Source of the DNA: Polynucleobacter hirudinilacicola
GTDB lineage: Bacteria; Pseudomonadota; Gammaproteobacteria; Burkholderiales; Burkholderiaceae
NCBI RefSeq assembly: GCF_002192535.1
Contig: NZ_NAIA01000003.1
Location: 62,001-126,000 of the forward strand
DNA length: 64,000 nt
Direction: 5' to 3'
Both the position numbers and the translations under genes were made by a program. Under the pieces are notes generated by a model. The model worked only from the letters and a program-made list of their open reading frames with translations, made no database searches and was not told the DNA's origin. Positions 1-64,000 of the stretch are shown piece after piece. The first letter of the stretch is position 1. The number at the start of each line of letters is the position of its first letter.

Positions 1-468
1 GGGTTCTTTCTCGCTACCATCGTAATTTGGCCCAAAATCGACGGTTTCCTTATCCAAATCGGCCAAAAGCTCATGGGCGATCTTGCGCAGGCGGATCTCC
101 GTATACCGCATTGCAGCAGCGTTATCACCGTCTACAGAGCCAAAGTTGCCCTGGCCGTCAACCAGCATATAGCGCAGGGAGAAATCCTGGGCCATACGAA
201 CGATAGTGTCATACACCGCAGAATCACCGTGCGGATGGTATTTACCGATTACATCGCCAACTATACGGGCAGATTTTTTGTAAGCTCGGTTCCAATCGTT
301 GTTTAATTCATACATTGCGAATAAGACCCGGCGGTGAACCGGTTTGAGGCCGTCACGTACGTCTGGCAGGGCTCTGCCGACGATGACGCTCATAGCGTAG
401 TCCAAATAGGACCGCCGCATTTCGTCTTCGAGGGATATTGGTAGTGTTTCTTTAGCGGCTTGTTCCAT
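1..468 (-). CDS. gyrA: DNA gyrase subunit A, N-terminal part (truncated by window edge)
   Basis: Reverse-strand reading [94 protein letters not shown] is the classic GyrA N-terminus. Confidence 0.95.
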
Positions 469-626
469 CTATAAATAATATCATTTTGATGACAGGTAGC
501 CCCTATGCTAAGATTCTGTCAGTTTGTACGAAATTGAGATGTGTCGCTTTGCGGTCTTTTGCTTCAAAGTAGGGCGAATTACATTTAAGTTTGACTTTAA
601 TTAAAAAAGAGATTTGAGGACTAAAA

Positions 627-1208
627 ATGAACAAAACCCTAAAACTGGTACTTGCTGGTGTAATTTCTGTTGCTGCTACTGCTGCTTCTGCTCAAAACGT
701 TGACAACTGGGTCAACGCGACTGGTACAGCTTGGAAAAACGGTGACGGCACATTGTGCTGGCGTGATGCTAGCTGGACTCCTGCAACTGCAGCTAAAGGT
801 TGTGATGGTGCTTTGACACCAGCGGCTCCTAGAGCAGCTTCTGGCGTTAGCCAAAGCAAAATCACTTTGCAAGCTGACACACTCTATGACTTCGACAAAG
901 CTACATTGAAGCCAGAAGGTCAAGCTACATTGGATAAGATCGCTAGAGATTTGAGCAAGATCAAATTAGAAGTAATCATCGCTGTTGGTAACACTGACAG
1001 CGTTGGTTCAGATGCATACAACATGGCCCTCGGTCAGCGTCGTGCGCAATCCGTTAAAGCATACTTGGTAAGCAAGGGTGTTGACGGTAGCCGCATCTAC
1101 ACAGAATCAAAAGGCAAGAGCAATCCAGTTGCAAGCAATGCAACTGCTGAAGGCCGCGCTAAGAACCGCCGCACCGACATCGAAGTTGTTGGTACAGCTG
1201 CTAAGTAA
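627..1208 (+). CDS. OmpA family outer membrane protein
   Basis: Signal peptide plus C-terminal OmpA domain (TLYDFDKATLKPEGQATLDKIARDL...NTDSVGSDAYN...GRAKNRRTDIEV). Confidence 0.9.
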   Translation: MNKTLKLVLAGVISVAATAASAQNVDNWVNATGTAWKNGDGTLCWRDASWTPATAAKGCDGALTPAAPRAASGVSQSKITLQADTLYDFDKATLKPEGQATLDKIARDLSKIKLEVIIAVGNTDSVGSDAYNMALGQRRAQSVKAYLVSKGVDGSRIYTESKGKSNPVASNATAEGRAKNRRTDIEVVGTAAK

Positions 1209-1222
1209 TTCACTTTACTTGT

Positions 1223-1251
1223 AAAAAAGCCCGCTTCTTGCGGGCTTTTTT
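1223..1251 (+). terminator. Rho-independent terminator after the OmpA gene
   Basis: AAAAAAGCCCGC-TTCTT-GCGGGCTTTTTT hairpin with T tract. Confidence 0.85.
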
Positions 1252-1305
1252 ATTTCCGCTATATTCATAGAATCCTTCAATAGCCCTATACAAAGCCAAG
1301 CTGCC

Positions 1306-1995
1306 ATGAACGTCGATCAATCTGAAATTGCTAAATTTAGTGCTCTAGCCCATCGTTGGTGGGATCCGAATAGTGAATTCAAGCCACTTCACGCTATCAA
1401 TCCATTGCGTCTCGATTGGATTAAATCTTTCGTGAATCTAGAGGGTAAAAAAGTTGTGGATATTGGTTGTGGCGGTGGCATCTTAGCTGAATCTATTTCT
1501 CAATCCGGTGCTGATACCACTGGCATCGATCTTTCTGAAAAGGCGCTCAAGGTTGCTGAGTTGCATGCACTCGAAGTCGGCGCAAAACTCACCTACCGCT
1601 CTATCTCAGCAGAAGCATTGGCTGATGAACAGCCAGAACAATACGATGTAGTCACTTGCATGGAGATGCTTGAGCATGTTCCAGATCCCGCCTCTGTAGT
1701 TCGTGCCTGCGCTAAGCTTTGTAAACCCGGCGGCACGCTTTTTTTCAGCACCCTAAATCGCAATCCGAAGTCCTACTTATTTGCCATTATTGGGGCCGAA
1801 TATATTCTCAAACTACTCCCCAAGGGTACTCACGAATACGCCAAATTCATTAAGCCATCTGAACTGGTTGCCTTCACCCGCAATGCAGGTCTAGAGATGA
1901 TCGGTATCAAAGGTCTTAGTTACAACCCTCTAACTCAGGTTTATAGCTTGAGTGATGATGTCACCGTCAATTACATGATTGCCGTTCGGAAGTGA
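1306..1995 (+). CDS. ubiG: Ubiquinone biosynthesis O-methyltransferase
   Basis: [39 protein letters not shown] and SAM motif [16 protein letters not shown]. Confidence 0.93.
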
Positions 1996-2684
1996 CCCCT
2001 GGCGTGAGTAATGCAACAAGCCCCTATCATGGCGTCTTTTTTGACTTAGATGGCACCTTAGCGGATACAGCGCCTGATTTGGTTGCCGCTACCAATCAAC
2101 TACTGGTAGCTCGCAATCTAGCTCCCAAGCCTTATGAGGTTCTGCGCCCCCATGCTTCTGCTGGCGCACGCGGTCTTCTAGAGGGTGCTTTTGGCATCAC
2201 TCCTGATCACCCTGACTTCATCTCACTACGGGATGAGTTTTATACAAACTATGAGAATGCACTCCTCGTCCACAGTACATTATTTGAGGGGGCAGATCAT
2301 CTGTTAGAGCAAATGGAGAAAGCAAATCTTCCCTGGGGAATCGTGACTAACAAAAGTGAACGTTTCACTAACCCACTCACTGATCTCATGGGTTTACGTC
2401 AAAGAGCTGTTTCAACAGTTTCTGGCGATACAACGCCTTATTCAAAACCGCATCCAGAACCGATTTTGCACGCTGCCAGAATTGCCAACATTGATCCTAA
2501 AAAATCAATTTATGTAGGTGACGACATTCGCGATGTGATTGCAGGTAAAGCTGCTGGCATGCTCACAGTTGCTGCCGCATACGGTTACTGCGGCTGCAAA
2601 GAGCCCCCTACGCTCTGGGGAGCCGATTACATCATTAATCACCCTCTCGATTTATTGCAAATCATCTTCCCCAATAGGGGATAA
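1992..2684 (+). CDS. gph: Phosphoglycolate phosphatase-like HAD hydrolase
   Basis: HAD motif [41 protein letters not shown]; overlaps ubiG stop (ATGA type). Confidence 0.85.
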
Positions 2685-2756
2685 CAACACTTCCAAAAGA
2701 TATTCGGCAATTTAAGGCTAGCGGCTTTAAAATGGAGTTTCCTATGCATGAACTCC

Positions 2757-3115
2757 GGGGTCGACATGGTTTCGACGTGGATTACAAAGCATCAAGGGCA
2801 TACCGAGGACCCGTTATCTCGTAAATCAATGGGAATGTAATAACTGCTAACGACGAACGTTACGCACTAGCCGCTTAATTGCGGTTGCCCCTGAACTGAT
2901 TCTCTCTTGGGTCAGGTAGCGCAAGCTACATCAGGGTCATTTACAAGAGATAAGACTATTTCGTGTCACGAGGGATAGTACGAAAATTTAGTGAATCGTC
3001 AGCGAGGAACGTGTCAATCTGTGCCTAACTGATTAAATTAAATGATATGACTAAGTATGTAGAACTTGTTGTGGAGGATTTGCGGACGCGGGTTCGATTC
3101 CCGCCGACTCCACCA
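2757..3115 (+). ncRNA. ssrA: Transfer-messenger RNA (tmRNA); island integration target
   Basis: 5' GGGGTCGACATGGTTTCGACGTGG, tag ORF GCT AAC GAC GAA CGT TAC GCA CTA GCC GCT TAA (ANDERYALAA, 2846-2878), 3' T-arm GGTTCGATTCCCGCCGACTCCACCA. Confidence 0.95.
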
Positions 3116-3166
3116 TTTTGAAGTATGTAACAGTCCAACGCCACCCACCAGGGTGGCGTTTTTCTT
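3092..3166 (+). repeat. attL: left copy of the island-flanking direct repeat (ssrA 3' end plus terminator)
   Basis: GTTCGATTCCCGCCGACTCCACCATTTTGAAGTATGTAAC...AACGCCACCCACCAGGGTGGCGTTTTTCTTT, near-identical to 50175-50246. Confidence 0.85.
3137..3166 (+). terminator. ssrA terminator hairpin (copy within attL)
   Basis: AACGCCACCC-ACCA-GGGTGGCGTT followed by TTT. Confidence 0.8.
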
Positions 3167-3192
3167 TATGGATAAAGGCCCGCAAGGCCATC

Positions 3193-4530
3193 ATGGTCTT
3201 TCTAAATCCAGCTCTAGCCAAAACCTCTGGGGGTATTATTGGGGGTATTCAAGCAAAATCGAACTGGATAAAAAACATGGTTGGGGGTACGTCTGGAAAG
3301 CTTACGGATAAAGGGATTAAAAGTTTTATCGCCCGCAAAGTTATTGGCAGCAAGCTTGCAGATGGACAAGGTCTTTATCTACTTATCACTCGTGCCAAAA
3401 CTGCTTCATGGCGAATTAAATATCGCATTGAAGGCAAAGAAAAAAGTTACACCATCGGTACGTATCCTCAGAGCAGTTTGGCTCAGGCAAGACTTGAGCT
3501 AAAGGAAGTTAAAGCTTCACTGAATAAGGGCCGCGATCCCGTAGTTGCTAGGCGTATAACAATGGCCCAGGCGGCAGCCCATTCTGAGAGTACCTTCAGG
3601 GCTGTGGCCGAGGAATGGTTCGCTATGAAGGAGAAAGAATGGAGCCTAACCCACCATACCAAGTCTAAAAGGGCATTTGAGAGGGATATTTATAAAGCCC
3701 TGGGCGAACTTCCCATTGAAAGCATCACCCCTTCTGTCATCGCTAAGGCTATTGAAACAATCAATAAGCGAGATGTTCTGGAAACCGCCACAAGAATTTT
3801 GCAGCACTTGAATGGCGTCTTTCGTTATGCGCAAGCAAAAGGCTTATGTGAAATTAATTCTGCCGCGCCCGTAAAAGAAATTCTTCCTAGAAAGAAAACT
3901 AATGGTCACATGCCTGCATTACTTGATTGGAATTCTTTGGGCGCCCTCTTACGCGCAGCAGAAGCTGCGCGTCTTTCACCATCAGTGAGAGCTGCTCATC
4001 GCCTTCTCGCATTTAGTGCAACGCGTATTAGTAACGTTGTGCAGGCTGAGTGGAAAGAGTTTGATCTTGATGCAGATATTCCGATCTGGGTAATACCTCG
4101 CGCGAAGATGAAAGATCACACACGTATTGGCGATCATCGAATTCCTCTAGGCCCACAAATTACTGCAGAGTTGAAACAATGGGGAAAACTTTTTGGAAGA
4201 AAAGGTTATGTATTTCCATCGCCGACAGGCAATCAATTCATTAGTCGTGAGAGTCTAGAGAAAGCTTATCGGGTAACACTCAATATGTCAGGAAAGCATG
4301 CGCCACATGGCTGGCGCAGCGCCTTCTCCACCCTAGCCAGAGATAATGGGTTTGAGCAAGATGTTGTTGAGCTAGCACTCGATCATGCTCATGGGAATGA
4401 GGTTGTAAGGGCCTATGACCGTGGCGAACGATTTACACAACGAGTTGGTCTTTACAAATGGTGGGGCGAGAAACTAACTCAGGCTCAGAATGGTGCTGAG
4501 GTTATTGAGCTACAGAGGAAGGTTGCATAA
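3193..4530 (+). CDS. Tyrosine-type site-specific integrase (P4-like, DUF4102 N-terminal domain)
   Basis: LTDKGIKSFIARKV..KLADGQGLYLLITRAKTASWRIKYR..GKEKSYTIGTYPQSSLAQAR plus C-terminal HAPHGWRSAFSTLARDN..ALDHAHGNEVVRAYDR; longest ORF starts at 3118 inside the terminator, so the true start is probably 3193 or 3277. Confidence 0.92.
   Translation: MVFLNPALAKTSGGIIGGIQAKSNWIKNMVGGTSGKLTDKGIKSFIARKVIGSKLADGQGLYLLITRAKTASWRIKYRIEGKEKSYTIGTYPQSSLAQARLELKEVKASLNKGRDPVVARRITMAQAAAHSESTFRAVAEEWFAMKEKEWSLTHHTKSKRAFERDIYKALGELPIESITPSVIAKAIETINKRDVLETATRILQHLNGVFRYAQAKGLCEINSAAPVKEILPRKKTNGHMPALLDWNSLGALLRAAEAARLSPSVRAAHRLLAFSATRISNVVQAEWKEFDLDADIPIWVIPRAKMKDHTRIGDHRIPLGPQITAELKQWGKLFGRKGYVFPSPTGNQFISRESLEKAYRVTLNMSGKHAPHGWRSAFSTLARDNGFEQDVVELALDHAHGNEVVRAYDRGERFTQRVGLYKWWGEKLTQAQNGAEVIELQRKVA
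3228..3290 (+). repeat. Phased GGGGGTA direct repeats at the left end (candidate integrase arm sites)
   Basis: GGGGGTATTATT GGGGGTATTC (12-bp period) plus third GGGGGTAC at 3283. Confidence 0.55.
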
Positions 4531-4542
4531 TGAAATCTTCAA

Positions 4543-5085
4543 TTAGCTTTGCGGCTTCTCTGGTGGACTTTCCACTTTTATAGAAAGAGAGCGGGTACCC
4601 TCTAAAACTTCAATAGTTTTAGTCCGAATTGCCTGCTGCTCTTCCTCTAATTTTCCATGTGCAAGCGGTGAATAAGTGGCATTCTTAATATGCACTTTAT
4701 CAAATTTATAATCGAGGGATTTTCCCATTGCACTCAAAAGCTCTACAAGTAAATCAATCCTTCTCATACCCCACTGTTCTGCAGAGATAGTTTTATCACC
4801 AAGCAGATCTAGATATTCTTTCCACTTAGAAATTACTTCTCGCTCGCTATCTATCTTGCTTGAAAACTCTAGATCAATTCTATTGAGAGCTTCTACATGG
4901 GCATTTGAAACGGTATAAGCACGGGTTGCCATCAGGGTTTTAAATATCGCTAATTTCCTACCCCGCTCCTCTTTTTTATCGTCCAAATATCTAGTAACCT
5001 GAACTGCAATTATTGGGCCAGATAAAGTAGCGAGAATTATTAAACCGTCAGCAATAGTCATTGAAATGCCTTTATATATTTGCAA
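4543..5085 (-). CDS. Membrane-anchored hypothetical protein (DUF6680-like)
   Basis: N-terminal TM (TIADGLIILATLSGPIIAVQVTRYLDDKKEERGRKLAIFKTLMATRA). Confidence 0.6.
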   Translation of the reverse strand: MQIYKGISMTIADGLIILATLSGPIIAVQVTRYLDDKKEERGRKLAIFKTLMATRAYTVSNAHVEALNRIDLEFSSKIDSEREVISKWKEYLDLLGDKTISAEQWGMRRIDLLVELLSAMGKSLDYKFDKVHIKNATYSPLAHGKLEEEQQAIRTKTIEVLEGTRSLSIKVESPPEKPQS

Positions 5086-5139
5086 TTTTTTTATATATTA
5101 ACTTTACTTCCGCTAAGTTATCACCTCAAAGGTCTAAAA

Positions 5140-5376
5140 ATGAGTAAATGGTCTCAATCCGTTAAAAAAGATGATGAAGTTTATGTTCTTCATCACACAC
5201 CTCAGCTTATGGGAAATGGTAAATTTGCGTCTAAGCTAGTTATTGCAAGGCACTACCCAGATAGAATTGAAGAATTTCAAGTCCCACTTATTGGAAACCC
5301 AGAATTTGAAACGGAAATTGAAGCGGCTGAGCTTGGACTCAAAGCTGGAAAAGAGTGGGTGCGAGACTTGGGCTAA
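5140..5376 (+). CDS. Hypothetical protein
   Basis: Listed ORF starts at 5080; internal ATG at 5140 (MSKWSQSVKKDDEVYVLHHTPQ) avoids overlap with the divergent gene. Confidence 0.5.
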   Translation: MSKWSQSVKKDDEVYVLHHTPQLMGNGKFASKLVIARHYPDRIEEFQVPLIGNPEFETEIEAAELGLKAGKEWVRDLG

Positions 5377-5412
5377 CCTAAAAATGTCTAAATAGAGGAG
5401 GAGGGGTAATAA

Positions 5413-5754
5413 TCAAGCAACTCTCTCGAAATGTGGAACATCCACAAACCCCTTGAAATTCCCACCCCATCTATTCTTGGGGCCAAGGCTTTCCCAGTAT
5501 TCGCCTACAGTACGAATGAGCTCTTTATCCCAGACTAGCTTTCCATTCCAGAAGAAATTCAGGTCTATAGCGCAGCGTCTCAAATGATTGCTATTCATGG
5601 TCTTAGATCTACCGCTTTTGAAATAGATCTCCTGCTGTTCTGGAGACCTCCAGAGTTCCCCACCAGTGATAACCCATCCTTCTGCAGTTGCAAATTGGAT
5701 GAGGCGGCTAACATCAATTAAGAATGCCGCTTGCTCTGCCACTAAACCACTCAT
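5413..5754 (-). CDS. M15 family D-Ala-D-Ala carboxypeptidase-like phage endolysin
   Basis: GWVITGGELWRSPEQQ...SNHLRRCAIDLNFF...NRWGGNF..FVDVPHFE zinc peptidase motifs. Confidence 0.8.
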   Translation of the reverse strand: MSGLVAEQAAFLIDVSRLIQFATAEGWVITGGELWRSPEQQEIYFKSGRSKTMNSNHLRRCAIDLNFFWNGKLVWDKELIRTVGEYWESLGPKNRWGGNFKGFVDVPHFERVA

Positions 5755-6287
5755 GCCTGCTCTTCTTTTTTATTTGAGCTATTCATACGCATCTCAAAGA
5801 TCTTCTCTACTGATCTCCCGCCAAAGTAAGCCAGCATGACTAACTGCCCCCACTCACCTAGGAGCTTTACATAAGCCTCGTTAATGTCGATGCCCATAGC
5901 TGAAAGTAATGCAAACAGTAGATAGGCCGTCAGAATGTAGACCAGCGTTCCCGGTCTAATGTTCTTCGATAGCTTGGAATCGCTACCCATATCGGATTGC
6001 CACCGGTGTGTAGCGTTCTCTTGTGAAGCTCGATGCATCTCAGCTAGAAGCTTTGATTCTTCTATTTCTAACTCTTTTTGCTTAAGTGTGTATTGCAACA
6101 GAAGCTGTTCTTGCTCGATCTCAAGTTGCTTGAGCTTGATTAGATCCTCATGACTGGGATTCTCGGGAATGCGCGCGCCAATCTTGCTCTCAATGAACTC
6201 TTTACCCTTAGCCTGGACTGCGCCCGCAAGTAAACCAAGACCATTGACGGCCAAGGTTTGCACTAGAGAGGTAATGATTGGAAGCAT
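5751..6287 (-). CDS. Putative phage holin (3-TM superfamily)
   Basis: MLPIITSLVQTLAVNGLGLLAGAVQAKGKEFIESKIG..., coiled middle, C-terminal TM helices; 4-bp overlap with the endolysin; start chosen at internal Met of the 214-aa ORF. Confidence 0.65.
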   Translation of the reverse strand: MLPIITSLVQTLAVNGLGLLAGAVQAKGKEFIESKIGARIPENPSHEDLIKLKQLEIEQEQLLLQYTLKQKELEIEESKLLAEMHRASQENATHRWQSDMGSDSKLSKNIRPGTLVYILTAYLLFALLSAMGIDINEAYVKLLGEWGQLVMLAYFGGRSVEKIFEMRMNSSNKKEEQA

Positions 6288-6462
6288 GTAATAAGTTCTA
6301 TTCTTGATGCTTGTATTTAGAAGTTCACCGCCCCACAGCCACCTGGGGGATTTATTAGTATGTTGGCAGTGGGGCGCAATTAAGCGCGCCCACACACCAT
6401 CGTTACTTCAGCACCCACAGCCGCACCCAAACACCTGCCGCTAGCGGTGATCATTCCTGCTA

Positions 6463-6840
6463 CTAGCGTTTCTTGGCTCCTTTGGTTTCTATCTCCACTT
6501 CTGGAGTCTTTTCTATTTGAGGCTCTTCAGGAATAACCTTTTCAGACATCAGACCCTCTACGATCTCCATTAGCCGATCACCATCATCTTCGCCAAAGAC
6601 TTTGGCTACGACTTCATGACCATACTTGGCACAGAGACGGTCATACTCCTGCTCTGGAGTGATCGTAGTTTTAGATTGGCGCTCGAACACCGTGACGTTC
6701 TCACGCCCAAACAGGTTACGAAGGATATTGGTCTCATATGGCGGTACGTGCACATGGATGGTCGTGAATGCATCCCTGCGCACTACCGCCTCCACCTCTT
6801 TAATTTGGAAGTCGCTATGAATGAGTTCTTTTCTGTTCAT
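6463..6840 (-). CDS. Phage-associated hypothetical protein downstream of capsid gene
   Basis: ORF in the packaging operon order, 10 bp after the capsid gene. Confidence 0.5.
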   Translation of the reverse strand: MNRKELIHSDFQIKEVEAVVRRDAFTTIHVHVPPYETNILRNLFGRENVTVFERQSKTTITPEQEYDRLCAKYGHEVVAKVFGEDDGDRLMEIVEGLMSEKVIPEEPQIEKTPEVEIETKGAKKR

Positions 6841-6850
6841 TTACTTTTCC

Positions 6851-7897
6851 TTATTGAATCGCTAATACCGCATGGGCATTAGCTCGTGAGATGGATAAAG
6901 CACAACGTAGGTTCACCATGGCGTACATGGCTAGCGTGTCATGCGGACGAATTGGGGCAACGATGTCCAGATCGTCATCTCGCAGCTTCATGAAGCGCGT
7001 GTTGAGGAAATAGCAGCGCTTACTCCACTCCACTGTGCGATTGGCCATGGCATCAAGTTCATCAAACTGGGGATCCCAGATGATTTCGACACCTTTAAAG
7101 GCAAGGCCTGTATTTACTCCAGCACCTACGCCAGCATCGATGTACTTGGTTTCACCAGACCCGGCGATATGAGTCACTGTCACTTGCTTGCGATAGGTAT
7201 CAATGAACTTACCACCTGCGATGATGAAATCAGGGCTACCGCCGTGCTTAATACATTGGCGCCAAGCGGTCTCCATCTCGCCCACTAAGTTACCTGGCGT
7301 GGTTGATGTGATGTCTTTGACTGCATAGTTACGCCAGTAACTTGCCTTGGCTCGATCTATACCGCCCACCGTGCCAGCATCCGGTGCTAGGCTGACTAGG
7401 CTATCCAACCCAACTACCGCATCTGCGCCATGCGAGCCGTCGCGATGAAGCTCTAGGTCTAACTTATTGAGAAAGCCTTCTCGCAGGACTTCTAACTGCT
7501 CATCAAGCAAGTTAATGAGTTGTACGCGCTCGTTGTATTCCAATTGGAAGCCTCGCGCCCCACCCTCACGTACTTTGATGCCATTACTAAATAAGCGGTC
7601 ATAGTCGATATAGAGGCCATCTACTGCTCTACGCCAAGGGAAAGAGGCTTGCTCAGTGGTATTGCGTTTATTGAACTTGACCGTCTCCTCGCCAAAGGCC
7701 CAGGTGAAGTTACTTCCATGTTCCTTGCGAATGTTCTCAACAACGTTTTGCTTGGCACCTAATAGGCTCTTGCGCCCTTGCATCAATTTCTTGAGAAAAG
7801 GCCTCTCTACTGCGATTTGATCTACTGGAAGATTGCGCAAATATTCATCTAAGGAGACCTTAGCTAACTCTTGCAAGTCTGTATTTGAAATTGGCAT
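6851..7897 (-). CDS. Phage major capsid protein (probable)
   Basis: KKLMQGRKSLLGAKQNVVENIRKEHGSNFTWAFGEETVKFNKRNTTEQASFPWRRAVDGLYIDYDRLFSNGI, typical capsid N-terminus; position after portal and scaffold. Confidence 0.7.
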   Translation of the reverse strand: MPISNTDLQELAKVSLDEYLRNLPVDQIAVERPFLKKLMQGRKSLLGAKQNVVENIRKEHGSNFTWAFGEETVKFNKRNTTEQASFPWRRAVDGLYIDYDRLFSNGIKVREGGARGFQLEYNERVQLINLLDEQLEVLREGFLNKLDLELHRDGSHGADAVVGLDSLVSLAPDAGTVGGIDRAKASYWRNYAVKDITSTTPGNLVGEMETAWRQCIKHGGSPDFIIAGGKFIDTYRKQVTVTHIAGSGETKYIDAGVGAGVNTGLAFKGVEIIWDPQFDELDAMANRTVEWSKRCYFLNTRFMKLRDDDLDIVAPIRPHDTLAMYAMVNLRCALSISRANAHAVLAIQ

Positions 7898-8262
7898 ATG
7901 CCACCCCTATCTGTATTTATGAATTAGTTAGATTCATCCTGATTGATAGGGCGTGAAACTATCCATTGCTACGCTGCTAGGCGCGACTCTAGCGATAACG
8001 CGTGAGATGAATCAGTAGCTAAAGCTATTAACTCTTGCTACGTGTATTGATTATTGGGGCTGCGCAAGCTTGGTTTGAATATTTCTGGGGTTTTTGTTGT
8101 TCGCGAGTTGTCTTTATGCCCAATGTGTCATTGCGCCACCTTGGGCATAAAAGAGCGTTTCTTTGATAGTGCCCATCAAGGGTTCGCAAGCCACCCCGTT
8201 GGGGTGCCCTTGACGGAATGACGTTGTTATTTAGCCTAAAACCCCTACTTCTTATAGCTATT

Positions 8263-8346
8263 TGATACCTATGGGTATCAATTTATTGTATTAATTCATA
8301 CCTATAGGTTACAATTAGATATATTAATTAATACCTATAGGTATCA
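8263..8346 (+). promoter_or_regulatory. Three palindromic operators upstream of the antitoxin gene
   Basis: TGATACCTATGGGTATCA, ATACCTATAGGTTA, ATACCTATAGGTATCA; centres about 8271.5, 8304.5, 8337.5 (33-bp spacing). Confidence 0.75.
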
Positions 8347-8348
8347 AT

Positions 8349-8807
8349 ATGAACAAGAAATTCGCTAACTTACAACTCCATCAAATGGATTTGGCCCTTA
8401 CTAAGTTAAGGGATGCTCGCCCCCCAAGCCGCCCAGGAAATGGGTGGGTTAAGGCTATCCGTGAATCTTTGGGTATGTCAGCCTCTGCATTGGCTCGCAA
8501 GCTCGGTGTTACGCCTGCCAGTATTACCAAGCTCGAAAAGGCTGAGGCTGATGAAAAGATCACCTTGGCTAGCCTACGCAAGCTGGCGAGCGCCTTAGAT
8601 TGCGAGTTGCAATACACCTTAGTGCCACGCAAATCTTTAGAAGAAATCTTGGAAGATCGCGCCATTACGGTTGCGCGTGAAAGACTGCGCCCTATTTCTC
8701 ATTCAATGAGTCTTGAGGATCAGTCGGTAGACAAGTCCGCCAGTGAAAAGCAACTGCAATTATTGGCAAAAGAGATTTTGGACGGTCCTAGAAGGAATTT
8801 ATGGTGA
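8349..8807 (+). CDS. Mobile mystery protein A (HTH antitoxin)
   Basis: Xre-type HTH WVKAIRESLGMSASALARKLGVTPASITKLEKAEADEKITLASLRKLASALDCELQYTLVP. Confidence 0.88.
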   Translation: MNKKFANLQLHQMDLALTKLRDARPPSRPGNGWVKAIRESLGMSASALARKLGVTPASITKLEKAEADEKITLASLRKLASALDCELQYTLVPRKSLEEILEDRAITVARERLRPISHSMSLEDQSVDKSASEKQLQLLAKEILDGPRRNLW

Positions 8808-9391
8808 TGCAGTTTGAATATGCGCCAGGAGCCACTCCGATTGATCCGGATGAAGCTCTTGGTCTCATCCCCATACATATTAGGACTCAAGCCGAGTTAA
8901 ATGCTTGGGAAGAGTTAAATATTGTCGAAGGGGCAGACTGGATTGCGCGTCAAAAGGTCATTCAAGGTTTGAATGAGGGATTGGTGCGTGAATTGCATAG
9001 TCGTATGTTTAATCAAACTTGGCAGTGGGCTGGCACATTCAGAAAGAGCGCTAAGAGTATCGGCATTGATTGGACTCAGATTGCGGTTGCCCTCAAGAAT
9101 CTTTTAGATAACACTGCCTATCAGATTGAAAACAAGGCGATGCCTATTGATGAACTCGTAGTGCGTTTTCATCATCAGCTGGTATTGATCCATGCGTTTC
9201 CAAATGGCAATGGTCGTCATGCACGTTTGATAGCAGATGCTCTCATTGTCAGCCTGGGTGGTAAAAGATTTTCTTGGGGTGGGAACACTTCAATTGCCAC
9301 CCCAGGCACTACACGCCAAAACTACTTATCAGCTCTACGCGCCGCAGATAAGGGCGATATCGCGCCCTTAATGCTATTTGCTAGACAATGA
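8801..9391 (+). CDS. Mobile mystery protein B (Fic domain toxin)
   Basis: Fic motif HAFPNGNGRHAR; overlaps protein A by 7 bp. Confidence 0.9.
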   Translation: MVMQFEYAPGATPIDPDEALGLIPIHIRTQAELNAWEELNIVEGADWIARQKVIQGLNEGLVRELHSRMFNQTWQWAGTFRKSAKSIGIDWTQIAVALKNLLDNTAYQIENKAMPIDELVVRFHHQLVLIHAFPNGNGRHARLIADALIVSLGGKRFSWGGNTSIATPGTTRQNYLSALRAADKGDIAPLMLFARQ

Positions 9392-9393
9392 AA

Positions 9394-10677
9394 CTAAATT
9401 CCCATATTGCCCAGATGCTGGGCAATTCGATCCATTGGCTCTTCAGAGCTCGCTACTGGCGCTCCTAGAGTAGCCGTTCTCGCCCGAATAGGTTGGGGTT
9501 TATAACTTATAGGCTTTACCTTAGACCAGTCTTTTGGCTGAAGATCAATCGCGTTATAGATTGCATCTATCGTAGGCCACCATTGTGAAACTTGATGGTT
9601 CTGTACGAAGACATTCATATAGAAGGGATCTTGCATGTACTTTAGGAATAGCTGTGACTTATCCAAATAATCTACCTCACCATGACGCGTAGAGAGATAG
9701 TTCAAGATCTCTTTCTTGGCTTCATCAATAACACTCCAGCGATCATTCTTTAAGTAGTTAGCCTCACTCTTTTCGCGCCATTTTTCTCTCTTGTTTCGAT
9801 CGACCGAGGTCATGATGCTACCTACCAGCTCACCTTCAATCTCATAGCCATGAAGTTTATCGAGGAGATCTTCAACCTTTGACTTGAGAGAGTCGTTTTC
9901 TTTTGAAAGCTCACGATTGGTATTGATAATTTTTTGAAATCGATTTTCACTGCGATTCGTTTGCGCCACTTCTTGGGACTGATTTTCAGAAGCTTGCTCA
10001 GTTGAATGAAGAACTCTTTCAATTAATTCTTTGCCGCTCTCAACCTGTATAGGGGCTTCTGGCTCAGATTCAACTGTAAGGACGGTAGGTGGTGGCAATA
10101 ACTCACTGATATCGTGGGCTACCAGTGGCTCTGATTCTGGCTTAGCTTCAAATGAAGAGATTTCGACCGGTATTTGCACCTCGCCTTTGACTGGTGCGAA
10201 TATCGGCTCCTGCACTTCATCAGAGTCCTCGGCACTGACTTCCTCTTGGGTGGCTGCGTCTTTGCCTAAGTCATCCAATAAGGCGGCAGACAGGCTCTTA
10301 CGCCTAGCTTCATCTTGTTGCTGAGCAGCAGCTCTCTCAGCATTTCTTCTCTCAAGGTCTTGCTGTCTTTCTAATCTGGCCACTTCTTTATCTGCAACTG
10401 CTTTCAGTCTTGCAACTTCATCTTGGGCAGCTTTCTCATCAGCCTTTCTTCGCTTTTCTTCTTCTGCAAACTGCCGAGCTTTTGATTGCTCAGCTAATTC
10501 AATCGCGCGCTCTTCTTTTGCCTTTTGACGCCGAGCAACAGATTCAGCTGCGTTCTTTTCTTCCGCTTCTTTTCTTAAACGCTCTTCCTCTCTTTTAGCT
10601 TCACGGCTCTGTACCCTCTGAATGGAGCCCCCATTAGTTAATACTCCAGAGTTAAAGTTTTTCACTTCTTGTGTCAT
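9394..10677 (-). CDS. Probable phage scaffolding / coiled-coil structural protein
   Basis: Lys/Glu-rich coiled coil, lies between portal and capsid genes, overlaps the portal gene end. Confidence 0.5.
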   Translation of the reverse strand: MTQEVKNFNSGVLTNGGSIQRVQSREAKREEERLRKEAEEKNAAESVARRQKAKEERAIELAEQSKARQFAEEEKRRKADEKAAQDEVARLKAVADKEVARLERQQDLERRNAERAAAQQQDEARRKSLSAALLDDLGKDAATQEEVSAEDSDEVQEPIFAPVKGEVQIPVEISSFEAKPESEPLVAHDISELLPPPTVLTVESEPEAPIQVESGKELIERVLHSTEQASENQSQEVAQTNRSENRFQKIINTNRELSKENDSLKSKVEDLLDKLHGYEIEGELVGSIMTSVDRNKREKWREKSEANYLKNDRWSVIDEAKKEILNYLSTRHGEVDYLDKSQLFLKYMQDPFYMNVFVQNHQVSQWWPTIDAIYNAIDLQPKDWSKVKPISYKPQPIRARTATLGAPVASSEEPMDRIAQHLGNMGI

Positions 10678-12598
10678 CTACTGTCTCCTCTTTTAAATGT
10701 TGATGTTTACTTTGCTTATCCGCGTTCATTTCCCATAGCCGATGCATTGAAATTTCATGTGGAAGATCTACGAATCCATCGGCTTGTTTTGCAACGTTTG
10801 GCATAAATAGATTTGAATCGATCCGATCGTCATATCGCAAGAGAGTCTCGCGTAGGAGACTACGGATATGTTCGTAATCCATCCCTCTTGCTTGTAGGTT
10901 TTGGATCTGGATAGATAGGCTGGTAACCATCGGTAGAACTTTGAGCCAACCTTCTTTTTCCTCTATACCATCAGGGGCTCCAGTAGTACCGGCCCTAATA
11001 CGCAGGTCAACCATGTCAAAGATTCGCTCTTTGCTGAGCTCTGGCCAATCATAGGTTTTCTCTTTGCTTATGGTGAGCTTGCCATCGACCATAGTTGTTT
11101 TAGTGATTGGCGCGCCCATATAGCGCTCTACCTGCTCTTTGGTCAGTTCCTGTAAGAGGACTTGTGCGCTGTATTGCGCTATCTCTTGCAACCAATCCTC
11201 TATCTGGTCTTTGAATTCAAATACGCGCCCTGATAAGGCTCTTTGCAGAATGTTCGCCTCGGTGGCTGTCTTAGGTCTTACTACGGTAGACCTTGATGCA
11301 TCTTGTAGACCGGTGACTTGCTCCCAGTCATATCGCACTGCACTGGTGTCATACACGATCGGATCTATCTTTGGGTGACCCCTAGGAATGATGACTTGGT
11401 TAAGGGGCTTGCCTTCAGTATCAACAATGGTGATCTCACCAAATCGAGAATCGTAGTGTTTCTTAATTGTCTTTTCATTAATGTCGGCAGATGCAACCCA
11501 TCCAGGAATACAGAGATCTCGATGCTGGTTAAATCTATCTCTTGCTTCGTTATGCTCATCCTGTAGTCGTTCAGTGAGATCTACTAGGCTTGGGCCAACA
11601 AACTGCCCATCGACTACCTGATAAGGCAATAAGAAGAAAGGGTACCAGCGCTCACCTGCTCTTGATGGTGAATATGGTTCACGTAGCCACTCTGTTGCGC
11701 CCTCCACCATTGTGTACACACGCTGAGTAGTTCTATCCCAGATTTCTAAAACAGCAATTTGCTGGTCGTCTGCAACTGGTCCAGCCTCCAGTTGCATTGA
11801 GGCTAAGCGCTTGGCCTTCTTGTGCGAGGGTTCGCTTTGGCCTACTTGGTAGATCTTAGCGTTAGCGAGATTCTTTTTATATAAAGCCTCAGCCTGCGCT
11901 CGCTTCATAGGGATAACCTGGCACATCCAATCAGCGTCGGTGTAATCCCAAAACTCGCAGACGGATGGATCAATCAGAAGGTTTTCTGTAAGGACTCTAT
12001 CGATAACTATACCCTCAGCAGACCAGACTTCTGATTGCTCATATATTCCTAGCAATTGCTCTTCTAGTTCAATCTCTTTTTCTTCGCGGTGTTTTTTCTG
12101 ACTGCCATCTTCTAGATCTTGCTTAAGATCTCTAATCGCCAATCTATTTTCTTGTTGGTCGTTAATACGCCCCTGAATATAGGCATCCTCGTCTATATCT
12201 CTTTGATACATCACCTTTAAGATTCCGAAACTGCAGGTAAGAGCCGCCCTTACTGTGGACTTGGCTCGATTCTTTAGTTGGGCATGCTCTAAGGCCCTAT
12301 TGGTAACCTTCTCTAAGGTATTGCAAAAGAGTTTGATGTCCGCGCCCGAATGGGCTGGGGCGATTGAGATCTCTGGGTTACGAGCATAGACGTTAGGCAG
12401 TACAGCAGAGATCGTTCCATGGATGAGATTTGCTCTAAGGCTGTAGAAGTCTTTTCCAGTAGGATCTGCGTTCCAATTAAATCCAGAGACAGTATTGCGG
12501 TTGTGTTTTACCCGCTTATGAAAAGTCGCCCAATGAGTGCGCGCATATTTAATACGGGCATTCCATTTTTGTTGAAGAGCTTTAGAGTCTTGGGGCAC
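10652..12598 (-). CDS. Phage portal protein (podovirus-like)
   Basis: SLRANLIHGTISAVLPNVYARNPEISIAP...LTERLQDEHNEARDRFNQHRDLCIPGW...TVVRPKTATEANILQRALSGRVFEFKDQIEDWL. Confidence 0.8.
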   Translation of the reverse strand: MPQDSKALQQKWNARIKYARTHWATFHKRVKHNRNTVSGFNWNADPTGKDFYSLRANLIHGTISAVLPNVYARNPEISIAPAHSGADIKLFCNTLEKVTNRALEHAQLKNRAKSTVRAALTCSFGILKVMYQRDIDEDAYIQGRINDQQENRLAIRDLKQDLEDGSQKKHREEKEIELEEQLLGIYEQSEVWSAEGIVIDRVLTENLLIDPSVCEFWDYTDADWMCQVIPMKRAQAEALYKKNLANAKIYQVGQSEPSHKKAKRLASMQLEAGPVADDQQIAVLEIWDRTTQRVYTMVEGATEWLREPYSPSRAGERWYPFFLLPYQVVDGQFVGPSLVDLTERLQDEHNEARDRFNQHRDLCIPGWVASADINEKTIKKHYDSRFGEITIVDTEGKPLNQVIIPRGHPKIDPIVYDTSAVRYDWEQVTGLQDASRSTVVRPKTATEANILQRALSGRVFEFKDQIEDWLQEIAQYSAQVLLQELTKEQVERYMGAPITKTTMVDGKLTISKEKTYDWPELSKERIFDMVDLRIRAGTTGAPDGIEEKEGWLKVLPMVTSLSIQIQNLQARGMDYEHIRSLLRETLLRYDDRIDSNLFMPNVAKQADGFVDLPHEISMHRLWEMNADKQSKHQHLKEETVDDTRSEKL

Positions 12599-12646
12599 AC
12601 CCTATTTATAAATTCAGGGGCAATAGCTTAAGAATTTATTTTGGAT

Positions 12647-13954
12647 TTATTCTGCAACCCTTCGTGCTCGCATGACTCCATACCTTGTTGCATCCCAAGC
12701 ATGATCTTCGGCATCAGTATCTACATCTTCTGGATTTAGTGAATCTGGTGGCAATTGAGGAATTGTTCTAAGCCAATGCTTACAAGTGCTAAATACCTTT
12801 AGCCTTCCTTCAGCCAATAGGCGAATAATTTCTTGGGCTCCGTTAACCCTACTTCTCGGGGCGTTATAGGCTTCAGTCCATTTAACCCCTTTATCTCTAA
12901 AGATCTGGCCAATTGATCTTTCTGCTCCAATTTTGGAAAAGATAGATGGGTCAGCCAAGTTCATTCGATATTCATATCCAAGGCGTTGGTCGTGAATTTC
13001 TATCTTCTTAATTTTCTCTGCAACTACCGTTGCATCCTCCCTGGTGCCGGTATTTTCTTTATCTCCATATCCATAAAGCTCTCTCCACAGGTAATAGACT
13101 CCATCGTTAGATAAAGCAAACCAATAAACGGCATATGGTCTTGCATATCCCCAATCCATTGAGCGCCATACCTTCCATGTTGGTGGGATTGCGAAGGGCT
13201 CTATAACGTGTTTAGAGGGCTGCCATACGCCTTCCAAGAAACTTCCCACGTGGATATCCCAATCTCCTTCAAACCAGGCTCTGCGCCTGTTTGGATCGCT
13301 TAGTGACTCTAGACTCATGAGGTAGTTGGGATCATTTTTGAGAAGGTGTGTGTTCTCATAAATGGTGGAATGTATTCGCACTCTTGGTAGTGCGCCCTCT
13401 TGTCTGATGATTTGTCCCGCGGGTATTGTCCCAATCTGAAATCGCTCTTTTACGGATGCATGCCCAACTCCAAATGGATTACAGGTAGCTCTCACCATTC
13501 TTGGCATTCCAGGGTGTGATGACCTGCAGGTGGAATGCATTGCTTCGTAGAAGGCCAGATTGCGCCAGTTAGTAAGCTCTTCAAATCCTAGCCATGGATA
13601 TTCATGGCCGTGATAGTTCCAATAGTCATCTTCATTGGCCCCATACCGAAAGTACAACATCTCTCCAGTGGGCCACTTCCACACATAGTCAGATTCATTG
13701 AACTTGGCCCCTGGAAAGATTTGATAGAACCAGCGCTTACTCTTAGCTACTACATCAGCAAGCTGCGGGTACGTGAGGCGAAAGAGTGTTCCGCGCCAAT
13801 GATCACCGAAACCTCTGCCCACATGCTGGGCATAACTCATCAGCAAGGTATCTGTCTTACCCCCTCCCCTAGTTCCCTCAAGCAATACCTCGTAGACAGG
13901 ACAAGTCAGAAACAAAGTCTGACTACCGGGCAATGGCGCCCAGATGGTTTTCAT
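12647..13954 (-). CDS. Phage terminase large subunit
   Basis: ATPase Walker A EGTRGGGKTDTLLMSYAQHVG, Walker B-like LGFEELTNW, nuclease-region MNLADPSIF and DAEDHAWDATRYGVM. Confidence 0.9.
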   Translation of the reverse strand: MKTIWAPLPGSQTLFLTCPVYEVLLEGTRGGGKTDTLLMSYAQHVGRGFGDHWRGTLFRLTYPQLADVVAKSKRWFYQIFPGAKFNESDYVWKWPTGEMLYFRYGANEDDYWNYHGHEYPWLGFEELTNWRNLAFYEAMHSTCRSSHPGMPRMVRATCNPFGVGHASVKERFQIGTIPAGQIIRQEGALPRVRIHSTIYENTHLLKNDPNYLMSLESLSDPNRRRAWFEGDWDIHVGSFLEGVWQPSKHVIEPFAIPPTWKVWRSMDWGYARPYAVYWFALSNDGVYYLWRELYGYGDKENTGTREDATVVAEKIKKIEIHDQRLGYEYRMNLADPSIFSKIGAERSIGQIFRDKGVKWTEAYNAPRSRVNGAQEIIRLLAEGRLKVFSTCKHWLRTIPQLPPDSLNPEDVDTDAEDHAWDATRYGVMRARRVAE

Positions 13955-13971
13955 GACTTACGTTTATTGCA

Positions 13972-14376
13972 CTAATGCTTGGGCTGGGCGGATCTTTCCC
14001 AATCCTCAACACTCATGGAACTTGGGACGACTAACACGCCACTTTGTAGCGGGGCACCATCTTTGCCCGTGTGCTCAATTGCAGATAGTCGTGGATGAAT
14101 ATAAGGTGCCGCATGCCTTCCAACGGTGGCTGCCATATTAAGGAGTTTGATTCGGGCTTCGCTTACCAACTCCTTATCGCCAAGATCTTGTTCGCTAACA
14201 TTGCCGGCCTCCTCATAAAGTTGGTGCATTACCTTCATCATGACTTCCAAAGGTGTGATACCTTGGGTTGCAACAGCTTCGGCTATCTGACGGGTTCGTT
14301 TAGTTAAGCTGCCAGTCTTTCGACCTGCCCCAGCCCTTGCGCCTCCCTTTGATTTCTTTTGATTGTTTTCAATCAT
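13972..14376 (-). CDS. Putative terminase small subunit-like DNA-binding protein
   Basis: GGARAGAGRKTGSLTKRTRQIAEAVATQGITPLEVMM; immediately upstream of terL. Confidence 0.6.
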   Translation of the reverse strand: MIENNQKKSKGGARAGAGRKTGSLTKRTRQIAEAVATQGITPLEVMMKVMHQLYEEAGNVSEQDLGDKELVSEARIKLLNMAATVGRHAAPYIHPRLSAIEHTGKDGAPLQSGVLVVPSSMSVEDWERSAQPKH

Positions 14377-14603
14377 GGTTTTTTGATCATCGTCAGCAGG
14401 TGGGGTTGAAGTGCTACTGAATCACCTATCGGATCCTCAAACTCGATGATGATTCTTTGGAATAAGTCATGTCGGCTTTGGGCACCGCGATGCTTAACGA
14501 CCGTACCTACACGCCCACTAGGCGTCTTAACAATGGACCCAATAGGAAAGTCTTCCATATCAGGGCGATGAACAACTCCAGCTAAGGCTTGGTTAACCAG
14601 CAT
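14373..14603 (-). CDS. Hypothetical protein
   Basis: MLVNQALAGVVHRPDMEDFPIGSIVKTPSGRVGTVVKHRGAQSRHDLFQRI; start chosen to limit overlap with the upstream gene. Confidence 0.45.
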   Translation of the reverse strand: MLVNQALAGVVHRPDMEDFPIGSIVKTPSGRVGTVVKHRGAQSRHDLFQRIIIEFEDPIGDSVALQPHLLTMIKKP

Positions 14604-15477
14604 TCGCCATCTCCTTACGCTTACGTAACTCAATAAGAATTCTTGCCTTGAATGATTCATAGCTTTCTGAACCTTGGGCTCTCATATCAAGCTCTCGCCC
14701 TTTAGCATCTATGCCTTCATTGGTTTTCCACCAGGCATTCTCTGAGCTTTCTTGGCCTTGAATCTTTTTTCGTATTCCTTTGAGAATTGCTAGAACTAGC
14801 CCCGGGTTGATGGGGGTAGAACTTGAAGCCTTTTTTCTCATTTCTTTTGCCTGGGTTATCGCCTCCTGAATTTCTTCCTCTGCAGCCATGAGCTTTGCAA
14901 TTTCCCCAATCTTTTCATCCCTAGTGGCGATGTTTACTCCATGAACAGCAAAGACATTGGCAATCTTCTGCCTTGTCTCAAGATCATCGTTCGGACATTT
15001 TTCTTTTTCACCCCCATTGTTTTGTTTGCTTGGAGTATGGAGATTGGTGACTGGTGTTTGGTGTATGGTGTTTGGTGAGCATTGCGTTGGCAATGCGTTC
15101 GCATTTCGATCGCATACCGAGTTAGGCGTACTGTCTGACAGTATTTGCTCTACTGGAGATGTCTGCCACCTCCATTCAGCGCTCCGCCTAGCCTTGGATT
15201 GCCGGTCTTTAAAGCGAGCTATCTCATGGTCACAGCGCTCTTGTCGCCAGCCATCGTCTGTAAGGGTAAAAAACTCATTAAGGACTGAGACAACTGCGTT
15301 TTTTTCCTCTTTTGATCTGGCATTGATTAATCGCTGGACCGTCTTCATTTCGATTGGCAACGGCTTTTCAGTGGCGTAATACTTTCGAATGAGGCGGCTA
15401 TAGGTTGCGTCCTCAATAAAGGTCAGGTGGGCGGTTGCTTCTGAGTAATCTCCAATGTGATGCTCGTAGTAATTCAT
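14593..15477 (-). CDS. DUF1376 (YdaU-like) phage replication-associated protein
   Basis: MNYYEHHIGDYSEATAHLTFIEDATYSRLIRKYYATEKPLP...RSKARRSAEWRW. Confidence 0.8.
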   Translation of the reverse strand: MNYYEHHIGDYSEATAHLTFIEDATYSRLIRKYYATEKPLPIEMKTVQRLINARSKEEKNAVVSVLNEFFTLTDDGWRQERCDHEIARFKDRQSKARRSAEWRWQTSPVEQILSDSTPNSVCDRNANALPTQCSPNTIHQTPVTNLHTPSKQNNGGEKEKCPNDDLETRQKIANVFAVHGVNIATRDEKIGEIAKLMAAEEEIQEAITQAKEMRKKASSSTPINPGLVLAILKGIRKKIQGQESSENAWWKTNEGIDAKGRELDMRAQGSESYESFKARILIELRKRKEMANAG

Positions 15478-15905
15478 CTAAAACAGTCTCCGTGTAGTTC
15501 TTTTTTTCTTGCTAAATAGTTTTCGCAAGAGATGAATCTAACAATCGGAAAGCGTATCGTCAAACGTGTTTTTTATGAATTTATTTTGAATTTATTTATT
15601 TACTTTTTCGCTGTAATCCATCTTTAAGAAATTTAGGTTGTTTATTTTTTCCTCTTGAAGTGTTAATTGATCTATGTGTGTCCACTGCTCTCCTCATGCC
15701 ATCAGAAAATACTGACAAGGCTGTAGCCCTTTACTGGATTAGCTTGTAGCATTTATGTGAATAAATATTTTTTTGTAGTCAAAAATTAATATGCGTCTTC
15801 AAAGTGGGTATTGACATTTGATTGACCATCAAAATTTCATTGACTACATTGCTTCTCAGTAGCACACATATTGATACATAACAAAACTAGATGGAGAGCA
15901 ATTTG

Positions 15906-16034
15906 ATGGTAGCAATTCGGCTTTACAGTTTGTACCGTTCATACGGTTACACGAAGATGAGTTCAGCAAAAATGGCTTTGCAGGTTTATCGAAAAAATAT
16001 AAAGCGCGCCCGTCAGGGAGGTCGTCATGAGTAA
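15906..16034 (+). CDS. Small basic ORF (42 aa) overlapping the alpA start
   Basis: MVAIRLYSLYRSYGYTKMSSAKMALQVYRKNIKRARQGGRHE read directly; its stop overlaps alpA ATG at 16027. Confidence 0.4.
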   Translation: MVAIRLYSLYRSYGYTKMSSAKMALQVYRKNIKRARQGGRHE

Positions 16035-16227
16035 TTTAAATTCAGAGGTAACCTTGATGAGGATTCCACAGATTCTGGAAGTCATACCGATTTCTAAATC
16101 TAAGTTTTGGCTTATGGTTCAGAAAGGTGAGTTTCCTAAGCCAATTAAGATTGGCCGTTCCTCCTTCTGGACGATTGATCAGGTTCAGGCCTTTATCCGA
16201 GAAAGGACAAAGCAATCCAATAATTAA
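16027..16227 (+). CDS. alpA: AlpA family DNA-binding regulator / excisionase-like
   Basis: LMRIPQILEVIPISKSKFWLMVQKGEFPKPIKIGRSSFWTIDQVQAFIRER. Confidence 0.88.
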   Translation: MSNLNSEVTLMRIPQILEVIPISKSKFWLMVQKGEFPKPIKIGRSSFWTIDQVQAFIRERTKQSNN

Positions 16228-16228
16228 A

Positions 16229-16255
16229 AAATGGGGATTCGCTCCCCATTTCTCA
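16229..16255 (+). terminator. Terminator-like hairpin after alpA
   Basis: AAATGGGGA-TTCGC-TCCCCATTT. Confidence 0.6.
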
Positions 16256-16268
16256 TGTTTTAAATAGA

Positions 16269-18065
16269 CTAGAGCTGTTGATAGTAATCTCGTATCTTCT
16301 TAGCCATGAGCACACGACGCTCCGCTAAGAATGCAGGGTAGTCACTTAGGTTGCCTGATAAGGCCATGTCAATTGGAATGCAGTTTTCTTTAAAGTTTTG
16401 CAGTAAGTCAGCCTTCTCCTGAATGCCGCCAAATATTGGATTTCCTGATTCACACTGGGCAAGAGCCTGGGCAAAATATTCAGAAGGGTTCTTATCTCCG
16501 ATTTTGATATTAATCTCTTGCTGAGTTAAGGCATAGTTAGCTACTTGGTTATATTCGGCGCGCGAATTACCTTTACCTTTAAGGAAGTTTTTGGGGAAGA
16601 TATGGTGAATATCTCCTTGGTGAACCAACAATTCAGTAGCTTTAATATCTTTAGAGAATAAGCCCCTATCACCCAATTTAGACTGAGCAGCCCAATAGAC
16701 ATGTAAAGAAGGTCGGCTATTTGAGGAGGTATTGAGATCCTGGACAAGCCCAACATCCCAAAAGGCTGACGAAAGCTCTGCAGCCTCAACTTGAGCAAGG
16801 ATTTCATCAAATGGTCGTGAATGTATCTGTCGTATATCAAAGTCCATACTGGACTCTGGTGAGCTAGAGTATCTACCAGTAAGAAGGCTCATAACAAACC
16901 ATCTTCTAACCCAAGATTCAATTCTTGGGTCATTGCCATATTGTGCCTTTAACCTCAGATAAAGCACATAAGCAAAATTAAGAGCACCTGCAGAACGGAT
17001 TAAAGTGTTTGTTACAAATCCCGCTGATTTAATAATCATGAGGATCCGCTGAAAATGGGTTTGGTTTACAAAATCCATTACCCCAGCAGTTAGCTTCTTA
17101 TAGCTATCTTCTTCAATCTCGCGCTCATAGGTACGAGTCTCAAAGTTTCTACCTGAGAGCAATCCAACTAAATCAGCAATCTTGCCGCGCGGGAATTGAC
17201 TCATGAAGGCTACACGAAGAAGATCGCTATAACTAGGATCGTATAAGTCTTCGTTATCCTGCTTTAACCACTTAATAGCTTGCCAATATGGCGTTGCCAC
17301 AAACTCTCTATCGTTTTCTTCAATTTGCGCGGCAAATTCAGGTGCCCTAGCAAGATGGCAAAAGTAATCTATTGCCTTGCGCAATACATTGCCACCAAGA
17401 TCCTCATTAGCGGCTATCTTAGACATTGCAAAGTCTGCCTGAGAAAGAACTACGCCTTTGGAGTTAATTCGGATAAAAATCTCAGTAACAGTTTCAATAT
17501 CTAAATCACCGGCTAGTTCAATCATGCCAATTTGCTTTTTAGTAACGCCTTTTAGAAGCTCAATTCTGTCCTCTATTAGATCGGCATCTACTCCTGGATT
17601 TGCCTCGCAATAATCCTTAACTAACTTGCTTACACGCAATTCCCCGGTCACGATTGGGCAAACGTCAGGAAACCAAGAGGAATCTCGCTCAATAGCTGGG
17701 TTAGATACTTCAAATCTCTCCTCAACCGGATGAAAGGCTATCTTGATATTTACAGATTTATATTCCTTGTTGATAACCCGCTGACCTAGTAAGGCTGCTG
17801 TCAAAGCTGTAACCCGCTGCTGGCCATCAATTAATATCTTTTTACCCTCAGATAGGGTGCCGTCCTTAAGTTTTACCGTTGGATTCTTCCAGGCAATGAT
17901 GTAGCCAACAGGGTAGCCTTGATACAAGCTGTCTAATAAGTCCCTTACCTGAGTGGCATCCCAAACAAATGGTCGCTGTATTTCCGGAATAGCAATCTCG
18001 CCTGATTTAACCCAAGCAAGCAGAGTTTCGATCAAATGCTGATTAACTGAGTATTTTTGAGACAT
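16269..18065 (-). CDS. DUF262 domain protein with C-terminal HNH-like (DUF1524-type) motif, GmrSD-like
   Basis: [79 protein letters not shown]. Confidence 0.82.
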
Positions 18066-18088
18066 TTATTAGCCTTGCGCTGATATTG

Positions 18089-21000
18089 TTAAGCAACTGC
18101 TCTGAGTCTTACTTCATTAATGGATGCAAACAACTGCTCTACTTTTGCAGATGAAAAGATGCTTTCAGGTCCCGTAGGAGTAATATCTACAAAAGGACTT
18201 TGGTATAGTCGGTCATCGTCCATGGCGCCATTTTTTGTCAATTCGTCAACAATCAAAGTGACAAATTCAATCTGCTTCGAGGTTGCTGAAGCATCCGTCA
18301 GAAATGCATTCATAGCTTCAGTAGCTGCCACCCGATCCAGACCTATTAGTGAACGCACAAAAAGTCCAAGCCCATGGGCATCTTCTTTTGCGCGTTTAAT
18401 TAGAGTGGCATCCCCACTAGCTTGCTCAAGCAATATCGCCTCAAGCTCTTCTAAATCAGTGGAAGTGATCGGTAAATTACGCTTTAATTTGTTAATGGCT
18501 AACTTATTTTCATGCTGACGCAAGAAATCCCTAGCCTTGGCCTTAAATTTCTCATAATTTAATCCACCAACACTGATCGGGAGGTCAAATTCAACACCTT
18601 CGCCAATAGAATCTCCAAAATTAGTAAAGACAATATTGCGCTTAGATTTCTCAATTAATTTGACTAAGCTTCGCAGCTGAATGCGAACATGCTCCAGCAT
18701 ACCTACTGTTACATCCTGCCACCATTCATTAGAATTAATGCTTTGAATTAATTCAATTTGCTTTCTAATTGCTGGAATACTCTCTTGCAGCTCCAATGCA
18801 GCCGCAATAGCTCTTACATAACCTTGCAATCGCTCAAACCCCTTATCAGCCCTTAGAACGCATAGTTGTAATTTGAGAATCGCCAGGTCGAAACGCTTCG
18901 CTTCCTCCTCCGTATCAATCTTTTTAGAGGGTAGGCTAGCTAACTCGGTAGCAGCTTCAGCGGCATCTCCACTGCTAAGCGCTTTCCAGCTTAAGGCATT
19001 GCTAAATTTCTCAACAAACTTACGCTTGGGCCGAACTATGATGTTCTCAAGTGTCATATTAGCCACAAGCTCATGCAAGTAGTTGGCTGTGTAATCCCTC
19101 AGCTCAATTTCTTCTTTGGTGGACTTATCTTTTAGACCCTCTAAGGTTGTTAATACCTCTATACGGTTTTTAAATAACTGTGTATCAAGGCTTTCACCAC
19201 TAGAGCCATCAGATGCGTCAGGATTTTCTTTGAAATATTCTAGATTTTGACAATAGTCCAAAATATAGAAAAATTTCTTATCCTCATTAGGCGCAAATAA
19301 ATCCTTGCAAAGCCTTGTACCACGACCAATCATCTGCCAAAACTTAGTTTTACTTCGCACACGCTTAAAGAAAACAAGATTAAGCACTTCAGGAACATCT
19401 ATGCCTGTATCAAGCATATCCACACTAATTGCAATATGAGGTGCCTTATCTTTATTAGAGAAATCATCAATCAAACTTTGCGCATATTCAGTCTGATAAG
19501 TAATTACTCTTGCCATCTCACCCTTGTATTGAGGGTAGTTAATATTAAATCGCTCGGCAATAAATTCTGCATGTAGATTATTCTTGGCAAAGATTATGGT
19601 CTTACCAATTCTGTCGCCACTGGCAACTTTCTGCCCTCTAATCATCATATGCCTGATAACCTGATCAACAGTATCCTGATTAAATAACCACTGATTCATG
19701 GCTGCCGGGTCTACCTCTTCAGGCGGCCCATTCTCACCCCACTCCAATTCATCCCACTGCTGCTTTTCATCTTCACTTAGCTCGTCATACTTAATACCTT
19801 CTCGAGGAAAATGAACTGGAACCGAGATCGCCCTAGGCGGCACCAGGTATCCCGCATCAATAGCGTCATCAAGACTGTAGGCATATGTAGGTACGCCATT
19901 TTGCATTTGGAAGAGGTTATAAGTATTTCTATCCACCTCATCTTTAGGTGTAGCAGTAAGGCCAACTAAATAACTATCGAAGTAACTAAAAATAGCGCCG
20001 TATTTACTATAAATACTACGATGGGCCTCATCAACAATGATCAAATCAAAATAGCCAATACCAAACTTCTTAACAGTACTGTCTGTGCTATTAATTTGAT
20101 TAAGCATTGTTTGATAAGTGCTGACATAGACCCGACCTTCTACATCAGACCCGTCCAACAGATTCACCACTTGAACATTTGGCAGATGCTTTCCAAACTC
20201 TCTACTTGCCTGCTTCACCAAGGAAACCCTATCGGCCAGAAATAAAACTCGCTTTACCCAACCAGCGCGCATTAGCATATCAACTAAGGCAATTACGGTC
20301 CTAGTTTTACCGCTACCAGTAGCCATCACAACTAAGCTGCGTCTTTGATTGTGCTGTTCAATCGCTTCAGTAATGCTGCGAATAGCTTGATGCTGATAGC
20401 TGCGCTCAACAATTGCCTTATCAATCTCAACAGTGGCCAAAGGATGGCGACTACTTCGACGCTGCATTAAAAGCTCTAACTCATCCTTTTTATGGAATCC
20501 CTGCACAGGTCTTGGAGACGCATTTTTATCATCCCAAAACCAATGCTCATATCCATTTGTGTAGTAAATAACTGGTCGACGTCCAAATTGAGCCTCAAGA
20601 CAATCTGCATAGAGCTTTGCTTGCTGCTGCCCTACCCGCGCATCACGTCTCGTACGCTTAGCTTCAACAACTGCTAAAGGCTTCCCATCATTACCCCACA
20701 ATACGTAATCTACAAACCCTATACCCTGATTATTAGGCATTCCAGAGACTTCGTATTCCCTATCCTCTTTTTTGTCTAATGACCATCCAGCCTCATTAAG
20801 CAGCAAGTCAATGAAGTAATCTCGTGTTTGCTCTTCGTTGTAGTTATGTAGGTCAGGAGTCTTAGAATTGATGACCTTAGCTTTAACAAACTCAATTCTT
20901 AGCGTATCAAGCTCTTGCTTAATAGCATCTTTTTCGGCCTGCTCTAATCGTAATTTCTCTTCGGCGGCCTGCAATTGACTAGCAGTAATGACATCTTGTT

Positions 21001-21430
21001 TTTTGGCAGCAGGAATTAGTTTTTCATCAAATTGCAAAGAAGGATCTGGCCTAGCCTTATCCCCATAAGTTCTAGCCAGCCAGTAGGCTATATGGAACAG
21101 CTCCTGTATAGCCGTATAAGCCTCAGCTTGCTTGGCAGCCTTACCATGCGCGGCACGATTACCAATTGAAATAATCACCGTGGCTTTAGTAAAGATGTTT
21201 TCACCAGCATTACTCCTAAAGCAAGGATCATGCACCCGGGCGCCTAAACTTGGTTCATAGCTTTTATATGCCGGATCATATCTATAGAGCCAATCTACAA
21301 TCTGCTCCAATGTCATGCGCGAATACCAACATGCCGCACGAGCATCTGAATTTAAATAACTCTCAGCCTTGGTGGCGCTATCGCATATAGAAAAAAATTC
21401 TTTTTGCAGGAAAGTAAAATTACTCATCAA
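18089..21430 (-). CDS. hsdR: Type I restriction endonuclease subunit R
   Basis: RSLVVMATGSGKTRTVIALVDML, DEAHRSIYSKYGAIF, GLTATPKDEVDRNTY, QMIGRGTRLCKDLF; N-terminal nuclease PLAVVEAKRTRRDARVGQQQAKLYAD. Confidence 0.95.
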   Translation of the reverse strand: MMSNFTFLQKEFFSICDSATKAESYLNSDARAACWYSRMTLEQIVDWLYRYDPAYKSYEPSLGARVHDPCFRSNAGENIFTKATVIISIGNRAAHGKAAKQAEAYTAIQELFHIAYWLARTYGDKARPDPSLQFDEKLIPAAKKQDVITASQLQAAEEKLRLEQAEKDAIKQELDTLRIEFVKAKVINSKTPDLHNYNEEQTRDYFIDLLLNEAGWSLDKKEDREYEVSGMPNNQGIGFVDYVLWGNDGKPLAVVEAKRTRRDARVGQQQAKLYADCLEAQFGRRPVIYYTNGYEHWFWDDKNASPRPVQGFHKKDELELLMQRRSSRHPLATVEIDKAIVERSYQHQAIRSITEAIEQHNQRRSLVVMATGSGKTRTVIALVDMLMRAGWVKRVLFLADRVSLVKQASREFGKHLPNVQVVNLLDGSDVEGRVYVSTYQTMLNQINSTDSTVKKFGIGYFDLIIVDEAHRSIYSKYGAIFSYFDSYLVGLTATPKDEVDRNTYNLFQMQNGVPTYAYSLDDAIDAGYLVPPRAISVPVHFPREGIKYDELSEDEKQQWDELEWGENGPPEEVDPAAMNQWLFNQDTVDQVIRHMMIRGQKVASGDRIGKTIIFAKNNLHAEFIAERFNINYPQYKGEMARVITYQTEYAQSLIDDFSNKDKAPHIAISVDMLDTGIDVPEVLNLVFFKRVRSKTKFWQMIGRGTRLCKDLFAPNEDKKFFYILDYCQNLEYFKENPDASDGSSGESLDTQLFKNRIEVLTTLEGLKDKSTKEEIELRDYTANYLHELVANMTLENIIVRPKRKFVEKFSNALSWKALSSGDAAEAATELASLPSKKIDTEEEAKRFDLAILKLQLCVLRADKGFERLQGYVRAIAAALELQESIPAIRKQIELIQSINSNEWWQDVTVGMLEHVRIQLRSLVKLIEKSKRNIVFTNFGDSIGEGVEFDLPISVGGLNYEKFKAKARDFLRQHENKLAINKLKRNLPITSTDLEELEAILLEQASGDATLIKRAKEDAHGLGLFVRSLIGLDRVAATEAMNAFLTDASATSKQIEFVTLIVDELTKNGAMDDDRLYQSPFVDITPTGPESIFSSAKVEQLFASINEVRLRAVA

Positions 21431-22566
21431 TTTCCATAACTTTCTAGCTGCACCATCTTGATTAATTTAGAGGTTAAATGCAAATAGGAATCAAAGCTGG
21501 CATTAGCTGCCTCATATTTTGCAATAAAATTATCATAAGCCAACTGTTGCGATAAGGGTGGCATTAAAACCTCGAATCCACCTAAAAGTTGAAGATTTAA
21601 GTTTTCCTGGTTACCCCCTCTACCTAAAGCCCTTAAGTCCTCATAAGCAAATTTTAATTGCCAAAACATAAAGTTTGATGAGAATGTCTCATTAGGCCTA
21701 ATTACACCGCAAGCTTGATTAGTTGCTGCAGCGGCGCTCAATAAACCAACGCGCCCCCTGGTTTGACCTTGTCCATACATTGCAACAAGAATAGAGTTCT
21801 CAGGATTAATCTTGCCGCCAATACTCTGAAGACCTTTTTTGGATAATTTCTCTTGCGAATCGTATATTTTTTTTCCAACTAACTCAGTAGTTTTAATCCA
21901 CAATATATCGCCACCCATTAAATCGCTCTCTGATCTGCTCGGAGTAGAGCCACTAGATATGCTTGCAATCTTGCTAAGAGGCAACTTGTCAAGCTTGAGA
22001 TTATTAGATTTTCTATCTCCAAACATTTCTATAAAAACACTCTTAGCCAACTCTCCCAGCTTTTTGATGGCTAATTCACGATTTCTATATATGACTTCTG
22101 CACTATCTAAAATTTTTGCAATGCGAATTTGCTCACTTATATCCGGAACCTCAATTTCAATTGAATTAATTTTTTCATTTGTTATTGCTTTTTGCGTAGC
22201 TCCACTACACAGTGAATTTTTTTTAATTTGAAAAGGAATAGAATTTAATAAATGGTAGAGAAATCTTGGAAAGATGATATCCAAATTCGGTCTGATAACA
22301 GCAAAACCTGTTGAGTAGATAAATTTCTCTTTTTTCTCAGTAATCAAACAAATCTTTTTTGTATCCTGCATTCTTGCAAAACATAGATCGTTTCTTTTAA
22401 CTATCAAATCAGCCCTGGAAGGACGATCTTTATAGGTAACATATTCGCCTGAGATATTTTCTCGATCGTCTAGGCTTCCAGTTGCTACATATAATTTTTC
22501 ACCCTCAAAAGATGGCACTCTTTCGGCAATTAATGGCGCAACTTCAGTTAATTTATATTGCATCAC
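21427..22566 (-). CDS. hsdS: Type I R-M specificity subunit
   Basis: Two target-recognition-like halves with ISEQIRIAKILDSAE spacer; ATGA overlaps with hsdR and hsdM. Confidence 0.9.
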   Translation of the reverse strand: MMQYKLTEVAPLIAERVPSFEGEKLYVATGSLDDRENISGEYVTYKDRPSRADLIVKRNDLCFARMQDTKKICLITEKKEKFIYSTGFAVIRPNLDIIFPRFLYHLLNSIPFQIKKNSLCSGATQKAITNEKINSIEIEVPDISEQIRIAKILDSAEVIYRNRELAIKKLGELAKSVFIEMFGDRKSNNLKLDKLPLSKIASISSGSTPSRSESDLMGGDILWIKTTELVGKKIYDSQEKLSKKGLQSIGGKINPENSILVAMYGQGQTRGRVGLLSAAAATNQACGVIRPNETFSSNFMFWQLKFAYEDLRALGRGGNQENLNLQLLGGFEVLMPPLSQQLAYDNFIAKYEAANASFDSYLHLTSKLIKMVQLESYGN

Positions 22567-24101
22567 TTAACAATTCCCTCAAGCTCACTTAAATTTTGCT
22601 GTATTTCTGATTCAAGTTGTTTTAGCTCAGCGATCAACCTTATAGGGGGGATATGCTCAATAGCCTGGTGCACCACCTCTTTATATCGATTCAAACTGAG
22701 GTCATAGTCATTGGCAATTATGTCCGCCTTGCTTACTACAAAACTTTGAGCAGTTTTATTATTACTTCGCTCTTTACCCTCACGCTCCTTCCACCTACTT
22801 ACAACATCAGGTAAGTTGTTTTTTAAATGCTCGTCCTCTGATAATTGCTTAAGTGGAGAAGATCCTAACTTTTCTAAATCGAGAAGAGGTTGCCGCTTTG
22901 CATCTAAACTCCATCCATCAGCCAGAATGTCATAAAACCAAACCGAGTCTGTACCGCCGCTATTTGTTTTGGTAAACAGTAAAATTGCCGTGCTAACACC
23001 AGCGTAAGGCATAAAAACACCCCCAGGAAGCGAAATAACCCCTTCCAATTTTTGCTCTTCAACTAACATTCGTCTGATTTGTTTATGCGCCTTGCTATTT
23101 CCGAAAAGTACCCCATCTGGAATGATGACTGCAGCACGACCACCTGGTTTCAGAAGCTTCAAGAAGAGCGCCAAAAATAAAAGCTCCGTCTTCTTAGTAT
23201 TAACAATTGCAAGGAGATCTTTTGCAGCATTTGCAATATTAATGCTGCCAGCAAAAGGTGGATTTGCAAGAATAAGGCTATATTTTTCTTCCTCAACTGC
23301 AAAATCTTGACTTAAGGAATCACGATAAGTGATAACTGGATTCTCAACACCATGTAGAAGCATATTCATACTACCAATACGTAACATAGTGTTATCAAAA
23401 TCATAGCCATGAAACATACTGTTATGGAAGTGCTCTCTACTTGTCGCATCAGTTAACACTTCTGGATGAGTCTCACGCATATACTCACTTGCATTAACAA
23501 GGAATCCACATGTTCCACTAGCTGGATCACAAATCGTGTCTTTGGCTGTCGGGGCGGTTAACTCCACCATCAATCTAATAATATGTCTTGGTGTTCTGAA
23601 TTGGCCATTCTGTCCAGCACTAGCTAATTTACCCAACATATATTCATACAAATCACCCTTTGTATCTCGATCATCCATAGGGATTTGGTCAAGTAAGTCA
23701 ATTGCAGTAGAAAGCAACATGGGCGTTGGAATAGTGAAACGAGCACCCTGCATTTGTTTGCTGTAGGTGCTCCCATCTCCGCCTATATCTCGCAAAAATG
23801 GGAAAACATGATCACTCATTACATTGAACATTTCTTGAGGGGCCATATTCTTCAGTCGGCTCCAACGCATATCTTCATATTTACAACTCTTACTATCAGC
23901 GCCTTCCGGGAAAAACCTTTTTGCTAGAGGCTTGCCTAACCTTGCGCTCCTGTTCTCCTCCAAAGTCTGTAAATCATCCAGCCTGCGTAAAAATAGCAAG
24001 TATGTAATTTGCTCAATAATTTCCAGGGGGTTTGAAATGCCACCTGACCAGAAACTATCCCAAACCTTATCAACCTGACTGCGTAATTCACCTGTTAGCA
24101 T
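22563..24101 (-). CDS. hsdM: Type I R-M DNA methyltransferase subunit
   Basis: Motif I TICDPASGTCGFLV and motif IV LILANPPFAGS intact. Confidence 0.95.
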   Translation of the reverse strand: MLTGELRSQVDKVWDSFWSGGISNPLEIIEQITYLLFLRRLDDLQTLEENRSARLGKPLAKRFFPEGADSKSCKYEDMRWSRLKNMAPQEMFNVMSDHVFPFLRDIGGDGSTYSKQMQGARFTIPTPMLLSTAIDLLDQIPMDDRDTKGDLYEYMLGKLASAGQNGQFRTPRHIIRLMVELTAPTAKDTICDPASGTCGFLVNASEYMRETHPEVLTDATSREHFHNSMFHGYDFDNTMLRIGSMNMLLHGVENPVITYRDSLSQDFAVEEEKYSLILANPPFAGSINIANAAKDLLAIVNTKKTELLFLALFLKLLKPGGRAAVIIPDGVLFGNSKAHKQIRRMLVEEQKLEGVISLPGGVFMPYAGVSTAILLFTKTNSGGTDSVWFYDILADGWSLDAKRQPLLDLEKLGSSPLKQLSEDEHLKNNLPDVVSRWKEREGKERSNNKTAQSFVVSKADIIANDYDLSLNRYKEVVHQAIEHIPPIRLIAELKQLESEIQQNLSELEGIVK

Positions 24102-24128
24102 CGTATTCTTTCAATTTATATAAGTATT

Positions 24129-25910
24129 CTAGAGTTTCCAAATATTTTTAGATAGCGATTCCTGCTCTACTCTAATTTTCTGGATTCCCCTTTCCAATCG
24201 CTCTTCAGAATCAACTATTTCTCGTGATTTAGTATCCTGATCCGAAGTAGATTGCACCACCTCTAGTTTCATCAACTCTCTGAGCTGTATTAACTTAATA
24301 GTTGCTCCGGACACAATTCCAGCAAGTAATTCCTGCCCCATGGGTGACCTGAGTTGTACAAATAACGATTGCGCGCAATATTCAGGATGGACCCTTAAAA
24401 CTATGGCGGATTGCCCTGCAACCCAGCCGCCATTTCCAGGGCCAGGAACATCTGCCGGGACGATTCCAATCTTTCCAACGCTACCCTTAACTATTAAGAC
24501 AATATCTAGAGGTCTTAGAAAACAATCTTCGTAGCGTTTGGCTAAATTTTCATCTACAGAGATGGTTTTACCCTTAGGGGCGATATACCCAAATTGAGAT
24601 AAATCGGCCGCCCCTATTTCCATTACAGCTATTGGCTTGCTTTCTATGGACCCCAGGGGGATTGCACGCACAGTTCGCGCAATGTCACCCAATTGAATTT
24701 TGCGTAATCCACTAAGTTGTTTTTCAAGCCTCTTTCTACTATCAGATACAACATATCGGTCTACCTGTAGCTGGGCATCGTTACTTAATACAACTTGGTT
24801 TGAAACAATTGAACAATTTGTAGACTCTTTATTAGACTTAATTAGCTCTAATAACCCATCAATATTTCTCAGATCGTTTCTAGTCCTAGCAACTCCTACA
24901 TAAAATTCTGGAGAATCTGCATTTATGAACTTGACTGAATTTAGTCCACCTTTTGGATTTATAACCAAAATCGTAAACGCTATATTAGTAAGACTTAGCA
25001 AACCATTTGGCATGGCAATAACAGCCTCAATCATTCCCTTTTCTACCAAATCCTTACGTAACTCTTTTTCGTAACCGTGGCTAAAAAGCAGGCTATTTTG
25101 AACAGCAATTACTAGCTTTGATTTGGTTTGCGACATAGCATGGCGCACTGCCAAGACTGAGCCTATAGAGGTTCTCTCTGGAAACCTATTAAATAGATCC
25201 CTTCTAATTTCATCGGCTGGGTATTTCATTCCAAATGGAGGAAAAGCTACCGTAATGTCAAACAATCTAGGTTTGCCACCTTCTATAGCTGTGGGCTGAA
25301 GAATGGGATTGCTTATAGATACTTCAAACTCATTGGTGGAAAGAAGACTTACCAATGCTGGAATTGAAGAATGCAGAATCGATTCATAGTAAACATCCCT
25401 AGATTTAATGGCCGCTCTCGAAGCAAGTTGAGCAAAGCTGCTATCCCAGGGCGTGTAAACAGAATCACTTGATCTAATATCCGCTATTGCTGACATTAGA
25501 TCCGCAACTTCGCCAGGCATATTGAGATAACCCCCGACAGGAGATATAAATCTTTCTTCAGCTAAATTTAGTACATCGACATTTTCTAAAACCCCAGTTG
25601 CGCTCAGACGGCTAACTACTTCTAGGGCATCTCTTAGGGCGTAAGGATTAACTCCGATCACCGATGGGATATTGCTGAAAGCCTTAAACATCAAACCACC
25701 ACTGGCTGAAAGGGCCTGAAATACGTTTAAAACCTTTTCTGGATATTTTATGTATTCAGCACTAAAAGCCAACTCCTTTGCAATCCTATTTTTTCTGGAT
25801 AATTTTTCCCAGGCCAGCAACTGGAGGGCCAACTCCAAAGATTTATCTCGATCTAAACCGGTACCTCTAACTGAATCTACTATTTGATATATCGCTCTAT
25901 TAGTCATCAT
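24129..25910 (-). CDS. HsdM-like protein with degenerate catalytic motifs fused to an HsdS-like target recognition domain
   Basis: HsdM-like block TVAFPPFGMKYP...NSLLFSHGYEKELRKDLVEKGMIEAVIAMPNGLLSLTNIAFTILVINPKG; C-terminal TRD-like IQLGDIARTVRAIPLGSI...GQSAIVLRVHPEYCAQSLFVQLRSPMGQELLAGIVSGATIKLIQLRELMKLEVV. Confidence 0.75.
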   Translation of the reverse strand: MMTNRAIYQIVDSVRGTGLDRDKSLELALQLLAWEKLSRKNRIAKELAFSAEYIKYPEKVLNVFQALSASGGLMFKAFSNIPSVIGVNPYALRDALEVVSRLSATGVLENVDVLNLAEERFISPVGGYLNMPGEVADLMSAIADIRSSDSVYTPWDSSFAQLASRAAIKSRDVYYESILHSSIPALVSLLSTNEFEVSISNPILQPTAIEGGKPRLFDITVAFPPFGMKYPADEIRRDLFNRFPERTSIGSVLAVRHAMSQTKSKLVIAVQNSLLFSHGYEKELRKDLVEKGMIEAVIAMPNGLLSLTNIAFTILVINPKGGLNSVKFINADSPEFYVGVARTRNDLRNIDGLLELIKSNKESTNCSIVSNQVVLSNDAQLQVDRYVVSDSRKRLEKQLSGLRKIQLGDIARTVRAIPLGSIESKPIAVMEIGAADLSQFGYIAPKGKTISVDENLAKRYEDCFLRPLDIVLIVKGSVGKIGIVPADVPGPGNGGWVAGQSAIVLRVHPEYCAQSLFVQLRSPMGQELLAGIVSGATIKLIQLRELMKLEVVQSTSDQDTKSREIVDSEERLERGIQKIRVEQESLSKNIWKL

Positions 25911-25919
25911 CGTTCTCTA

Positions 25920-26186
25920 TTAATTAGGTTTATAGCTATTGCAGTTATATGTCGTAATAAGGACATCATCCTGAGCAACAACGGTCACGCCACCCTTATC
26001 TAAGATCTTCTTAACTAGACGCTCCTGCTTCTTAAGATCATTCAGCAGCTCCAAAGCCTGTCTTTTTCCAAGAACATACTTATCCTGCTCTACGAACCCA
26101 TAGTTAAGTACAAAATCGACCATATCCCCTGTAACTCCCCGCTGGGACATTCTTTGCATTGCATGTTGCGTTGTTTGCATTCTCAC
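25920..26186 (-). CDS. DUF4258 domain small protein
   Basis: QTTQHAMQRMSQRGVTGDMVDFVLNYG...GVTVVAQDDVLITTY. Confidence 0.75.
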   Translation of the reverse strand: MRMQTTQHAMQRMSQRGVTGDMVDFVLNYGFVEQDKYVLGKRQALELLNDLKKQERLVKKILDKGGVTVVAQDDVLITTYNCNSYKPN

Positions 26187-26407
26187 ACCCCCGTTGTTGA
26201 TGTAAGAACTTTAACAAAGTTTTCCGATAATTGCAAATAGTATTAGTTACTTTTTAATATTTATTGTTACTAATTTTATTAACCCATATAAAACAATGAC
26301 TTATAAAAAGGTATTAATTTACCAAAAATACAACATACGAATCAATCAAGGTGTTGACGGGGTAATTTTGCATAAAAGGTATAGAAATTAACCCAATAGT
26401 TATCTGC

Positions 26408-29374
26408 TTAACCTGTAGATTTGCCAAAAATATAGTCAATATCGCCAGCTGATTCCATTGGAACAAGCATCTCTCTTGAAAGTGCCCTCTTATTCTCAAG
26501 GATTTCATGTAGCAGACAATCAAAGCTTTCATTGCCGTATAAGGGATGAATCGCTCTTGGGATAAAGACGGTAACCTCTTTGTCCTGCCCAATTCTATAA
26601 ACCCTGTCCGTGCATTGATCCTCAACCGCAGGATTCCACCATCTAGTCAGGTGGATGACATTAGCGGCTGCAGTTAGAGTCAATCCAACGCCAGCGGCCT
26701 TAGGCGACAACAGCAGAATATCAAAACCTTTATTTTCAACACTTTGAAATTGAGTAACAATCTTCGTACGCTTATCTGCTGAAGTGTTTCCATATATACG
26801 AAGAGGATATTCTGGAAGATTGAAGTGCTCTTTCAAAAAATATGCAAGCCACTGTTGCATAGACAAGCTCTCAATGAAGATGAGAACCTTTTCTGATTTA
26901 GCGTGAATACTTTCTAGTATTTCTAGCATCACCTTTAATCGTGCTGAGTCGCCAATAAAAGCATCGCCTGAATCTTCTGTTTCAAATTTACCGTAATTAG
27001 GGTGCAATGAAATACTTCTCATCTGATGAATCATCTCAAGCTTGCTCTTTCCTGCATGACCACTCTTAGCGCTGGTGATAACCTCGTGATAAGAGCCCGC
27101 CTGTAAGGATGGCATCTGCTCATCAATAATCTTCTCTGTTTTCTTAGGTAAGTCTTTAGCAACCTCATGCTTCATTCTTCTAAGCATTGGTGCGGGATGA
27201 CCAGCCTTGCTACTGGATAACCTTGTCTTTAGCTCTCTAAGATTGTCAGGGTTCTCAGTGGTGTAGTGCCCCATAAACCTTCTGAGATCGCCAAGACCTA
27301 AAAAGCCCGGCATTAGGGTGTCAAATATTGTCCATATATCCGCAAGACTATTCTCAATAGGTGTGCCAGTTAATCCAATTTGGAATTCAGCATTCAGAGA
27401 CTGAGCTGCATTTGTCATCATCGCTTGCGGATTTTTTATATTCTGCATTTCATCAAAAACAATGCATTGAAAATCTATTGAAGCAAGTGAAATATGATAG
27501 TCACGCATTGTGTTGTAATTTGTGAGAATCCAGTCATATCCCTTTAACTGACTAATATCTAACGTAGCGCTACCTTCAACAACATCAGACCTTGTTCCAG
27601 AATTTATTTTGTAGTCTTTTATATTGCTTCCATATAAAAGGGCCATAGAACCCAATGCGTCATCATTAAGATGAATGGCCGCTTCCTTTTCCCAGTTACC
27701 AAGCAGAGATATTGGCGCCACAACCAGAATTGGCTGCTTGTTCTTATTTTTTGATTTTTCTTTTAGCCAGCACAAAAAACTCAGAGCCTGAAATGTTTTT
27801 CCAAGCCCCATGTCATCCGCCAATAGAACGCCGGGGTAGCCTAATGACCAGGCCTCCTGCATCCAACTAACGCCCTCATTTTGATGATCCTTGAGTGAAG
27901 TTTTTAGACCGCTAGGAATTTCTAAACCCTTAAAGGTATAGCGGGGCGAGAACTGGGCCACAAATGATTCAGATTGAAAATTATCCTGAACGCGTAAGAT
28001 GGATTTTTGAGACCTTGTTAGAGGTGGTTTTATTTTTTCAACTGGATTTGGCTTATTGATCTGAACGTTAGGATCAAGCTCTACAGGTGGAAGTTTAAGT
28101 ACATGCTCTATTAGGGCGTTTAATGCCTGCAAACTATCATTAGTTGCGGGCAACTCATCAACGCCATCCCCAATTTTTACGCCACTCTGCTGATCCTTGA
28201 TTGCCTGGGCTACAGACTGGGCAAGCGCATGAATATCTGTCTCTTTAATTACATAGGATTTAGATCCGACTTTTAGGCCATATCCTTCGGGCACCCATGT
28301 CTTAGGGTTACGCTTAACAAAAGGAAGTACTGGAGGCTGCCATAGGCCAATCTCTAGAACCCTTGATGAAAATCCATCAGTCTCAACAAATGATGTAGAA
28401 ACTATTTGATCTACAGCATCCTCTGGAACACCCCCCGCAATCAACTCATCCCTAATAAAACTCTGTGGTGACTTGACGAATCTAGCTCGAACCTCAGGCG
28501 ATTCATTTTGATATTTCTTAATACATGCTATTGCCTGGCGAATTGTCGGATCGATATAAACATAATGCCCACGCTCAAGCACATAGGTTGGCCTGGGTGA
28601 TGACTGGCTTCTAAATTGTTGTGCAAACACTTTCTGCAGCTCGGGAGATAAAAGCGCTTGAGACTCCTTGACGCCCTCCCCACTGTCAGCACTTGAATCA
28701 ATAGTGTCTTGAGAAAATATCACGGGATCGAAATCAACACCAGATTTTGATATTTTCAGATCCAAAGAAACTGCTGCCGCATGACTAAAACGCATTGTTC
28801 CCAATCCGTTGTCAGCGCTGATTTTCTCCCCAGAACATAATTCAAGCGCATCTTTCAAATTCGAAACTAAGCTCAATCGATCATCCAGAGATTGGCCATT
28901 CCATTCATTGAATGCATCAGCACAGGTTATCAATGAATAGATAGGATCTGGAATCCTATAGTGCGTTATTCCATCGAAGAATATGGCTCCAGCCTCTTGA
29001 CCTCTGATTTTTGTGCCTGAAGAGTTATGCCAAGCAACTACAGTCTTAGTTTTCTCGTTTACCAATGGCCCAGATAAAGTTAGTCTCAACTCAAGAGGAA
29101 TATTTGCCGGCAAATTAAGTGCTACAGCTTGATGTTCAGATAAGGTGGCGAGAGTATGGTCAGAAATAAAATAGCCATCTACCAGTCTTTGTACGCCTGT
29201 ATCTCCATCCTCACACAAGGCCTCAATCTTAGAAAGTGCGCTGATAGATTTTTGCTTTGCGTCACTAGGCCAATTATTTATCGCAATACTTTGCTTACTG
29301 GCTCCATCCAAGATGATGCCTTTTACCTCTATTCCATTTGGTACCGGATTCCACGCGAATGTAAATTTAGTCAT
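26408..29374 (-). CDS. zorD: Zorya type I ZorD: SNF2-family helicase
   Basis: LLADDMGLGKTFQALSFLCWL, FDEMQNIKNP, GLTGTPIENSLADIW, TDRVYRIGQDKEVTVF; position in zorABCD. Confidence 0.9.
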   Translation of the reverse strand: MTKFTFAWNPVPNGIEVKGIILDGASKQSIAINNWPSDAKQKSISALSKIEALCEDGDTGVQRLVDGYFISDHTLATLSEHQAVALNLPANIPLELRLTLSGPLVNEKTKTVVAWHNSSGTKIRGQEAGAIFFDGITHYRIPDPIYSLITCADAFNEWNGQSLDDRLSLVSNLKDALELCSGEKISADNGLGTMRFSHAAAVSLDLKISKSGVDFDPVIFSQDTIDSSADSGEGVKESQALLSPELQKVFAQQFRSQSSPRPTYVLERGHYVYIDPTIRQAIACIKKYQNESPEVRARFVKSPQSFIRDELIAGGVPEDAVDQIVSTSFVETDGFSSRVLEIGLWQPPVLPFVKRNPKTWVPEGYGLKVGSKSYVIKETDIHALAQSVAQAIKDQQSGVKIGDGVDELPATNDSLQALNALIEHVLKLPPVELDPNVQINKPNPVEKIKPPLTRSQKSILRVQDNFQSESFVAQFSPRYTFKGLEIPSGLKTSLKDHQNEGVSWMQEAWSLGYPGVLLADDMGLGKTFQALSFLCWLKEKSKNKNKQPILVVAPISLLGNWEKEAAIHLNDDALGSMALLYGSNIKDYKINSGTRSDVVEGSATLDISQLKGYDWILTNYNTMRDYHISLASIDFQCIVFDEMQNIKNPQAMMTNAAQSLNAEFQIGLTGTPIENSLADIWTIFDTLMPGFLGLGDLRRFMGHYTTENPDNLRELKTRLSSSKAGHPAPMLRRMKHEVAKDLPKKTEKIIDEQMPSLQAGSYHEVITSAKSGHAGKSKLEMIHQMRSISLHPNYGKFETEDSGDAFIGDSARLKVMLEILESIHAKSEKVLIFIESLSMQQWLAYFLKEHFNLPEYPLRIYGNTSADKRTKIVTQFQSVENKGFDILLLSPKAAGVGLTLTAAANVIHLTRWWNPAVEDQCTDRVYRIGQDKEVTVFIPRAIHPLYGNESFDCLLHEILENKRALSREMLVPMESAGDIDYIFGKSTG

Positions 29375-30879
29375 CTAGTTCTCACATTTCCGCCACCACA
29401 GCTCAAGCAAACACCCCTAGCATCAAGCCATCTCGGCGGCACTTCTTGACCGCAATTTGCACAAAGACTTTGGGCAGCCCTTACTATTTGCGGGGTAGTA
29501 ACTGGGATACCTCTTCTAGGTCCAGGAATTTGTGTAGAGCGATAGATATATGTATCGACATCCCACTCCCAATCGCCGAGGTGAACCTTAACAAAATCAG
29601 CAGCCGAATCATCGCGCATATCCGAAGGGTAATACCTTGAGCTGTAAAGCTTTGGTTTACGTGAATTACCCTCGGTATATATTCGGATCTTACCGTCATG
29701 GGTCCACTCAGAAACAATGAGCTTACCAATTCTCATCAAAATAGCAGAGTGAATCGGCTGTATATTTTCCCTCTCAAGCACCCCAAAGGCGCCTCGAGAC
29801 TTTATCTCACCCTCACGAACAAGGCGATTGGCTTGACGATATGCATCAGGACCAAATACTACCCAAGCCTCAGAAACAAATTGGTGCTTGATGTAATGGC
29901 CCCAGAATTTTGCTCTATCTTTCCATTGACCAGTATTGTTAGTGCTAGATAAAACCTGCATTAATAACTCGAATGATTGCTGGGTTAGCCAGCGACTTAA
30001 TACACCAACCTCTTCCTCGCCAACTTTTGACCAGCGCATTCTATTAACACGTGGATCCCCAAACCTAGCAAGTAAGAAATTCTCAATTCTTTCCTTAATG
30101 GGCTCTGGTGGGTTTTCTTGCAAATACGGACGCAAAAGAGCTGAACATGTAGTGCCTATATCGCCTGTTTGAGGATGGGTAAAAGGATAAATAGGCTCAC
30201 CAACGGCATTTAATTCCTCTAAGAGAGCAAAAAACTTTTCTAATGCCTCTTCTTTATGTCCGCTAGAAAGTATTGCAGCCATTGAGGAGAAAGCCTCCTT
30301 CGAGAATCCTCCGCCCAGCATTAACCCCCTCTTAATGCCTGCATTTTCAAGTGCCTGTATTGCAGATTCTTCTTCAGAAAATAGCATCAGCTTAGCCAAA
30401 CCAAGACCTAATGGCTTGTCTAGAAGCTCATATTTTTCTATTCTCTTTAACCATCTATCAGGCAGAAAATCTTTTCTACGAGTAAGTATGTTTCTAAGAG
30501 CTTCAGTTAGTGAAGAGTCCGAGCTAGCTATACGCAAATACCCTAAAAGCAAGCTTTTCATCAATAAAGTGCTTCCACTTGCAACCACCAACTGAATGAA
30601 GCGCTCTACTAAGTTTTGACCATCCTCTTGATCGGCAAGATATTGAATTCCACCCGCCGCAACCAGCTTGAGTGATTTTCTTGGAATTTGGGTATCGTTC
30701 TTTCGTAATGCTCGAGCAACTTCCTCAACAACCTCACGGGGCGGCTCTAGCAATTTGGCATCTAGCCCCTCTGCCTGGCGCTCAATCCTTACCAGCGCTT
30801 TTTCAACAGAGTTGCCAGTAGGCCTGGATACTCTTAATTGAGCTGGATTAAAAGTGGATAAGCGCGCTCTTAATGACAT
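29371..30879 (-). CDS. zorC: Zorya type I ZorC (EH_signature-like) with C-terminal CxxC..CxxC ribbon
   Basis: Position between zorB and zorD; AKFWGHYIKHQFVSEAWVVFGPDAYRQANRLV..; C-terminus CANCGQEVPPRWLDARGVCLSCGG. Confidence 0.82.
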   Translation of the reverse strand: MSLRARLSTFNPAQLRVSRPTGNSVEKALVRIERQAEGLDAKLLEPPREVVEEVARALRKNDTQIPRKSLKLVAAGGIQYLADQEDGQNLVERFIQLVVASGSTLLMKSLLLGYLRIASSDSSLTEALRNILTRRKDFLPDRWLKRIEKYELLDKPLGLGLAKLMLFSEEESAIQALENAGIKRGLMLGGGFSKEAFSSMAAILSSGHKEEALEKFFALLEELNAVGEPIYPFTHPQTGDIGTTCSALLRPYLQENPPEPIKERIENFLLARFGDPRVNRMRWSKVGEEEVGVLSRWLTQQSFELLMQVLSSTNNTGQWKDRAKFWGHYIKHQFVSEAWVVFGPDAYRQANRLVREGEIKSRGAFGVLERENIQPIHSAILMRIGKLIVSEWTHDGKIRIYTEGNSRKPKLYSSRYYPSDMRDDSAADFVKVHLGDWEWDVDTYIYRSTQIPGPRRGIPVTTPQIVRAAQSLCANCGQEVPPRWLDARGVCLSCGGGNVRTR

Positions 30880-31658
30880 TATTGTGCGGCACCAATTTTC
30901 TTCTGGGCATCTTTAAAGTCAGCAAGGGCTTTACCGTTTTTCGGCACCCACATTACAAAGCGGATATCAATCCTACGGTTCGCATCCTGTCCAAATGGCG
31001 TCAAATTAGAGGTCACTGGTCTTTGCTCACCATAAGCAGCGACACTAATTACCTCTTCATTTTCAGGATTCTTATATTTCACAAAATTAGGGTTCTTTTC
31101 AAGGAGAGCCTTATATGTATTGGTCGCCCTTTTTGCGCTTAATTCAAGATTATTCTTACTACCATCTGCCAACCCGCCAGGTGGCACTGCCTGGTTATCG
31201 GTATGACCCTCAACAAATACAGACTCCAAAAAGATTAAATCCTTGTTGTTGCATTTATTACCCTTTGGATCGACAGTAGAACCATATACGTAGCATCCCA
31301 TTTGCGAGTAGAGAACATCGGAGAGGTATTCAATTTTTTCCTTTGAATTTTCTTTGCTATCTACCCTTGATTCGCCAGTAGCAAAAATTCCACTGCCTCT
31401 CAGCGTCACAACGCCTGGATTTTTAGCGGAGACTTCAGCATCAATATTTTTCTTGCGCAGATCATCCGCAACCTTTTCAGCCAAACCTTGTCTAAGTTTT
31501 TCTCCCCTATCGATATAGACCAATAGAGGACTCTGCTTGTCTTTATTTACAACTTGAAATGCAAAATAGGCAATCATGATGATAAAAATGAATAGGATGC
31601 CCACCATCATGTCTGTCATGGAGGCAAAATAATTAGCCCCAGATTCTTTCTTAGCCAT
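30879..31658 (-). CDS. zorB: Zorya ZorB: MotB/OmpA-like protein
   Basis: N-terminal TM with Asp (YFASMTDMMVGILFIFIIMIAYFAF) and OmpA domain (VEGHTDNQAVPPGG...NRRIDIRFV). Confidence 0.92.
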   Translation of the reverse strand: MAKKESGANYFASMTDMMVGILFIFIIMIAYFAFQVVNKDKQSPLLVYIDRGEKLRQGLAEKVADDLRKKNIDAEVSAKNPGVVTLRGSGIFATGESRVDSKENSKEKIEYLSDVLYSQMGCYVYGSTVDPKGNKCNNKDLIFLESVFVEGHTDNQAVPPGGLADGSKNNLELSAKRATNTYKALLEKNPNFVKYKNPENEEVISVAAYGEQRPVTSNLTPFGQDANRRIDIRFVMWVPKNGKALADFKDAQKKIGAAQ

Positions 31659-31660
31659 GC

Positions 31661-33568
31661 TTAATTACGCCTTGTATTACTATCTTCTAAGGCGTCAGAT
31701 AATTCTTGCACAATAGATGCCAGGCTATTTAAGGCGGCACCTAGCTTGACGTCTACATCAGTTGTAAATCTTTGCAATGTATCTAATGACTGAGTAAGAT
31801 TGTCAGTAATTGCCTCAAATGCTGTTTCAAGTTCAGTATCGGCAGATGACAATTGACCTGCTTGTCTTTCCCAATTTTCAGCAAGTTGGGTGATAGCAGT
31901 TGAAATTCCTTTTGATGCAGAATCAGTAGTATTTACAAGGCGCTCAACTTGCGCAAATGTATCTGAAACAGATTTACGAATTGCATCACTTGCTGCGGTC
32001 AATTGTATTGAGACTTGGCTTAATGGTTGAGTTGATGATCTAACGGCCTCAGCTGCTCCGCCCATCGCACTAGCTGTATCCTGCAATTTGGTATTGGCTA
32101 GCTGCAGACTTTGATTGTGTCTATCAATCTCCTGATTAACTCTGCCTAGCGCTGCAACAAGATCACCTATGCCAACCCCCACGGAATCGGTTACATCTTT
32201 GCTGGCTGATTTTGCCTGTTCTAAAACTACCTTCATGGCTTCAGAAATTCCGCTTGCAACATTTGCGCTTGCCTCATCAGAACTATTTTTCAGTGATGTA
32301 GCAGCATCTTTTGAAGCTGTATCAAGGCGATCTACCAATGAACTCATTGCATTATTTGCACTGGCCTGTTGCGAGCTTAGATCTCTCAATACCGACTCCA
32401 AACCAGAGGTCAATGCAGCAGAAGATGCAGTGAGCTGTGATGATGCAGCATCAGCACTAGCTTGTACAGACGAATCAAATTTCTTAGTGGTCTCAGTTAA
32501 GGCAAGCATCACTGTTTGAATGCCGCTTGTAATCTCGTGATTGCTTTGCGCTAATGAGCCAACAGTGTCATTCAGAGTTGTTGAGAGCGTATTTAATTGA
32601 GTCACAACCTGATTCATTGTGCTTTCACCAGCACCCTGTAGTTGACCTCTAAAATCTGTCACCATCTCTCTTAGCGCGTCAGTACTTGACTTGGACAAAC
32701 TATCAGTCATGGTAGAAAGCTGCTGAGTGATAGGGTCCATTGCTTTACCCATTAAATCGGGCATTTGCAACATAGCCGACTCAATACGCTGACCAATCGC
32801 TAATGTAATTTCAGTGCCCATTTCTTCGAGGCGCGCAGTTTGTCTCTTTGCATGACCATATTGGTCTGCAGCTATGCGCTCTAAACTTGCAAAAGTCAAA
32901 AGACCTTCTAGCCGGTCATTGAATATCTTTAATTGGTCATCAACTTGATGTTTCAATCGGTTCATGTAAATTGTTTGTATCAATGAACCAGCTACACCGC
33001 CAATTGAAGCAAAAAATTTAGCTCCGGCGGTGGATAGCAATGCACGAATTGCTTCCATCACGTCGTTTGAGTCTGCAGTATTTCCAATCTTAAGCCCTGC
33101 ATGAACCAATGCTGCAACAAGCCCAAAGAAGGTTAAAACTAAACCAATACCAATCAAGCTCTCTCCATCAATGATTGGCTTAATTTTGGAGTTGAGATGA
33201 TCAATATCGAAATAATCTGATGGACGTTTCGCCGTTCTATAGACCCTATACTCTGGCTCATCAATAGCATCCAGCGGGGGTAGAAGAGTTTTTGTGAATT
33301 CTTCCCAGCTCCTACCAACCCTTTTATTTCCTTTTAACTGCCCATCAATTAAATAAAATTTTTCAGTAAATTCAAGTGGGTCCTTAACCTCTTCTAAAGT
33401 CTTGTTTGCCTGCTCAAGCTCCTCGAGAATTTCAGCAGTTTCCCTTTTCATTCTGATTGCAGATAAAAAAGCCATGAACAGCAAAAATCCGCATGCCAGC
33501 AATCCGAAATAAACCTGCCTAAATGGGATCAGAAGGTTATCTAAAAGATTAATTACTAAGGTATCCAT
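31661..33568 (-). CDS. zorA: Zorya ZorA: MotA-like membrane protein with long coiled-coil tail
   Basis: TM helices, GIGLVLTFFGLVAALVHAG, STAGAKFFASIGGVAGSLIQTIYMNRL, then about 390 aa Ala/Ser-rich tail. Confidence 0.9.
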   Translation of the reverse strand: MDTLVINLLDNLLIPFRQVYFGLLACGFLLFMAFLSAIRMKRETAEILEELEQANKTLEEVKDPLEFTEKFYLIDGQLKGNKRVGRSWEEFTKTLLPPLDAIDEPEYRVYRTAKRPSDYFDIDHLNSKIKPIIDGESLIGIGLVLTFFGLVAALVHAGLKIGNTADSNDVMEAIRALLSTAGAKFFASIGGVAGSLIQTIYMNRLKHQVDDQLKIFNDRLEGLLTFASLERIAADQYGHAKRQTARLEEMGTEITLAIGQRIESAMLQMPDLMGKAMDPITQQLSTMTDSLSKSSTDALREMVTDFRGQLQGAGESTMNQVVTQLNTLSTTLNDTVGSLAQSNHEITSGIQTVMLALTETTKKFDSSVQASADAASSQLTASSAALTSGLESVLRDLSSQQASANNAMSSLVDRLDTASKDAATSLKNSSDEASANVASGISEAMKVVLEQAKSASKDVTDSVGVGIGDLVAALGRVNQEIDRHNQSLQLANTKLQDTASAMGGAAEAVRSSTQPLSQVSIQLTAASDAIRKSVSDTFAQVERLVNTTDSASKGISTAITQLAENWERQAGQLSSADTELETAFEAITDNLTQSLDTLQRFTTDVDVKLGAALNSLASIVQELSDALEDSNTRRN

Positions 33569-33650
33569 AAGTATTTCTTAATATTTGAAGTATCTTTATA
33601 GTATAGGTTACGTGAGGGTTAATTCGGGCCATAAATAACCCCCCGAAGAG

Positions 33651-33665
33651 GCTCACACCTTGAGC
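33651..33665. promoter_or_regulatory. GCTCA-N5-TGAGC inverted repeat between zorA and the divergent gene
   Basis: GCTCACACCTTGAGC. Confidence 0.6.
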
Positions 33666-33719
33666 TAGAAACTTGAATTCATTAACTTAACTACGACTGC
33701 AGACTAGCGCTACTAATTA

Positions 33720-34172
33720 ATGACAAATTCTAATAACGACTGGAATTTAGATGAGGAAGCTATTGAATTGCTGGGGCAGCTGGCAGCAGCAATTCATTCC
33801 TTAAAATCTTTGGCAATAACCGGTAATGACCTAATTGGCCTTGGCGAAGCAATAGAGGCAATTGATTCGATCATTGAGGATGGTGAAATCGAGGTTAATG
33901 TCGGCCTTTCAGTAGGTTTCAGGGCTGGAGATGGTGATTTTGAAGAGGGTACGTTTATGTGCCTAAGAATTAATGCAGATGAACTTAATTTAGATGAGCT
34001 CAACACAACATATTCTCGTGCCATAGGTTCTGATCACAGTACGGTTGATTACGTTTACTTAACCCCAAATTCAGCATTAGATGAATTTGAATTAAATAAT
34101 TGGCTCAATAGACTTGACGAAATTAAATCATTTCCAGAGGCTAGGTTAAGCGTCTCCCGTGATCATGTGTGA
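33720..34172 (+). CDS. Acidic hypothetical protein divergent from zorA
   Basis: 150-aa ORF with coherent composition and preceding regulatory-like repeat. Confidence 0.6.
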   Translation: MTNSNNDWNLDEEAIELLGQLAAAIHSLKSLAITGNDLIGLGEAIEAIDSIIEDGEIEVNVGLSVGFRAGDGDFEEGTFMCLRINADELNLDELNTTYSRAIGSDHSTVDYVYLTPNSALDEFELNNWLNRLDEIKSFPEARLSVSRDHV

Positions 34173-34186
34173 ATAATCATTTGATC

Positions 34187-34765
34187 CTAAGCAATCACAT
34201 CCCACTCCCCCGTCTCCTCCATCCCCTCCATATCCTTAGGGCAAATAGGCGGGCCTAGATCAAGATGCTTTTTAAGCATAACAACTTCATATCCACATTT
34301 TGCGCACTTCGCTCCGGGTCTTTTCGGGGCTTTTTGGGCGGTTGGAATTGGCAGACTTAGTCTTCCATGAGGGAATACTCCTAATTTTTCAGTAATTCTT
34401 ATTAGATCTTGCTTAAGGTGATCTCCAGCTCCCGCACTTCTCATTGGACCTTTAAGCCCAACGTCAAGTGCAATCTTTTTAAAACCTTCGCCGTGCCCAC
34501 TCTCACAGTTATCTACTGCATGTACCAGTTCATGAACTAGTGTGTCCAAAAAATCCAGCGGAGTCTTTAAGTGTGGCGCTATGAAGATTTGATTAAGTCC
34601 ATCCTCTGCAGCTTTTGATGACCAACACTGTCCGAGGTGGCGCCCCTTTCCCCCAGTACTTGGAAAGCCTACTGACACTTTCACAGCCGGCACCGAATAC
34701 CCCCTTGCCTCAAAGATGGGGACGAGATGATCCACCGCAGCCATTAACCATTGCTCTCTATTCAC
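34187..34765 (-). CDS. SprT-like metalloprotease domain protein
   Basis: DTLVHELVHAVDNCESGHGEGFKKIA (HExxH) and a C-terminal zinc ribbon CAKCGY. Confidence 0.75.
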   Translation of the reverse strand: MNREQWLMAAVDHLVPIFEARGYSVPAVKVSVGFPSTGGKGRHLGQCWSSKAAEDGLNQIFIAPHLKTPLDFLDTLVHELVHAVDNCESGHGEGFKKIALDVGLKGPMRSAGAGDHLKQDLIRITEKLGVFPHGRLSLPIPTAQKAPKRPGAKCAKCGYEVVMLKKHLDLGPPICPKDMEGMEETGEWDVIA

Positions 34766-34773
34766 ATTAGCTC

Positions 34774-35325
34774 CTAGTGAGTTAGCTTGCTACGGTTTTC
34801 AGCCATTCTCATGAATTCGAGATGCATGGATTTGGAAGATTTAAAGTTCCAGTCTTTGGGGAATGCAATCTCATCTCTGCCCCAGCCATGCAACCTCACT
34901 TCCTCTTTCTCATCTACCTCTCTATCTGTAGCTGCGATGACGATGTTTTCTCTATCGCCTATTTTGTTCTTGGGCGTATTGTTTCTTTTTCTCGCCTTGC
35001 TATGAGGATTAGGACTTAGGTGAATGAAATCCAACCAATAGACCCTAAAGCTTGGGCCAAAGACTTGGTCTACAAGCAAAGCATCCGCGTTGTGAGGGTT
35101 GTCTTCATTGATCATCATGATCTTGAGACCTTTTTGAGCGACGAACTGAAGATAGTCTCTAGCCTCCCCATGACTACTAAAGCTGATGCTAAGTAATTCA
35201 TTGCTTTCAATGAGTTTGCTTTGATCATGCAGATCAAATAGAAATTGACCATAGCCACCTTGATAGCGCTCTATGACGGATCCTTTTTTCAATAAGACAC
35301 AGACGCCCTCTATGAGTACAGGCAT
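34774..35325 (-). CDS. Hypothetical protein
   Basis: Start at MPVLIEGVCVLLKKGSVIERYQGG with upstream AAAGGAGCTGAT RBS; downstream partner is the SprT-like gene. Confidence 0.6.
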   Translation of the reverse strand: MPVLIEGVCVLLKKGSVIERYQGGYGQFLFDLHDQSKLIESNELLSISFSSHGEARDYLQFVAQKGLKIMMINEDNPHNADALLVDQVFGPSFRVYWLDFIHLSPNPHSKARKRNNTPKNKIGDRENIVIAATDREVDEKEEVRLHGWGRDEIAFPKDWNFKSSKSMHLEFMRMAENRSKLTH

Positions 35326-35400
35326 ATCAGCTCCTTTAGCTTGTGGTGGGTGAGACTGGAATTGTTTTGTGGGTTTTGAGATGAGCTTATGGATACATGA

Positions 35401-35415
35401 GCTCATATATCGAGC
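35401..35415. promoter_or_regulatory. GCTCA-N5-TGAGC-like inverted repeat (1 mismatch)
   Basis: GCTCATATATCGAGC between divergent genes. Confidence 0.5.
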
Positions 35416-35498
35416 CATCAATTATTTTTATGAATTACTCATTTTTCTCATGATGTGAAATGCGAATGTGTCATGCTATATGAGGGCATTTAATTTCT

Positions 35499-35873
35499 TT
35501 GCACCCTTCAAACTGGAGATCATTTATGCATGTAGCCAACGACTTTGATATGTCTAACCTATTGATTTTATTAAAGGTTAGCGATGACCATAAAGCCTTT
35601 GCACACGGCCAGCTCAGAAGGGCTGCTTCAAAAGCCATTCGGGACTTTGGCTATGAATGGGCCTCTATCCCTCCCGGCCTGCAGCTCGAGGAATCTGCTC
35701 AATTATTGCGCTTGAGAAGTCGAATCAAAAAGGCAGTTTTTGAATCCACAAAGGGATGGCACTCCAACCAAAGTGTTGTTTGGAGAAGGTTTAGTGATTA
35801 CACAAAAAAGGTGGCTGCCAGACATGAGGCCTTAAAGCTGATTGCAAAGATTAGAAAGCAAATATCCCAGTAA
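35499..35873 (+). CDS. Hypothetical protein
   Basis: ORF with codable composition; function unknown. Confidence 0.5.
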   Translation: MHPSNWRSFMHVANDFDMSNLLILLKVSDDHKAFAHGQLRRAASKAIRDFGYEWASIPPGLQLEESAQLLRLRSRIKKAVFESTKGWHSNQSVVWRRFSDYTKKVAARHEALKLIAKIRKQISQ

Positions 35874-35889
35874 AAATAGTTTATGTATA

Positions 35890-35904
35890 GCTCGCTTATT
35901 GAGC
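35890..35904. promoter_or_regulatory. GCTCA-N5-TGAGC-like inverted repeat (1 mismatch)
   Basis: GCTCGCTTATTGAGC upstream of gene at 35971. Confidence 0.5.
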
Positions 35905-35970
35905 TTTGGACTCTCTATAAATAGGTGATTGATTTGCATCTCATCACTCGACCACTACTTCAGGGGATAT

Positions 35971-36441
35971 ATGACAGCACAGGTTTCAGAGCGACTGATT
36001 TATGGTGGCAAGGAGATTCCCTTGTTTACCAATCCTTTATCGCTATATTTAAAGAATAGTGGCACTCGTTTTGTTTCGCCTCATACAGCCAATTGGCGTG
36101 GTTATGTTGGCACATGGGAAATTCTTGAACATGCCGGGGTTGAACGTCTGTATTTAGTGGGTTTATCTGCGCACAAGTCTTACGAAGAACTTTTAGATCT
36201 TTCAGATGTCTTCCCGGGTCATGACAAGGTCTTTGCGCATTGGTTTACCGGTGAACTGCGTTGCCCTCAAGGTGCTCAGTTGGAGTATCGCCATATGGGT
36301 TATGGCAGTGTTTATGAATACGACCTCTTGATGGAGTTCAAACAAGGCGTTTTAGTTAATAAGCATGCACGCCATAACCAAGTGCCTGAGAAAAAAGAAG
36401 AAAAAGACTATCCATCCTTCTTAAGACGAGGCGCTCAGTGA
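35971..36441 (+). CDS. Hypothetical protein
   Basis: Start MTAQVSERLIYGGKEIPLF with CAGGGGATAT RBS; overlaps next ORF. Confidence 0.6.
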   Translation: MTAQVSERLIYGGKEIPLFTNPLSLYLKNSGTRFVSPHTANWRGYVGTWEILEHAGVERLYLVGLSAHKSYEELLDLSDVFPGHDKVFAHWFTGELRCPQGAQLEYRHMGYGSVYEYDLLMEFKQGVLVNKHARHNQVPEKKEEKDYPSFLRRGAQ

Positions 36442-37058
36442 GTGGTTTGATGGATTTCTTATCAGGCGTTAGTTTCTTTGGGCTATCTGGGTATGAGCTA
36501 CTTGCTATCTATACCTTGCCTGGAGTGTCGTACGCCCTATTTCACTTGGCGAAAGAATATCTCAATCGTCCTTCTAAATTTGCAAGAGGCATGCTGGCTG
36601 CTATAGGCAAGAAAAGAAGTGTTGCTGATCATCTTATCAATGGCTTTGCTTACACCATTGCTTTCCTGTGCATTGCCTTTGGCTGGCCTCTATTTGGTAT
36701 TTGGGCAATCTTTCAATCTAGGAAAGAAGCTGCTCTAGAGATTGAGAGGAATAAGCCTGACTTTAATTGTTTGCCAGAACATTTAATTTGCAAGGTAGAT
36801 CCGCATGATGCTGAGATAGCAAGTTATGTTGTTGATCCTCTTGGCACAGTTCCACCTCTACCCTTTGGCCACCTTAATCAAGGTTGGGTAAATTTCCTGA
36901 CCGAGATGTTGGAGCCCGAGGATGAGATGTGGTCCTTCTACATTCCCAAGGGCGGTGAGCAGGGAAAGCATCGCTTTGCAGCTAGCAGTGCTATTCGGGG
37001 ATATGCCAAGGTTTGCAATGGCGAGATTCTTGGAGAATTTATATATGAGCGTGATTAG
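36438..37058 (+). CDS. Hypothetical membrane protein
   Basis: TM segments LINGFAYTIAFLCIAFGWPLFGIWAIF. Confidence 0.6.
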   Translation: MSGLMDFLSGVSFFGLSGYELLAIYTLPGVSYALFHLAKEYLNRPSKFARGMLAAIGKKRSVADHLINGFAYTIAFLCIAFGWPLFGIWAIFQSRKEAALEIERNKPDFNCLPEHLICKVDPHDAEIASYVVDPLGTVPPLPFGHLNQGWVNFLTEMLEPEDEMWSFYIPKGGEQGKHRFAASSAIRGYAKVCNGEILGEFIYERD

Positions 37059-37134
37059 TCAAACCTTGATTCCGAATGGTTGTTAGGTCATATTTGGGAG
37101 TAGTAACATAGTAATTAGCGATATATACGAAACT

Positions 37135-39372
37135 ATGACCACAATAATTCCGCCCAACATTAGCGATTACACCGCAAGAAATATTTCGCTCAAACAACTT
37201 AGACTATGGAGTGAGTCTGGTGACGGTCACAAACAAGAGCTCATCAAGCTCCTAAAAGAAATTCGGGGGAAACTTGCAAGGGGTGCATCACCCTCAAAGG
37301 TCATTACCTTTGCCACAAAAAGTCTCGAGGCTTTTTACTCCAAAAAGGAAGTTAGGGGCGAGGTTCAGCTGTTAAATAATCGCCACATTGTATTTAAGCT
37401 AATGTTTCCTGGAGTCAATGACCAAGATCTGCAGTTTTGCCTAGTTTATGGAGAGATTAACGGAAGAACTAAGGCCTGCAAGTTTGATGAGACAACACCC
37501 ATTAAGATCAGTGCACATGCACTACAAAGACTTCTTGCCAGGCTCGATGTTAGCTCTGATAGTAAAGCTTTGGATGAGCTATATAGCTGTATAAAGTTAG
37601 CAATCCCATGGCACCAGGCTGCTTCCGAAACTGATGCGCAGTGCTGGCCCTTGATGAGTGAGCATGGATTTTTTGTTGGCGCACCTTCCCCCGACTCCTT
37701 AGTTACAACACTGATTACATGGATGAAGGCAGATGGTCTCAGCAAAAAATGGCTTGAACCACTTGAAAATTTATGGCGCCTGAAATCAAAAAAACCGAGG
37801 ACACTAGAAGATCCAGTGTTTGCTCAGGAATTTCTCATTTCATTTCCTTGGATGCTTAAAGAACATGTACCAGGTCTAGATCTACCAAGCTTAGCTTGGG
37901 AGTCAAAAGATCTAGATAGGAAAAATGATCCGATATCCCATGAGAATACAGATGATCTTATGGAACAGGATGTTGAGGACAACCAAGAAATTACTACGTA
38001 TAAAAAAAGATCGGTATCTTATTTATCGGGCCTTAACTATAGCAATACGCCGCCGCCATTAAAAATATATGATCAGATTAAAGGGTTAGTTGTTCAAAAG
38101 AGGGCTGATGGAAATATTATTGTTGGGCTAAAAAATGGTTGGGTTGGAAAAATACCTAAGATTTCCATTGAAAAAGGTAGTCTCCTGATTGAAAACTATA
38201 TTGAACCCGAGATCGGAGATGAGATTGCAGTCTCCATCCAAAAAATTAAACGCTGGATTGATGAAGATGCTTTCCTCATATCACTTGATCCAGTAGATAT
38301 ATCCGACGCTCATTGGGCTGAAATTGAAAAACTTATACCCATTAATAGCCAAGTATTTGGCAAAATCTCTGTTGATTTAAAGAATAAGTTTGGCGTACAG
38401 CTATCAGATGGCCATCGCGGTTTGATAGATAAAACTGATGTAATAACGTATTTACAGGCTACAAATAATACCGATATAAACCTTTTTAATTTGGAGCTTG
38501 AGTTTAATGTCATCGGATTTAATGCGCCGAAAAAGAATTTATTGCTAAGCATTCCCAACCTAACAGAGCTCCATAAAACTTCAATAATTGAGAAAATACA
38601 AATTGGTAAAACCTATCACGGAACCTGCATACGTTTTTGCAATAATTTTTCACAAATTCAACTAGACAATGGTTACACAGGAGTGCTGCATAGAAATAAT
38701 TCCTGGGGTCTACCCCTTCCAAACGTCGGGGATTCTGTTGAAGTAAATTCAATCTATCTTGATCCAACTGAAAATGAAATTTGGTTGTCAAGAATTCATG
38801 AAAAATTGATCTCAGAATATTTTAATTGCCTACCAGTAACAGATACACTTTGGAATTCTTTTGTTAACAATCACTCTGAAGGCGATATCGTTGAGGTACA
38901 AGTTAAAGACTGGATTGAAGGTAGTCAAGGTTTCATAGTGGCTACCAGATGCGGTATGCGGGGTCTAATGTCGAAAAAGGAGTTCACATGGTACGAACTA
39001 GGCACAACTCAAGACATCACTCTTGGCGATATATTTACTGTAAAGATTACCAAGATAAATAACTTAAAGAGAAAGGTGGCCTTCTCCAAGAAAATGGCCG
39101 AACCGCACGCCCTTGATGATCCTAAAGTTCTGAGTCATAAAGGGGAGGTTTTTTCAGGGCAAATCACATCAATAGTAGATTACGGGTATTTTATTGCCAT
39201 TCCCCAATTAAAAGCCGATGGATTACTTCATAAATCTAAAATTCCTGAGGGTGTATCGTTCTCAAAAAATGAGTTAATCAAAGTATCTATTGCTGATATA
39301 GATTTGCAGAAAAAAAGAATTAGTTTGTCACTTGTCCAAGAGAATCAAGATCGAAATATATCTAAAATTTAA
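37135..39372 (+). CDS. Large multi-S1-domain RNA-binding protein with unknown N-terminal domain
   Basis: Clear C-terminal S1 (GEVFSGQITSIVDYGYFIAIPQLKADGLLHKSKIPEGVSFSKNELIKVSIADIDLQKKRISLSL) plus several S1-like units. Confidence 0.75.
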   Translation: MTTIIPPNISDYTARNISLKQLRLWSESGDGHKQELIKLLKEIRGKLARGASPSKVITFATKSLEAFYSKKEVRGEVQLLNNRHIVFKLMFPGVNDQDLQFCLVYGEINGRTKACKFDETTPIKISAHALQRLLARLDVSSDSKALDELYSCIKLAIPWHQAASETDAQCWPLMSEHGFFVGAPSPDSLVTTLITWMKADGLSKKWLEPLENLWRLKSKKPRTLEDPVFAQEFLISFPWMLKEHVPGLDLPSLAWESKDLDRKNDPISHENTDDLMEQDVEDNQEITTYKKRSVSYLSGLNYSNTPPPLKIYDQIKGLVVQKRADGNIIVGLKNGWVGKIPKISIEKGSLLIENYIEPEIGDEIAVSIQKIKRWIDEDAFLISLDPVDISDAHWAEIEKLIPINSQVFGKISVDLKNKFGVQLSDGHRGLIDKTDVITYLQATNNTDINLFNLELEFNVIGFNAPKKNLLLSIPNLTELHKTSIIEKIQIGKTYHGTCIRFCNNFSQIQLDNGYTGVLHRNNSWGLPLPNVGDSVEVNSIYLDPTENEIWLSRIHEKLISEYFNCLPVTDTLWNSFVNNHSEGDIVEVQVKDWIEGSQGFIVATRCGMRGLMSKKEFTWYELGTTQDITLGDIFTVKITKINNLKRKVAFSKKMAEPHALDDPKVLSHKGEVFSGQITSIVDYGYFIAIPQLKADGLLHKSKIPEGVSFSKNELIKVSIADIDLQKKRISLSLVQENQDRNISKI

Positions 39373-39403
39373 TCTCAGGTTTTAATCAGATATTTATTCA
39401 TTG

Positions 39404-41311
39404 TTACTCATAGAAGATCTGCCCCCTCATATCTTTTATGAAGACTTGATAGAAATCTTTCCAGTTCTCTAGCTCTCTGGGCTCACAGACTGCTCCCGGC
39501 CTTTGAATAGCTAACTTTCTAACAACAAAGATATTATTCTTTACTTCGCTGTAAGTGGCTTCGTATTCAATGCCAGCTTTTTTGTAGCTGACATTTGGTG
39601 GAATGCGTGTCACCTTGGTATTGGCCGGGAATCTGATTTGATAGGATTCACCAACCGTTCTAGTAGCGCAGGTATATGGCACCGTGAATTTCTCTGGAGG
39701 CCTATCGTTAGCAATGGAGGCTAACTCTCCTGGCGCAAGGCCGACTGGTACTGTGATCGCTCCCGGTCCTGGCACATTAGCAATCGCATCAAGAGTGAAC
39801 TCGGTATTGGTCGTAAAGGGTTTATCTAGGTCATAGACATAGCTAGTGGTGATCTTGCCCTCGCCTGTTTGTCTAAATTTAGCTAATTGGTTTTTGACTA
39901 ACTTATCTGAAAGTGTAGTTTCAGCGCCTTCGTATTTATAACGGGCATTGATTTCTGCGCTGCCAAAGTACATGGTGTGAGCTTTACCGGTAATGCGACC
40001 ATCTTTTTCTATTTGCATAGTGATGCCGGTTGCAGTCTCGCTATCCTCTTTCTTCGGCTTGGGTGTACTTCCAACTTTAGCTAACTTTGTAAGTAGTACC
40101 GGTTTATCCATTTCATCACTAGGCAACGTGCCATATGGCGCCATCTCATCTGTAGAGTCCAGAAATAGATTCCAGGCAGGTATATAGGTAATGACATGAT
40201 TAAAGGGTCCAAGTACAGGGTATTTAGGCAGCGTGTAAGCGCTACCTGAATTAATCAATGCACTGGTAGCGTCAATTCCTTTGGCCGCTAGTAAAGTAAT
40301 TAAGAGCGCATTGTGATCCTTGCAGTCTCCGTAGCGGTTTCTGAGAATACTATTGGCATCATGAGGAACTATGCCTCCGTCACCTAAGTAGATCGCCACA
40401 TACCGAATGTTTCTGGTGACCCAGTTATAGAGCGCTCTGGCCTGCTCTTTTTTGAGGTCTAGCTTTGGATCAGCCGCTACTTTCTTTTCCAAACCTTTGG
40501 TGATTTCATCTGCTTGCTTTTGAATTTCTGGGGTGATGATGAATTTGTCTTTAATGCGCTCTTCATAAGCCTTGGCAAAAGCCTCTTGGCTTGGGAAGCT
40601 GGAAATATAAATGTGAGGCGCATAGTCACCGCTAGAGACTTGGTATTGCTCTTTCTTCTTCATCTGCAGGTTCTGATAGGTATAACTTACCTGACGCATG
40701 CCATCTACCACTTCATCCTTTGTCTGCTTAACTCCCTTGATATCGGTATAGAGCTTTAAGTCCTCTGGGTAACTGAGGCTGTATTCATAAGAACGTATTT
40801 CTACGCTGGGCGAGAAAATCAGCCTTGTATAAAAATAGCCTGGTAGCAATGGCTTATACGTAGTGAGCTTAGTCTTGTAATAGGTTTTAGAGCCTGGCGT
40901 CACCTTCGGAAAGATGATGATCTTATGTTTTTGATCAGAGAACATGGCCGCGCCCGAGCTATTGTCATCTTCCACTGTGCGGATGGCATTAGCTGCTACT
41001 GGAATCTTTTCTCCTTTGGGGGTAATGGTATAAGCCTCAAGCACTTCTAGCTTGGATAGTGTTGAGTTATATGGCAAGTCAGCCTGCGATTCTGAATCAA
41101 CGACTAATTGTGATTTCACCAAGGTAGTGAGCTCATTTATCTCGACAACTGTGCCATCAGCCTGAATGGTTTCTGTGATGATGGCTTTTTCAATAGCAGT
41201 AAGAGATTCCAGTTCCCCTCTTCCTGCGCTTGTAATGCCTACATTTGCGAGTAGGAGAAATCCTAATAGAACTGCGCCTAGACTACTGATGGATTGAATT
41301 GCAAATTTCAT
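39404..41311 (-). CDS. DUF3857 / transglutaminase-like domain secreted protein
   Basis: ALYNWVTRNIRYVAIYLGDGGIVPHDANSILRNRYGDCKDHNALLITLLAAKGI catalytic Cys region; signal peptide. Confidence 0.85.
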   Translation of the reverse strand: MKFAIQSISSLGAVLLGFLLLANVGITSAGRGELESLTAIEKAIITETIQADGTVVEINELTTLVKSQLVVDSESQADLPYNSTLSKLEVLEAYTITPKGEKIPVAANAIRTVEDDNSSGAAMFSDQKHKIIIFPKVTPGSKTYYKTKLTTYKPLLPGYFYTRLIFSPSVEIRSYEYSLSYPEDLKLYTDIKGVKQTKDEVVDGMRQVSYTYQNLQMKKKEQYQVSSGDYAPHIYISSFPSQEAFAKAYEERIKDKFIITPEIQKQADEITKGLEKKVAADPKLDLKKEQARALYNWVTRNIRYVAIYLGDGGIVPHDANSILRNRYGDCKDHNALLITLLAAKGIDATSALINSGSAYTLPKYPVLGPFNHVITYIPAWNLFLDSTDEMAPYGTLPSDEMDKPVLLTKLAKVGSTPKPKKEDSETATGITMQIEKDGRITGKAHTMYFGSAEINARYKYEGAETTLSDKLVKNQLAKFRQTGEGKITTSYVYDLDKPFTTNTEFTLDAIANVPGPGAITVPVGLAPGELASIANDRPPEKFTVPYTCATRTVGESYQIRFPANTKVTRIPPNVSYKKAGIEYEATYSEVKNNIFVVRKLAIQRPGAVCEPRELENWKDFYQVFIKDMRGQIFYE

Positions 41312-41318
41312 AATAGTT

Positions 41319-41606
41319 TTAGCGCTTTACGTAGGATTGAATGTAGGCTTTGCGCATGGTTATATCGCTGACCATTGGCATACCAGCATGTTGCAGAACG
41401 ATCGCAGAGGGTTCTTGCATCATTGCCTTGCAAGGCGAATATGGATTGCCTTTAGCATCTCTGAGTTTGAATTTAGGTAAGCCCAAAATCTTAGCGCCAT
41501 CCACAAAGGCAGCAACAGCCAACGGTCTTGAGAGTGGCACCCCTGAATTACCACTTGGCGAGACCTGTAATGGCATGAAGGTGATGAAAACGAGTGAACT
41601 GAGCAT
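41319..41606 (-). CDS. Hypothetical secreted protein
   Basis: N-terminal hydrophobic leader; follows the same strand as DUF3857 gene. Confidence 0.4.
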   Translation of the reverse strand: MLSSLVFITFMPLQVSPSGNSGVPLSRPLAVAAFVDGAKILGLPKFKLRDAKGNPYSPCKAMMQEPSAIVLQHAGMPMVSDITMRKAYIQSYVKR

Positions 41607-41646
41607 GGGTTCTGAGTTTTAACTAATTTAGAGTTTTTTCATTGTG

Positions 41647-41672
41647 ATGAGCTACTAGCTCATTAGGTGAGC
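41647..41672. promoter_or_regulatory. Overlapping palindromes ATGAGCTACTAGCTCAT and GCTCATTAGGTGAGC
   Basis: Read directly; upstream of 41708 gene. Confidence 0.6.
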
Positions 41673-41707
41673 CTTAAGCTTTTTAATCTAGCTCCATATA
41701 GACATTT

Positions 41708-42034
41708 ATGGAGGTAAATATGAAATACCTGATCACCCTACTTTTGATTGCCCAAGCGATTCTTTTAGTACGCGGGGCTGCTGCACAGGCTATTTATGGT
41801 CCGACCGGTGAATACCGCGGCTATAGCCAAACTTCGCCAAGTGGCGTAACGAATGTCTATAACGCTACCGGCCAGAATGTTCAGTCCTTTCAAACCGATA
41901 ACGGGCAGACTAATTTTTATAGCCCCCAGGGCGCGTACCAAGGAACTTCCACTACTCCTTTTTACGCAACCCCTAATACGTCGATTAATGCACCGCGCCA
42001 AGCACCTCAGGCACCCTCTGTGAAAGGTTGGTAA
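41708..42034 (+). CDS. Small secreted protein with GPTGEYRGYSQTSPSGVTNVYNATG motif
   Basis: Signal peptide; shared motif with 42240 gene. Confidence 0.6.
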   Translation: MEVNMKYLITLLLIAQAILLVRGAAAQAIYGPTGEYRGYSQTSPSGVTNVYNATGQNVQSFQTDNGQTNFYSPQGAYQGTSTTPFYATPNTSINAPRQAPQAPSVKGW

Positions 42035-42037
42035 GAA

Positions 42038-42229
42038 ATGAAAAGATTACTTATTGCCGCATTGTTGGCTAGCTTCATGATCCCTTGTTTTGCAAGGACT
42101 GATGGCGGAGGCAAAAAGAGTTCTCAAAAATATAACAACCCAAGTGGTCATGAAAATTGCTACTACTGCTGGAAGGACTTAAGTACGACCTATACGCCCT
42201 CCCGCCACAAATACGCTAAAAAATCTTAA
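42038..42229 (+). CDS. Small secreted hypothetical protein
   Basis: Signal peptide MKRLLIAALLASFMIPCFA, basic C-terminus. Confidence 0.5.
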   Translation: MKRLLIAALLASFMIPCFARTDGGGKKSSQKYNNPSGHENCYYCWKDLSTTYTPSRHKYAKKS

Positions 42230-42239
42230 GGAGATCTAA

Positions 42240-42545
42240 ATGAAACAATTCCTTTGCATAAGCGCACTTCTTATCTCTAGCGGCAGTTATGCCCAGGTAA
42301 CTAGTTGGGAAAACTCGCCTTTCAATTACAACAATAGCCAGTACAACTACAACAATAGTTCGTATAACTACAATAACTCGCCATATAACTACAACAACAG
42401 TCAATACAACTACAACGCCAATAACGGCGTGTACGACAACAGCGGCAACCGTATTGGGTATGAGACCCAATCTCCGACAGGCGTGACTAATGTCTTTGAT
42501 AACAACGGAAATCGGATTGGGTACTCCCCTAGCAAAAGACAATGA
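42240..42545 (+). CDS. Secreted YNYNNS tandem-repeat protein
   Basis: Signal peptide; repeats FNYNNSQYNYNNSSYNYNNSPYNYNNSQYNYN. Confidence 0.6.
   Translation: MKQFLCISALLISSGSYAQVTSWENSPFNYNNSQYNYNNSSYNYNNSPYNYNNSQYNYNANNGVYDNSGNRIGYETQSPTGVTNVFDNNGNRIGYSPSKRQ
42321..42419 (+). repeat. 21-bp in-frame tandem repeat (about 4.7 copies)
   Basis: TACAACTACAACAATAGYNNN units. Confidence 0.8.
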
Positions 42546-43099
42546 TCGCCGAAATGATTATCGATACCGAGGAGTTTCTGGCGGTATTGAAGCGATTAAA
42601 GCCCAGAAAAACGACGAAGGCCTCCTTAGCTGAAGAGCTTTATATTGCACTCTTTAATGGTGAGGCCATCTTCTGCTTAAGAGGGGTCCAGACTAGATGC
42701 TTGGTTGAGAAATCAATCAATTGGAGGGGTTACATTGAAGTCAATTCTGGGGTTGTACTGTCATTCTTAGCGGCACGGCCTGCCGGGCCGAATATTAAGC
42801 TGAGCGTTCGTGGTGATGTATTTCAGATAGAGAACATTAAAGTGCCCTGTAAGACCATGCAATCCCCAGAGTGGATTACTGCAATGAGCTTTGAGGCTCA
42901 CCTACATGATGATCCTAAAGCTAAACCTCACACCATCAATTTGTATTGCCCAAAATGCGGCAAGAAGCGCGGGGAACTCTTTAAACAAAAGCTTGTGAAG
43001 CAAAGGGAACTGGGTGATCCACCGCCCCCAAAATATCCAAGCTCTAGAAGATGTGCGGCTTGTAGGCATGAATGGCTAGAATTTGCTGACGTATTATGA
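42542..43099 (+). CDS. Hypothetical protein with C-terminal zinc ribbon
   Basis: YCPKCGKKRGELF...SRRCAACRHEW; overlaps next gene by ATGA. Confidence 0.6.
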   Translation: MIAEMIIDTEEFLAVLKRLKPRKTTKASLAEELYIALFNGEAIFCLRGVQTRCLVEKSINWRGYIEVNSGVVLSFLAARPAGPNIKLSVRGDVFQIENIKVPCKTMQSPEWITAMSFEAHLHDDPKAKPHTINLYCPKCGKKRGELFKQKLVKQRELGDPPPPKYPSSRRCAACRHEWLEFADVL

Positions 43100-43512
43100 A
43101 TAAATTACTCTTCTTGGATTTTGATGGAGTACTTCACCCGACTCACTTCGCTGGGCAAGCTCCTTTTAATAGAGCTCATCTTCTTGAGAAAACTCTTGAA
43201 AGATCAAATATCGGAATTGTGATTTCTTCGAGTTGGCGCTTCACACATAGCCTTGAAAAGCTACAGAAACTATTACCAAACTCAATCTCCAGTCTGGTTA
43301 TTGGCGTTACTGGATCACCAGTCATTGGCAAACATCCACGCTATCAAGAGATTATGAATTTTTTACAATCTCATGGGTCTAGTAACTGGAAGGCCTTAGA
43401 CGACTCCTATTGGGAATTTCCAACTCCTTGCCCAGAACTCATTCGCTGCAACCCCAATACCGGAATCTCAGAAAAGCAGATTCAAGAATTACGTCATTGG
43501 ATGATTGCGTGA
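43096..43512 (+). CDS. HAD-domain protein (Swiss-Army-Knife RNA-repair-associated type)
   Basis: LLFLDFDGVLHPTHF...IVISSSWRFTHSLEKLQKLLP...WKALDDSYWEF. Confidence 0.75.
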   Translation: MNKLLFLDFDGVLHPTHFAGQAPFNRAHLLEKTLERSNIGIVISSSWRFTHSLEKLQKLLPNSISSLVIGVTGSPVIGKHPRYQEIMNFLQSHGSSNWKALDDSYWEFPTPCPELIRCNPNTGISEKQIQELRHWMIA

Positions 43513-43519
43513 CGACCAC

Positions 43520-43933
43520 TTATTGACCGTAAGTATTCCACCCGCCAGCACCATTGGGTAGAGTTTGTATTAGGTTTCCATTAGGCGTGTAGGTGTTGTA
43601 ACCACCCGCACCACTCGGCAATGTTTGAGTCACCCCTCCATTGGGTCCATAGGTGTTGTAACCACCCGCACCATTTGGCAAGGTTTGCGTGAGCTGTCCA
43701 TTTGGTGAATAGGTGTTGTAACCACCGGCGCCGTTAGGTAATGTCTGTGTCAACTGCCCATTTGGCCCATAAGAGTTGTAACCGCCAGCCCCATTAGGCA
43801 ATGTCTGAGTGAGTGCCCCGTTGCGACCATAGGTGTTGTAACCTCCTGCGCCGTTGGGTAATGTCTGAATGGGTTGGGCCAATACAAAGTTGCTTGCAGT
43901 ACCAAATATCACTACAGTGATTAATTTTTTCAT
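43520..43933 (-). CDS. Secreted protein made of 20-aa repeats (QTLPNGAGGYNTYGPNGxLT)
   Basis: Signal peptide then six repeat units. Confidence 0.7.
   Translation of the reverse strand: MKKLITVVIFGTASNFVLAQPIQTLPNGAGGYNTYGRNGALTQTLPNGAGGYNSYGPNGQLTQTLPNGAGGYNTYSPNGQLTQTLPNGAGGYNTYGPNGGVTQTLPSGAGGYNTYTPNGNLIQTLPNGAGGWNTYGQ
43523..43867 (-). repeat. 60-bp coding tandem repeat, about 5.75 copies
   Basis: Six units of QTLPNGAGGYNTYGPNGxLT. Confidence 0.9.
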
Positions 43934-43950
43934 TGTTTTTTCTTATGTTA

Positions 43951-44301
43951 TTAGAGCGCCATTGGCTCTAGATTAGGTTCGGGCTCATAGTCCTCAAACT
44001 CAAAACGCATTTGCCCAGATAAAGGGGTAAGGCATCGCAAGAATCGATCTGGCACCAAACCCACTTTCTCATGCCTCAACTCCCCTTTTTTGGGTAGGTG
44101 ATAACAAATCGTATGGCCCTGAGCCAATACTTGTACGCGCCAAATTGGCATGACCTCTGTATCAAAGCCTGGCCAACGCATCAAGCCCATAGGCTCAATC
44201 ACCTTCACAATTAAGCCGCGATTAACCGAGAACTTGCTATCGGAAATCATAGCGATAGAACCTAGTTCACAACGTAAATGAATGTGTCCGTTTCTAGACA
44301 T
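43951..44301 (-). CDS. Hypothetical protein, paralogue of 44762-45118
   Basis: Shared pattern C..G..A......N.G..V..I.......W.G......W.V.V...PD..LR.LTP. Confidence 0.55.
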   Translation of the reverse strand: MSRNGHIHLRCELGSIAMISDSKFSVNRGLIVKVIEPMGLMRWPGFDTEVMPIWRVQVLAQGHTICYHLPKKGELRHEKVGLVPDRFLRCLTPLSGQMRFEFEDYEPEPNLEPMAL

Positions 44302-44761
44302 TCTTTAACCTTTTAAATTCAATATATTCATACTCGGTATGCTCTTCAAGAGTCTGACCTAGTAAATCTATTACTTCATCTCTTAGAAAAAAACGTTTGA
44401 CTCTATCTTTATCTCGAATGAAGCCATCTTTCAGTATTAGCCTGGGGTATCTAAACCCATTGTGGGTATAACTATCAGTCCAGACCTTAGGCGAGTAGAC
44501 CTCGCTAATACCCGAATGAATCAAAAGGCAGTAGTCAAAATAGTTTTTATCGCTATCTGCGCGAGCGTTGCTATAGCTATTAATCGTGTCAGCAAAATCA
44601 TCGTTTAAAACAAATTCATATGAGCAATCCCATTTAATTGCACGCTTATCCAATATCTCCTGCTGCCGAGTAGTCCATGGCCCGCCAAAGTACAGCGCAA
44701 TTGGTCTGCGATAGATCTTCTCGTCCTCTGGGATGGTGTGGTGTATTACAGGATTTTCCAA
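44294..44761 (-). CDS. Hypothetical protein
   Basis: ORF compactly packed between two paralogues. Confidence 0.55.
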   Translation of the reverse strand: MENPVIHHTIPEDEKIYRRPIALYFGGPWTTRQQEILDKRAIKWDCSYEFVLNDDFADTINSYSNARADSDKNYFDYCLLIHSGISEVYSPKVWTDSYTHNGFRYPRLILKDGFIRDKDRVKRFFLRDEVIDLLGQTLEEHTEYEYIEFKRLKNV

Positions 44762-45118
44762 TTACTCAACGCTCTCTAAACAGTCTTGCTCATATAACTC
44801 CATCTGCAACTGCTCTGACTCGGAGAATTCTTCTAAAAGATAACCTTGCGGTGGAGTCAAGCGCCTAAGGTAAATATCTGGAGCTGGCCCTGAGGTATAT
44901 GCCTCAATACCGTCTTCGCCTTCATAAAATAGTGCGCCACCTTCAGTGGCTACTTCTACATTCCAGGTGTAGAGCGGTTCACTATATCCTTGCCATTCCT
45001 GAAATCCGCCGGACGAAACAATGCGCACAATATTGCCAAGGTTTTCAGGAATCTTGCAGTTCACCGTGATGGCTAAATCACCTACCGAGCAATTGAGCTT
45101 TGAGAATTGTTCGCTCAT
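44762..45118 (-). CDS. Hypothetical protein, paralogue of 43951-44301
   Basis: As above. Confidence 0.55.
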   Translation of the reverse strand: MSEQFSKLNCSVGDLAITVNCKIPENLGNIVRIVSSGGFQEWQGYSEPLYTWNVEVATEGGALFYEGEDGIEAYTSGPAPDIYLRRLTPPQGYLLEEFSESEQLQMELYEQDCLESVE

Positions 45119-45312
45119 CTTCTTCTCCTGTATTGGGCGCGTACCTTCTCTCGCTCTACGAATAGGAGGTGGCCAAAGATACCTTGGCTACACACTAGAA
45201 AGAGGCCGAATAGAAACCACAGAACTAGGCTCAGACTTAGCCCGTTCGACGAAGCGGCCCAACTCAAAAACATGAAGAAAATACCGATAAATTTGATCAC
45301 TTTGACCTCCAT
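45115..45312 (-). CDS. Small membrane protein
   Basis: KVIKFIGIFFMFLSWAASSNGLSLSLVLWFLFGLFLVCSQGIFGHLLF; 4-bp overlap with next gene. Confidence 0.5.
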   Translation of the reverse strand: MEVKVIKFIGIFFMFLSWAASSNGLSLSLVLWFLFGLFLVCSQGIFGHLLFVEREKVRAQYRRRR

Positions 45313-45360
45313 CCAGTCTTTTGCTGTTTTGTTACTTATAGGTAGATTAATTACTTGCTA

Positions 45361-45375
45361 GCTCATTACATGAGC
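45361..45375. promoter_or_regulatory. Perfect GCTCA-N5-TGAGC inverted repeat upstream of the WYL regulator
   Basis: GCTCATTACATGAGC. Confidence 0.65.
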
Positions 45376-45427
45376 CTTAAACTAATTAAAGTTATAAAAA
45401 CAATAAAAGTCTCAATTTGGAGGTTTT

Positions 45428-46396
45428 ATGAGCAATATGGAACGCCTGCACCGCATTAAATACATGCTCCAGCACCGTAAATGCGTGCCAATTGAGGACT
45501 TTATGACAGAGCTAGAGGTCTCAAAAGCGACCTTTAAGCGCGACCTAGAGTTCTTAAGGTCACGCTCAAAGGCGGATATTGAATATGACCGCTTTTTGGG
45601 TGGCTATAAATTCAAGGATGGATCTGACGTCAATAAGATTGAGATGACCGGTCTTTGGTTTTCTGAAAAGGAAGCAACCGCACTAGTGCTAATGCAGCAT
45701 TTACTGTCATCACTTGACCAAGGAGGTTTGATTGGACCTCATATTGAACCACTCACTGCAATCATTGATGGCATCTTAGGCCAAAGCGAAGCCACTACCA
45801 AAGAACTGCGTAAACGAATCAAGGTTCTAGGCATGGGTTCACGTAAGAATTCAATTGAGAATTTTTCTGAGATTGGTGCCGCCCTTTTAAAACGCAATCG
45901 ACTAGTAATTAAATACTACGCTAAGAGCAAGGATGAAGAAACTGAGCGTGAGATTTCCCCGCAGCGCCTCATTTACTACCGTGAGAATTGGTATCTTGAT
46001 GGCTACTGCCACATGCGTGAAGGATTACGTAGTTTTGCTTTGGATGGCATTCGAAGCGCAATACTTACCAACACAAAAGCGCAAGAAATATCCGACAAGG
46101 AGTGCCAGGAACACTTTGCCGAAAGTTATGGCATTTTTTCTGGCAAGGCTACCAAAAGAGCTAAGTTACGCTTTACACCCGAGCATGCGCGCTGGGTTTC
46201 GGGTGAAAATTGGCACGGGCAACAAGTAGGCAGCTTTGATAAAGAAGGTTATTTCAATCTTGAGTTTGATTACAACCAGGATCCCGAGCTGCTCATGGAC
46301 ATTTTGAAGCATGGCTCAGGCGTTGAAGTCATTGGACCCGCAAGTTTAAAAAGTCGCGTGAAAGAAGAGTTAAAGAAAACTTTAGCCAACTACTAA
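45428..46396 (+). CDS. WYL-domain HTH transcriptional regulator
   Basis: HTH VPIEDFMTELEVSKATFKRDLEFLRSRSKADIEYDRFLGGYKF and WYL core ISPQRLIYYRENWYLDGYCHMREGLRSFALDGIRSA. Confidence 0.9.
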   Translation: MSNMERLHRIKYMLQHRKCVPIEDFMTELEVSKATFKRDLEFLRSRSKADIEYDRFLGGYKFKDGSDVNKIEMTGLWFSEKEATALVLMQHLLSSLDQGGLIGPHIEPLTAIIDGILGQSEATTKELRKRIKVLGMGSRKNSIENFSEIGAALLKRNRLVIKYYAKSKDEETEREISPQRLIYYRENWYLDGYCHMREGLRSFALDGIRSAILTNTKAQEISDKECQEHFAESYGIFSGKATKRAKLRFTPEHARWVSGENWHGQQVGSFDKEGYFNLEFDYNQDPELLMDILKHGSGVEVIGPASLKSRVKEELKKTLANY

Positions 46397-46408
46397 GCAC
46401 ATCTGAAA

Positions 46409-48475
46409 TTAAGATCTTAAATTTTCCAACCAACTAGTGGCCAAACTTTCAGCAGCCAATATTTGCTCTGATGTTAATTTTGGACTAATTTCCTCAATTG
46501 ATAGTTTTGCATCAAAGCCCAGCTGATTAGATATTGAAAACCATTTATAGGCCTCAACTAAATCTATATCAGTCCCCCAGCCCTGCTCATAGCAATTGGC
46601 CAAATTGACCTGGGCTGAAATATGGCCCTTTTTTGCTGCCTTATTAAATAATTCAAAGGCTTTTGTAAGATTTACCTGAACTCCTAGCCCTTTAAAATAG
46701 GCCCAACCTAGATTGTTCGTAGCATAGGTATCGCCTTGATAGGCTGCCTCTTCAAGTAAAGCAAATCCTTTCTCCAGATTTACCTCAACGCCATTGCCAT
46801 TTTGATATAGATGCCCAAGACAGGATTTAGCCGATGCGTCACCTTGTTTGGAGGCTAAATCCAAGTAATAAACCGCTTTTATTAAATCTTTCTCAATATT
46901 TTCACCAACAGAATATTTATAACCCAAAAGTGATTCAGCAACTGCTAGACCTGCATCGGCTGCATACTTCAGAAGATTGAAAGCTCTTTCTATATCTTTA
47001 TCAATACCATCAATCCCGCTATAAAATATTAAAGAAAGATGATAGTAGGACTCAATACATCCAAGGTGAGCAGCCCTCTCATAGTACTCATATGCTCTTT
47101 GAGCGCTTTTCTCAAAATAAATTCCTTGCTCATACATCACTCCTAGATCATTGAGCGCACTTTCATTGTTCTGCTCAGCAGCAAGAAAGAATAAAGTAAC
47201 ACCCAATTCAAGATTTTGATCTACGTTTCTACCATGAACATAACGAAATCCGAGCTTAGCCTGTGCGTCTGCATTACCTTGTTTTGCTGCCTCAGTTAAT
47301 AATTGAATGCCCTTCTCAATGTCAGCCTCGGCCCCAATGCCCTCAAGGAAAAAGGAACCAAGTCGTTCGATGCTACTAACCATACCTTGCTTCGCTGCAA
47401 GATTATGAAAATGCATGGCTTGCTCTGTATTAACTTCTACAATGTCACCAATCAAATACATATCACCTAATGCCATTTGAGCCCATACAAAGTCCTTTTC
47501 TTCGGCAAATGCCTTGAGAACTTTTTCAATACTTTCAATATCATTAGCGGAAATTGATGACTTAAGACTTTGTATTTTTTTTCTAGCTTCCTTATAGCCC
47601 TGAGCCCAAGAAATTTGATACCAAACAATTGCCCAAGGGATATTAGGCTTATTATCTTTAGTGTCAATGCCATTTTCTGCATTTAAACCCAAGCAATAAG
47701 ATGACAAATTGCTGCCAAAGTTGGCCGCCCTTAAATACCAATGATGTGCCCGCTTCACATCTTTCTCAACCCCAGTTCCATTATGAAACATGACCCCTAG
47801 GTCATGCATAGCTTGCATATGATTTTGATTGGCAGCAATTTCAAAGTAGTGAATTGCTTTTTTATAGTCAACAGGAACTTGATTTCCAGATTCGTAAATT
47901 TTTGCTAAATCATATGCCGCCACATCAAAACCTGACTCGGCAGCACTTTCAAATAATTCAATGGCTTCTGGAATATTCTTTTCAATCTCTAAACCAGAAA
48001 ATTTATACCCTGCAAGTCTTGTCATAGCTCGCGCATCGCCTAATTCTGCGGCTTTTTCAAGGTACTCTAGTCCTAACTTAGTATCTTTTGGTATGTCCGA
48101 TCCATCCAAATAAGCTATTGCAAGTAGAAAATTTGCATAACCATTATTTTTTTCTGCAGCCTTATTGAGCCAAGTCATCCCTTCCGGAAAATTCTTTTCT
48201 ACACCAATTCCGCCACATAAGTTATTCCCAACCACCATCTGAGAGTCAGCAAAATCTAAATTAGCAGCCCTCAAATAAAGCTCATTAGCTTTGTATTGAT
48301 CAATTTGCACTCCATGGCCATAAAAATAATTACCTGCTAAGTAATGCATGCCCCAGGGATCATTTAACTCAACCATCTTATGCAAGCAGGTGTTTAATTC
48401 TTCAAATTTTTGATCAGAAAATAATTGCAATGCCTCAGACTTTAAATTTTCTATTTGGCCGATACCCATACTCAC
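46409..48475 (-). CDS. Sel1-like repeat protein
   Basis: Many about 36-aa units of A..LG..Y..G.GVE.D...A...Y..AA..G. Confidence 0.92.
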   Translation of the reverse strand: MSMGIGQIENLKSEALQLFSDQKFEELNTCLHKMVELNDPWGMHYLAGNYFYGHGVQIDQYKANELYLRAANLDFADSQMVVGNNLCGGIGVEKNFPEGMTWLNKAAEKNNGYANFLLAIAYLDGSDIPKDTKLGLEYLEKAAELGDARAMTRLAGYKFSGLEIEKNIPEAIELFESAAESGFDVAAYDLAKIYESGNQVPVDYKKAIHYFEIAANQNHMQAMHDLGVMFHNGTGVEKDVKRAHHWYLRAANFGSNLSSYCLGLNAENGIDTKDNKPNIPWAIVWYQISWAQGYKEARKKIQSLKSSISANDIESIEKVLKAFAEEKDFVWAQMALGDMYLIGDIVEVNTEQAMHFHNLAAKQGMVSSIERLGSFFLEGIGAEADIEKGIQLLTEAAKQGNADAQAKLGFRYVHGRNVDQNLELGVTLFFLAAEQNNESALNDLGVMYEQGIYFEKSAQRAYEYYERAAHLGCIESYYHLSLIFYSGIDGIDKDIERAFNLLKYAADAGLAVAESLLGYKYSVGENIEKDLIKAVYYLDLASKQGDASAKSCLGHLYQNGNGVEVNLEKGFALLEEAAYQGDTYATNNLGWAYFKGLGVQVNLTKAFELFNKAAKKGHISAQVNLANCYEQGWGTDIDLVEAYKWFSISNQLGFDAKLSIEEISPKLTSEQILAAESLATSWLENLRS

Positions 48476-48532
48476 CTCAAAATTTATTTCATTCTTTTAC
48501 TGAAAATAGACGCCGAAAGAATCCAAAAGAAA

Positions 48533-48832
48533 TTATTTTTCACCATATTTCTTTTTTAGACGATCCCATTCTTTCTGCTTTTCTTTTTTTCTGGCTCGCT
48601 CTATTTGCTCGGATAGTTTTTGTGCCTTCTTTTTTCTTACTTCAGCCTCAATCTGTCGAATCTCATTAGCAACCTTTATCTCTTCTGGAGTTAAAGGTAT
48701 CTTCTTAGGCTTTGGTAATGGCTCACCTTTCGCAAATTTTTCTCCACAGGACAAGCAAAGTTTGTACCCAAGCCCCCATCTTGCAGGCGATACAAATGCA
48801 AAACAATTGGCGCAAATATGCTCTATTTCCAT
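48533..48832 (-). CDS. Hypothetical zinc-ribbon / coiled-coil protein
   Basis: ICANCFAFVSPARWGLGYKLCLSCGEKF then charged helix. Confidence 0.55.
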   Translation of the reverse strand: MEIEHICANCFAFVSPARWGLGYKLCLSCGEKFAKGEPLPKPKKIPLTPEEIKVANEIRQIEAEVRKKKAQKLSEQIERARKKEKQKEWDRLKKKYGEK

Positions 48833-48886
48833 CCGTTTATCTTAATTCTTTATGAATAATAAGTGGCTCTTTTTAAACTATATGCC

Positions 48887-50032
48887 TTATTCGAACCCAT
48901 CATCTCTCAAGGGCTCATTCTGCCCAGGTAGACTCATACCGCTAGCTACTTTATAAATTGGATCTCTCGCATTTATCTGCTCCTGGGCCCAACTAACCCA
49001 ATTATTTAACTCTTTATTTTTTCTCCTTACAACTCGGCTAGCCCTCATAGTTTTTACAAAATCCCTGAGTACGGCCAATTCATTCCAGCGCTCTGCTGCA
49101 TCCTTGAGCTGACCCCATTTCCAGGCATCGACCTCCTTGGCCCATTTGATGTCAGCTAGGCGCTTACGCTCTGTCTGCTCTCTGGCCTCGCTAGCCTCTC
49201 GCTCCACCCTTGCTATCTTGGCATCAAATGAAAGCTCAGCAATGAGATTTATCAATTTCCCAAGCTGCTCCTCAACGCTAGTCTTTTCAGAGTCTTTAAC
49301 AATCTTCCAGCCATATATATCGTTATGGCGAATTCTTAGCTCTAACCTTCCAGATGGGATGTATTCAATATCCATCATGTATGAGTGAGTGTGCCCGCCA
49401 CTAGTCCAACTCCTTTTTCTTTTCATTGGCTTTGGCGGTTTAGTACTTACTTCATAGAACTCAATTGTTACTACATCGTCATCTCTTTTAAATGCGGTAA
49501 CTTCTGCATTTGAATATTTTCGATGGACACCCAGCCTATAGCCGCGGGAGAGAAATTCGTTGATGAGGGTCTGAAGTATTCGCTTTACCCGTGGAACGCT
49601 ATGTGGACCAATCTGGACATCAAAGCCAGCTTTAGATTCTGACCTTCCAAATTTGGAATGGTTTTCCATCTGGAAGTCTTTGAAGGTCTTCTCGATCTCT
49701 TCATGGAATTTATTGCCCTTATAAATCTCTATGACAGGAATGGGCTCAGCAGGTTTATTTAACCTAGCCTCCATGATCGCTTTATCTCGAGTCCGCACAT
49801 GTATGAGGGGATCATGCTCATTCCACCAAGGCTCTAATGGAGGCTTTTCTGACGTTATCTTTCCATGTTCCAGCTTGGCCCAGTAACCCAATGGCGGCTT
49901 TGGTACACCGTATTGCTTGCACCACTTGCCAAGGGCAACATCGGAGAGCCCAATCCGCAGCGCAACCTTAGTGGCCGGCTCAGTCCACAGGAGTTCATAT
50001 ATTTCAGTGCGTGTGTATGATTCTCTTTCCAT
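48887..50032 (-). CDS. HTH-containing island-associated hypothetical protein
   Basis: YTRTEIYELLWTEPATKVALRIGLSDVALGKWCKQYGVPKPPLGYWAKLEHGK N-terminal domain. Confidence 0.7.
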   Translation of the reverse strand: MERESYTRTEIYELLWTEPATKVALRIGLSDVALGKWCKQYGVPKPPLGYWAKLEHGKITSEKPPLEPWWNEHDPLIHVRTRDKAIMEARLNKPAEPIPVIEIYKGNKFHEEIEKTFKDFQMENHSKFGRSESKAGFDVQIGPHSVPRVKRILQTLINEFLSRGYRLGVHRKYSNAEVTAFKRDDDVVTIEFYEVSTKPPKPMKRKRSWTSGGHTHSYMMDIEYIPSGRLELRIRHNDIYGWKIVKDSEKTSVEEQLGKLINLIAELSFDAKIARVEREASEAREQTERKRLADIKWAKEVDAWKWGQLKDAAERWNELAVLRDFVKTMRASRVVRRKNKELNNWVSWAQEQINARDPIYKVASGMSLPGQNEPLRDDGFE

Positions 50033-50042
50033 CAGTAACCCC

Positions 50043-50057
50043 CTTCACAATGTGAAG
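50043..50057. promoter_or_regulatory. Palindrome upstream of the HTH gene
   Basis: CTTCACA-A-TGTGAAG, perfect arms. Confidence 0.5.
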
Positions 50058-50088
50058 ACAATTAAAGCAAATTGTAAGGATGGAATGT

Positions 50089-50110
50089 GGGGGTACTTTT
50101 GGGGGTACTT
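50089..50110 (+). repeat. Phased GGGGGTA direct repeats at the right island end
   Basis: GGGGGTACTTTT GGGGGTACTT, matching 3229-3250. Confidence 0.55.
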
Positions 50111-50174
50111 AGTGAAATTCGAACTCTTTTGACCTCTTCCAAGTACCTGTATTTAGAGCAGAAAGTGGCTTTTA

Positions 50175-50246
50175 GTTCGATTCCCGCCGACCCACCATTT
50201 TGAAGTCTGTAATAAATTAACGCCACCCACTAGGGTGGCGTTTTTC
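50175..50246 (+). repeat. attR: displaced ssrA 3' end plus terminator
   Basis: GTTCGATTCCCGCCGACCCACCATTTTGAAGTCTGTAAT...AACGCCACCCACTAGGGTGGCGTTTTTC. Confidence 0.85.
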
Positions 50247-50276
50247 TTTCACTCAAGCATTATCTAGTCATGTTCA

Positions 50277-52355
50277 TTAGTTAAATTGATAACTCATGCC
50301 AGCCTGAAAATTCAGAGGCGCGCCTGCAAAAATCCCATCTGGATTTCTACTGGAGATATACCTTTTATTAAATAGATTATTGATCACTCCAAACACTTTC
50401 CAATCTTTATTGATAGAGTAGTTGGCACTCCAATTAACAGTCACAAATGCTGGCACTTCACCTAAAGTTCCAATAGCATTCTCAACAACCGTATTTGCTG
50501 CATCAGCGTATTGACTGGACACATAATTCAAGCTCACCAAGGTATTAAAACTGCTCTTCTCATAACTGACACCTAGATTGGAAGTCAACTTAGGGGTATA
50601 AGAAATGCGGTTTCCATCACGTCCCAAGGAATTTGTGCCGACAAATTTTGCTACTGGAATATAGGTAGCATTGCCGTTAATACCCCAGCCATGAGCAAAT
50701 GCATATCCAAGAGCTAACTCGGCACCCTGATGCAGACTCTTTCCTCCATTAGCCTTGGTTATTCCCGCTGCTAAGCTCTGATTCACGATTTGATTGCTAA
50801 AGTTCATACTAAATACTGCTGCATCATATGAAAAAGAACCCGATACTCCGCGCAAACCCAATTCCATATTCGTTGAGCGTTCAGGCGCTAACTGCTGGTC
50901 AACACCCTTGTCATCAATCGCAGCTGACAATTGTGCTGGTGCAAAACCTTTGTAAACACTGCCATACACTTGTGCCTGAGGTATTACTTGCCATGTAGCG
51001 CCAATTTGAGGAATTGTTTCTACATTCTTAGCACTCCCAGATGTGCCAGTAAGGATATTTGAGCGAGTCTGGTTATAACTTTCAACTCGCACCCCGGGAA
51101 TAAGGGCAAAGTCTTTAGTCAGTAGAAATCGATTTTGCCCATATATAGCTACAGAGTTAGCTTTGTTATCCTCATGCGCAGTAATTCGACCTGAATAGTC
51201 TGTGGTTTTAGAGCTCACCAGTTGATTTATTTGAGATTCAGTATGCAAGCGAATGCCAAACTCTGCTTCATTAGAAATTCCAAGGGCCTTATATGCATGA
51301 CTTAACCTAGAATCAAGGCCCAGCATTTGAAACTCACGATTACGGCCAATTAAACAATCTGAACCCTGATTGCAGGCCCTAAAAATTGTGGCATCTTGTG
51401 TGCGATTCACAACACTTTGTCGCCAATAGTTACGGGATAGCTTACTCCAATAGATTAAGGTATTTATTATGGTATCTGCATTCATTTCAAATGCGTGATT
51501 AATATCTACTGCATTTCTTTGGGTAATAAAACGATCATTAGGCGCCGGATTATCTCTCGATCCGTTCATGTATTGATTGGGGCGCAGACCTACATAGGAG
51601 GTATTGATATTGTTATCGTAATGAGTGTATTTCAGGCTTAACCACTGGTTCTGCGCAATCTCTATTCCACCCTTCATCAAAATGTCGTACATCTTGAATC
51701 CATTGCCTTGATAGCCATTAGACTCGGATTGAATGAGATTAATTCCTCCGATTGCGCCATTCGATGATGATTTACCGCCTGCCTCAATCTCCGCCAAACG
51801 ATATCCATAATTACCCACCTTACCGGTTAACTTAAAACCCTGGGATGGTGTTTTGCTGAGATAGTTCACCACCCCACCAATATTAGATGGGCCATATTTC
51901 AGACCTGATGCACCCTTTAAGACCTCAATGCCGCCAATACGGTCAACCGGTGAACTGTAATAGGAGGCATTGGAGATAAAGAGACTGGGTTGTATTGGAG
52001 CGCCATCTTCCAGAAGCAATACTTTTGCACTCCGCCCCGGACTCAAGCCACGAATACCAATATTCGGAATGGATCCTAAACCACCCTCATCTCCACGAAC
52101 ATTCACCCCAGGAATTGTCTTTAATACATCCTGCAATGACTGAGGCTGTAGCTCCTCCATTCTCTTCTGATCGATGACATCGACTGTTCCTGGAATTTTG
52201 CTCAGGGCATTCTCCTCCCGTCCAACAATATCAATTCTGGGTAATTGAATATCTTGTGCCTTTACCAGGATTGAAAATGAACTTCCATACAACAATGCAA
52301 TAGATGAAAGCCAGGCCAGCTTTTTTTGAGGACGAAAAACATCTTGATGCTTCAT
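50277..52355 (-). CDS. TonB-dependent outer membrane receptor
   Basis: Plug domain LSKIPGTVDVIDQKRMEELQPQSLQDVLKTIPGVNVRGDEGGLGSIPNIGIRGLSPGRSAKVLLLEDGAPIQPS, terminal beta-barrel strand ending FN. Confidence 0.92.
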   Translation of the reverse strand: MKHQDVFRPQKKLAWLSSIALLYGSSFSILVKAQDIQLPRIDIVGREENALSKIPGTVDVIDQKRMEELQPQSLQDVLKTIPGVNVRGDEGGLGSIPNIGIRGLSPGRSAKVLLLEDGAPIQPSLFISNASYYSSPVDRIGGIEVLKGASGLKYGPSNIGGVVNYLSKTPSQGFKLTGKVGNYGYRLAEIEAGGKSSSNGAIGGINLIQSESNGYQGNGFKMYDILMKGGIEIAQNQWLSLKYTHYDNNINTSYVGLRPNQYMNGSRDNPAPNDRFITQRNAVDINHAFEMNADTIINTLIYWSKLSRNYWRQSVVNRTQDATIFRACNQGSDCLIGRNREFQMLGLDSRLSHAYKALGISNEAEFGIRLHTESQINQLVSSKTTDYSGRITAHEDNKANSVAIYGQNRFLLTKDFALIPGVRVESYNQTRSNILTGTSGSAKNVETIPQIGATWQVIPQAQVYGSVYKGFAPAQLSAAIDDKGVDQQLAPERSTNMELGLRGVSGSFSYDAAVFSMNFSNQIVNQSLAAGITKANGGKSLHQGAELALGYAFAHGWGINGNATYIPVAKFVGTNSLGRDGNRISYTPKLTSNLGVSYEKSSFNTLVSLNYVSSQYADAANTVVENAIGTLGEVPAFVTVNWSANYSINKDWKVFGVINNLFNKRYISSRNPDGIFAGAPLNFQAGMSYQFN

Positions 52356-52439
52356 ATACTATCTCCAGTGATAAAAACGAAAAATCGCTGGCTATATGCA
52401 TATGAAAATGCTCTTGCTGGCTAGTAACTGATTAACTCC

Positions 52440-52619
52440 TTACTTTGTCAGAATGAGCTTTCCTAATTTAGTAATGCGTAATTGATATAAATTCCCATCA
52501 TGCAGAATGCAGATCTGCTTCAAATGGCCCAATAGAGCTTCACTTGAAATGGTTTTGGGTGCTAGATAGGGGGATGAATTTTGAGGCAGCCCTGAATTCG
52601 AATCATTTTTCTCGTTCAA
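52440..52619 (-). CDS. hemP: HemP-like hemin uptake protein (TTG start)
   Basis: Read by hand: (M)NEKNDSNSGLPQNSSPYLAPKTISSEALLGHLKQICILHDGNLYQLRITKLGKLILTK; HemP-like C-terminus; lies between tonB and the receptor gene. Confidence 0.7.
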   Translation of the reverse strand: MNEKNDSNSGLPQNSSPYLAPKTISSEALLGHLKQICILHDGNLYQLRITKLGKLILTK

Positions 52620-52622
52620 ACG

Positions 52623-53189
52623 CTAAACCCCTAAGGTAAATTGAACGGGGCTCTGAAAGCATTGGGCAGAAGAGCTTATGGACGTTGATTTTATTGGCGC
52701 AAATCTCCACAATGCTAGAGCCTTGAGCGCTGAATTATCTAAACCTTGAAAACCGGAACTCTGAATAAGGCTAACCTGATTCACAATGCCCCACTCATTC
52801 ACGCATAACTTCACAATCACCAAGCCCTGCTCTCTCAGTTGCCTACTTGCTAAAGGGTAATGGGGTTTAGGGTTATGAATGGCTGACCTGGCTGCTCGAT
52901 CTACCGAATGGCCAATTTCCTTGCCATAGCCCGACACACCAGATTCATCAGAAGGAATTGAACTGGAACTTTTGACATTTAAGGATGGATCCACAAGGGT
53001 TGTACTAGAAGGCTTTTCACGCGAAGATGGGGAATTACTTGCGCCCGACAGATTTACCATGAGAACCCCCGGCGCTGATGGGCTGACTTCTATATCGGGC
53101 CCCGATAATAGAACTAGTAAAACAAATACATGGGAGATTAATACGCCTGAAATAACAAAAATGTTTCTGGGCAATCCACTACAGAGCAA
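52623..53189 (-). CDS. tonB: TonB family energy transducer
   Basis: C-terminal KPHYPLASRQLREQGLVIVKLCVNEWGIVNQVSLIQSSGFQGLDNSALKALALWRFAP. Confidence 0.88.
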   Translation of the reverse strand: MLCSGLPRNIFVISGVLISHVFVLLVLLSGPDIEVSPSAPGVLMVNLSGASNSPSSREKPSSTTLVDPSLNVKSSSSIPSDESGVSGYGKEIGHSVDRAARSAIHNPKPHYPLASRQLREQGLVIVKLCVNEWGIVNQVSLIQSSGFQGLDNSALKALALWRFAPIKSTSISSSAQCFQSPVQFTLGV

Positions 53190-53346
53190 ATGACTTCCTT
53201 AAATAATAAATGGGCAACAACCTAAATCACTTGCTGACAGTATTTGCAGTAGTGAACTATGTTTTCAAATATTTTAAGGATGATGTAGTTGATTAACAAC
53301 CATGATCCCAATGGGGATCGGGCTTGTAGGGCTATTTAGTGTGGTA

Positions 53347-54507
53347 CTACTTTGTGACTAAACGCCAAAGTGATGTGACCTCTTTAGATCTCGCAGCATG
53401 TAACGCATCTGTTTTATCAAATACTTTTTGGTGCTGCGGCTTGGTATCTAAACGAGCAATGACTTTTAAGCCAGCAGCATCAAACCAAGACAGTAGCTCC
53501 CCTCTCGATCTCAAACCTAGATGTTCAGCTAAGTCTGAAAGAATGAGCCAGCCCTCACCACCCGGTAACAAATGATCTTTTAATTTACTCAAAAATCCTC
53601 TCAGCATCTGGCTATCCAGGTCATATACGGCATGCTCAAGAGAAGAACTAGGTCTAGCCGGCAACCATGGTGGATTACAAACAATCAGTGCCGCTTTTGC
53701 TGTTGGAAATAAATTCGTTTTCTGAATCTCAATCTGCTCATTTAAGCGTAACCGATCAATATTGTCTTGAGCACAAGCAATCGCTCGATCATCTTGATCG
53801 GTTGCAATAATCTTTTTAATCTCTCGTATTGCTAGCACTACCGATAGGACCCCCGTTCCGACGCCGACATCAAAAGCGATGGAGTTTTGCTTCAGAGCAA
53901 TTGGTAACGGCGCCTTGAGAACCAGCTCAATATATTCCCCACGAATTGGCGAGAACACACCGTAATGCGGATGAATGCGAATCTCCTCATCATCCCTTGC
54001 GAGAACTGGTACACCCTTTTTACGCCACTCATGGGCGCTGATAACGCCAAGCAACTCTCTTAAAGAGATAACATAAGGCTCAGCCTTCTCTCCATAGACC
54101 TCAAGACAGGCTCTGGCAACATCAGGCGCACGTCTTAATGAAATACTGTGATCAGCATTAATCGGAATCAGTACCATCCCTAAAATACGCGCTCTTTGGG
54201 ATTGCGCTAAGCGATGCAGATTGAAGGCATCTAAGGGAGTCTTGGTTTTCTCTTTAGCGACCCTGTCAGATCTGGTGGATTTCTTAGAGGGCTTATCAAC
54301 CCTTCTCACCAAAGCTTGCAAGAGCTGCCTGGCATTCTGAAAGTCACCCTTGTAAAGCATTGCAGTGCCTTCACAAGCTAAACGGTAAGCAATGTCAGCC
54401 GTTAAGGTGTCGTCAGCAACTTGGATCTTTTGATGTGGTGCGATCCCATTTTCTGAATGCCATTTTGCTGAATGGATTTGGCCACCCTCATCCCATTGGA
54501 TCATCAC
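53347..54507 (-). CDS. Class I SAM-dependent methyltransferase
   Basis: SIAFDVGVGTGVLSVVLAIREIKKIIATDQDDRAI and LIVCNPPWLPARPSSSLEHAVYD. Confidence 0.85.
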   Translation of the reverse strand: MMIQWDEGGQIHSAKWHSENGIAPHQKIQVADDTLTADIAYRLACEGTAMLYKGDFQNARQLLQALVRRVDKPSKKSTRSDRVAKEKTKTPLDAFNLHRLAQSQRARILGMVLIPINADHSISLRRAPDVARACLEVYGEKAEPYVISLRELLGVISAHEWRKKGVPVLARDDEEIRIHPHYGVFSPIRGEYIELVLKAPLPIALKQNSIAFDVGVGTGVLSVVLAIREIKKIIATDQDDRAIACAQDNIDRLRLNEQIEIQKTNLFPTAKAALIVCNPPWLPARPSSSLEHAVYDLDSQMLRGFLSKLKDHLLPGGEGWLILSDLAEHLGLRSRGELLSWFDAAGLKVIARLDTKPQHQKVFDKTDALHAARSKEVTSLWRLVTK

Positions 54508-54518
54508 TTCAGCAGCAC

Positions 54519-55373
54519 CTAGGCGACCACAAAGCGATTGTTTTGATAATCACTAATTGCTTGTTCAATCTCAGCCCGTGTATTCATTACAAAGGGGCCA
54601 TACTGCACAATCGGCTCATGCAAAGGCAGGGCTGCTAGCACAATGAACTGAGCGCCCGATTCTCCTGACTTGGCTTTTAAGCGATCACCATCACCAAGCA
54701 CAATCGCTGCTTGCTTGGGGGCTGGCCGCATGGGACCGCCTACCTCAAGATCGCCTTCATACACATAGACAAATGCATTGAGCTCTTTAGGAATGTGATA
54801 CTCAAATTCTGTATTAGGTGGTAGGTGAACATCTAGAAATAATGGTGATGTCGTAATTCCCTGAATTGGGCCTTGAACTTCATTGCCCTCTTCTTTATAG
54901 GAGCCTGCAATCACTTTTACGGAACTGCCATTAGCAAGCGATAACTTAGGAATATCTTCCACTTGAATATCTTTGTAACCCGCAGGCTTCATCTTTTCCA
55001 CTGCAGGTAAATTAATCCACAATTGAAAGCCACGCATTAAACCACTCACCTGCTGTGGCATCTCTGAATGAATAATGCCGCGCCCAGCTGTCATCCACTG
55101 CACACCACCCGTCTTGAGATGACCCTGATTGCCTAGATGATCCTCATGCAACATATGGCCTTCAAGCATGTAGGTCACAGTCTCAAAACCTCGATGTGGA
55201 TGGGCCGGAAAGCCTGCAACATAGTCATTTGGATCATTGGATGAAAACTCATCGAGCATCAAGAATGGATCTAATCTGACTTGCTGCTGACCTCCAAGAC
55301 TGCGCCGCAGCTTAACACCTGCACCATCTGAAGTGGCAACACCAGGAATGACAGTTTGAATATTACGGATCAT
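54519..55373 (-). CDS. Pirin family protein
   Basis: DPFLMLDEFSSNDPNDYVAGFPAHPHRGFETVTYMLEGHMLHEDHLGNQGHLKTGGVQWMTAGRGIIHSEMPQ. Confidence 0.95.
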   Translation of the reverse strand: MIRNIQTVIPGVATSDGAGVKLRRSLGGQQQVRLDPFLMLDEFSSNDPNDYVAGFPAHPHRGFETVTYMLEGHMLHEDHLGNQGHLKTGGVQWMTAGRGIIHSEMPQQVSGLMRGFQLWINLPAVEKMKPAGYKDIQVEDIPKLSLANGSSVKVIAGSYKEEGNEVQGPIQGITTSPLFLDVHLPPNTEFEYHIPKELNAFVYVYEGDLEVGGPMRPAPKQAAIVLGDGDRLKAKSGESGAQFIVLAALPLHEPIVQYGPFVMNTRAEIEQAISDYQNNRFVVA

Positions 55374-55388
55374 CTTTTAGTCATTTCA

Positions 55389-55940
55389 TTAAGCCGGAGG
55401 ATGATCTTCAGGATTAACATCTAAAGCAATCAAGAAACGGGACACCATGTTGTACGCAGCAATCACGGTCACTAACTCAACCGTATCGGTGCTACCCAAT
55501 TCTTTTTGCAGGCGCTTCATTAATTCAGAATCCACCTTGATCTGACGAGTCATCTGAAAAGTTAAATCAGCGGCATCATTTTCAACTTGAGTAAAGAGAT
55601 TTCTTGGGAAGCTAGCCTGCCCAATCAATCGAAGTCCTTGTACTTGCTCTTCAGTGCCACCAGCCTTCTTAAAAGGAGGAGCATGATGAAAAAACTCATA
55701 CTCAGCGCCATTCAGAACTGCTACGCCACACATTGCAAGCTCACGCAGCTTGGGATCTAAAGAAAGATTATTCCGAATTTCGCCAATGAAATGATTCCAA
55801 CCCTCTGCGATTGGAACGCTGTGAAGAAGCATGCGGTCTAAATTAATAAACTGACCACCACGTCTTTTGCGAATAGCAGCAACTAGCTCAGCTGGCTCCG
55901 CTAAATCCATTGGTTGATAAGGAATTAAACGTTCAGACAT
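55389..55940 (-). CDS. Carboxymuconolactone decarboxylase family protein
   Basis: LSLDPKLRELAMCGVAVLNGAEYEFFHHAP. Confidence 0.8.
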   Translation of the reverse strand: MSERLIPYQPMDLAEPAELVAAIRKRRGGQFINLDRMLLHSVPIAEGWNHFIGEIRNNLSLDPKLRELAMCGVAVLNGAEYEFFHHAPPFKKAGGTEEQVQGLRLIGQASFPRNLFTQVENDAADLTFQMTRQIKVDSELMKRLQKELGSTDTVELVTVIAAYNMVSRFLIALDVNPEDHPPA

Positions 55941-55949
55941 ATCTTCTTT

Positions 55950-56951
55950 CTACTGAGCAGTTTCTTTAATGTTGTTCTCAATTACGAACTTGCCCCAAAT
56001 ACCAATTTGTTTACCAATAAATTCACGGGCGGTTTCAGAGGTACCACCAATAAGCTCAATCCCCTGAGATTTAAATTTCTCAGCAACTGCTGGGGTTTTT
56101 AAGGCTTTATTTAAAGCTTTATTCATCGCATCCACAATCGCAGGTGGGGTTTTTCCTGGCGCTAACACTGCCCACCATGCTGGCGCATTAAAACCTGGGA
56201 AGCCGCTCTCAGAAACTGTAGGCACATTCGGCAAGGCAGCGGTTCGCTTAGCGGTAGTAATTACCAAAGGAATCACGCCACCACTATCCACATGGGGCTT
56301 GACCAAGAACTCTGAACCAACAGCTAGTTGCACTTGTCCACCTAAAGCGTCCTGCATTAAAGGACCGCCGCCACGATAAGGAATGTGATTCCAGTCAAAG
56401 CCTGCTTGCTTGGCAAGACGCGCCATTGATAAGTGCCCCAAGCTACCAATACCAATAGAGCCGTAACTAAATGGTTTGCCTGCCTTAGACATCTCTGTCA
56501 GCTGTTTGAAACTAGTGATGCCTGAATTTTTACTGGCCACCAAAACCATTGGTGAAGTACCTATCAAAATTACAGGTGCGATATCTTTAATCGTATCGTA
56601 GGGAAGTTTATCTTTAAGGCTGGGATTAACACCATGCGTATCAAACACCACAGCAAAGGTGTAACCATCTGCATCAGCCCTCGTCAATGCTGCAGTACCA
56701 ATCACACCAGATGCGCCACCAATATTTTCCACAATGACGTTTTGCTTTAGCTCGGATTGCAAAGCTGGCGCCAACACGCGGGCAACTTGGTCAACTGATC
56801 CACCAGGTGGAAATACTGCAATCATCCGAATCGGTTTTTGGGTAGGCCAAGTTCCCACTCCGGCCGTCTGGGCAAGTGACATACTGGCCGCCCCTAAGGT
56901 AAATAGGCCTAGAAATAGGACTCTTTTGGCCATTTTGGCTAGATGCAGCAT
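55950..56951 (-). CDS. Tripartite tricarboxylate transporter substrate-binding protein (TctC/Bug)
   Basis: KPIRMIAVFPPGGSVDQVARVLAPALQSELKQNVIVENIGGASGVIGTAALTRADADGYTF. Confidence 0.92.
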   Translation of the reverse strand: MLHLAKMAKRVLFLGLFTLGAASMSLAQTAGVGTWPTQKPIRMIAVFPPGGSVDQVARVLAPALQSELKQNVIVENIGGASGVIGTAALTRADADGYTFAVVFDTHGVNPSLKDKLPYDTIKDIAPVILIGTSPMVLVASKNSGITSFKQLTEMSKAGKPFSYGSIGIGSLGHLSMARLAKQAGFDWNHIPYRGGGPLMQDALGGQVQLAVGSEFLVKPHVDSGGVIPLVITTAKRTAALPNVPTVSESGFPGFNAPAWWAVLAPGKTPPAIVDAMNKALNKALKTPAVAEKFKSQGIELIGGTSETAREFIGKQIGIWGKFVIENNIKETAQ

Positions 56952-57024
56952 GGGTTGTCTCCTTTGAATAAGACCTCAAGATTACCACCCCCAAGGTCTA
57001 TTTGCTCGATAATGAAGGGGTAGC

Positions 57025-57810
57025 TTGAAGAGAGAAGAAATGAAGTCGATTCTGAATATTGCCGCATATTTATTTGTCAGCCTTGATGGTCTGCCAGACT
57101 TGCGCACCAAAATGCTGAACGAATGCAATAGCCGTGGGCTGAAAGGGACCATTTTGCTCACAGGCGAAGGTATCAATATGTTTCTGGCTGGCAAAGAGAC
57201 AGAGTTACGCGGATTTTTAGATTGGCTGCGTGAAGACTCTCGCTTTCAGACGCTCCAAGCAAAAGAAAGTTGGTCAGACGAACAACCATTTAAAAAGATG
57301 CTGATCAAACTGAAGAACGAAATTATTCGCATGAACCACCCTGCGATTCGTCCTGAAGAAGGGCGCGCCAAGTTTATTACCCCAAAGAAATTAAAAGAGT
57401 GGCTTGATCGCGGTACTGATGACCTGGGTCGCCCCGTAGTGATGGTAGATACTCGTAATGCATTCGAAGTCGACTACGGTACATTTGAAAATGCGTTGCA
57501 CTTCAACATTGAAAAGTTCACAGAATTTCCGCAGGCCATTACAGCCCATAAAGATGAGCTTGCAGACAAAACCTTGGTGAGTTTTTGTACTGGCGGTATT
57601 CGCTGTGAAAAATCAGGGCTTTATATGCGTGAGATTGGAATGCACCATAGCTACCAACTCGAAGGTGGCATTCTGAAATATTTTGAGGAAGTTGGCTCCG
57701 CGCACTACCAAGGCAGCTGCTTTGTCTTTGATGAACGCGAAGCCCTTGAGCCGAATCTTGACTCTATCCCTGTCGAGCGCTCGATTAGGAAAAAACTGAA
57801 AGTAGGCTAA
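57025..57810 (+). CDS. trhO: tRNA uridine(34) hydroxylase / rhodanese-like (TrhO)
   Basis: GTILLTGEGINMFLAG... VVMVDTRNAFEVDYGTFENALHFNIEKFTEFP ... VSFCTGGIRCEKSGLYM. Confidence 0.88.
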   Translation: MKREEMKSILNIAAYLFVSLDGLPDLRTKMLNECNSRGLKGTILLTGEGINMFLAGKETELRGFLDWLREDSRFQTLQAKESWSDEQPFKKMLIKLKNEIIRMNHPAIRPEEGRAKFITPKKLKEWLDRGTDDLGRPVVMVDTRNAFEVDYGTFENALHFNIEKFTEFPQAITAHKDELADKTLVSFCTGGIRCEKSGLYMREIGMHHSYQLEGGILKYFEEVGSAHYQGSCFVFDEREALEPNLDSIPVERSIRKKLKVG

Positions 57811-57815
57811 ATAAC

Positions 57816-58118
57816 TTAGGCTGACTTAGCAACCAAAGTCATATGCTCCACATGGGGTGGCTTTGCGAAGTATGACCCAACAATGGCACGCCAATCTGCG
57901 AAGGCCGCAGATCCCCGGAAATCGACCGTATGATTCTCCAGAGTGTCCCAGTAAATCAGCAATAAATAGCGAGATGGGGTTTCCATGCTGTGATTTACCT
58001 TGTACCCACGAAACCCTTTTGCCTTAGAAATCACAGTCTCAACCCCCTGCACAATGGCTCTCTCGAAGTCTTTCTGTTTAGACGGGTCAATTTCAATGTC
58101 GCAATGCTCCAAAATCAT
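57816..58118 (-). CDS. Antibiotic biosynthesis monooxygenase-domain protein
   Basis: ABM-like ferredoxin-fold pattern: FERAIVQGVETVISKAKGFRGYKVNHSMETPSRYLLLIYWDTLENHTVDFRGS. Confidence 0.7.
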   Translation of the reverse strand: MILEHCDIEIDPSKQKDFERAIVQGVETVISKAKGFRGYKVNHSMETPSRYLLLIYWDTLENHTVDFRGSAAFADWRAIVGSYFAKPPHVEHMTLVAKSA

Positions 58119-58302
58119 CAGATTTCCTTAGTCAAAATAGATAGCTCATCAATAGTAAACTTATTACACCAGAATTATATTCATACAAAACAATCGTCAA
58201 GACCGAAGAGATGTCTCAAGCTATTAATCGGCCACTGCCGATTTTTTTATCCACACTCAACACTCCTTTGCACCCAGGACCAATTCTTCAGAAAGCATTT
58301 CT

Positions 58303-59280
58303 ATGGCCTCATTACCAAACATTGTCATCCTAGGAGATTATGAGCGCGCCCTGCGCCGTTTTTCAAGCTGGGATAAGTTAGATCAAAAAGCAAAGTTGAC
58401 CATTCATCACGAGCCTTTGCGTGATGAGGCTTTATATGAAGCCGTTAAAGATGCGGATGCAATTGCGATTGTGCGCGATCGCTCACCATTTAATGAGGCG
58501 CTGATTGCGCGCCTACCAAAGCTAAAGTTTTTGATGTTTACTGGGGAGCGTAATGGTACCCTTGAAGCCGCAGCCCTAGTGTCACGCAATATTCCAATGG
58601 CTTGCACACTAGGTGGCCCCTCTAAGGAAACGACTGCAGAACTGACTTGGGCTTTAATTTTAGGGGCCTCTAAACGCCTCATTGAACAAAATAAACTCAT
58701 CGCTTCTGGTGGTTGGCGCGACTCACTCTCAGTGCTGCCAATGCTCTCTGGAGAGCGATTGGGCGTCATGGGGCTTGGCGCAATTGGTAGTCGAGTAGCT
58801 CGCGTCGGTGCAGCCTTTGGCATGGAGGTGGTTGCCTGGAGTCCGCGTATGACCCCAGAGCGTGCTGCTGCCGAGAATGCCAAATCCGTCAGCATGGAAG
58901 AGTTACTCAAAACTTCCAAGGTTGTCACCATGCACCTAGTAGCAGGACCCGGAACCAAGGGCTTGATTAGTGCAGATCAATTGGATTTAATGCGACCGGA
59001 CTCTATCCTAGTAAACACGTCACGTTCCGCACTCATCAATATGACAGATTTACAACAGGCTCTTGCTGCAGGCAAACCTGGGCAAGCAGCTGTAGATGTA
59101 TTTGATATTGAGCCATTACCCGAAAAAGATCCTCTACGCAATACGCAGAACTTACTCGTGACACCACATCTTGGTTTTATTGCTGAGCCTATTTTTGCCA
59201 CCTTCTCTAAAGGCATTACTGAAACTTTAGAGGCATGGCTGGAACAAAAGCCGGTGCCTCATCCATTTAAGCCTCAGTAA
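58303..59280 (+). CDS. D-2-hydroxyacid dehydrogenase family protein
   Basis: GERLGVMGLGAIGSRVARVGAAFGMEVVAWSPRM ... LVNTSRSALINMTDLQQALAAGKPGQAAVDVFDIEPLP. Confidence 0.92.
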   Translation: MASLPNIVILGDYERALRRFSSWDKLDQKAKLTIHHEPLRDEALYEAVKDADAIAIVRDRSPFNEALIARLPKLKFLMFTGERNGTLEAAALVSRNIPMACTLGGPSKETTAELTWALILGASKRLIEQNKLIASGGWRDSLSVLPMLSGERLGVMGLGAIGSRVARVGAAFGMEVVAWSPRMTPERAAAENAKSVSMEELLKTSKVVTMHLVAGPGTKGLISADQLDLMRPDSILVNTSRSALINMTDLQQALAAGKPGQAAVDVFDIEPLPEKDPLRNTQNLLVTPHLGFIAEPIFATFSKGITETLEAWLEQKPVPHPFKPQ

Positions 59281-59292
59281 ATATCGCGCATT

Positions 59293-59832
59293 TTGAAAAC
59301 ACTCACGCCTAAACAACTTTTTATCAGCTTTAGCAAGATCGGGATGTCTGGTTTTGGCGGCGTCCTTCCTTGGGCGCGGCGCACTTTAGTAGAGCGCGAC
59401 AAAGTTCTGACCTCTGAAGAATTTAGTGCGATTTTAGGAATTTGCCAAATTGTTCCAGGCCCAAACATTATGAATCTAGCGGTGTGCGTTGGATCTAGAT
59501 TTGCAGGAGCAAGAGGTGCATTAGCCGCAATTCTCGGCTTATCTTTGGGGCCTATTGCAATCGTATTATGTTTGGCACTGCTTTATGAGCACTACAGCTA
59601 TCTCGAATCCGTTAAGGGCCTCCTGCGTGGTATATCAGCGGTAGGGGTTGGCTTAATAGCCTCAACTGGCTTCAAGATGCTAAGGGATGAATTTCGTTAC
59701 CCAGCGATGTTTCTAGTTGTAATACTCACCATCATTGCAGCCACAGTATTCCATCTTGGTTTAGGTTACGTTGTCCTGCTAGTTTCTCCGATTGCAATCT
59801 TCTTAGCGAGAAAAAAGGCGCAAGCTCTATGA
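59293..59832 (+). CDS. Chromate transporter half-protein (ChrA family)
   Basis: SFSKIGMSGFGGVLPWARRTLVERDKVLTSEEFSAILGICQIVPGPNIMNLAVCVG. Confidence 0.85.
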   Translation: MKTLTPKQLFISFSKIGMSGFGGVLPWARRTLVERDKVLTSEEFSAILGICQIVPGPNIMNLAVCVGSRFAGARGALAAILGLSLGPIAIVLCLALLYEHYSYLESVKGLLRGISAVGVGLIASTGFKMLRDEFRYPAMFLVVILTIIAATVFHLGLGYVVLLVSPIAIFLARKKAQAL

Positions 59833-60350
59833 GTATCTTGCTAAGCCTTTTCTTAAAACTATCGGCCTTTTCACTGGTTGCCTTTGGCGGAGTAAATGCC
59901 TTATTGCCAGTCTTATTTAATTTGGCCGTCAATCAAGAGCATTGGATTGATGTCCAGACATTTTCTGACTACTTTGCAATAGCCCAAGCTGCACCAGGCC
60001 CTAACTTTATGACCGTTACCTTAATTGGCTGGCATATTTATGGTGTGATTGGCGCACTTCTAGCTACCGTCGCTATAGCCTGGCCATCATCAATTCTGGT
60101 TTACTTCCTACAGCGCTTCATCATGGGAATGAAAAACCCATTAAGCAAAAAAACGATTCAATATGCCGCAGCTGCTCTTGCCATTGGCCTAGTTCTCTCT
60201 TCGGCATGGGAAATTTCCCTACACATTAATCACAGCTTAGCTGCATACCTATTGACGATTGCCACAATCACCATTACCTTCTTTACACGTTGGCATCCAC
60301 TGTATCTGATTGCAATCGGTGGGGCACTGGGAGCTTTAGGATTTATTTAA
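59829..60350 (+). CDS. Chromate transporter half-protein (ChrA family)
   Basis: SLVAFGGVNALLPVLFNLAVNQEHWIDVQTFSDYFAIAQAAPGPNFMTVTLIG. Confidence 0.85.
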   Translation: MSILLSLFLKLSAFSLVAFGGVNALLPVLFNLAVNQEHWIDVQTFSDYFAIAQAAPGPNFMTVTLIGWHIYGVIGALLATVAIAWPSSILVYFLQRFIMGMKNPLSKKTIQYAAAALAIGLVLSSAWEISLHINHSLAAYLLTIATITITFFTRWHPLYLIAIGGALGALGFI

Positions 60351-60370
60351 ACCTGAATTGGGATACAAGC

Positions 60371-61348
60371 ATGCGATTCATTCAAAAACTTTTTATCTGT
60401 GCGCTCAGTCTTGTAGGCATCTACACCTCGACAGCTGTTGCGCAAAACAATTACCCCAATAAGCCCATTAACTTCATCGTGCCTTACGGTGCCGGTGGAA
60501 GCGCAGACTCCCGCAGTCGTCAGCTCGCACAAAAAATGAGTGTGCTGCTCAAGCAGCCAATAGTAATTGATAACAAGCCTGGAGCGGGTGGCAATATTGG
60601 TACCGAGTTTATTGCCCGAGCAGCCCCGGATGGCTATACGATCGGCATGGGTAACTTTGCACCGATGGCAGTGAATAAAACACTATTTGGTAATTTACGT
60701 TACGACCCTGAAGTTGATTTGAGTCCAGTCATGCTGATTGAAAAAGGTCCACTTGTATTAGTAGTGAATCCCAATTCCCCCTATAAAACGATTGGCGATA
60801 TTGTGACTGCAGCCAAAGCTAAGCCCGATACCCTCACCTTCTCGTCTGGCGGGATCGGTGGAAGCCACCAACTTTCTGCTGAGCTCTTTGAGCTCAATGC
60901 CGGCATCACCATGATTCACGTGCCATACAAAAGTGGTTCAGCTGCCTTGACAGATCTCATGGCTGGCAATGTTGACATCATGTTTGATCAAATGTATTCC
61001 GCTGTACCAAACATCAAAGGCGATAAGCTTCGTCCAATTGCGATCACAAGCAAAAAACGCTCGCCGCTGTTGCCAAATGTGCCGAGCTTTGCAGAGCTGG
61101 GATACCCCAAGGTTGAGGTTCTCAATTGGCAAGGACTCATTGTCCCCAAGGGAACGCCTAAAGCAATCATTGATAAGTTGAATGCCGCTGCAAATGAAGC
61201 CCTAAAGGATCCTGGGATTCGGGAGATCATGCTCTCTCAAGGAAATGAGATTGGTGGCGGTAGTCCAGCAGAGTTTGCTGCGCTGATTAAATCAGAGTCT
61301 GCAAAATGGAGTGCTGTTGTTAAGGCGGCCAACATCAAGCCAGAGTGA
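60371..61348 (+). CDS. Tripartite tricarboxylate transporter substrate-binding protein (TctC/Bug)
   Basis: MRFIQKLFICALSLVGIYTSTAVAQNNYPNKPINFIVPYGAGGSADSRSRQLAQ; start at 60371 rather than 60290. Confidence 0.92.
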   Translation: MRFIQKLFICALSLVGIYTSTAVAQNNYPNKPINFIVPYGAGGSADSRSRQLAQKMSVLLKQPIVIDNKPGAGGNIGTEFIARAAPDGYTIGMGNFAPMAVNKTLFGNLRYDPEVDLSPVMLIEKGPLVLVVNPNSPYKTIGDIVTAAKAKPDTLTFSSGGIGGSHQLSAELFELNAGITMIHVPYKSGSAALTDLMAGNVDIMFDQMYSAVPNIKGDKLRPIAITSKKRSPLLPNVPSFAELGYPKVEVLNWQGLIVPKGTPKAIIDKLNAAANEALKDPGIREIMLSQGNEIGGGSPAEFAALIKSESAKWSAVVKAANIKPE

Positions 61349-61361
61349 ATCTATTCAATCC

Positions 61362-61739
61362 TTACTTGAGAGCTTGATAGGTCAGAATACCTAAGAAGGT
61401 TAAAACCAGCGAGCCCACTAAATGTAGGAGCGCTGTTCCTAGGGCCCAGGTAATTTCTCCGCGCTGCATCAGAGTAACCACTTCAGCAGAAAAGCTCGAG
61501 AAGGTAGTTAAGCCCCCCAGAAAGCCCGTGATCACAAATAACCTCCATTCAGGAGAGAGGTTTGGATTATTGCCAAAAAAAGCAATCGCAATTCCAATCA
61601 GATAGCCGCCCACCAGATTAGATAGCAGGGTTCCCAACGGAATCATGGATGCCGAACCTGCAACCAGGAAATTAAATCCGGCTCTTAGCAATGCACCAAA
61701 GCCTGCGCCGAAGAAAATCGCAAAGATAGAGAGCCACAT
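61362..61739 (-). CDS. crcB: Fluoride channel CrcB/Fluc
   Basis: GAGFGALLRAGFNFL...PLGTLLSNLVGGYLIGIAIAF...LFVITGFLGGLTTFSSFSAEVV. Confidence 0.93.
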   Translation of the reverse strand: MWLSIFAIFFGAGFGALLRAGFNFLVAGSASMIPLGTLLSNLVGGYLIGIAIAFFGNNPNLSPEWRLFVITGFLGGLTTFSSFSAEVVTLMQRGEITWALGTALLHLVGSLVLTFLGILTYQALK

Positions 61740-61748
61740 AGTCAGTAT

Positions 61749-62528
61749 CTATTGAATTGAAAAACCCAGCATGCTGATGGAGCTCATCTCTATGCCGTTT
61801 ATATAGACTTTGGCATGCTCACCCTCTGCTTGTAAAGCTAAAGTATATAAAGCGGGCCAGTAGTGCTCTGCGGTCGGAACCGACATGCGAGCAGCCTCAC
61901 CATACCGCTCCCAATTGATGAGAGGCTCATGATGATTGACTTGAATCTCTGAGGTAAAAAAATCATTGAATTCTTTAGCCCACGGATAGGGCTCTGCACT
62001 CTCTTGCCAATGCATAGTGCGCAAGTTATGGACTACATTGCCGCTTGCCAGAATCAAAATATTCTCATCGCGCAAGGGACGAAGTTGCTTTGCCAATTCA
62101 TAGTGCTCACGGGCTGACCTAGAGCCATCTAGGCTCAACTGCACCACTGGAACGTCTGCATTTGGATACATATATTTAAGGACTGACCAGGCGCCGTGAT
62201 CAATACCCCATTCATTCTCTTCCATAACGATCGGTACGTTCAGCAACTCTTGAATGCGATCTGCTAGAGCAGGACTACCTGGAGCGGGATACTCAATCTC
62301 AAAGAGCTCTTGCGGAAAGCCGCCGAAGTCATGAATGGTTTTGGGTTTAGGCATTGCAGTAACCCAAACCCCACGGGTTACCCAATGCGCCGAGATCACT
62401 AAGATTGCGTCTGGGCGTTTTAATGATTTACCGAGAGATGCCCATGCTGAAGTGTAGCGATTGGGCTCAATGGCATACATCGGACTGCCATGGCCAGCAA
62501 ATACTGCAGGTTGGCGATGGCTAGTCAT
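61749..62528 (-). CDS. DODA-type extradiol aromatic ring-opening dioxygenase
   Basis: PAVFAGHGSPMYAIEPNRYTSAWASLGKSLKRPDAILVISAHWVTRG... GIDHGAWSVLKYMYP. Confidence 0.92.
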   Translation of the reverse strand: MTSHRQPAVFAGHGSPMYAIEPNRYTSAWASLGKSLKRPDAILVISAHWVTRGVWVTAMPKPKTIHDFGGFPQELFEIEYPAPGSPALADRIQELLNVPIVMEENEWGIDHGAWSVLKYMYPNADVPVVQLSLDGSRSAREHYELAKQLRPLRDENILILASGNVVHNLRTMHWQESAEPYPWAKEFNDFFTSEIQVNHHEPLINWERYGEAARMSVPTAEHYWPALYTLALQAEGEHAKVYINGIEMSSISMLGFSIQ

Positions 62529-62537
62529 TAATACTGG

Positions 62538-62675
62538 TTAACCGAATACGTAACCAGTATGAGCAGCAACCAATGCAAACAAGATAGCCAAGCTAGTAGC
62601 TGCAGCCAACATCACAATTAAGGTAATGATCTTTTTGTTAACTTCTTCTTTAGATTCGTTATGCCATTCGTTCAT
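62538..62675 (-). CDS. Small single-TM membrane protein (45 aa)
   Basis: Hand-read MNEWHNESKEEVNKKIITLIVMLAAATSLAILFALVAAHTGYVFG; not in ORF track because it is short. Confidence 0.6.
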   Translation of the reverse strand: MNEWHNESKEEVNKKIITLIVMLAAATSLAILFALVAAHTGYVFG

Positions 62676-62717
62676 GCTAAATCCTCTGTAAATACATTAA
62701 TTAGTGGTAATTATCCA

Positions 62718-62885
62718 CTATCGCCCGCGGCCAGCCTTGCGCATCATGCCTTTTCCGCCTCCGAAACCTGCCTGAGGCTTTCCTGCTGGGCCGGATGGGC
62801 CTTTAGGTACCGGTGGACGCGCTGGCGGCTTAGCAATTACAGGCTTTGCCGGGGTTTTTGGGTCGGGTTTCTTATCGTCAGTCAC
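62718..62885 (-). CDS. Small Pro/Gly/Lys-rich basic protein (55 aa, GTG start)
   Basis: Hand-read (M)TDDKKPDPKTPAKPVIAKPPARPPVPKGPSGPAGKPQAGFGGGKGMMRKAGRGR. Confidence 0.5.
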   Translation of the reverse strand: MTDDKKPDPKTPAKPVIAKPPARPPVPKGPSGPAGKPQAGFGGGKGMMRKAGRGR

Positions 62886-62913
62886 TTTTACCTCCTATAG
62901 ATATCATATTGCC

Positions 62914-63576
62914 ATGATTACTGACTATTCTATCCAAGCCATCGCCATCAATGCGATTCCCCTCATTTTTGCCATCACCATCCATGAGGCAGCCCATGGC
63001 TACGCTGCCCGCAAATTTGGAGACAACACGGCTTATATGATGGGCAGAGTCAGTCTAAATCCCGCCAAACATATAGATCCCGTAGGCACCATCCTCATAC
63101 CGCTAGTGCTTCTATTGACGGGGTCGCCTTTTTTGGTAGGTTACGCCAAGCCAGTACCAGTAAATTTTGGGCGTTTGCGAAACCCTAGAATTGATTCAAT
63201 TTGGGTCGCTTTAGCTGGGCCGGGGTCCAACTTTGTTCAAGCACTAATCTGGCTAATCTTTTTAATAGCACTCGTTGGACTTGGCATAAATGAGAAGTTT
63301 CTAGTATCGATGTCTCAAGCTGGGGTGACCTGGAATCTTGGCTTATTGGTGTTCAATTTATTCCCTTTGCCCCCTTTAGATGGTGGGCGCATTTTGTCGA
63401 GCCTTCTTCCAGCGCGTCAGTCAATTGCACTGGGACGATTAGAGCCTTGGGGATTTTTCATTGTTTTGGCCCTAGTATTCACTGGGGTCATTGGGTCGTT
63501 ATGGATGCAGCCTCTAATGAACTTCTTTGAGTGGCTCATACTATTCTTAACCACCCCCCTGAGAATGATCTTTTAA
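62914..63576 (+). CDS. Site-2 protease (M50) family zinc metalloprotease
   Basis: FAITIHEAAHGYAARKFGDNTAYMMGRVSLNPAKHIDPVGT ... NLFPLPPLDGGRIL. Confidence 0.93.
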   Translation: MITDYSIQAIAINAIPLIFAITIHEAAHGYAARKFGDNTAYMMGRVSLNPAKHIDPVGTILIPLVLLLTGSPFLVGYAKPVPVNFGRLRNPRIDSIWVALAGPGSNFVQALIWLIFLIALVGLGINEKFLVSMSQAGVTWNLGLLVFNLFPLPPLDGGRILSSLLPARQSIALGRLEPWGFFIVLALVFTGVIGSLWMQPLMNFFEWLILFLTTPLRMIF

Positions 63577-63645
63577 TTTAGACAAAAATCGCTATTCTGA
63601 GATATTCTGATCCAAGTAAGCCTTATCCACTAGAGGGAAATAACC

Positions 63646-64000
63646 ATGAAATTACATAAGATTGTTTTAGCAACAACTGCAACAGTTTTAGCAATCAGCG
63701 CTGGCTTTGCTTTTGCCCAATTCCAAAAGCCTGAAGATGCTATTAAATATCGTCAGAGTGTATTTACTGTAATGGCCAACTCCTTTGGAAAAATTGGCGC
63801 AGTAGTGAAAGGTGAAGCAACTTACAACAAAGATGAAGTTGCTAAGAACGCTGCCGTCGTTGCAATGATGTCCACATTGCCATGGCAAGCATTTGGTCCT
63901 GGTACAGAAGGCGGCAAAGCACAAGCGCTTGTGTGGTCTGATAACGCCAAATTCAAAGCCGCTTCAGAAAAAATGCAATTGGCTGTAGTTGACCTCAACA
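63646..64000 (+). CDS. Cytochrome c' family protein (truncated by window end)
   Basis: MKLHKIVLATTATVLAISAGFAFAQFQKPEDAIKYRQSVFTVMANSFGKIGAVVKGEATYNKDEV. Confidence 0.85.
   Translation, partial: MKLHKIVLATTATVLAISAGFAFAQFQKPEDAIKYRQSVFTVMANSFGKIGAVVKGEATYNKDEVAKNAAVVAMMSTLPWQAFGPGTEGGKAQALVWSDNAKFKAASEKMQLAVVDLN

Follow-up and report, generated by a model that had tools for sequence, protein, structure and literature searches.

A conserved methylase-derived protein with degenerate catalytic motifs is a candidate autoregulator of type I restriction-modification operons

The control of type I restriction-modification (R-M) operons is poorly known. In the window (the whole stretch of 64,000 nucleotides of Polynucleobacter hirudinilacicola DNA analysed here), the genes of a type I R-M system are preceded by a gene for a single-chain protein (P0001, hereinafter M/S) that resembles a methylase subunit joined to a specificity subunit and whose methyltransferase motifs look broken, which raises the question of what such a protein does beside an intact enzyme. 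The features discussed are collected in Table 1.

Table 1 Features of the M/S locus in the window and regions of the M/S protein
Feature	Position	Strand	Remarks
HsdR	18089..21430	-	4-bp overlap with HsdS
HsdS specificity subunit	21427..22566	-	two Methylase_S stretches; 4-bp overlap with HsdM
Genuine HsdM	22563..24101	-	512 aa; DPASGTCG and NPPF intact; 27 bp after M/S
M/S-like protein P0001	24129..25910	-	593 aa; ATG start; intact ORF; boundaries exact
P0001 N-terminal helical region	residues 1-118
P0001 degenerate HsdM-like domain	residues ~119-390
P0001 single HsdS-like TRD	residues ~401-550
P0001 C-terminal helix	residues 558-592
DUF4258 gene (BECR/RelE-ParE fold family)	25920..26180	-	86 aa; 9 bp before M/S; PF14076
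Bipartite palindrome AGTA-ACTAA-TACT	26239..26251	-	starts 71 bp before DUF4258 ATG; putative operator
Second RGTA-N6-TACY site, GGTAAATTAATACC	26310..26323	-	starts 143 bp before DUF4258 ATG

The architecture read by eye in the initial annotation, an HsdM core followed in one chain by an HsdS-like recognition domain (TRD), is borne out by matches to Pfam N6_Mtase (E 7.8e-20) and PADLOC Specificity_I (residues ~431-575, E 2.3e-8), the latter marking a TRD of the HsdS kind. The Pfam scan gives no Methylase_S match in P0001 itself and finds this family in the Bacillota relatives of P0001; no second TRD is present in the chain, which thus lacks the tandem TRDs of HsdS. The N6_Mtase match is restricted to profile positions 104-306, leaving the motif-I half of P0001 unrecognised, as compared with positions 2-305 matched in the neighbouring HsdM. 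Profile-profile alignment relates P0001 to HsdM with 99% probability (E 3.5e-18), and a sequence match to the HsdM of the solved structure 3lkd has an E-value of 1.5e-9. In the profile-profile alignment, SVYTPWD-SSF of P0001 stands where HsdM has TICDPAS-GTC, with no motif I pattern, and ITVAFPPFG stands where HsdM has LILANPPFA, outside the motif IV pattern [NDS]PP[FYW]. Both lesions reported earlier, the degeneration of DPASGTCG (SVYTPWDSS in its place) and the replacement of the NPPF Asn by Phe (AFPPF), are thereby confirmed, and the adjoining HsdM does keep both motifs, as had been stated. The motif X signature G-x-F-x-x-P is retained as GYLNMP. At 593 aa, with an HsdM-like domain and a TRD, P0001 does not have the small HTH or RptR fold of the known controllers, and Pfam and NCBIfam scans detected no HTH family in it.

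An AlphaFold2 model of P0001, built on an HsdM-rich alignment (P0001, its close relative, clostridial relatives and HsdM), has a pLDDT of 64 overall, mostly 70-96 in the M domain and below 50 in the TRD, where it is unreliable. The modelled M domain adopts the HsdM (gamma-class methyltransferase) fold, with Foldseek matches to 3lkd, 7vs4 and 2okc (E 1e-16 or below) and with the two-M PacII M1M2S complex among its closest folds; as the input alignment was rich in HsdM, the model is no arbiter of whether the SAM pocket survives.

Full-length relatives with 27-34% identity were found by tblastn against plasmids in Oscillatoria, Aromatoleum, Annamia, Geminocystis, Cyanobacterium, Aliivibrio and Sulfuricurvum. 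Others occur in Roseovarius, Roseomonas, Synechococcus, a Legionellaceae MAG (L069, 75%) and a genome of the same family as the window (G249), and on the Bacillota side in Lactococcus, L. amylovorus, Salimicrobium, Paenibacillus and clostridial contigs. The family is rare (one of 399 phylum genomes sampled), a single scan of genome contigs added one new locus, and an alignment of all eight relatives contains no stretch conserved enough to serve as a query.

Close homologues carrying NPPF/Y were looked for and not found: the motif IV Asn is absent from 18 of the 19 M/S proteins, from several phyla, in our motif table, which rules out AFPPF as a mere local mutation. The sole protein to keep the Asn is that of Salimicrobium (MNFPF), a distant relative, and the clostridial proteins, found later and outside this table, have also lost it (SVPIFG/SVPNFG). 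By the same table, DPxxGxxG and NPPF are kept in all 10 neighbouring genuine HsdM proteins, and NPP[FYW] is kept in 41 of 43 HsdM-like proteins from other genomes. It is nearly certain, judging from these motifs, that P0001 has lost catalysis. It is very improbable that M/S has methyltransferase activity with unusual motifs; the motif X Pro and the motif IV PPF persist, the Bacillota proteins retain motif-I-like glycines and Salimicrobium its Asn, but motif I and the catalytic Asn are both gone in P0001 and throughout its clade. The glycine remnants in Bacillota are consistent with a stepwise decay, in which catalysis would have been lost first and the SAM motif later.

Between the window and L069, dN/dS is 0.089 over 508 codons, with synonymous sites near saturation, and 0.047 within the TRD. 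We therefore give next to no credence to a decaying pseudogene copy of hsdM-hsdS, for which the degenerate motifs might speak, since it is contradicted by this selection test (dN/dS 0.09) and at odds with the intact frames and with a full-length architecture conserved across phyla. In the core clade the TRD is more conserved (29.7% identity) than the M part (20-25%), the reverse of genuine systems, in which HsdM (28%) is more conserved than the HsdS halves (18%). The M/S TRDs are alike across phyla and unlike the TRDs of the HsdS in their own locus, and a specificity shared by the M/S TRD and the adjacent HsdS TRDs was rejected (cognate mean z of 3.1 versus 4.1 for non-cognate pairs). These comparisons suggest that the recognition domain is under maintenance without diversification and, as it is retained and unlike the adjacent TRDs, that it probably recognises a different target from the adjacent R-M enzyme. 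With the catalytic Asn lost family-wide and the TRD strongly constrained, the initial view of P0001 as a non-catalytic DNA-recognition pseudo-enzyme appears well founded.

The minus strand of the window reads ZorA-B-C-D, a gap, DUF4258, M/S, HsdM, HsdS, HsdR and DUF262, and the complete type I R-M system that had been claimed to adjoin M/S is indeed present, with HsdM, HsdS and HsdR directly downstream. A type I R-M operon adjoins most M/S relatives, and M/S is usually its leading gene; it lies immediately 5' of co-directional R-M genes in 11 loci from Pseudomonadota, Campylobacterota and Bacillota (the window, L033, L038, L073, L075, L083, L085, L092 and the clostridial L147, L151 and L152). 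An HsdR gene is upstream of M/S in Oscillatoria, M/S comes after HsdR in G249, and HsdM/HsdS are divergent from M/S in Cyanobacterium. No type I genes were seen near M/S in Annamia, Geminocystis, Aliivibrio, Synechococcus, Paenibacillus or L087/L088, so that R-M control cannot be the sole role of these relatives.

The direct co-encoding with HsdM, HsdS and HsdR also fits a non-catalytic structural subunit of the R-M enzyme, M1-M2-S-like or in a hemi-complex with HsdM, that would alter specificity or activity. The HsdM fold and C-terminal helix, which the model predicts to be retained, and the PacII two-M complex among the closest folds of that model point the same way. We nevertheless consider such a subunit unlikely, because the M/S TRD does not resemble the adjacent HsdS TRDs, M/S TRDs staying similar where HsdS TRDs differ, and because the promoter palindrome described below and the R-M-free loci would be left unexplained.

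Upstream of M/S the window holds a complete type I Zorya system (ZorA-D, 33568-26408, minus strand), whose ZorC and ZorD are divergent, with scores far below the NCBIfam equivalog cut-offs. The suggestion that M/S is a regulator or sensor for Zorya is not supported: Zorya lies beside M/S only in the window and L069, where the sequences differ and the orientation is opposite. A role as component or partner of type I Zorya was also rejected, as there is no consistent co-occurrence and elsewhere M/S is accompanied by type I R-M or by neither system; the adjacency looks incidental. At the other end of the operon, a DUF262/GmrSD_N gene (16269-18065, minus strand) directly follows HsdR, and a DUF262 gene likewise comes after the R-M genes that adjoin M/S in Aromatoleum (L033:14984-16855). 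In three clostridial operons (L147:2618-5038, L151:2230-4647 and L152:2621-5038), M/S is followed by an ADP-ribosylglycohydrolase-like N-terminal half, recognised by eye, fused to HsdM, and then by a second HsdM, HsdS genes and a tyrosine recombinase.

The promoter of the window operon contains the putative operator listed in Table 1, whose half-sites are identical in L069 (AGTAATTAATACT); the second site is not conserved there. The two promoters share 65% ungapped identity over 145 bp; this is not taken as proof, because shuffled sequence scored about as high when gaps were allowed. Comparable sites lie upstream of other M/S operons: AGTA-CGTCC-TACT within a repeat with 22-bp arms in Oscillatoria, AGTA-CGCCG-TACC and GGTA-CGGCG-TACC flanking a TTGACT hexamer in Aromatoleum, AGTA-TTTCGAA-TACT in Lactococcus, AGTA-ATCGAAT-TACT in Salimicrobium and TTTGGTA-N6-TACCAAA at the clostridial loci. 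RGTA-N4..8-TACY occurs within 220 bp upstream of the operon, often twice, in 13 of 23 M/S loci, a set that includes near relatives (window/L069; L175, L176, L178 and L177), versus 2 of 75 ordinary HsdM promoters. The other 10 loci (Sulfuricurvum, Roseovarius, Roseomonas, Synechococcus, Annamia, Aliivibrio, Paenibacillus and L087-L089) lack it.

When the 220 bp upstream were compared with the rest of the same loci, AGTA ranked first and GGTA third among all 256 four-base half-sites. AGTA was found in 7 of 19 loci against 0.38 expected with spacers of 3-9 (p 4e-8 before 256-fold correction) and 0.22 expected with spacers of 4-8 (p 1e-9 before the same correction), p-values that the correction protects only in part because palindrome form and spacer range were chosen with the sequences already seen. 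None of 400 dinucleotide shuffles reached the maximum statistic with spacers of 4-8. An independent check came from L177, fetched afterwards, in which GGTA-N6-TACC precedes the leading gene of the operon, a SymE-like ORF that differs from the first gene of the other clostridial loci. A near-identical Lactococcus plasmid has the same half-sites, with substitutions inside both spacers.

DUF4258 is unlikely to be the palindrome binder: the site is absent upstream of all nine DUF4258 genes without M/S (150-bp windows, slightly wider pattern), and M/S operons that have no DUF4258 can carry it. What the palindrome-bearing operons have in common is M/S, which, as an R-M controller would, stands at the head of an R-M operon behind a palindromic operator-like site.

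Type I targets have the geometry of such a palindrome, split by a spacer of 5-8 bp, and a self-pairing chain with one conserved TRD would recognise a site of this kind. Given this geometry and the presence of M/S in the palindrome operons, the simplest model is a dead M/S acting as autoregulator, and we put about even confidence in M/S being non-catalytic and autoregulating the type I R-M operon. On this model, the conserved single-chain family (HsdM fold plus one TRD) would have lost its DNA-methyltransferase chemistry and would serve type I R-M operons as sequence-specific, autoregulating DNA-binding proteins. Two M/S chains would put two TRDs on RGTA-N5..8-TACY in the operon promoter, the dimer occupying its site in the manner of a type I methylase on a bipartite target but leaving it unmethylated, and binding would set expression of the operon (DUF4258, M/S, HsdM, HsdS and HsdR in the window). 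We infer M/S dimerisation, binding of the palindrome and an effect by repression or dosage control, as well as regulation of the R-M operon itself, from sequence. The weak step concerns DUF4258, whose product, probably of RelE/ParE fold, would be toxin-like or co-regulatory and subject to the same control. The model is incomplete, as loci without R-M or without the palindrome exist, and the palindrome could instead be bound by another protein (a host factor or HsdM/HsdS). The initial suggestion of a regulator for the flanking R-M system gains support from the position of M/S ahead of type I operons and from the enriched operator-like palindrome.

The operator-like sites could also serve a decoy sensor, in which M/S would mimic a type I methylase for Ocr, ArdA or incoming DNA and its removal from the putative operator would turn the operon on; a retained HsdM fold, as modelled, and the solved structures with Ocr or ArdA on type I methylase complexes (7eew, 7bst, 7bto and 2y7c) are in keeping with this reading, which we rate as distinctly unlikely. 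We hold it equally improbable that M/S is both repressor of an operon of R-M and toxin-like DUF4258 genes and infection sensor, putatively resting on RGTA-N-TACY until anti-restriction DNA mimics or sites on incoming DNA pull it off and R-M and DUF4258 come on.

How far DUF4258 belongs to the system bears on a further alternative. The window protein scores 25.2 bits against PF14076, marginally above the cut-off of 25; the ATG at 26180, which aligns with L069, is a better start than the GTG at 26186, and an AlphaFold model (P0002) is uninformative (pLDDT 45). A small DUF4258 gene stands ahead of M/S in most Gram-negative and cyanobacterial cases and in 8 of 13 core-clade loci (the window, L069, L032, L033, L038, L073, L075 and L076), and sampling found it in 2 of 369 class genomes. 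DUF4258 counts among 13 BECR-fold toxin families without known target (Gerdes 2025, PMC11980606). It is absent from the loci of the Bacillota M/S relatives, and the same type also heads other small operons without M/S, for example with a DUF3944 or LRAT-family gene, so that the proposal of a two-gene system with M/S at its core is only partly right: the adjacency in the core loci stands, and the exclusive pairing does not. Among these other operons, DUF4258 precedes a DUF3944 gene in L071 and an LRAT-family gene on Acinetobacter/Moraxella plasmids (L072, L077 and L078; the second gene is unannotated in L078), followed in L077 and L078 by a viperin-family gene. In L177, a SymE-like small ORF (531 onward, recognised by eye) lies ahead of the clostridial M/S and shares the promoter palindrome.

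The alternative is a toxin-antitoxin or guard module, with DUF4258 as a RelE/ParE-fold toxin and M/S as the DNA-binding antitoxin, the toxin being freed when R-M is lost or attacked. Autoregulation through a palindrome is usual antitoxin behaviour, and the membership of DUF4258 in the BECR-fold toxin families (PMC11980606), its adjacency to M/S in the 8 core loci and the SymE-like gene ahead of M/S in L177 all suit this reading. Bacillota M/S without DUF4258, and DUF4258 genes of the same type heading operons with unrelated second genes, speak against it, and we regard it as somewhat unlikely.

Compared with HsdM/N6_Mtase proteins, M/S shares the M-domain fold, motif X, PPF and co-encoding with type I R-M, but it lacks motif I and the catalytic Asn, is fused to a TRD and belongs to an operon that also holds a genuine HsdM. 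Like HsdS it has a Methylase_S-like domain followed by a C-terminal helix; unlike HsdS it has a single one, fused to the M domain and conserved across phyla rather than diverging. Its place at the head of an R-M operon behind a palindrome recalls type II C proteins and RptR, a newly described (2025) regulator of type I R-M operons (PMC12255303); these are small helical DNA-binders, whereas the candidate regulator here is a 593-aa methylase/specificity derivative. Autorepressing type II methylases act on their own gene via an N-terminal helix-turn-helix or through methylation (PMC3874152), and M/S would similarly be a methyltransferase-derived protein in control of its own promoter, although those are active enzymes and M/S is presumed dead and would bind through its TRD. 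We found no dead M/S chain described as a regulator in the open-access literature, and the RGTA-N-TACY palindrome upstream of M/S operons is new here. RefSeq plasmid records name the same proteins 'type I restriction-modification system subunit M/S' or 'N-6 DNA methylase', names that imply DNA methylation and carry neither the catalytic loss nor the putative operator. M/S genes annotated as methylases probably methylate nothing and would mislead methylome annotation. If the autoregulator model is right, the enzyme's methylase and recognition parts supplied its controller, in which catalysis disappeared and the recognition domain stayed frozen rather than diversifying, and this suggests that a dead part of a restriction enzyme became the switch controlling a live one. 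A defined 13-bp site is now available, and M/S proteins are candidate decoys for anti-restriction proteins.

In a quick tree, 12 core M/S members group together (SH-aLRT 99) and the Bacillota proteins form a separate group (94) inside HsdM, so that a single M/S clade was not recovered. The TRDs of the two groups resemble each other, so that one or two origins of M/S are both possible. Phage-borne spread was rejected, as 50,697 phage records yielded just two HsdM-like matches, both partial; matches in IMG/VR came from the window's own genome and clostridial contigs, and this database places the defence region of the window genome in a 32-kb viral contig (L068, L080 and L094; IMGVR_UViG_2590828818_000001).

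Several variants of the gene were observed. In Roseovarius (L073:9284-10986) and Roseomonas (L075:9244-11138), M/S is split into two overlapping genes, one for the N-terminal part and one for the methyltransferase-TRD part. In G643 (L090:9587-12175), an M/S of the Aromatoleum type has a truncated TRD and is fused in frame to HsdR sequence, apparently via a deletion. A 424-aa HsdM-like protein without TRD and with EPPM at motif IV adjoins a genuine HsdM in L014 (G126) and may represent a further lineage of degenerate M proteins. In two order-level relatives, a degenerate M/S-like gene (L087:8878-10524 and L088:9034-10683, minus strand) lies in a shared chromosomal context devoid of R-M genes, as if domesticated.
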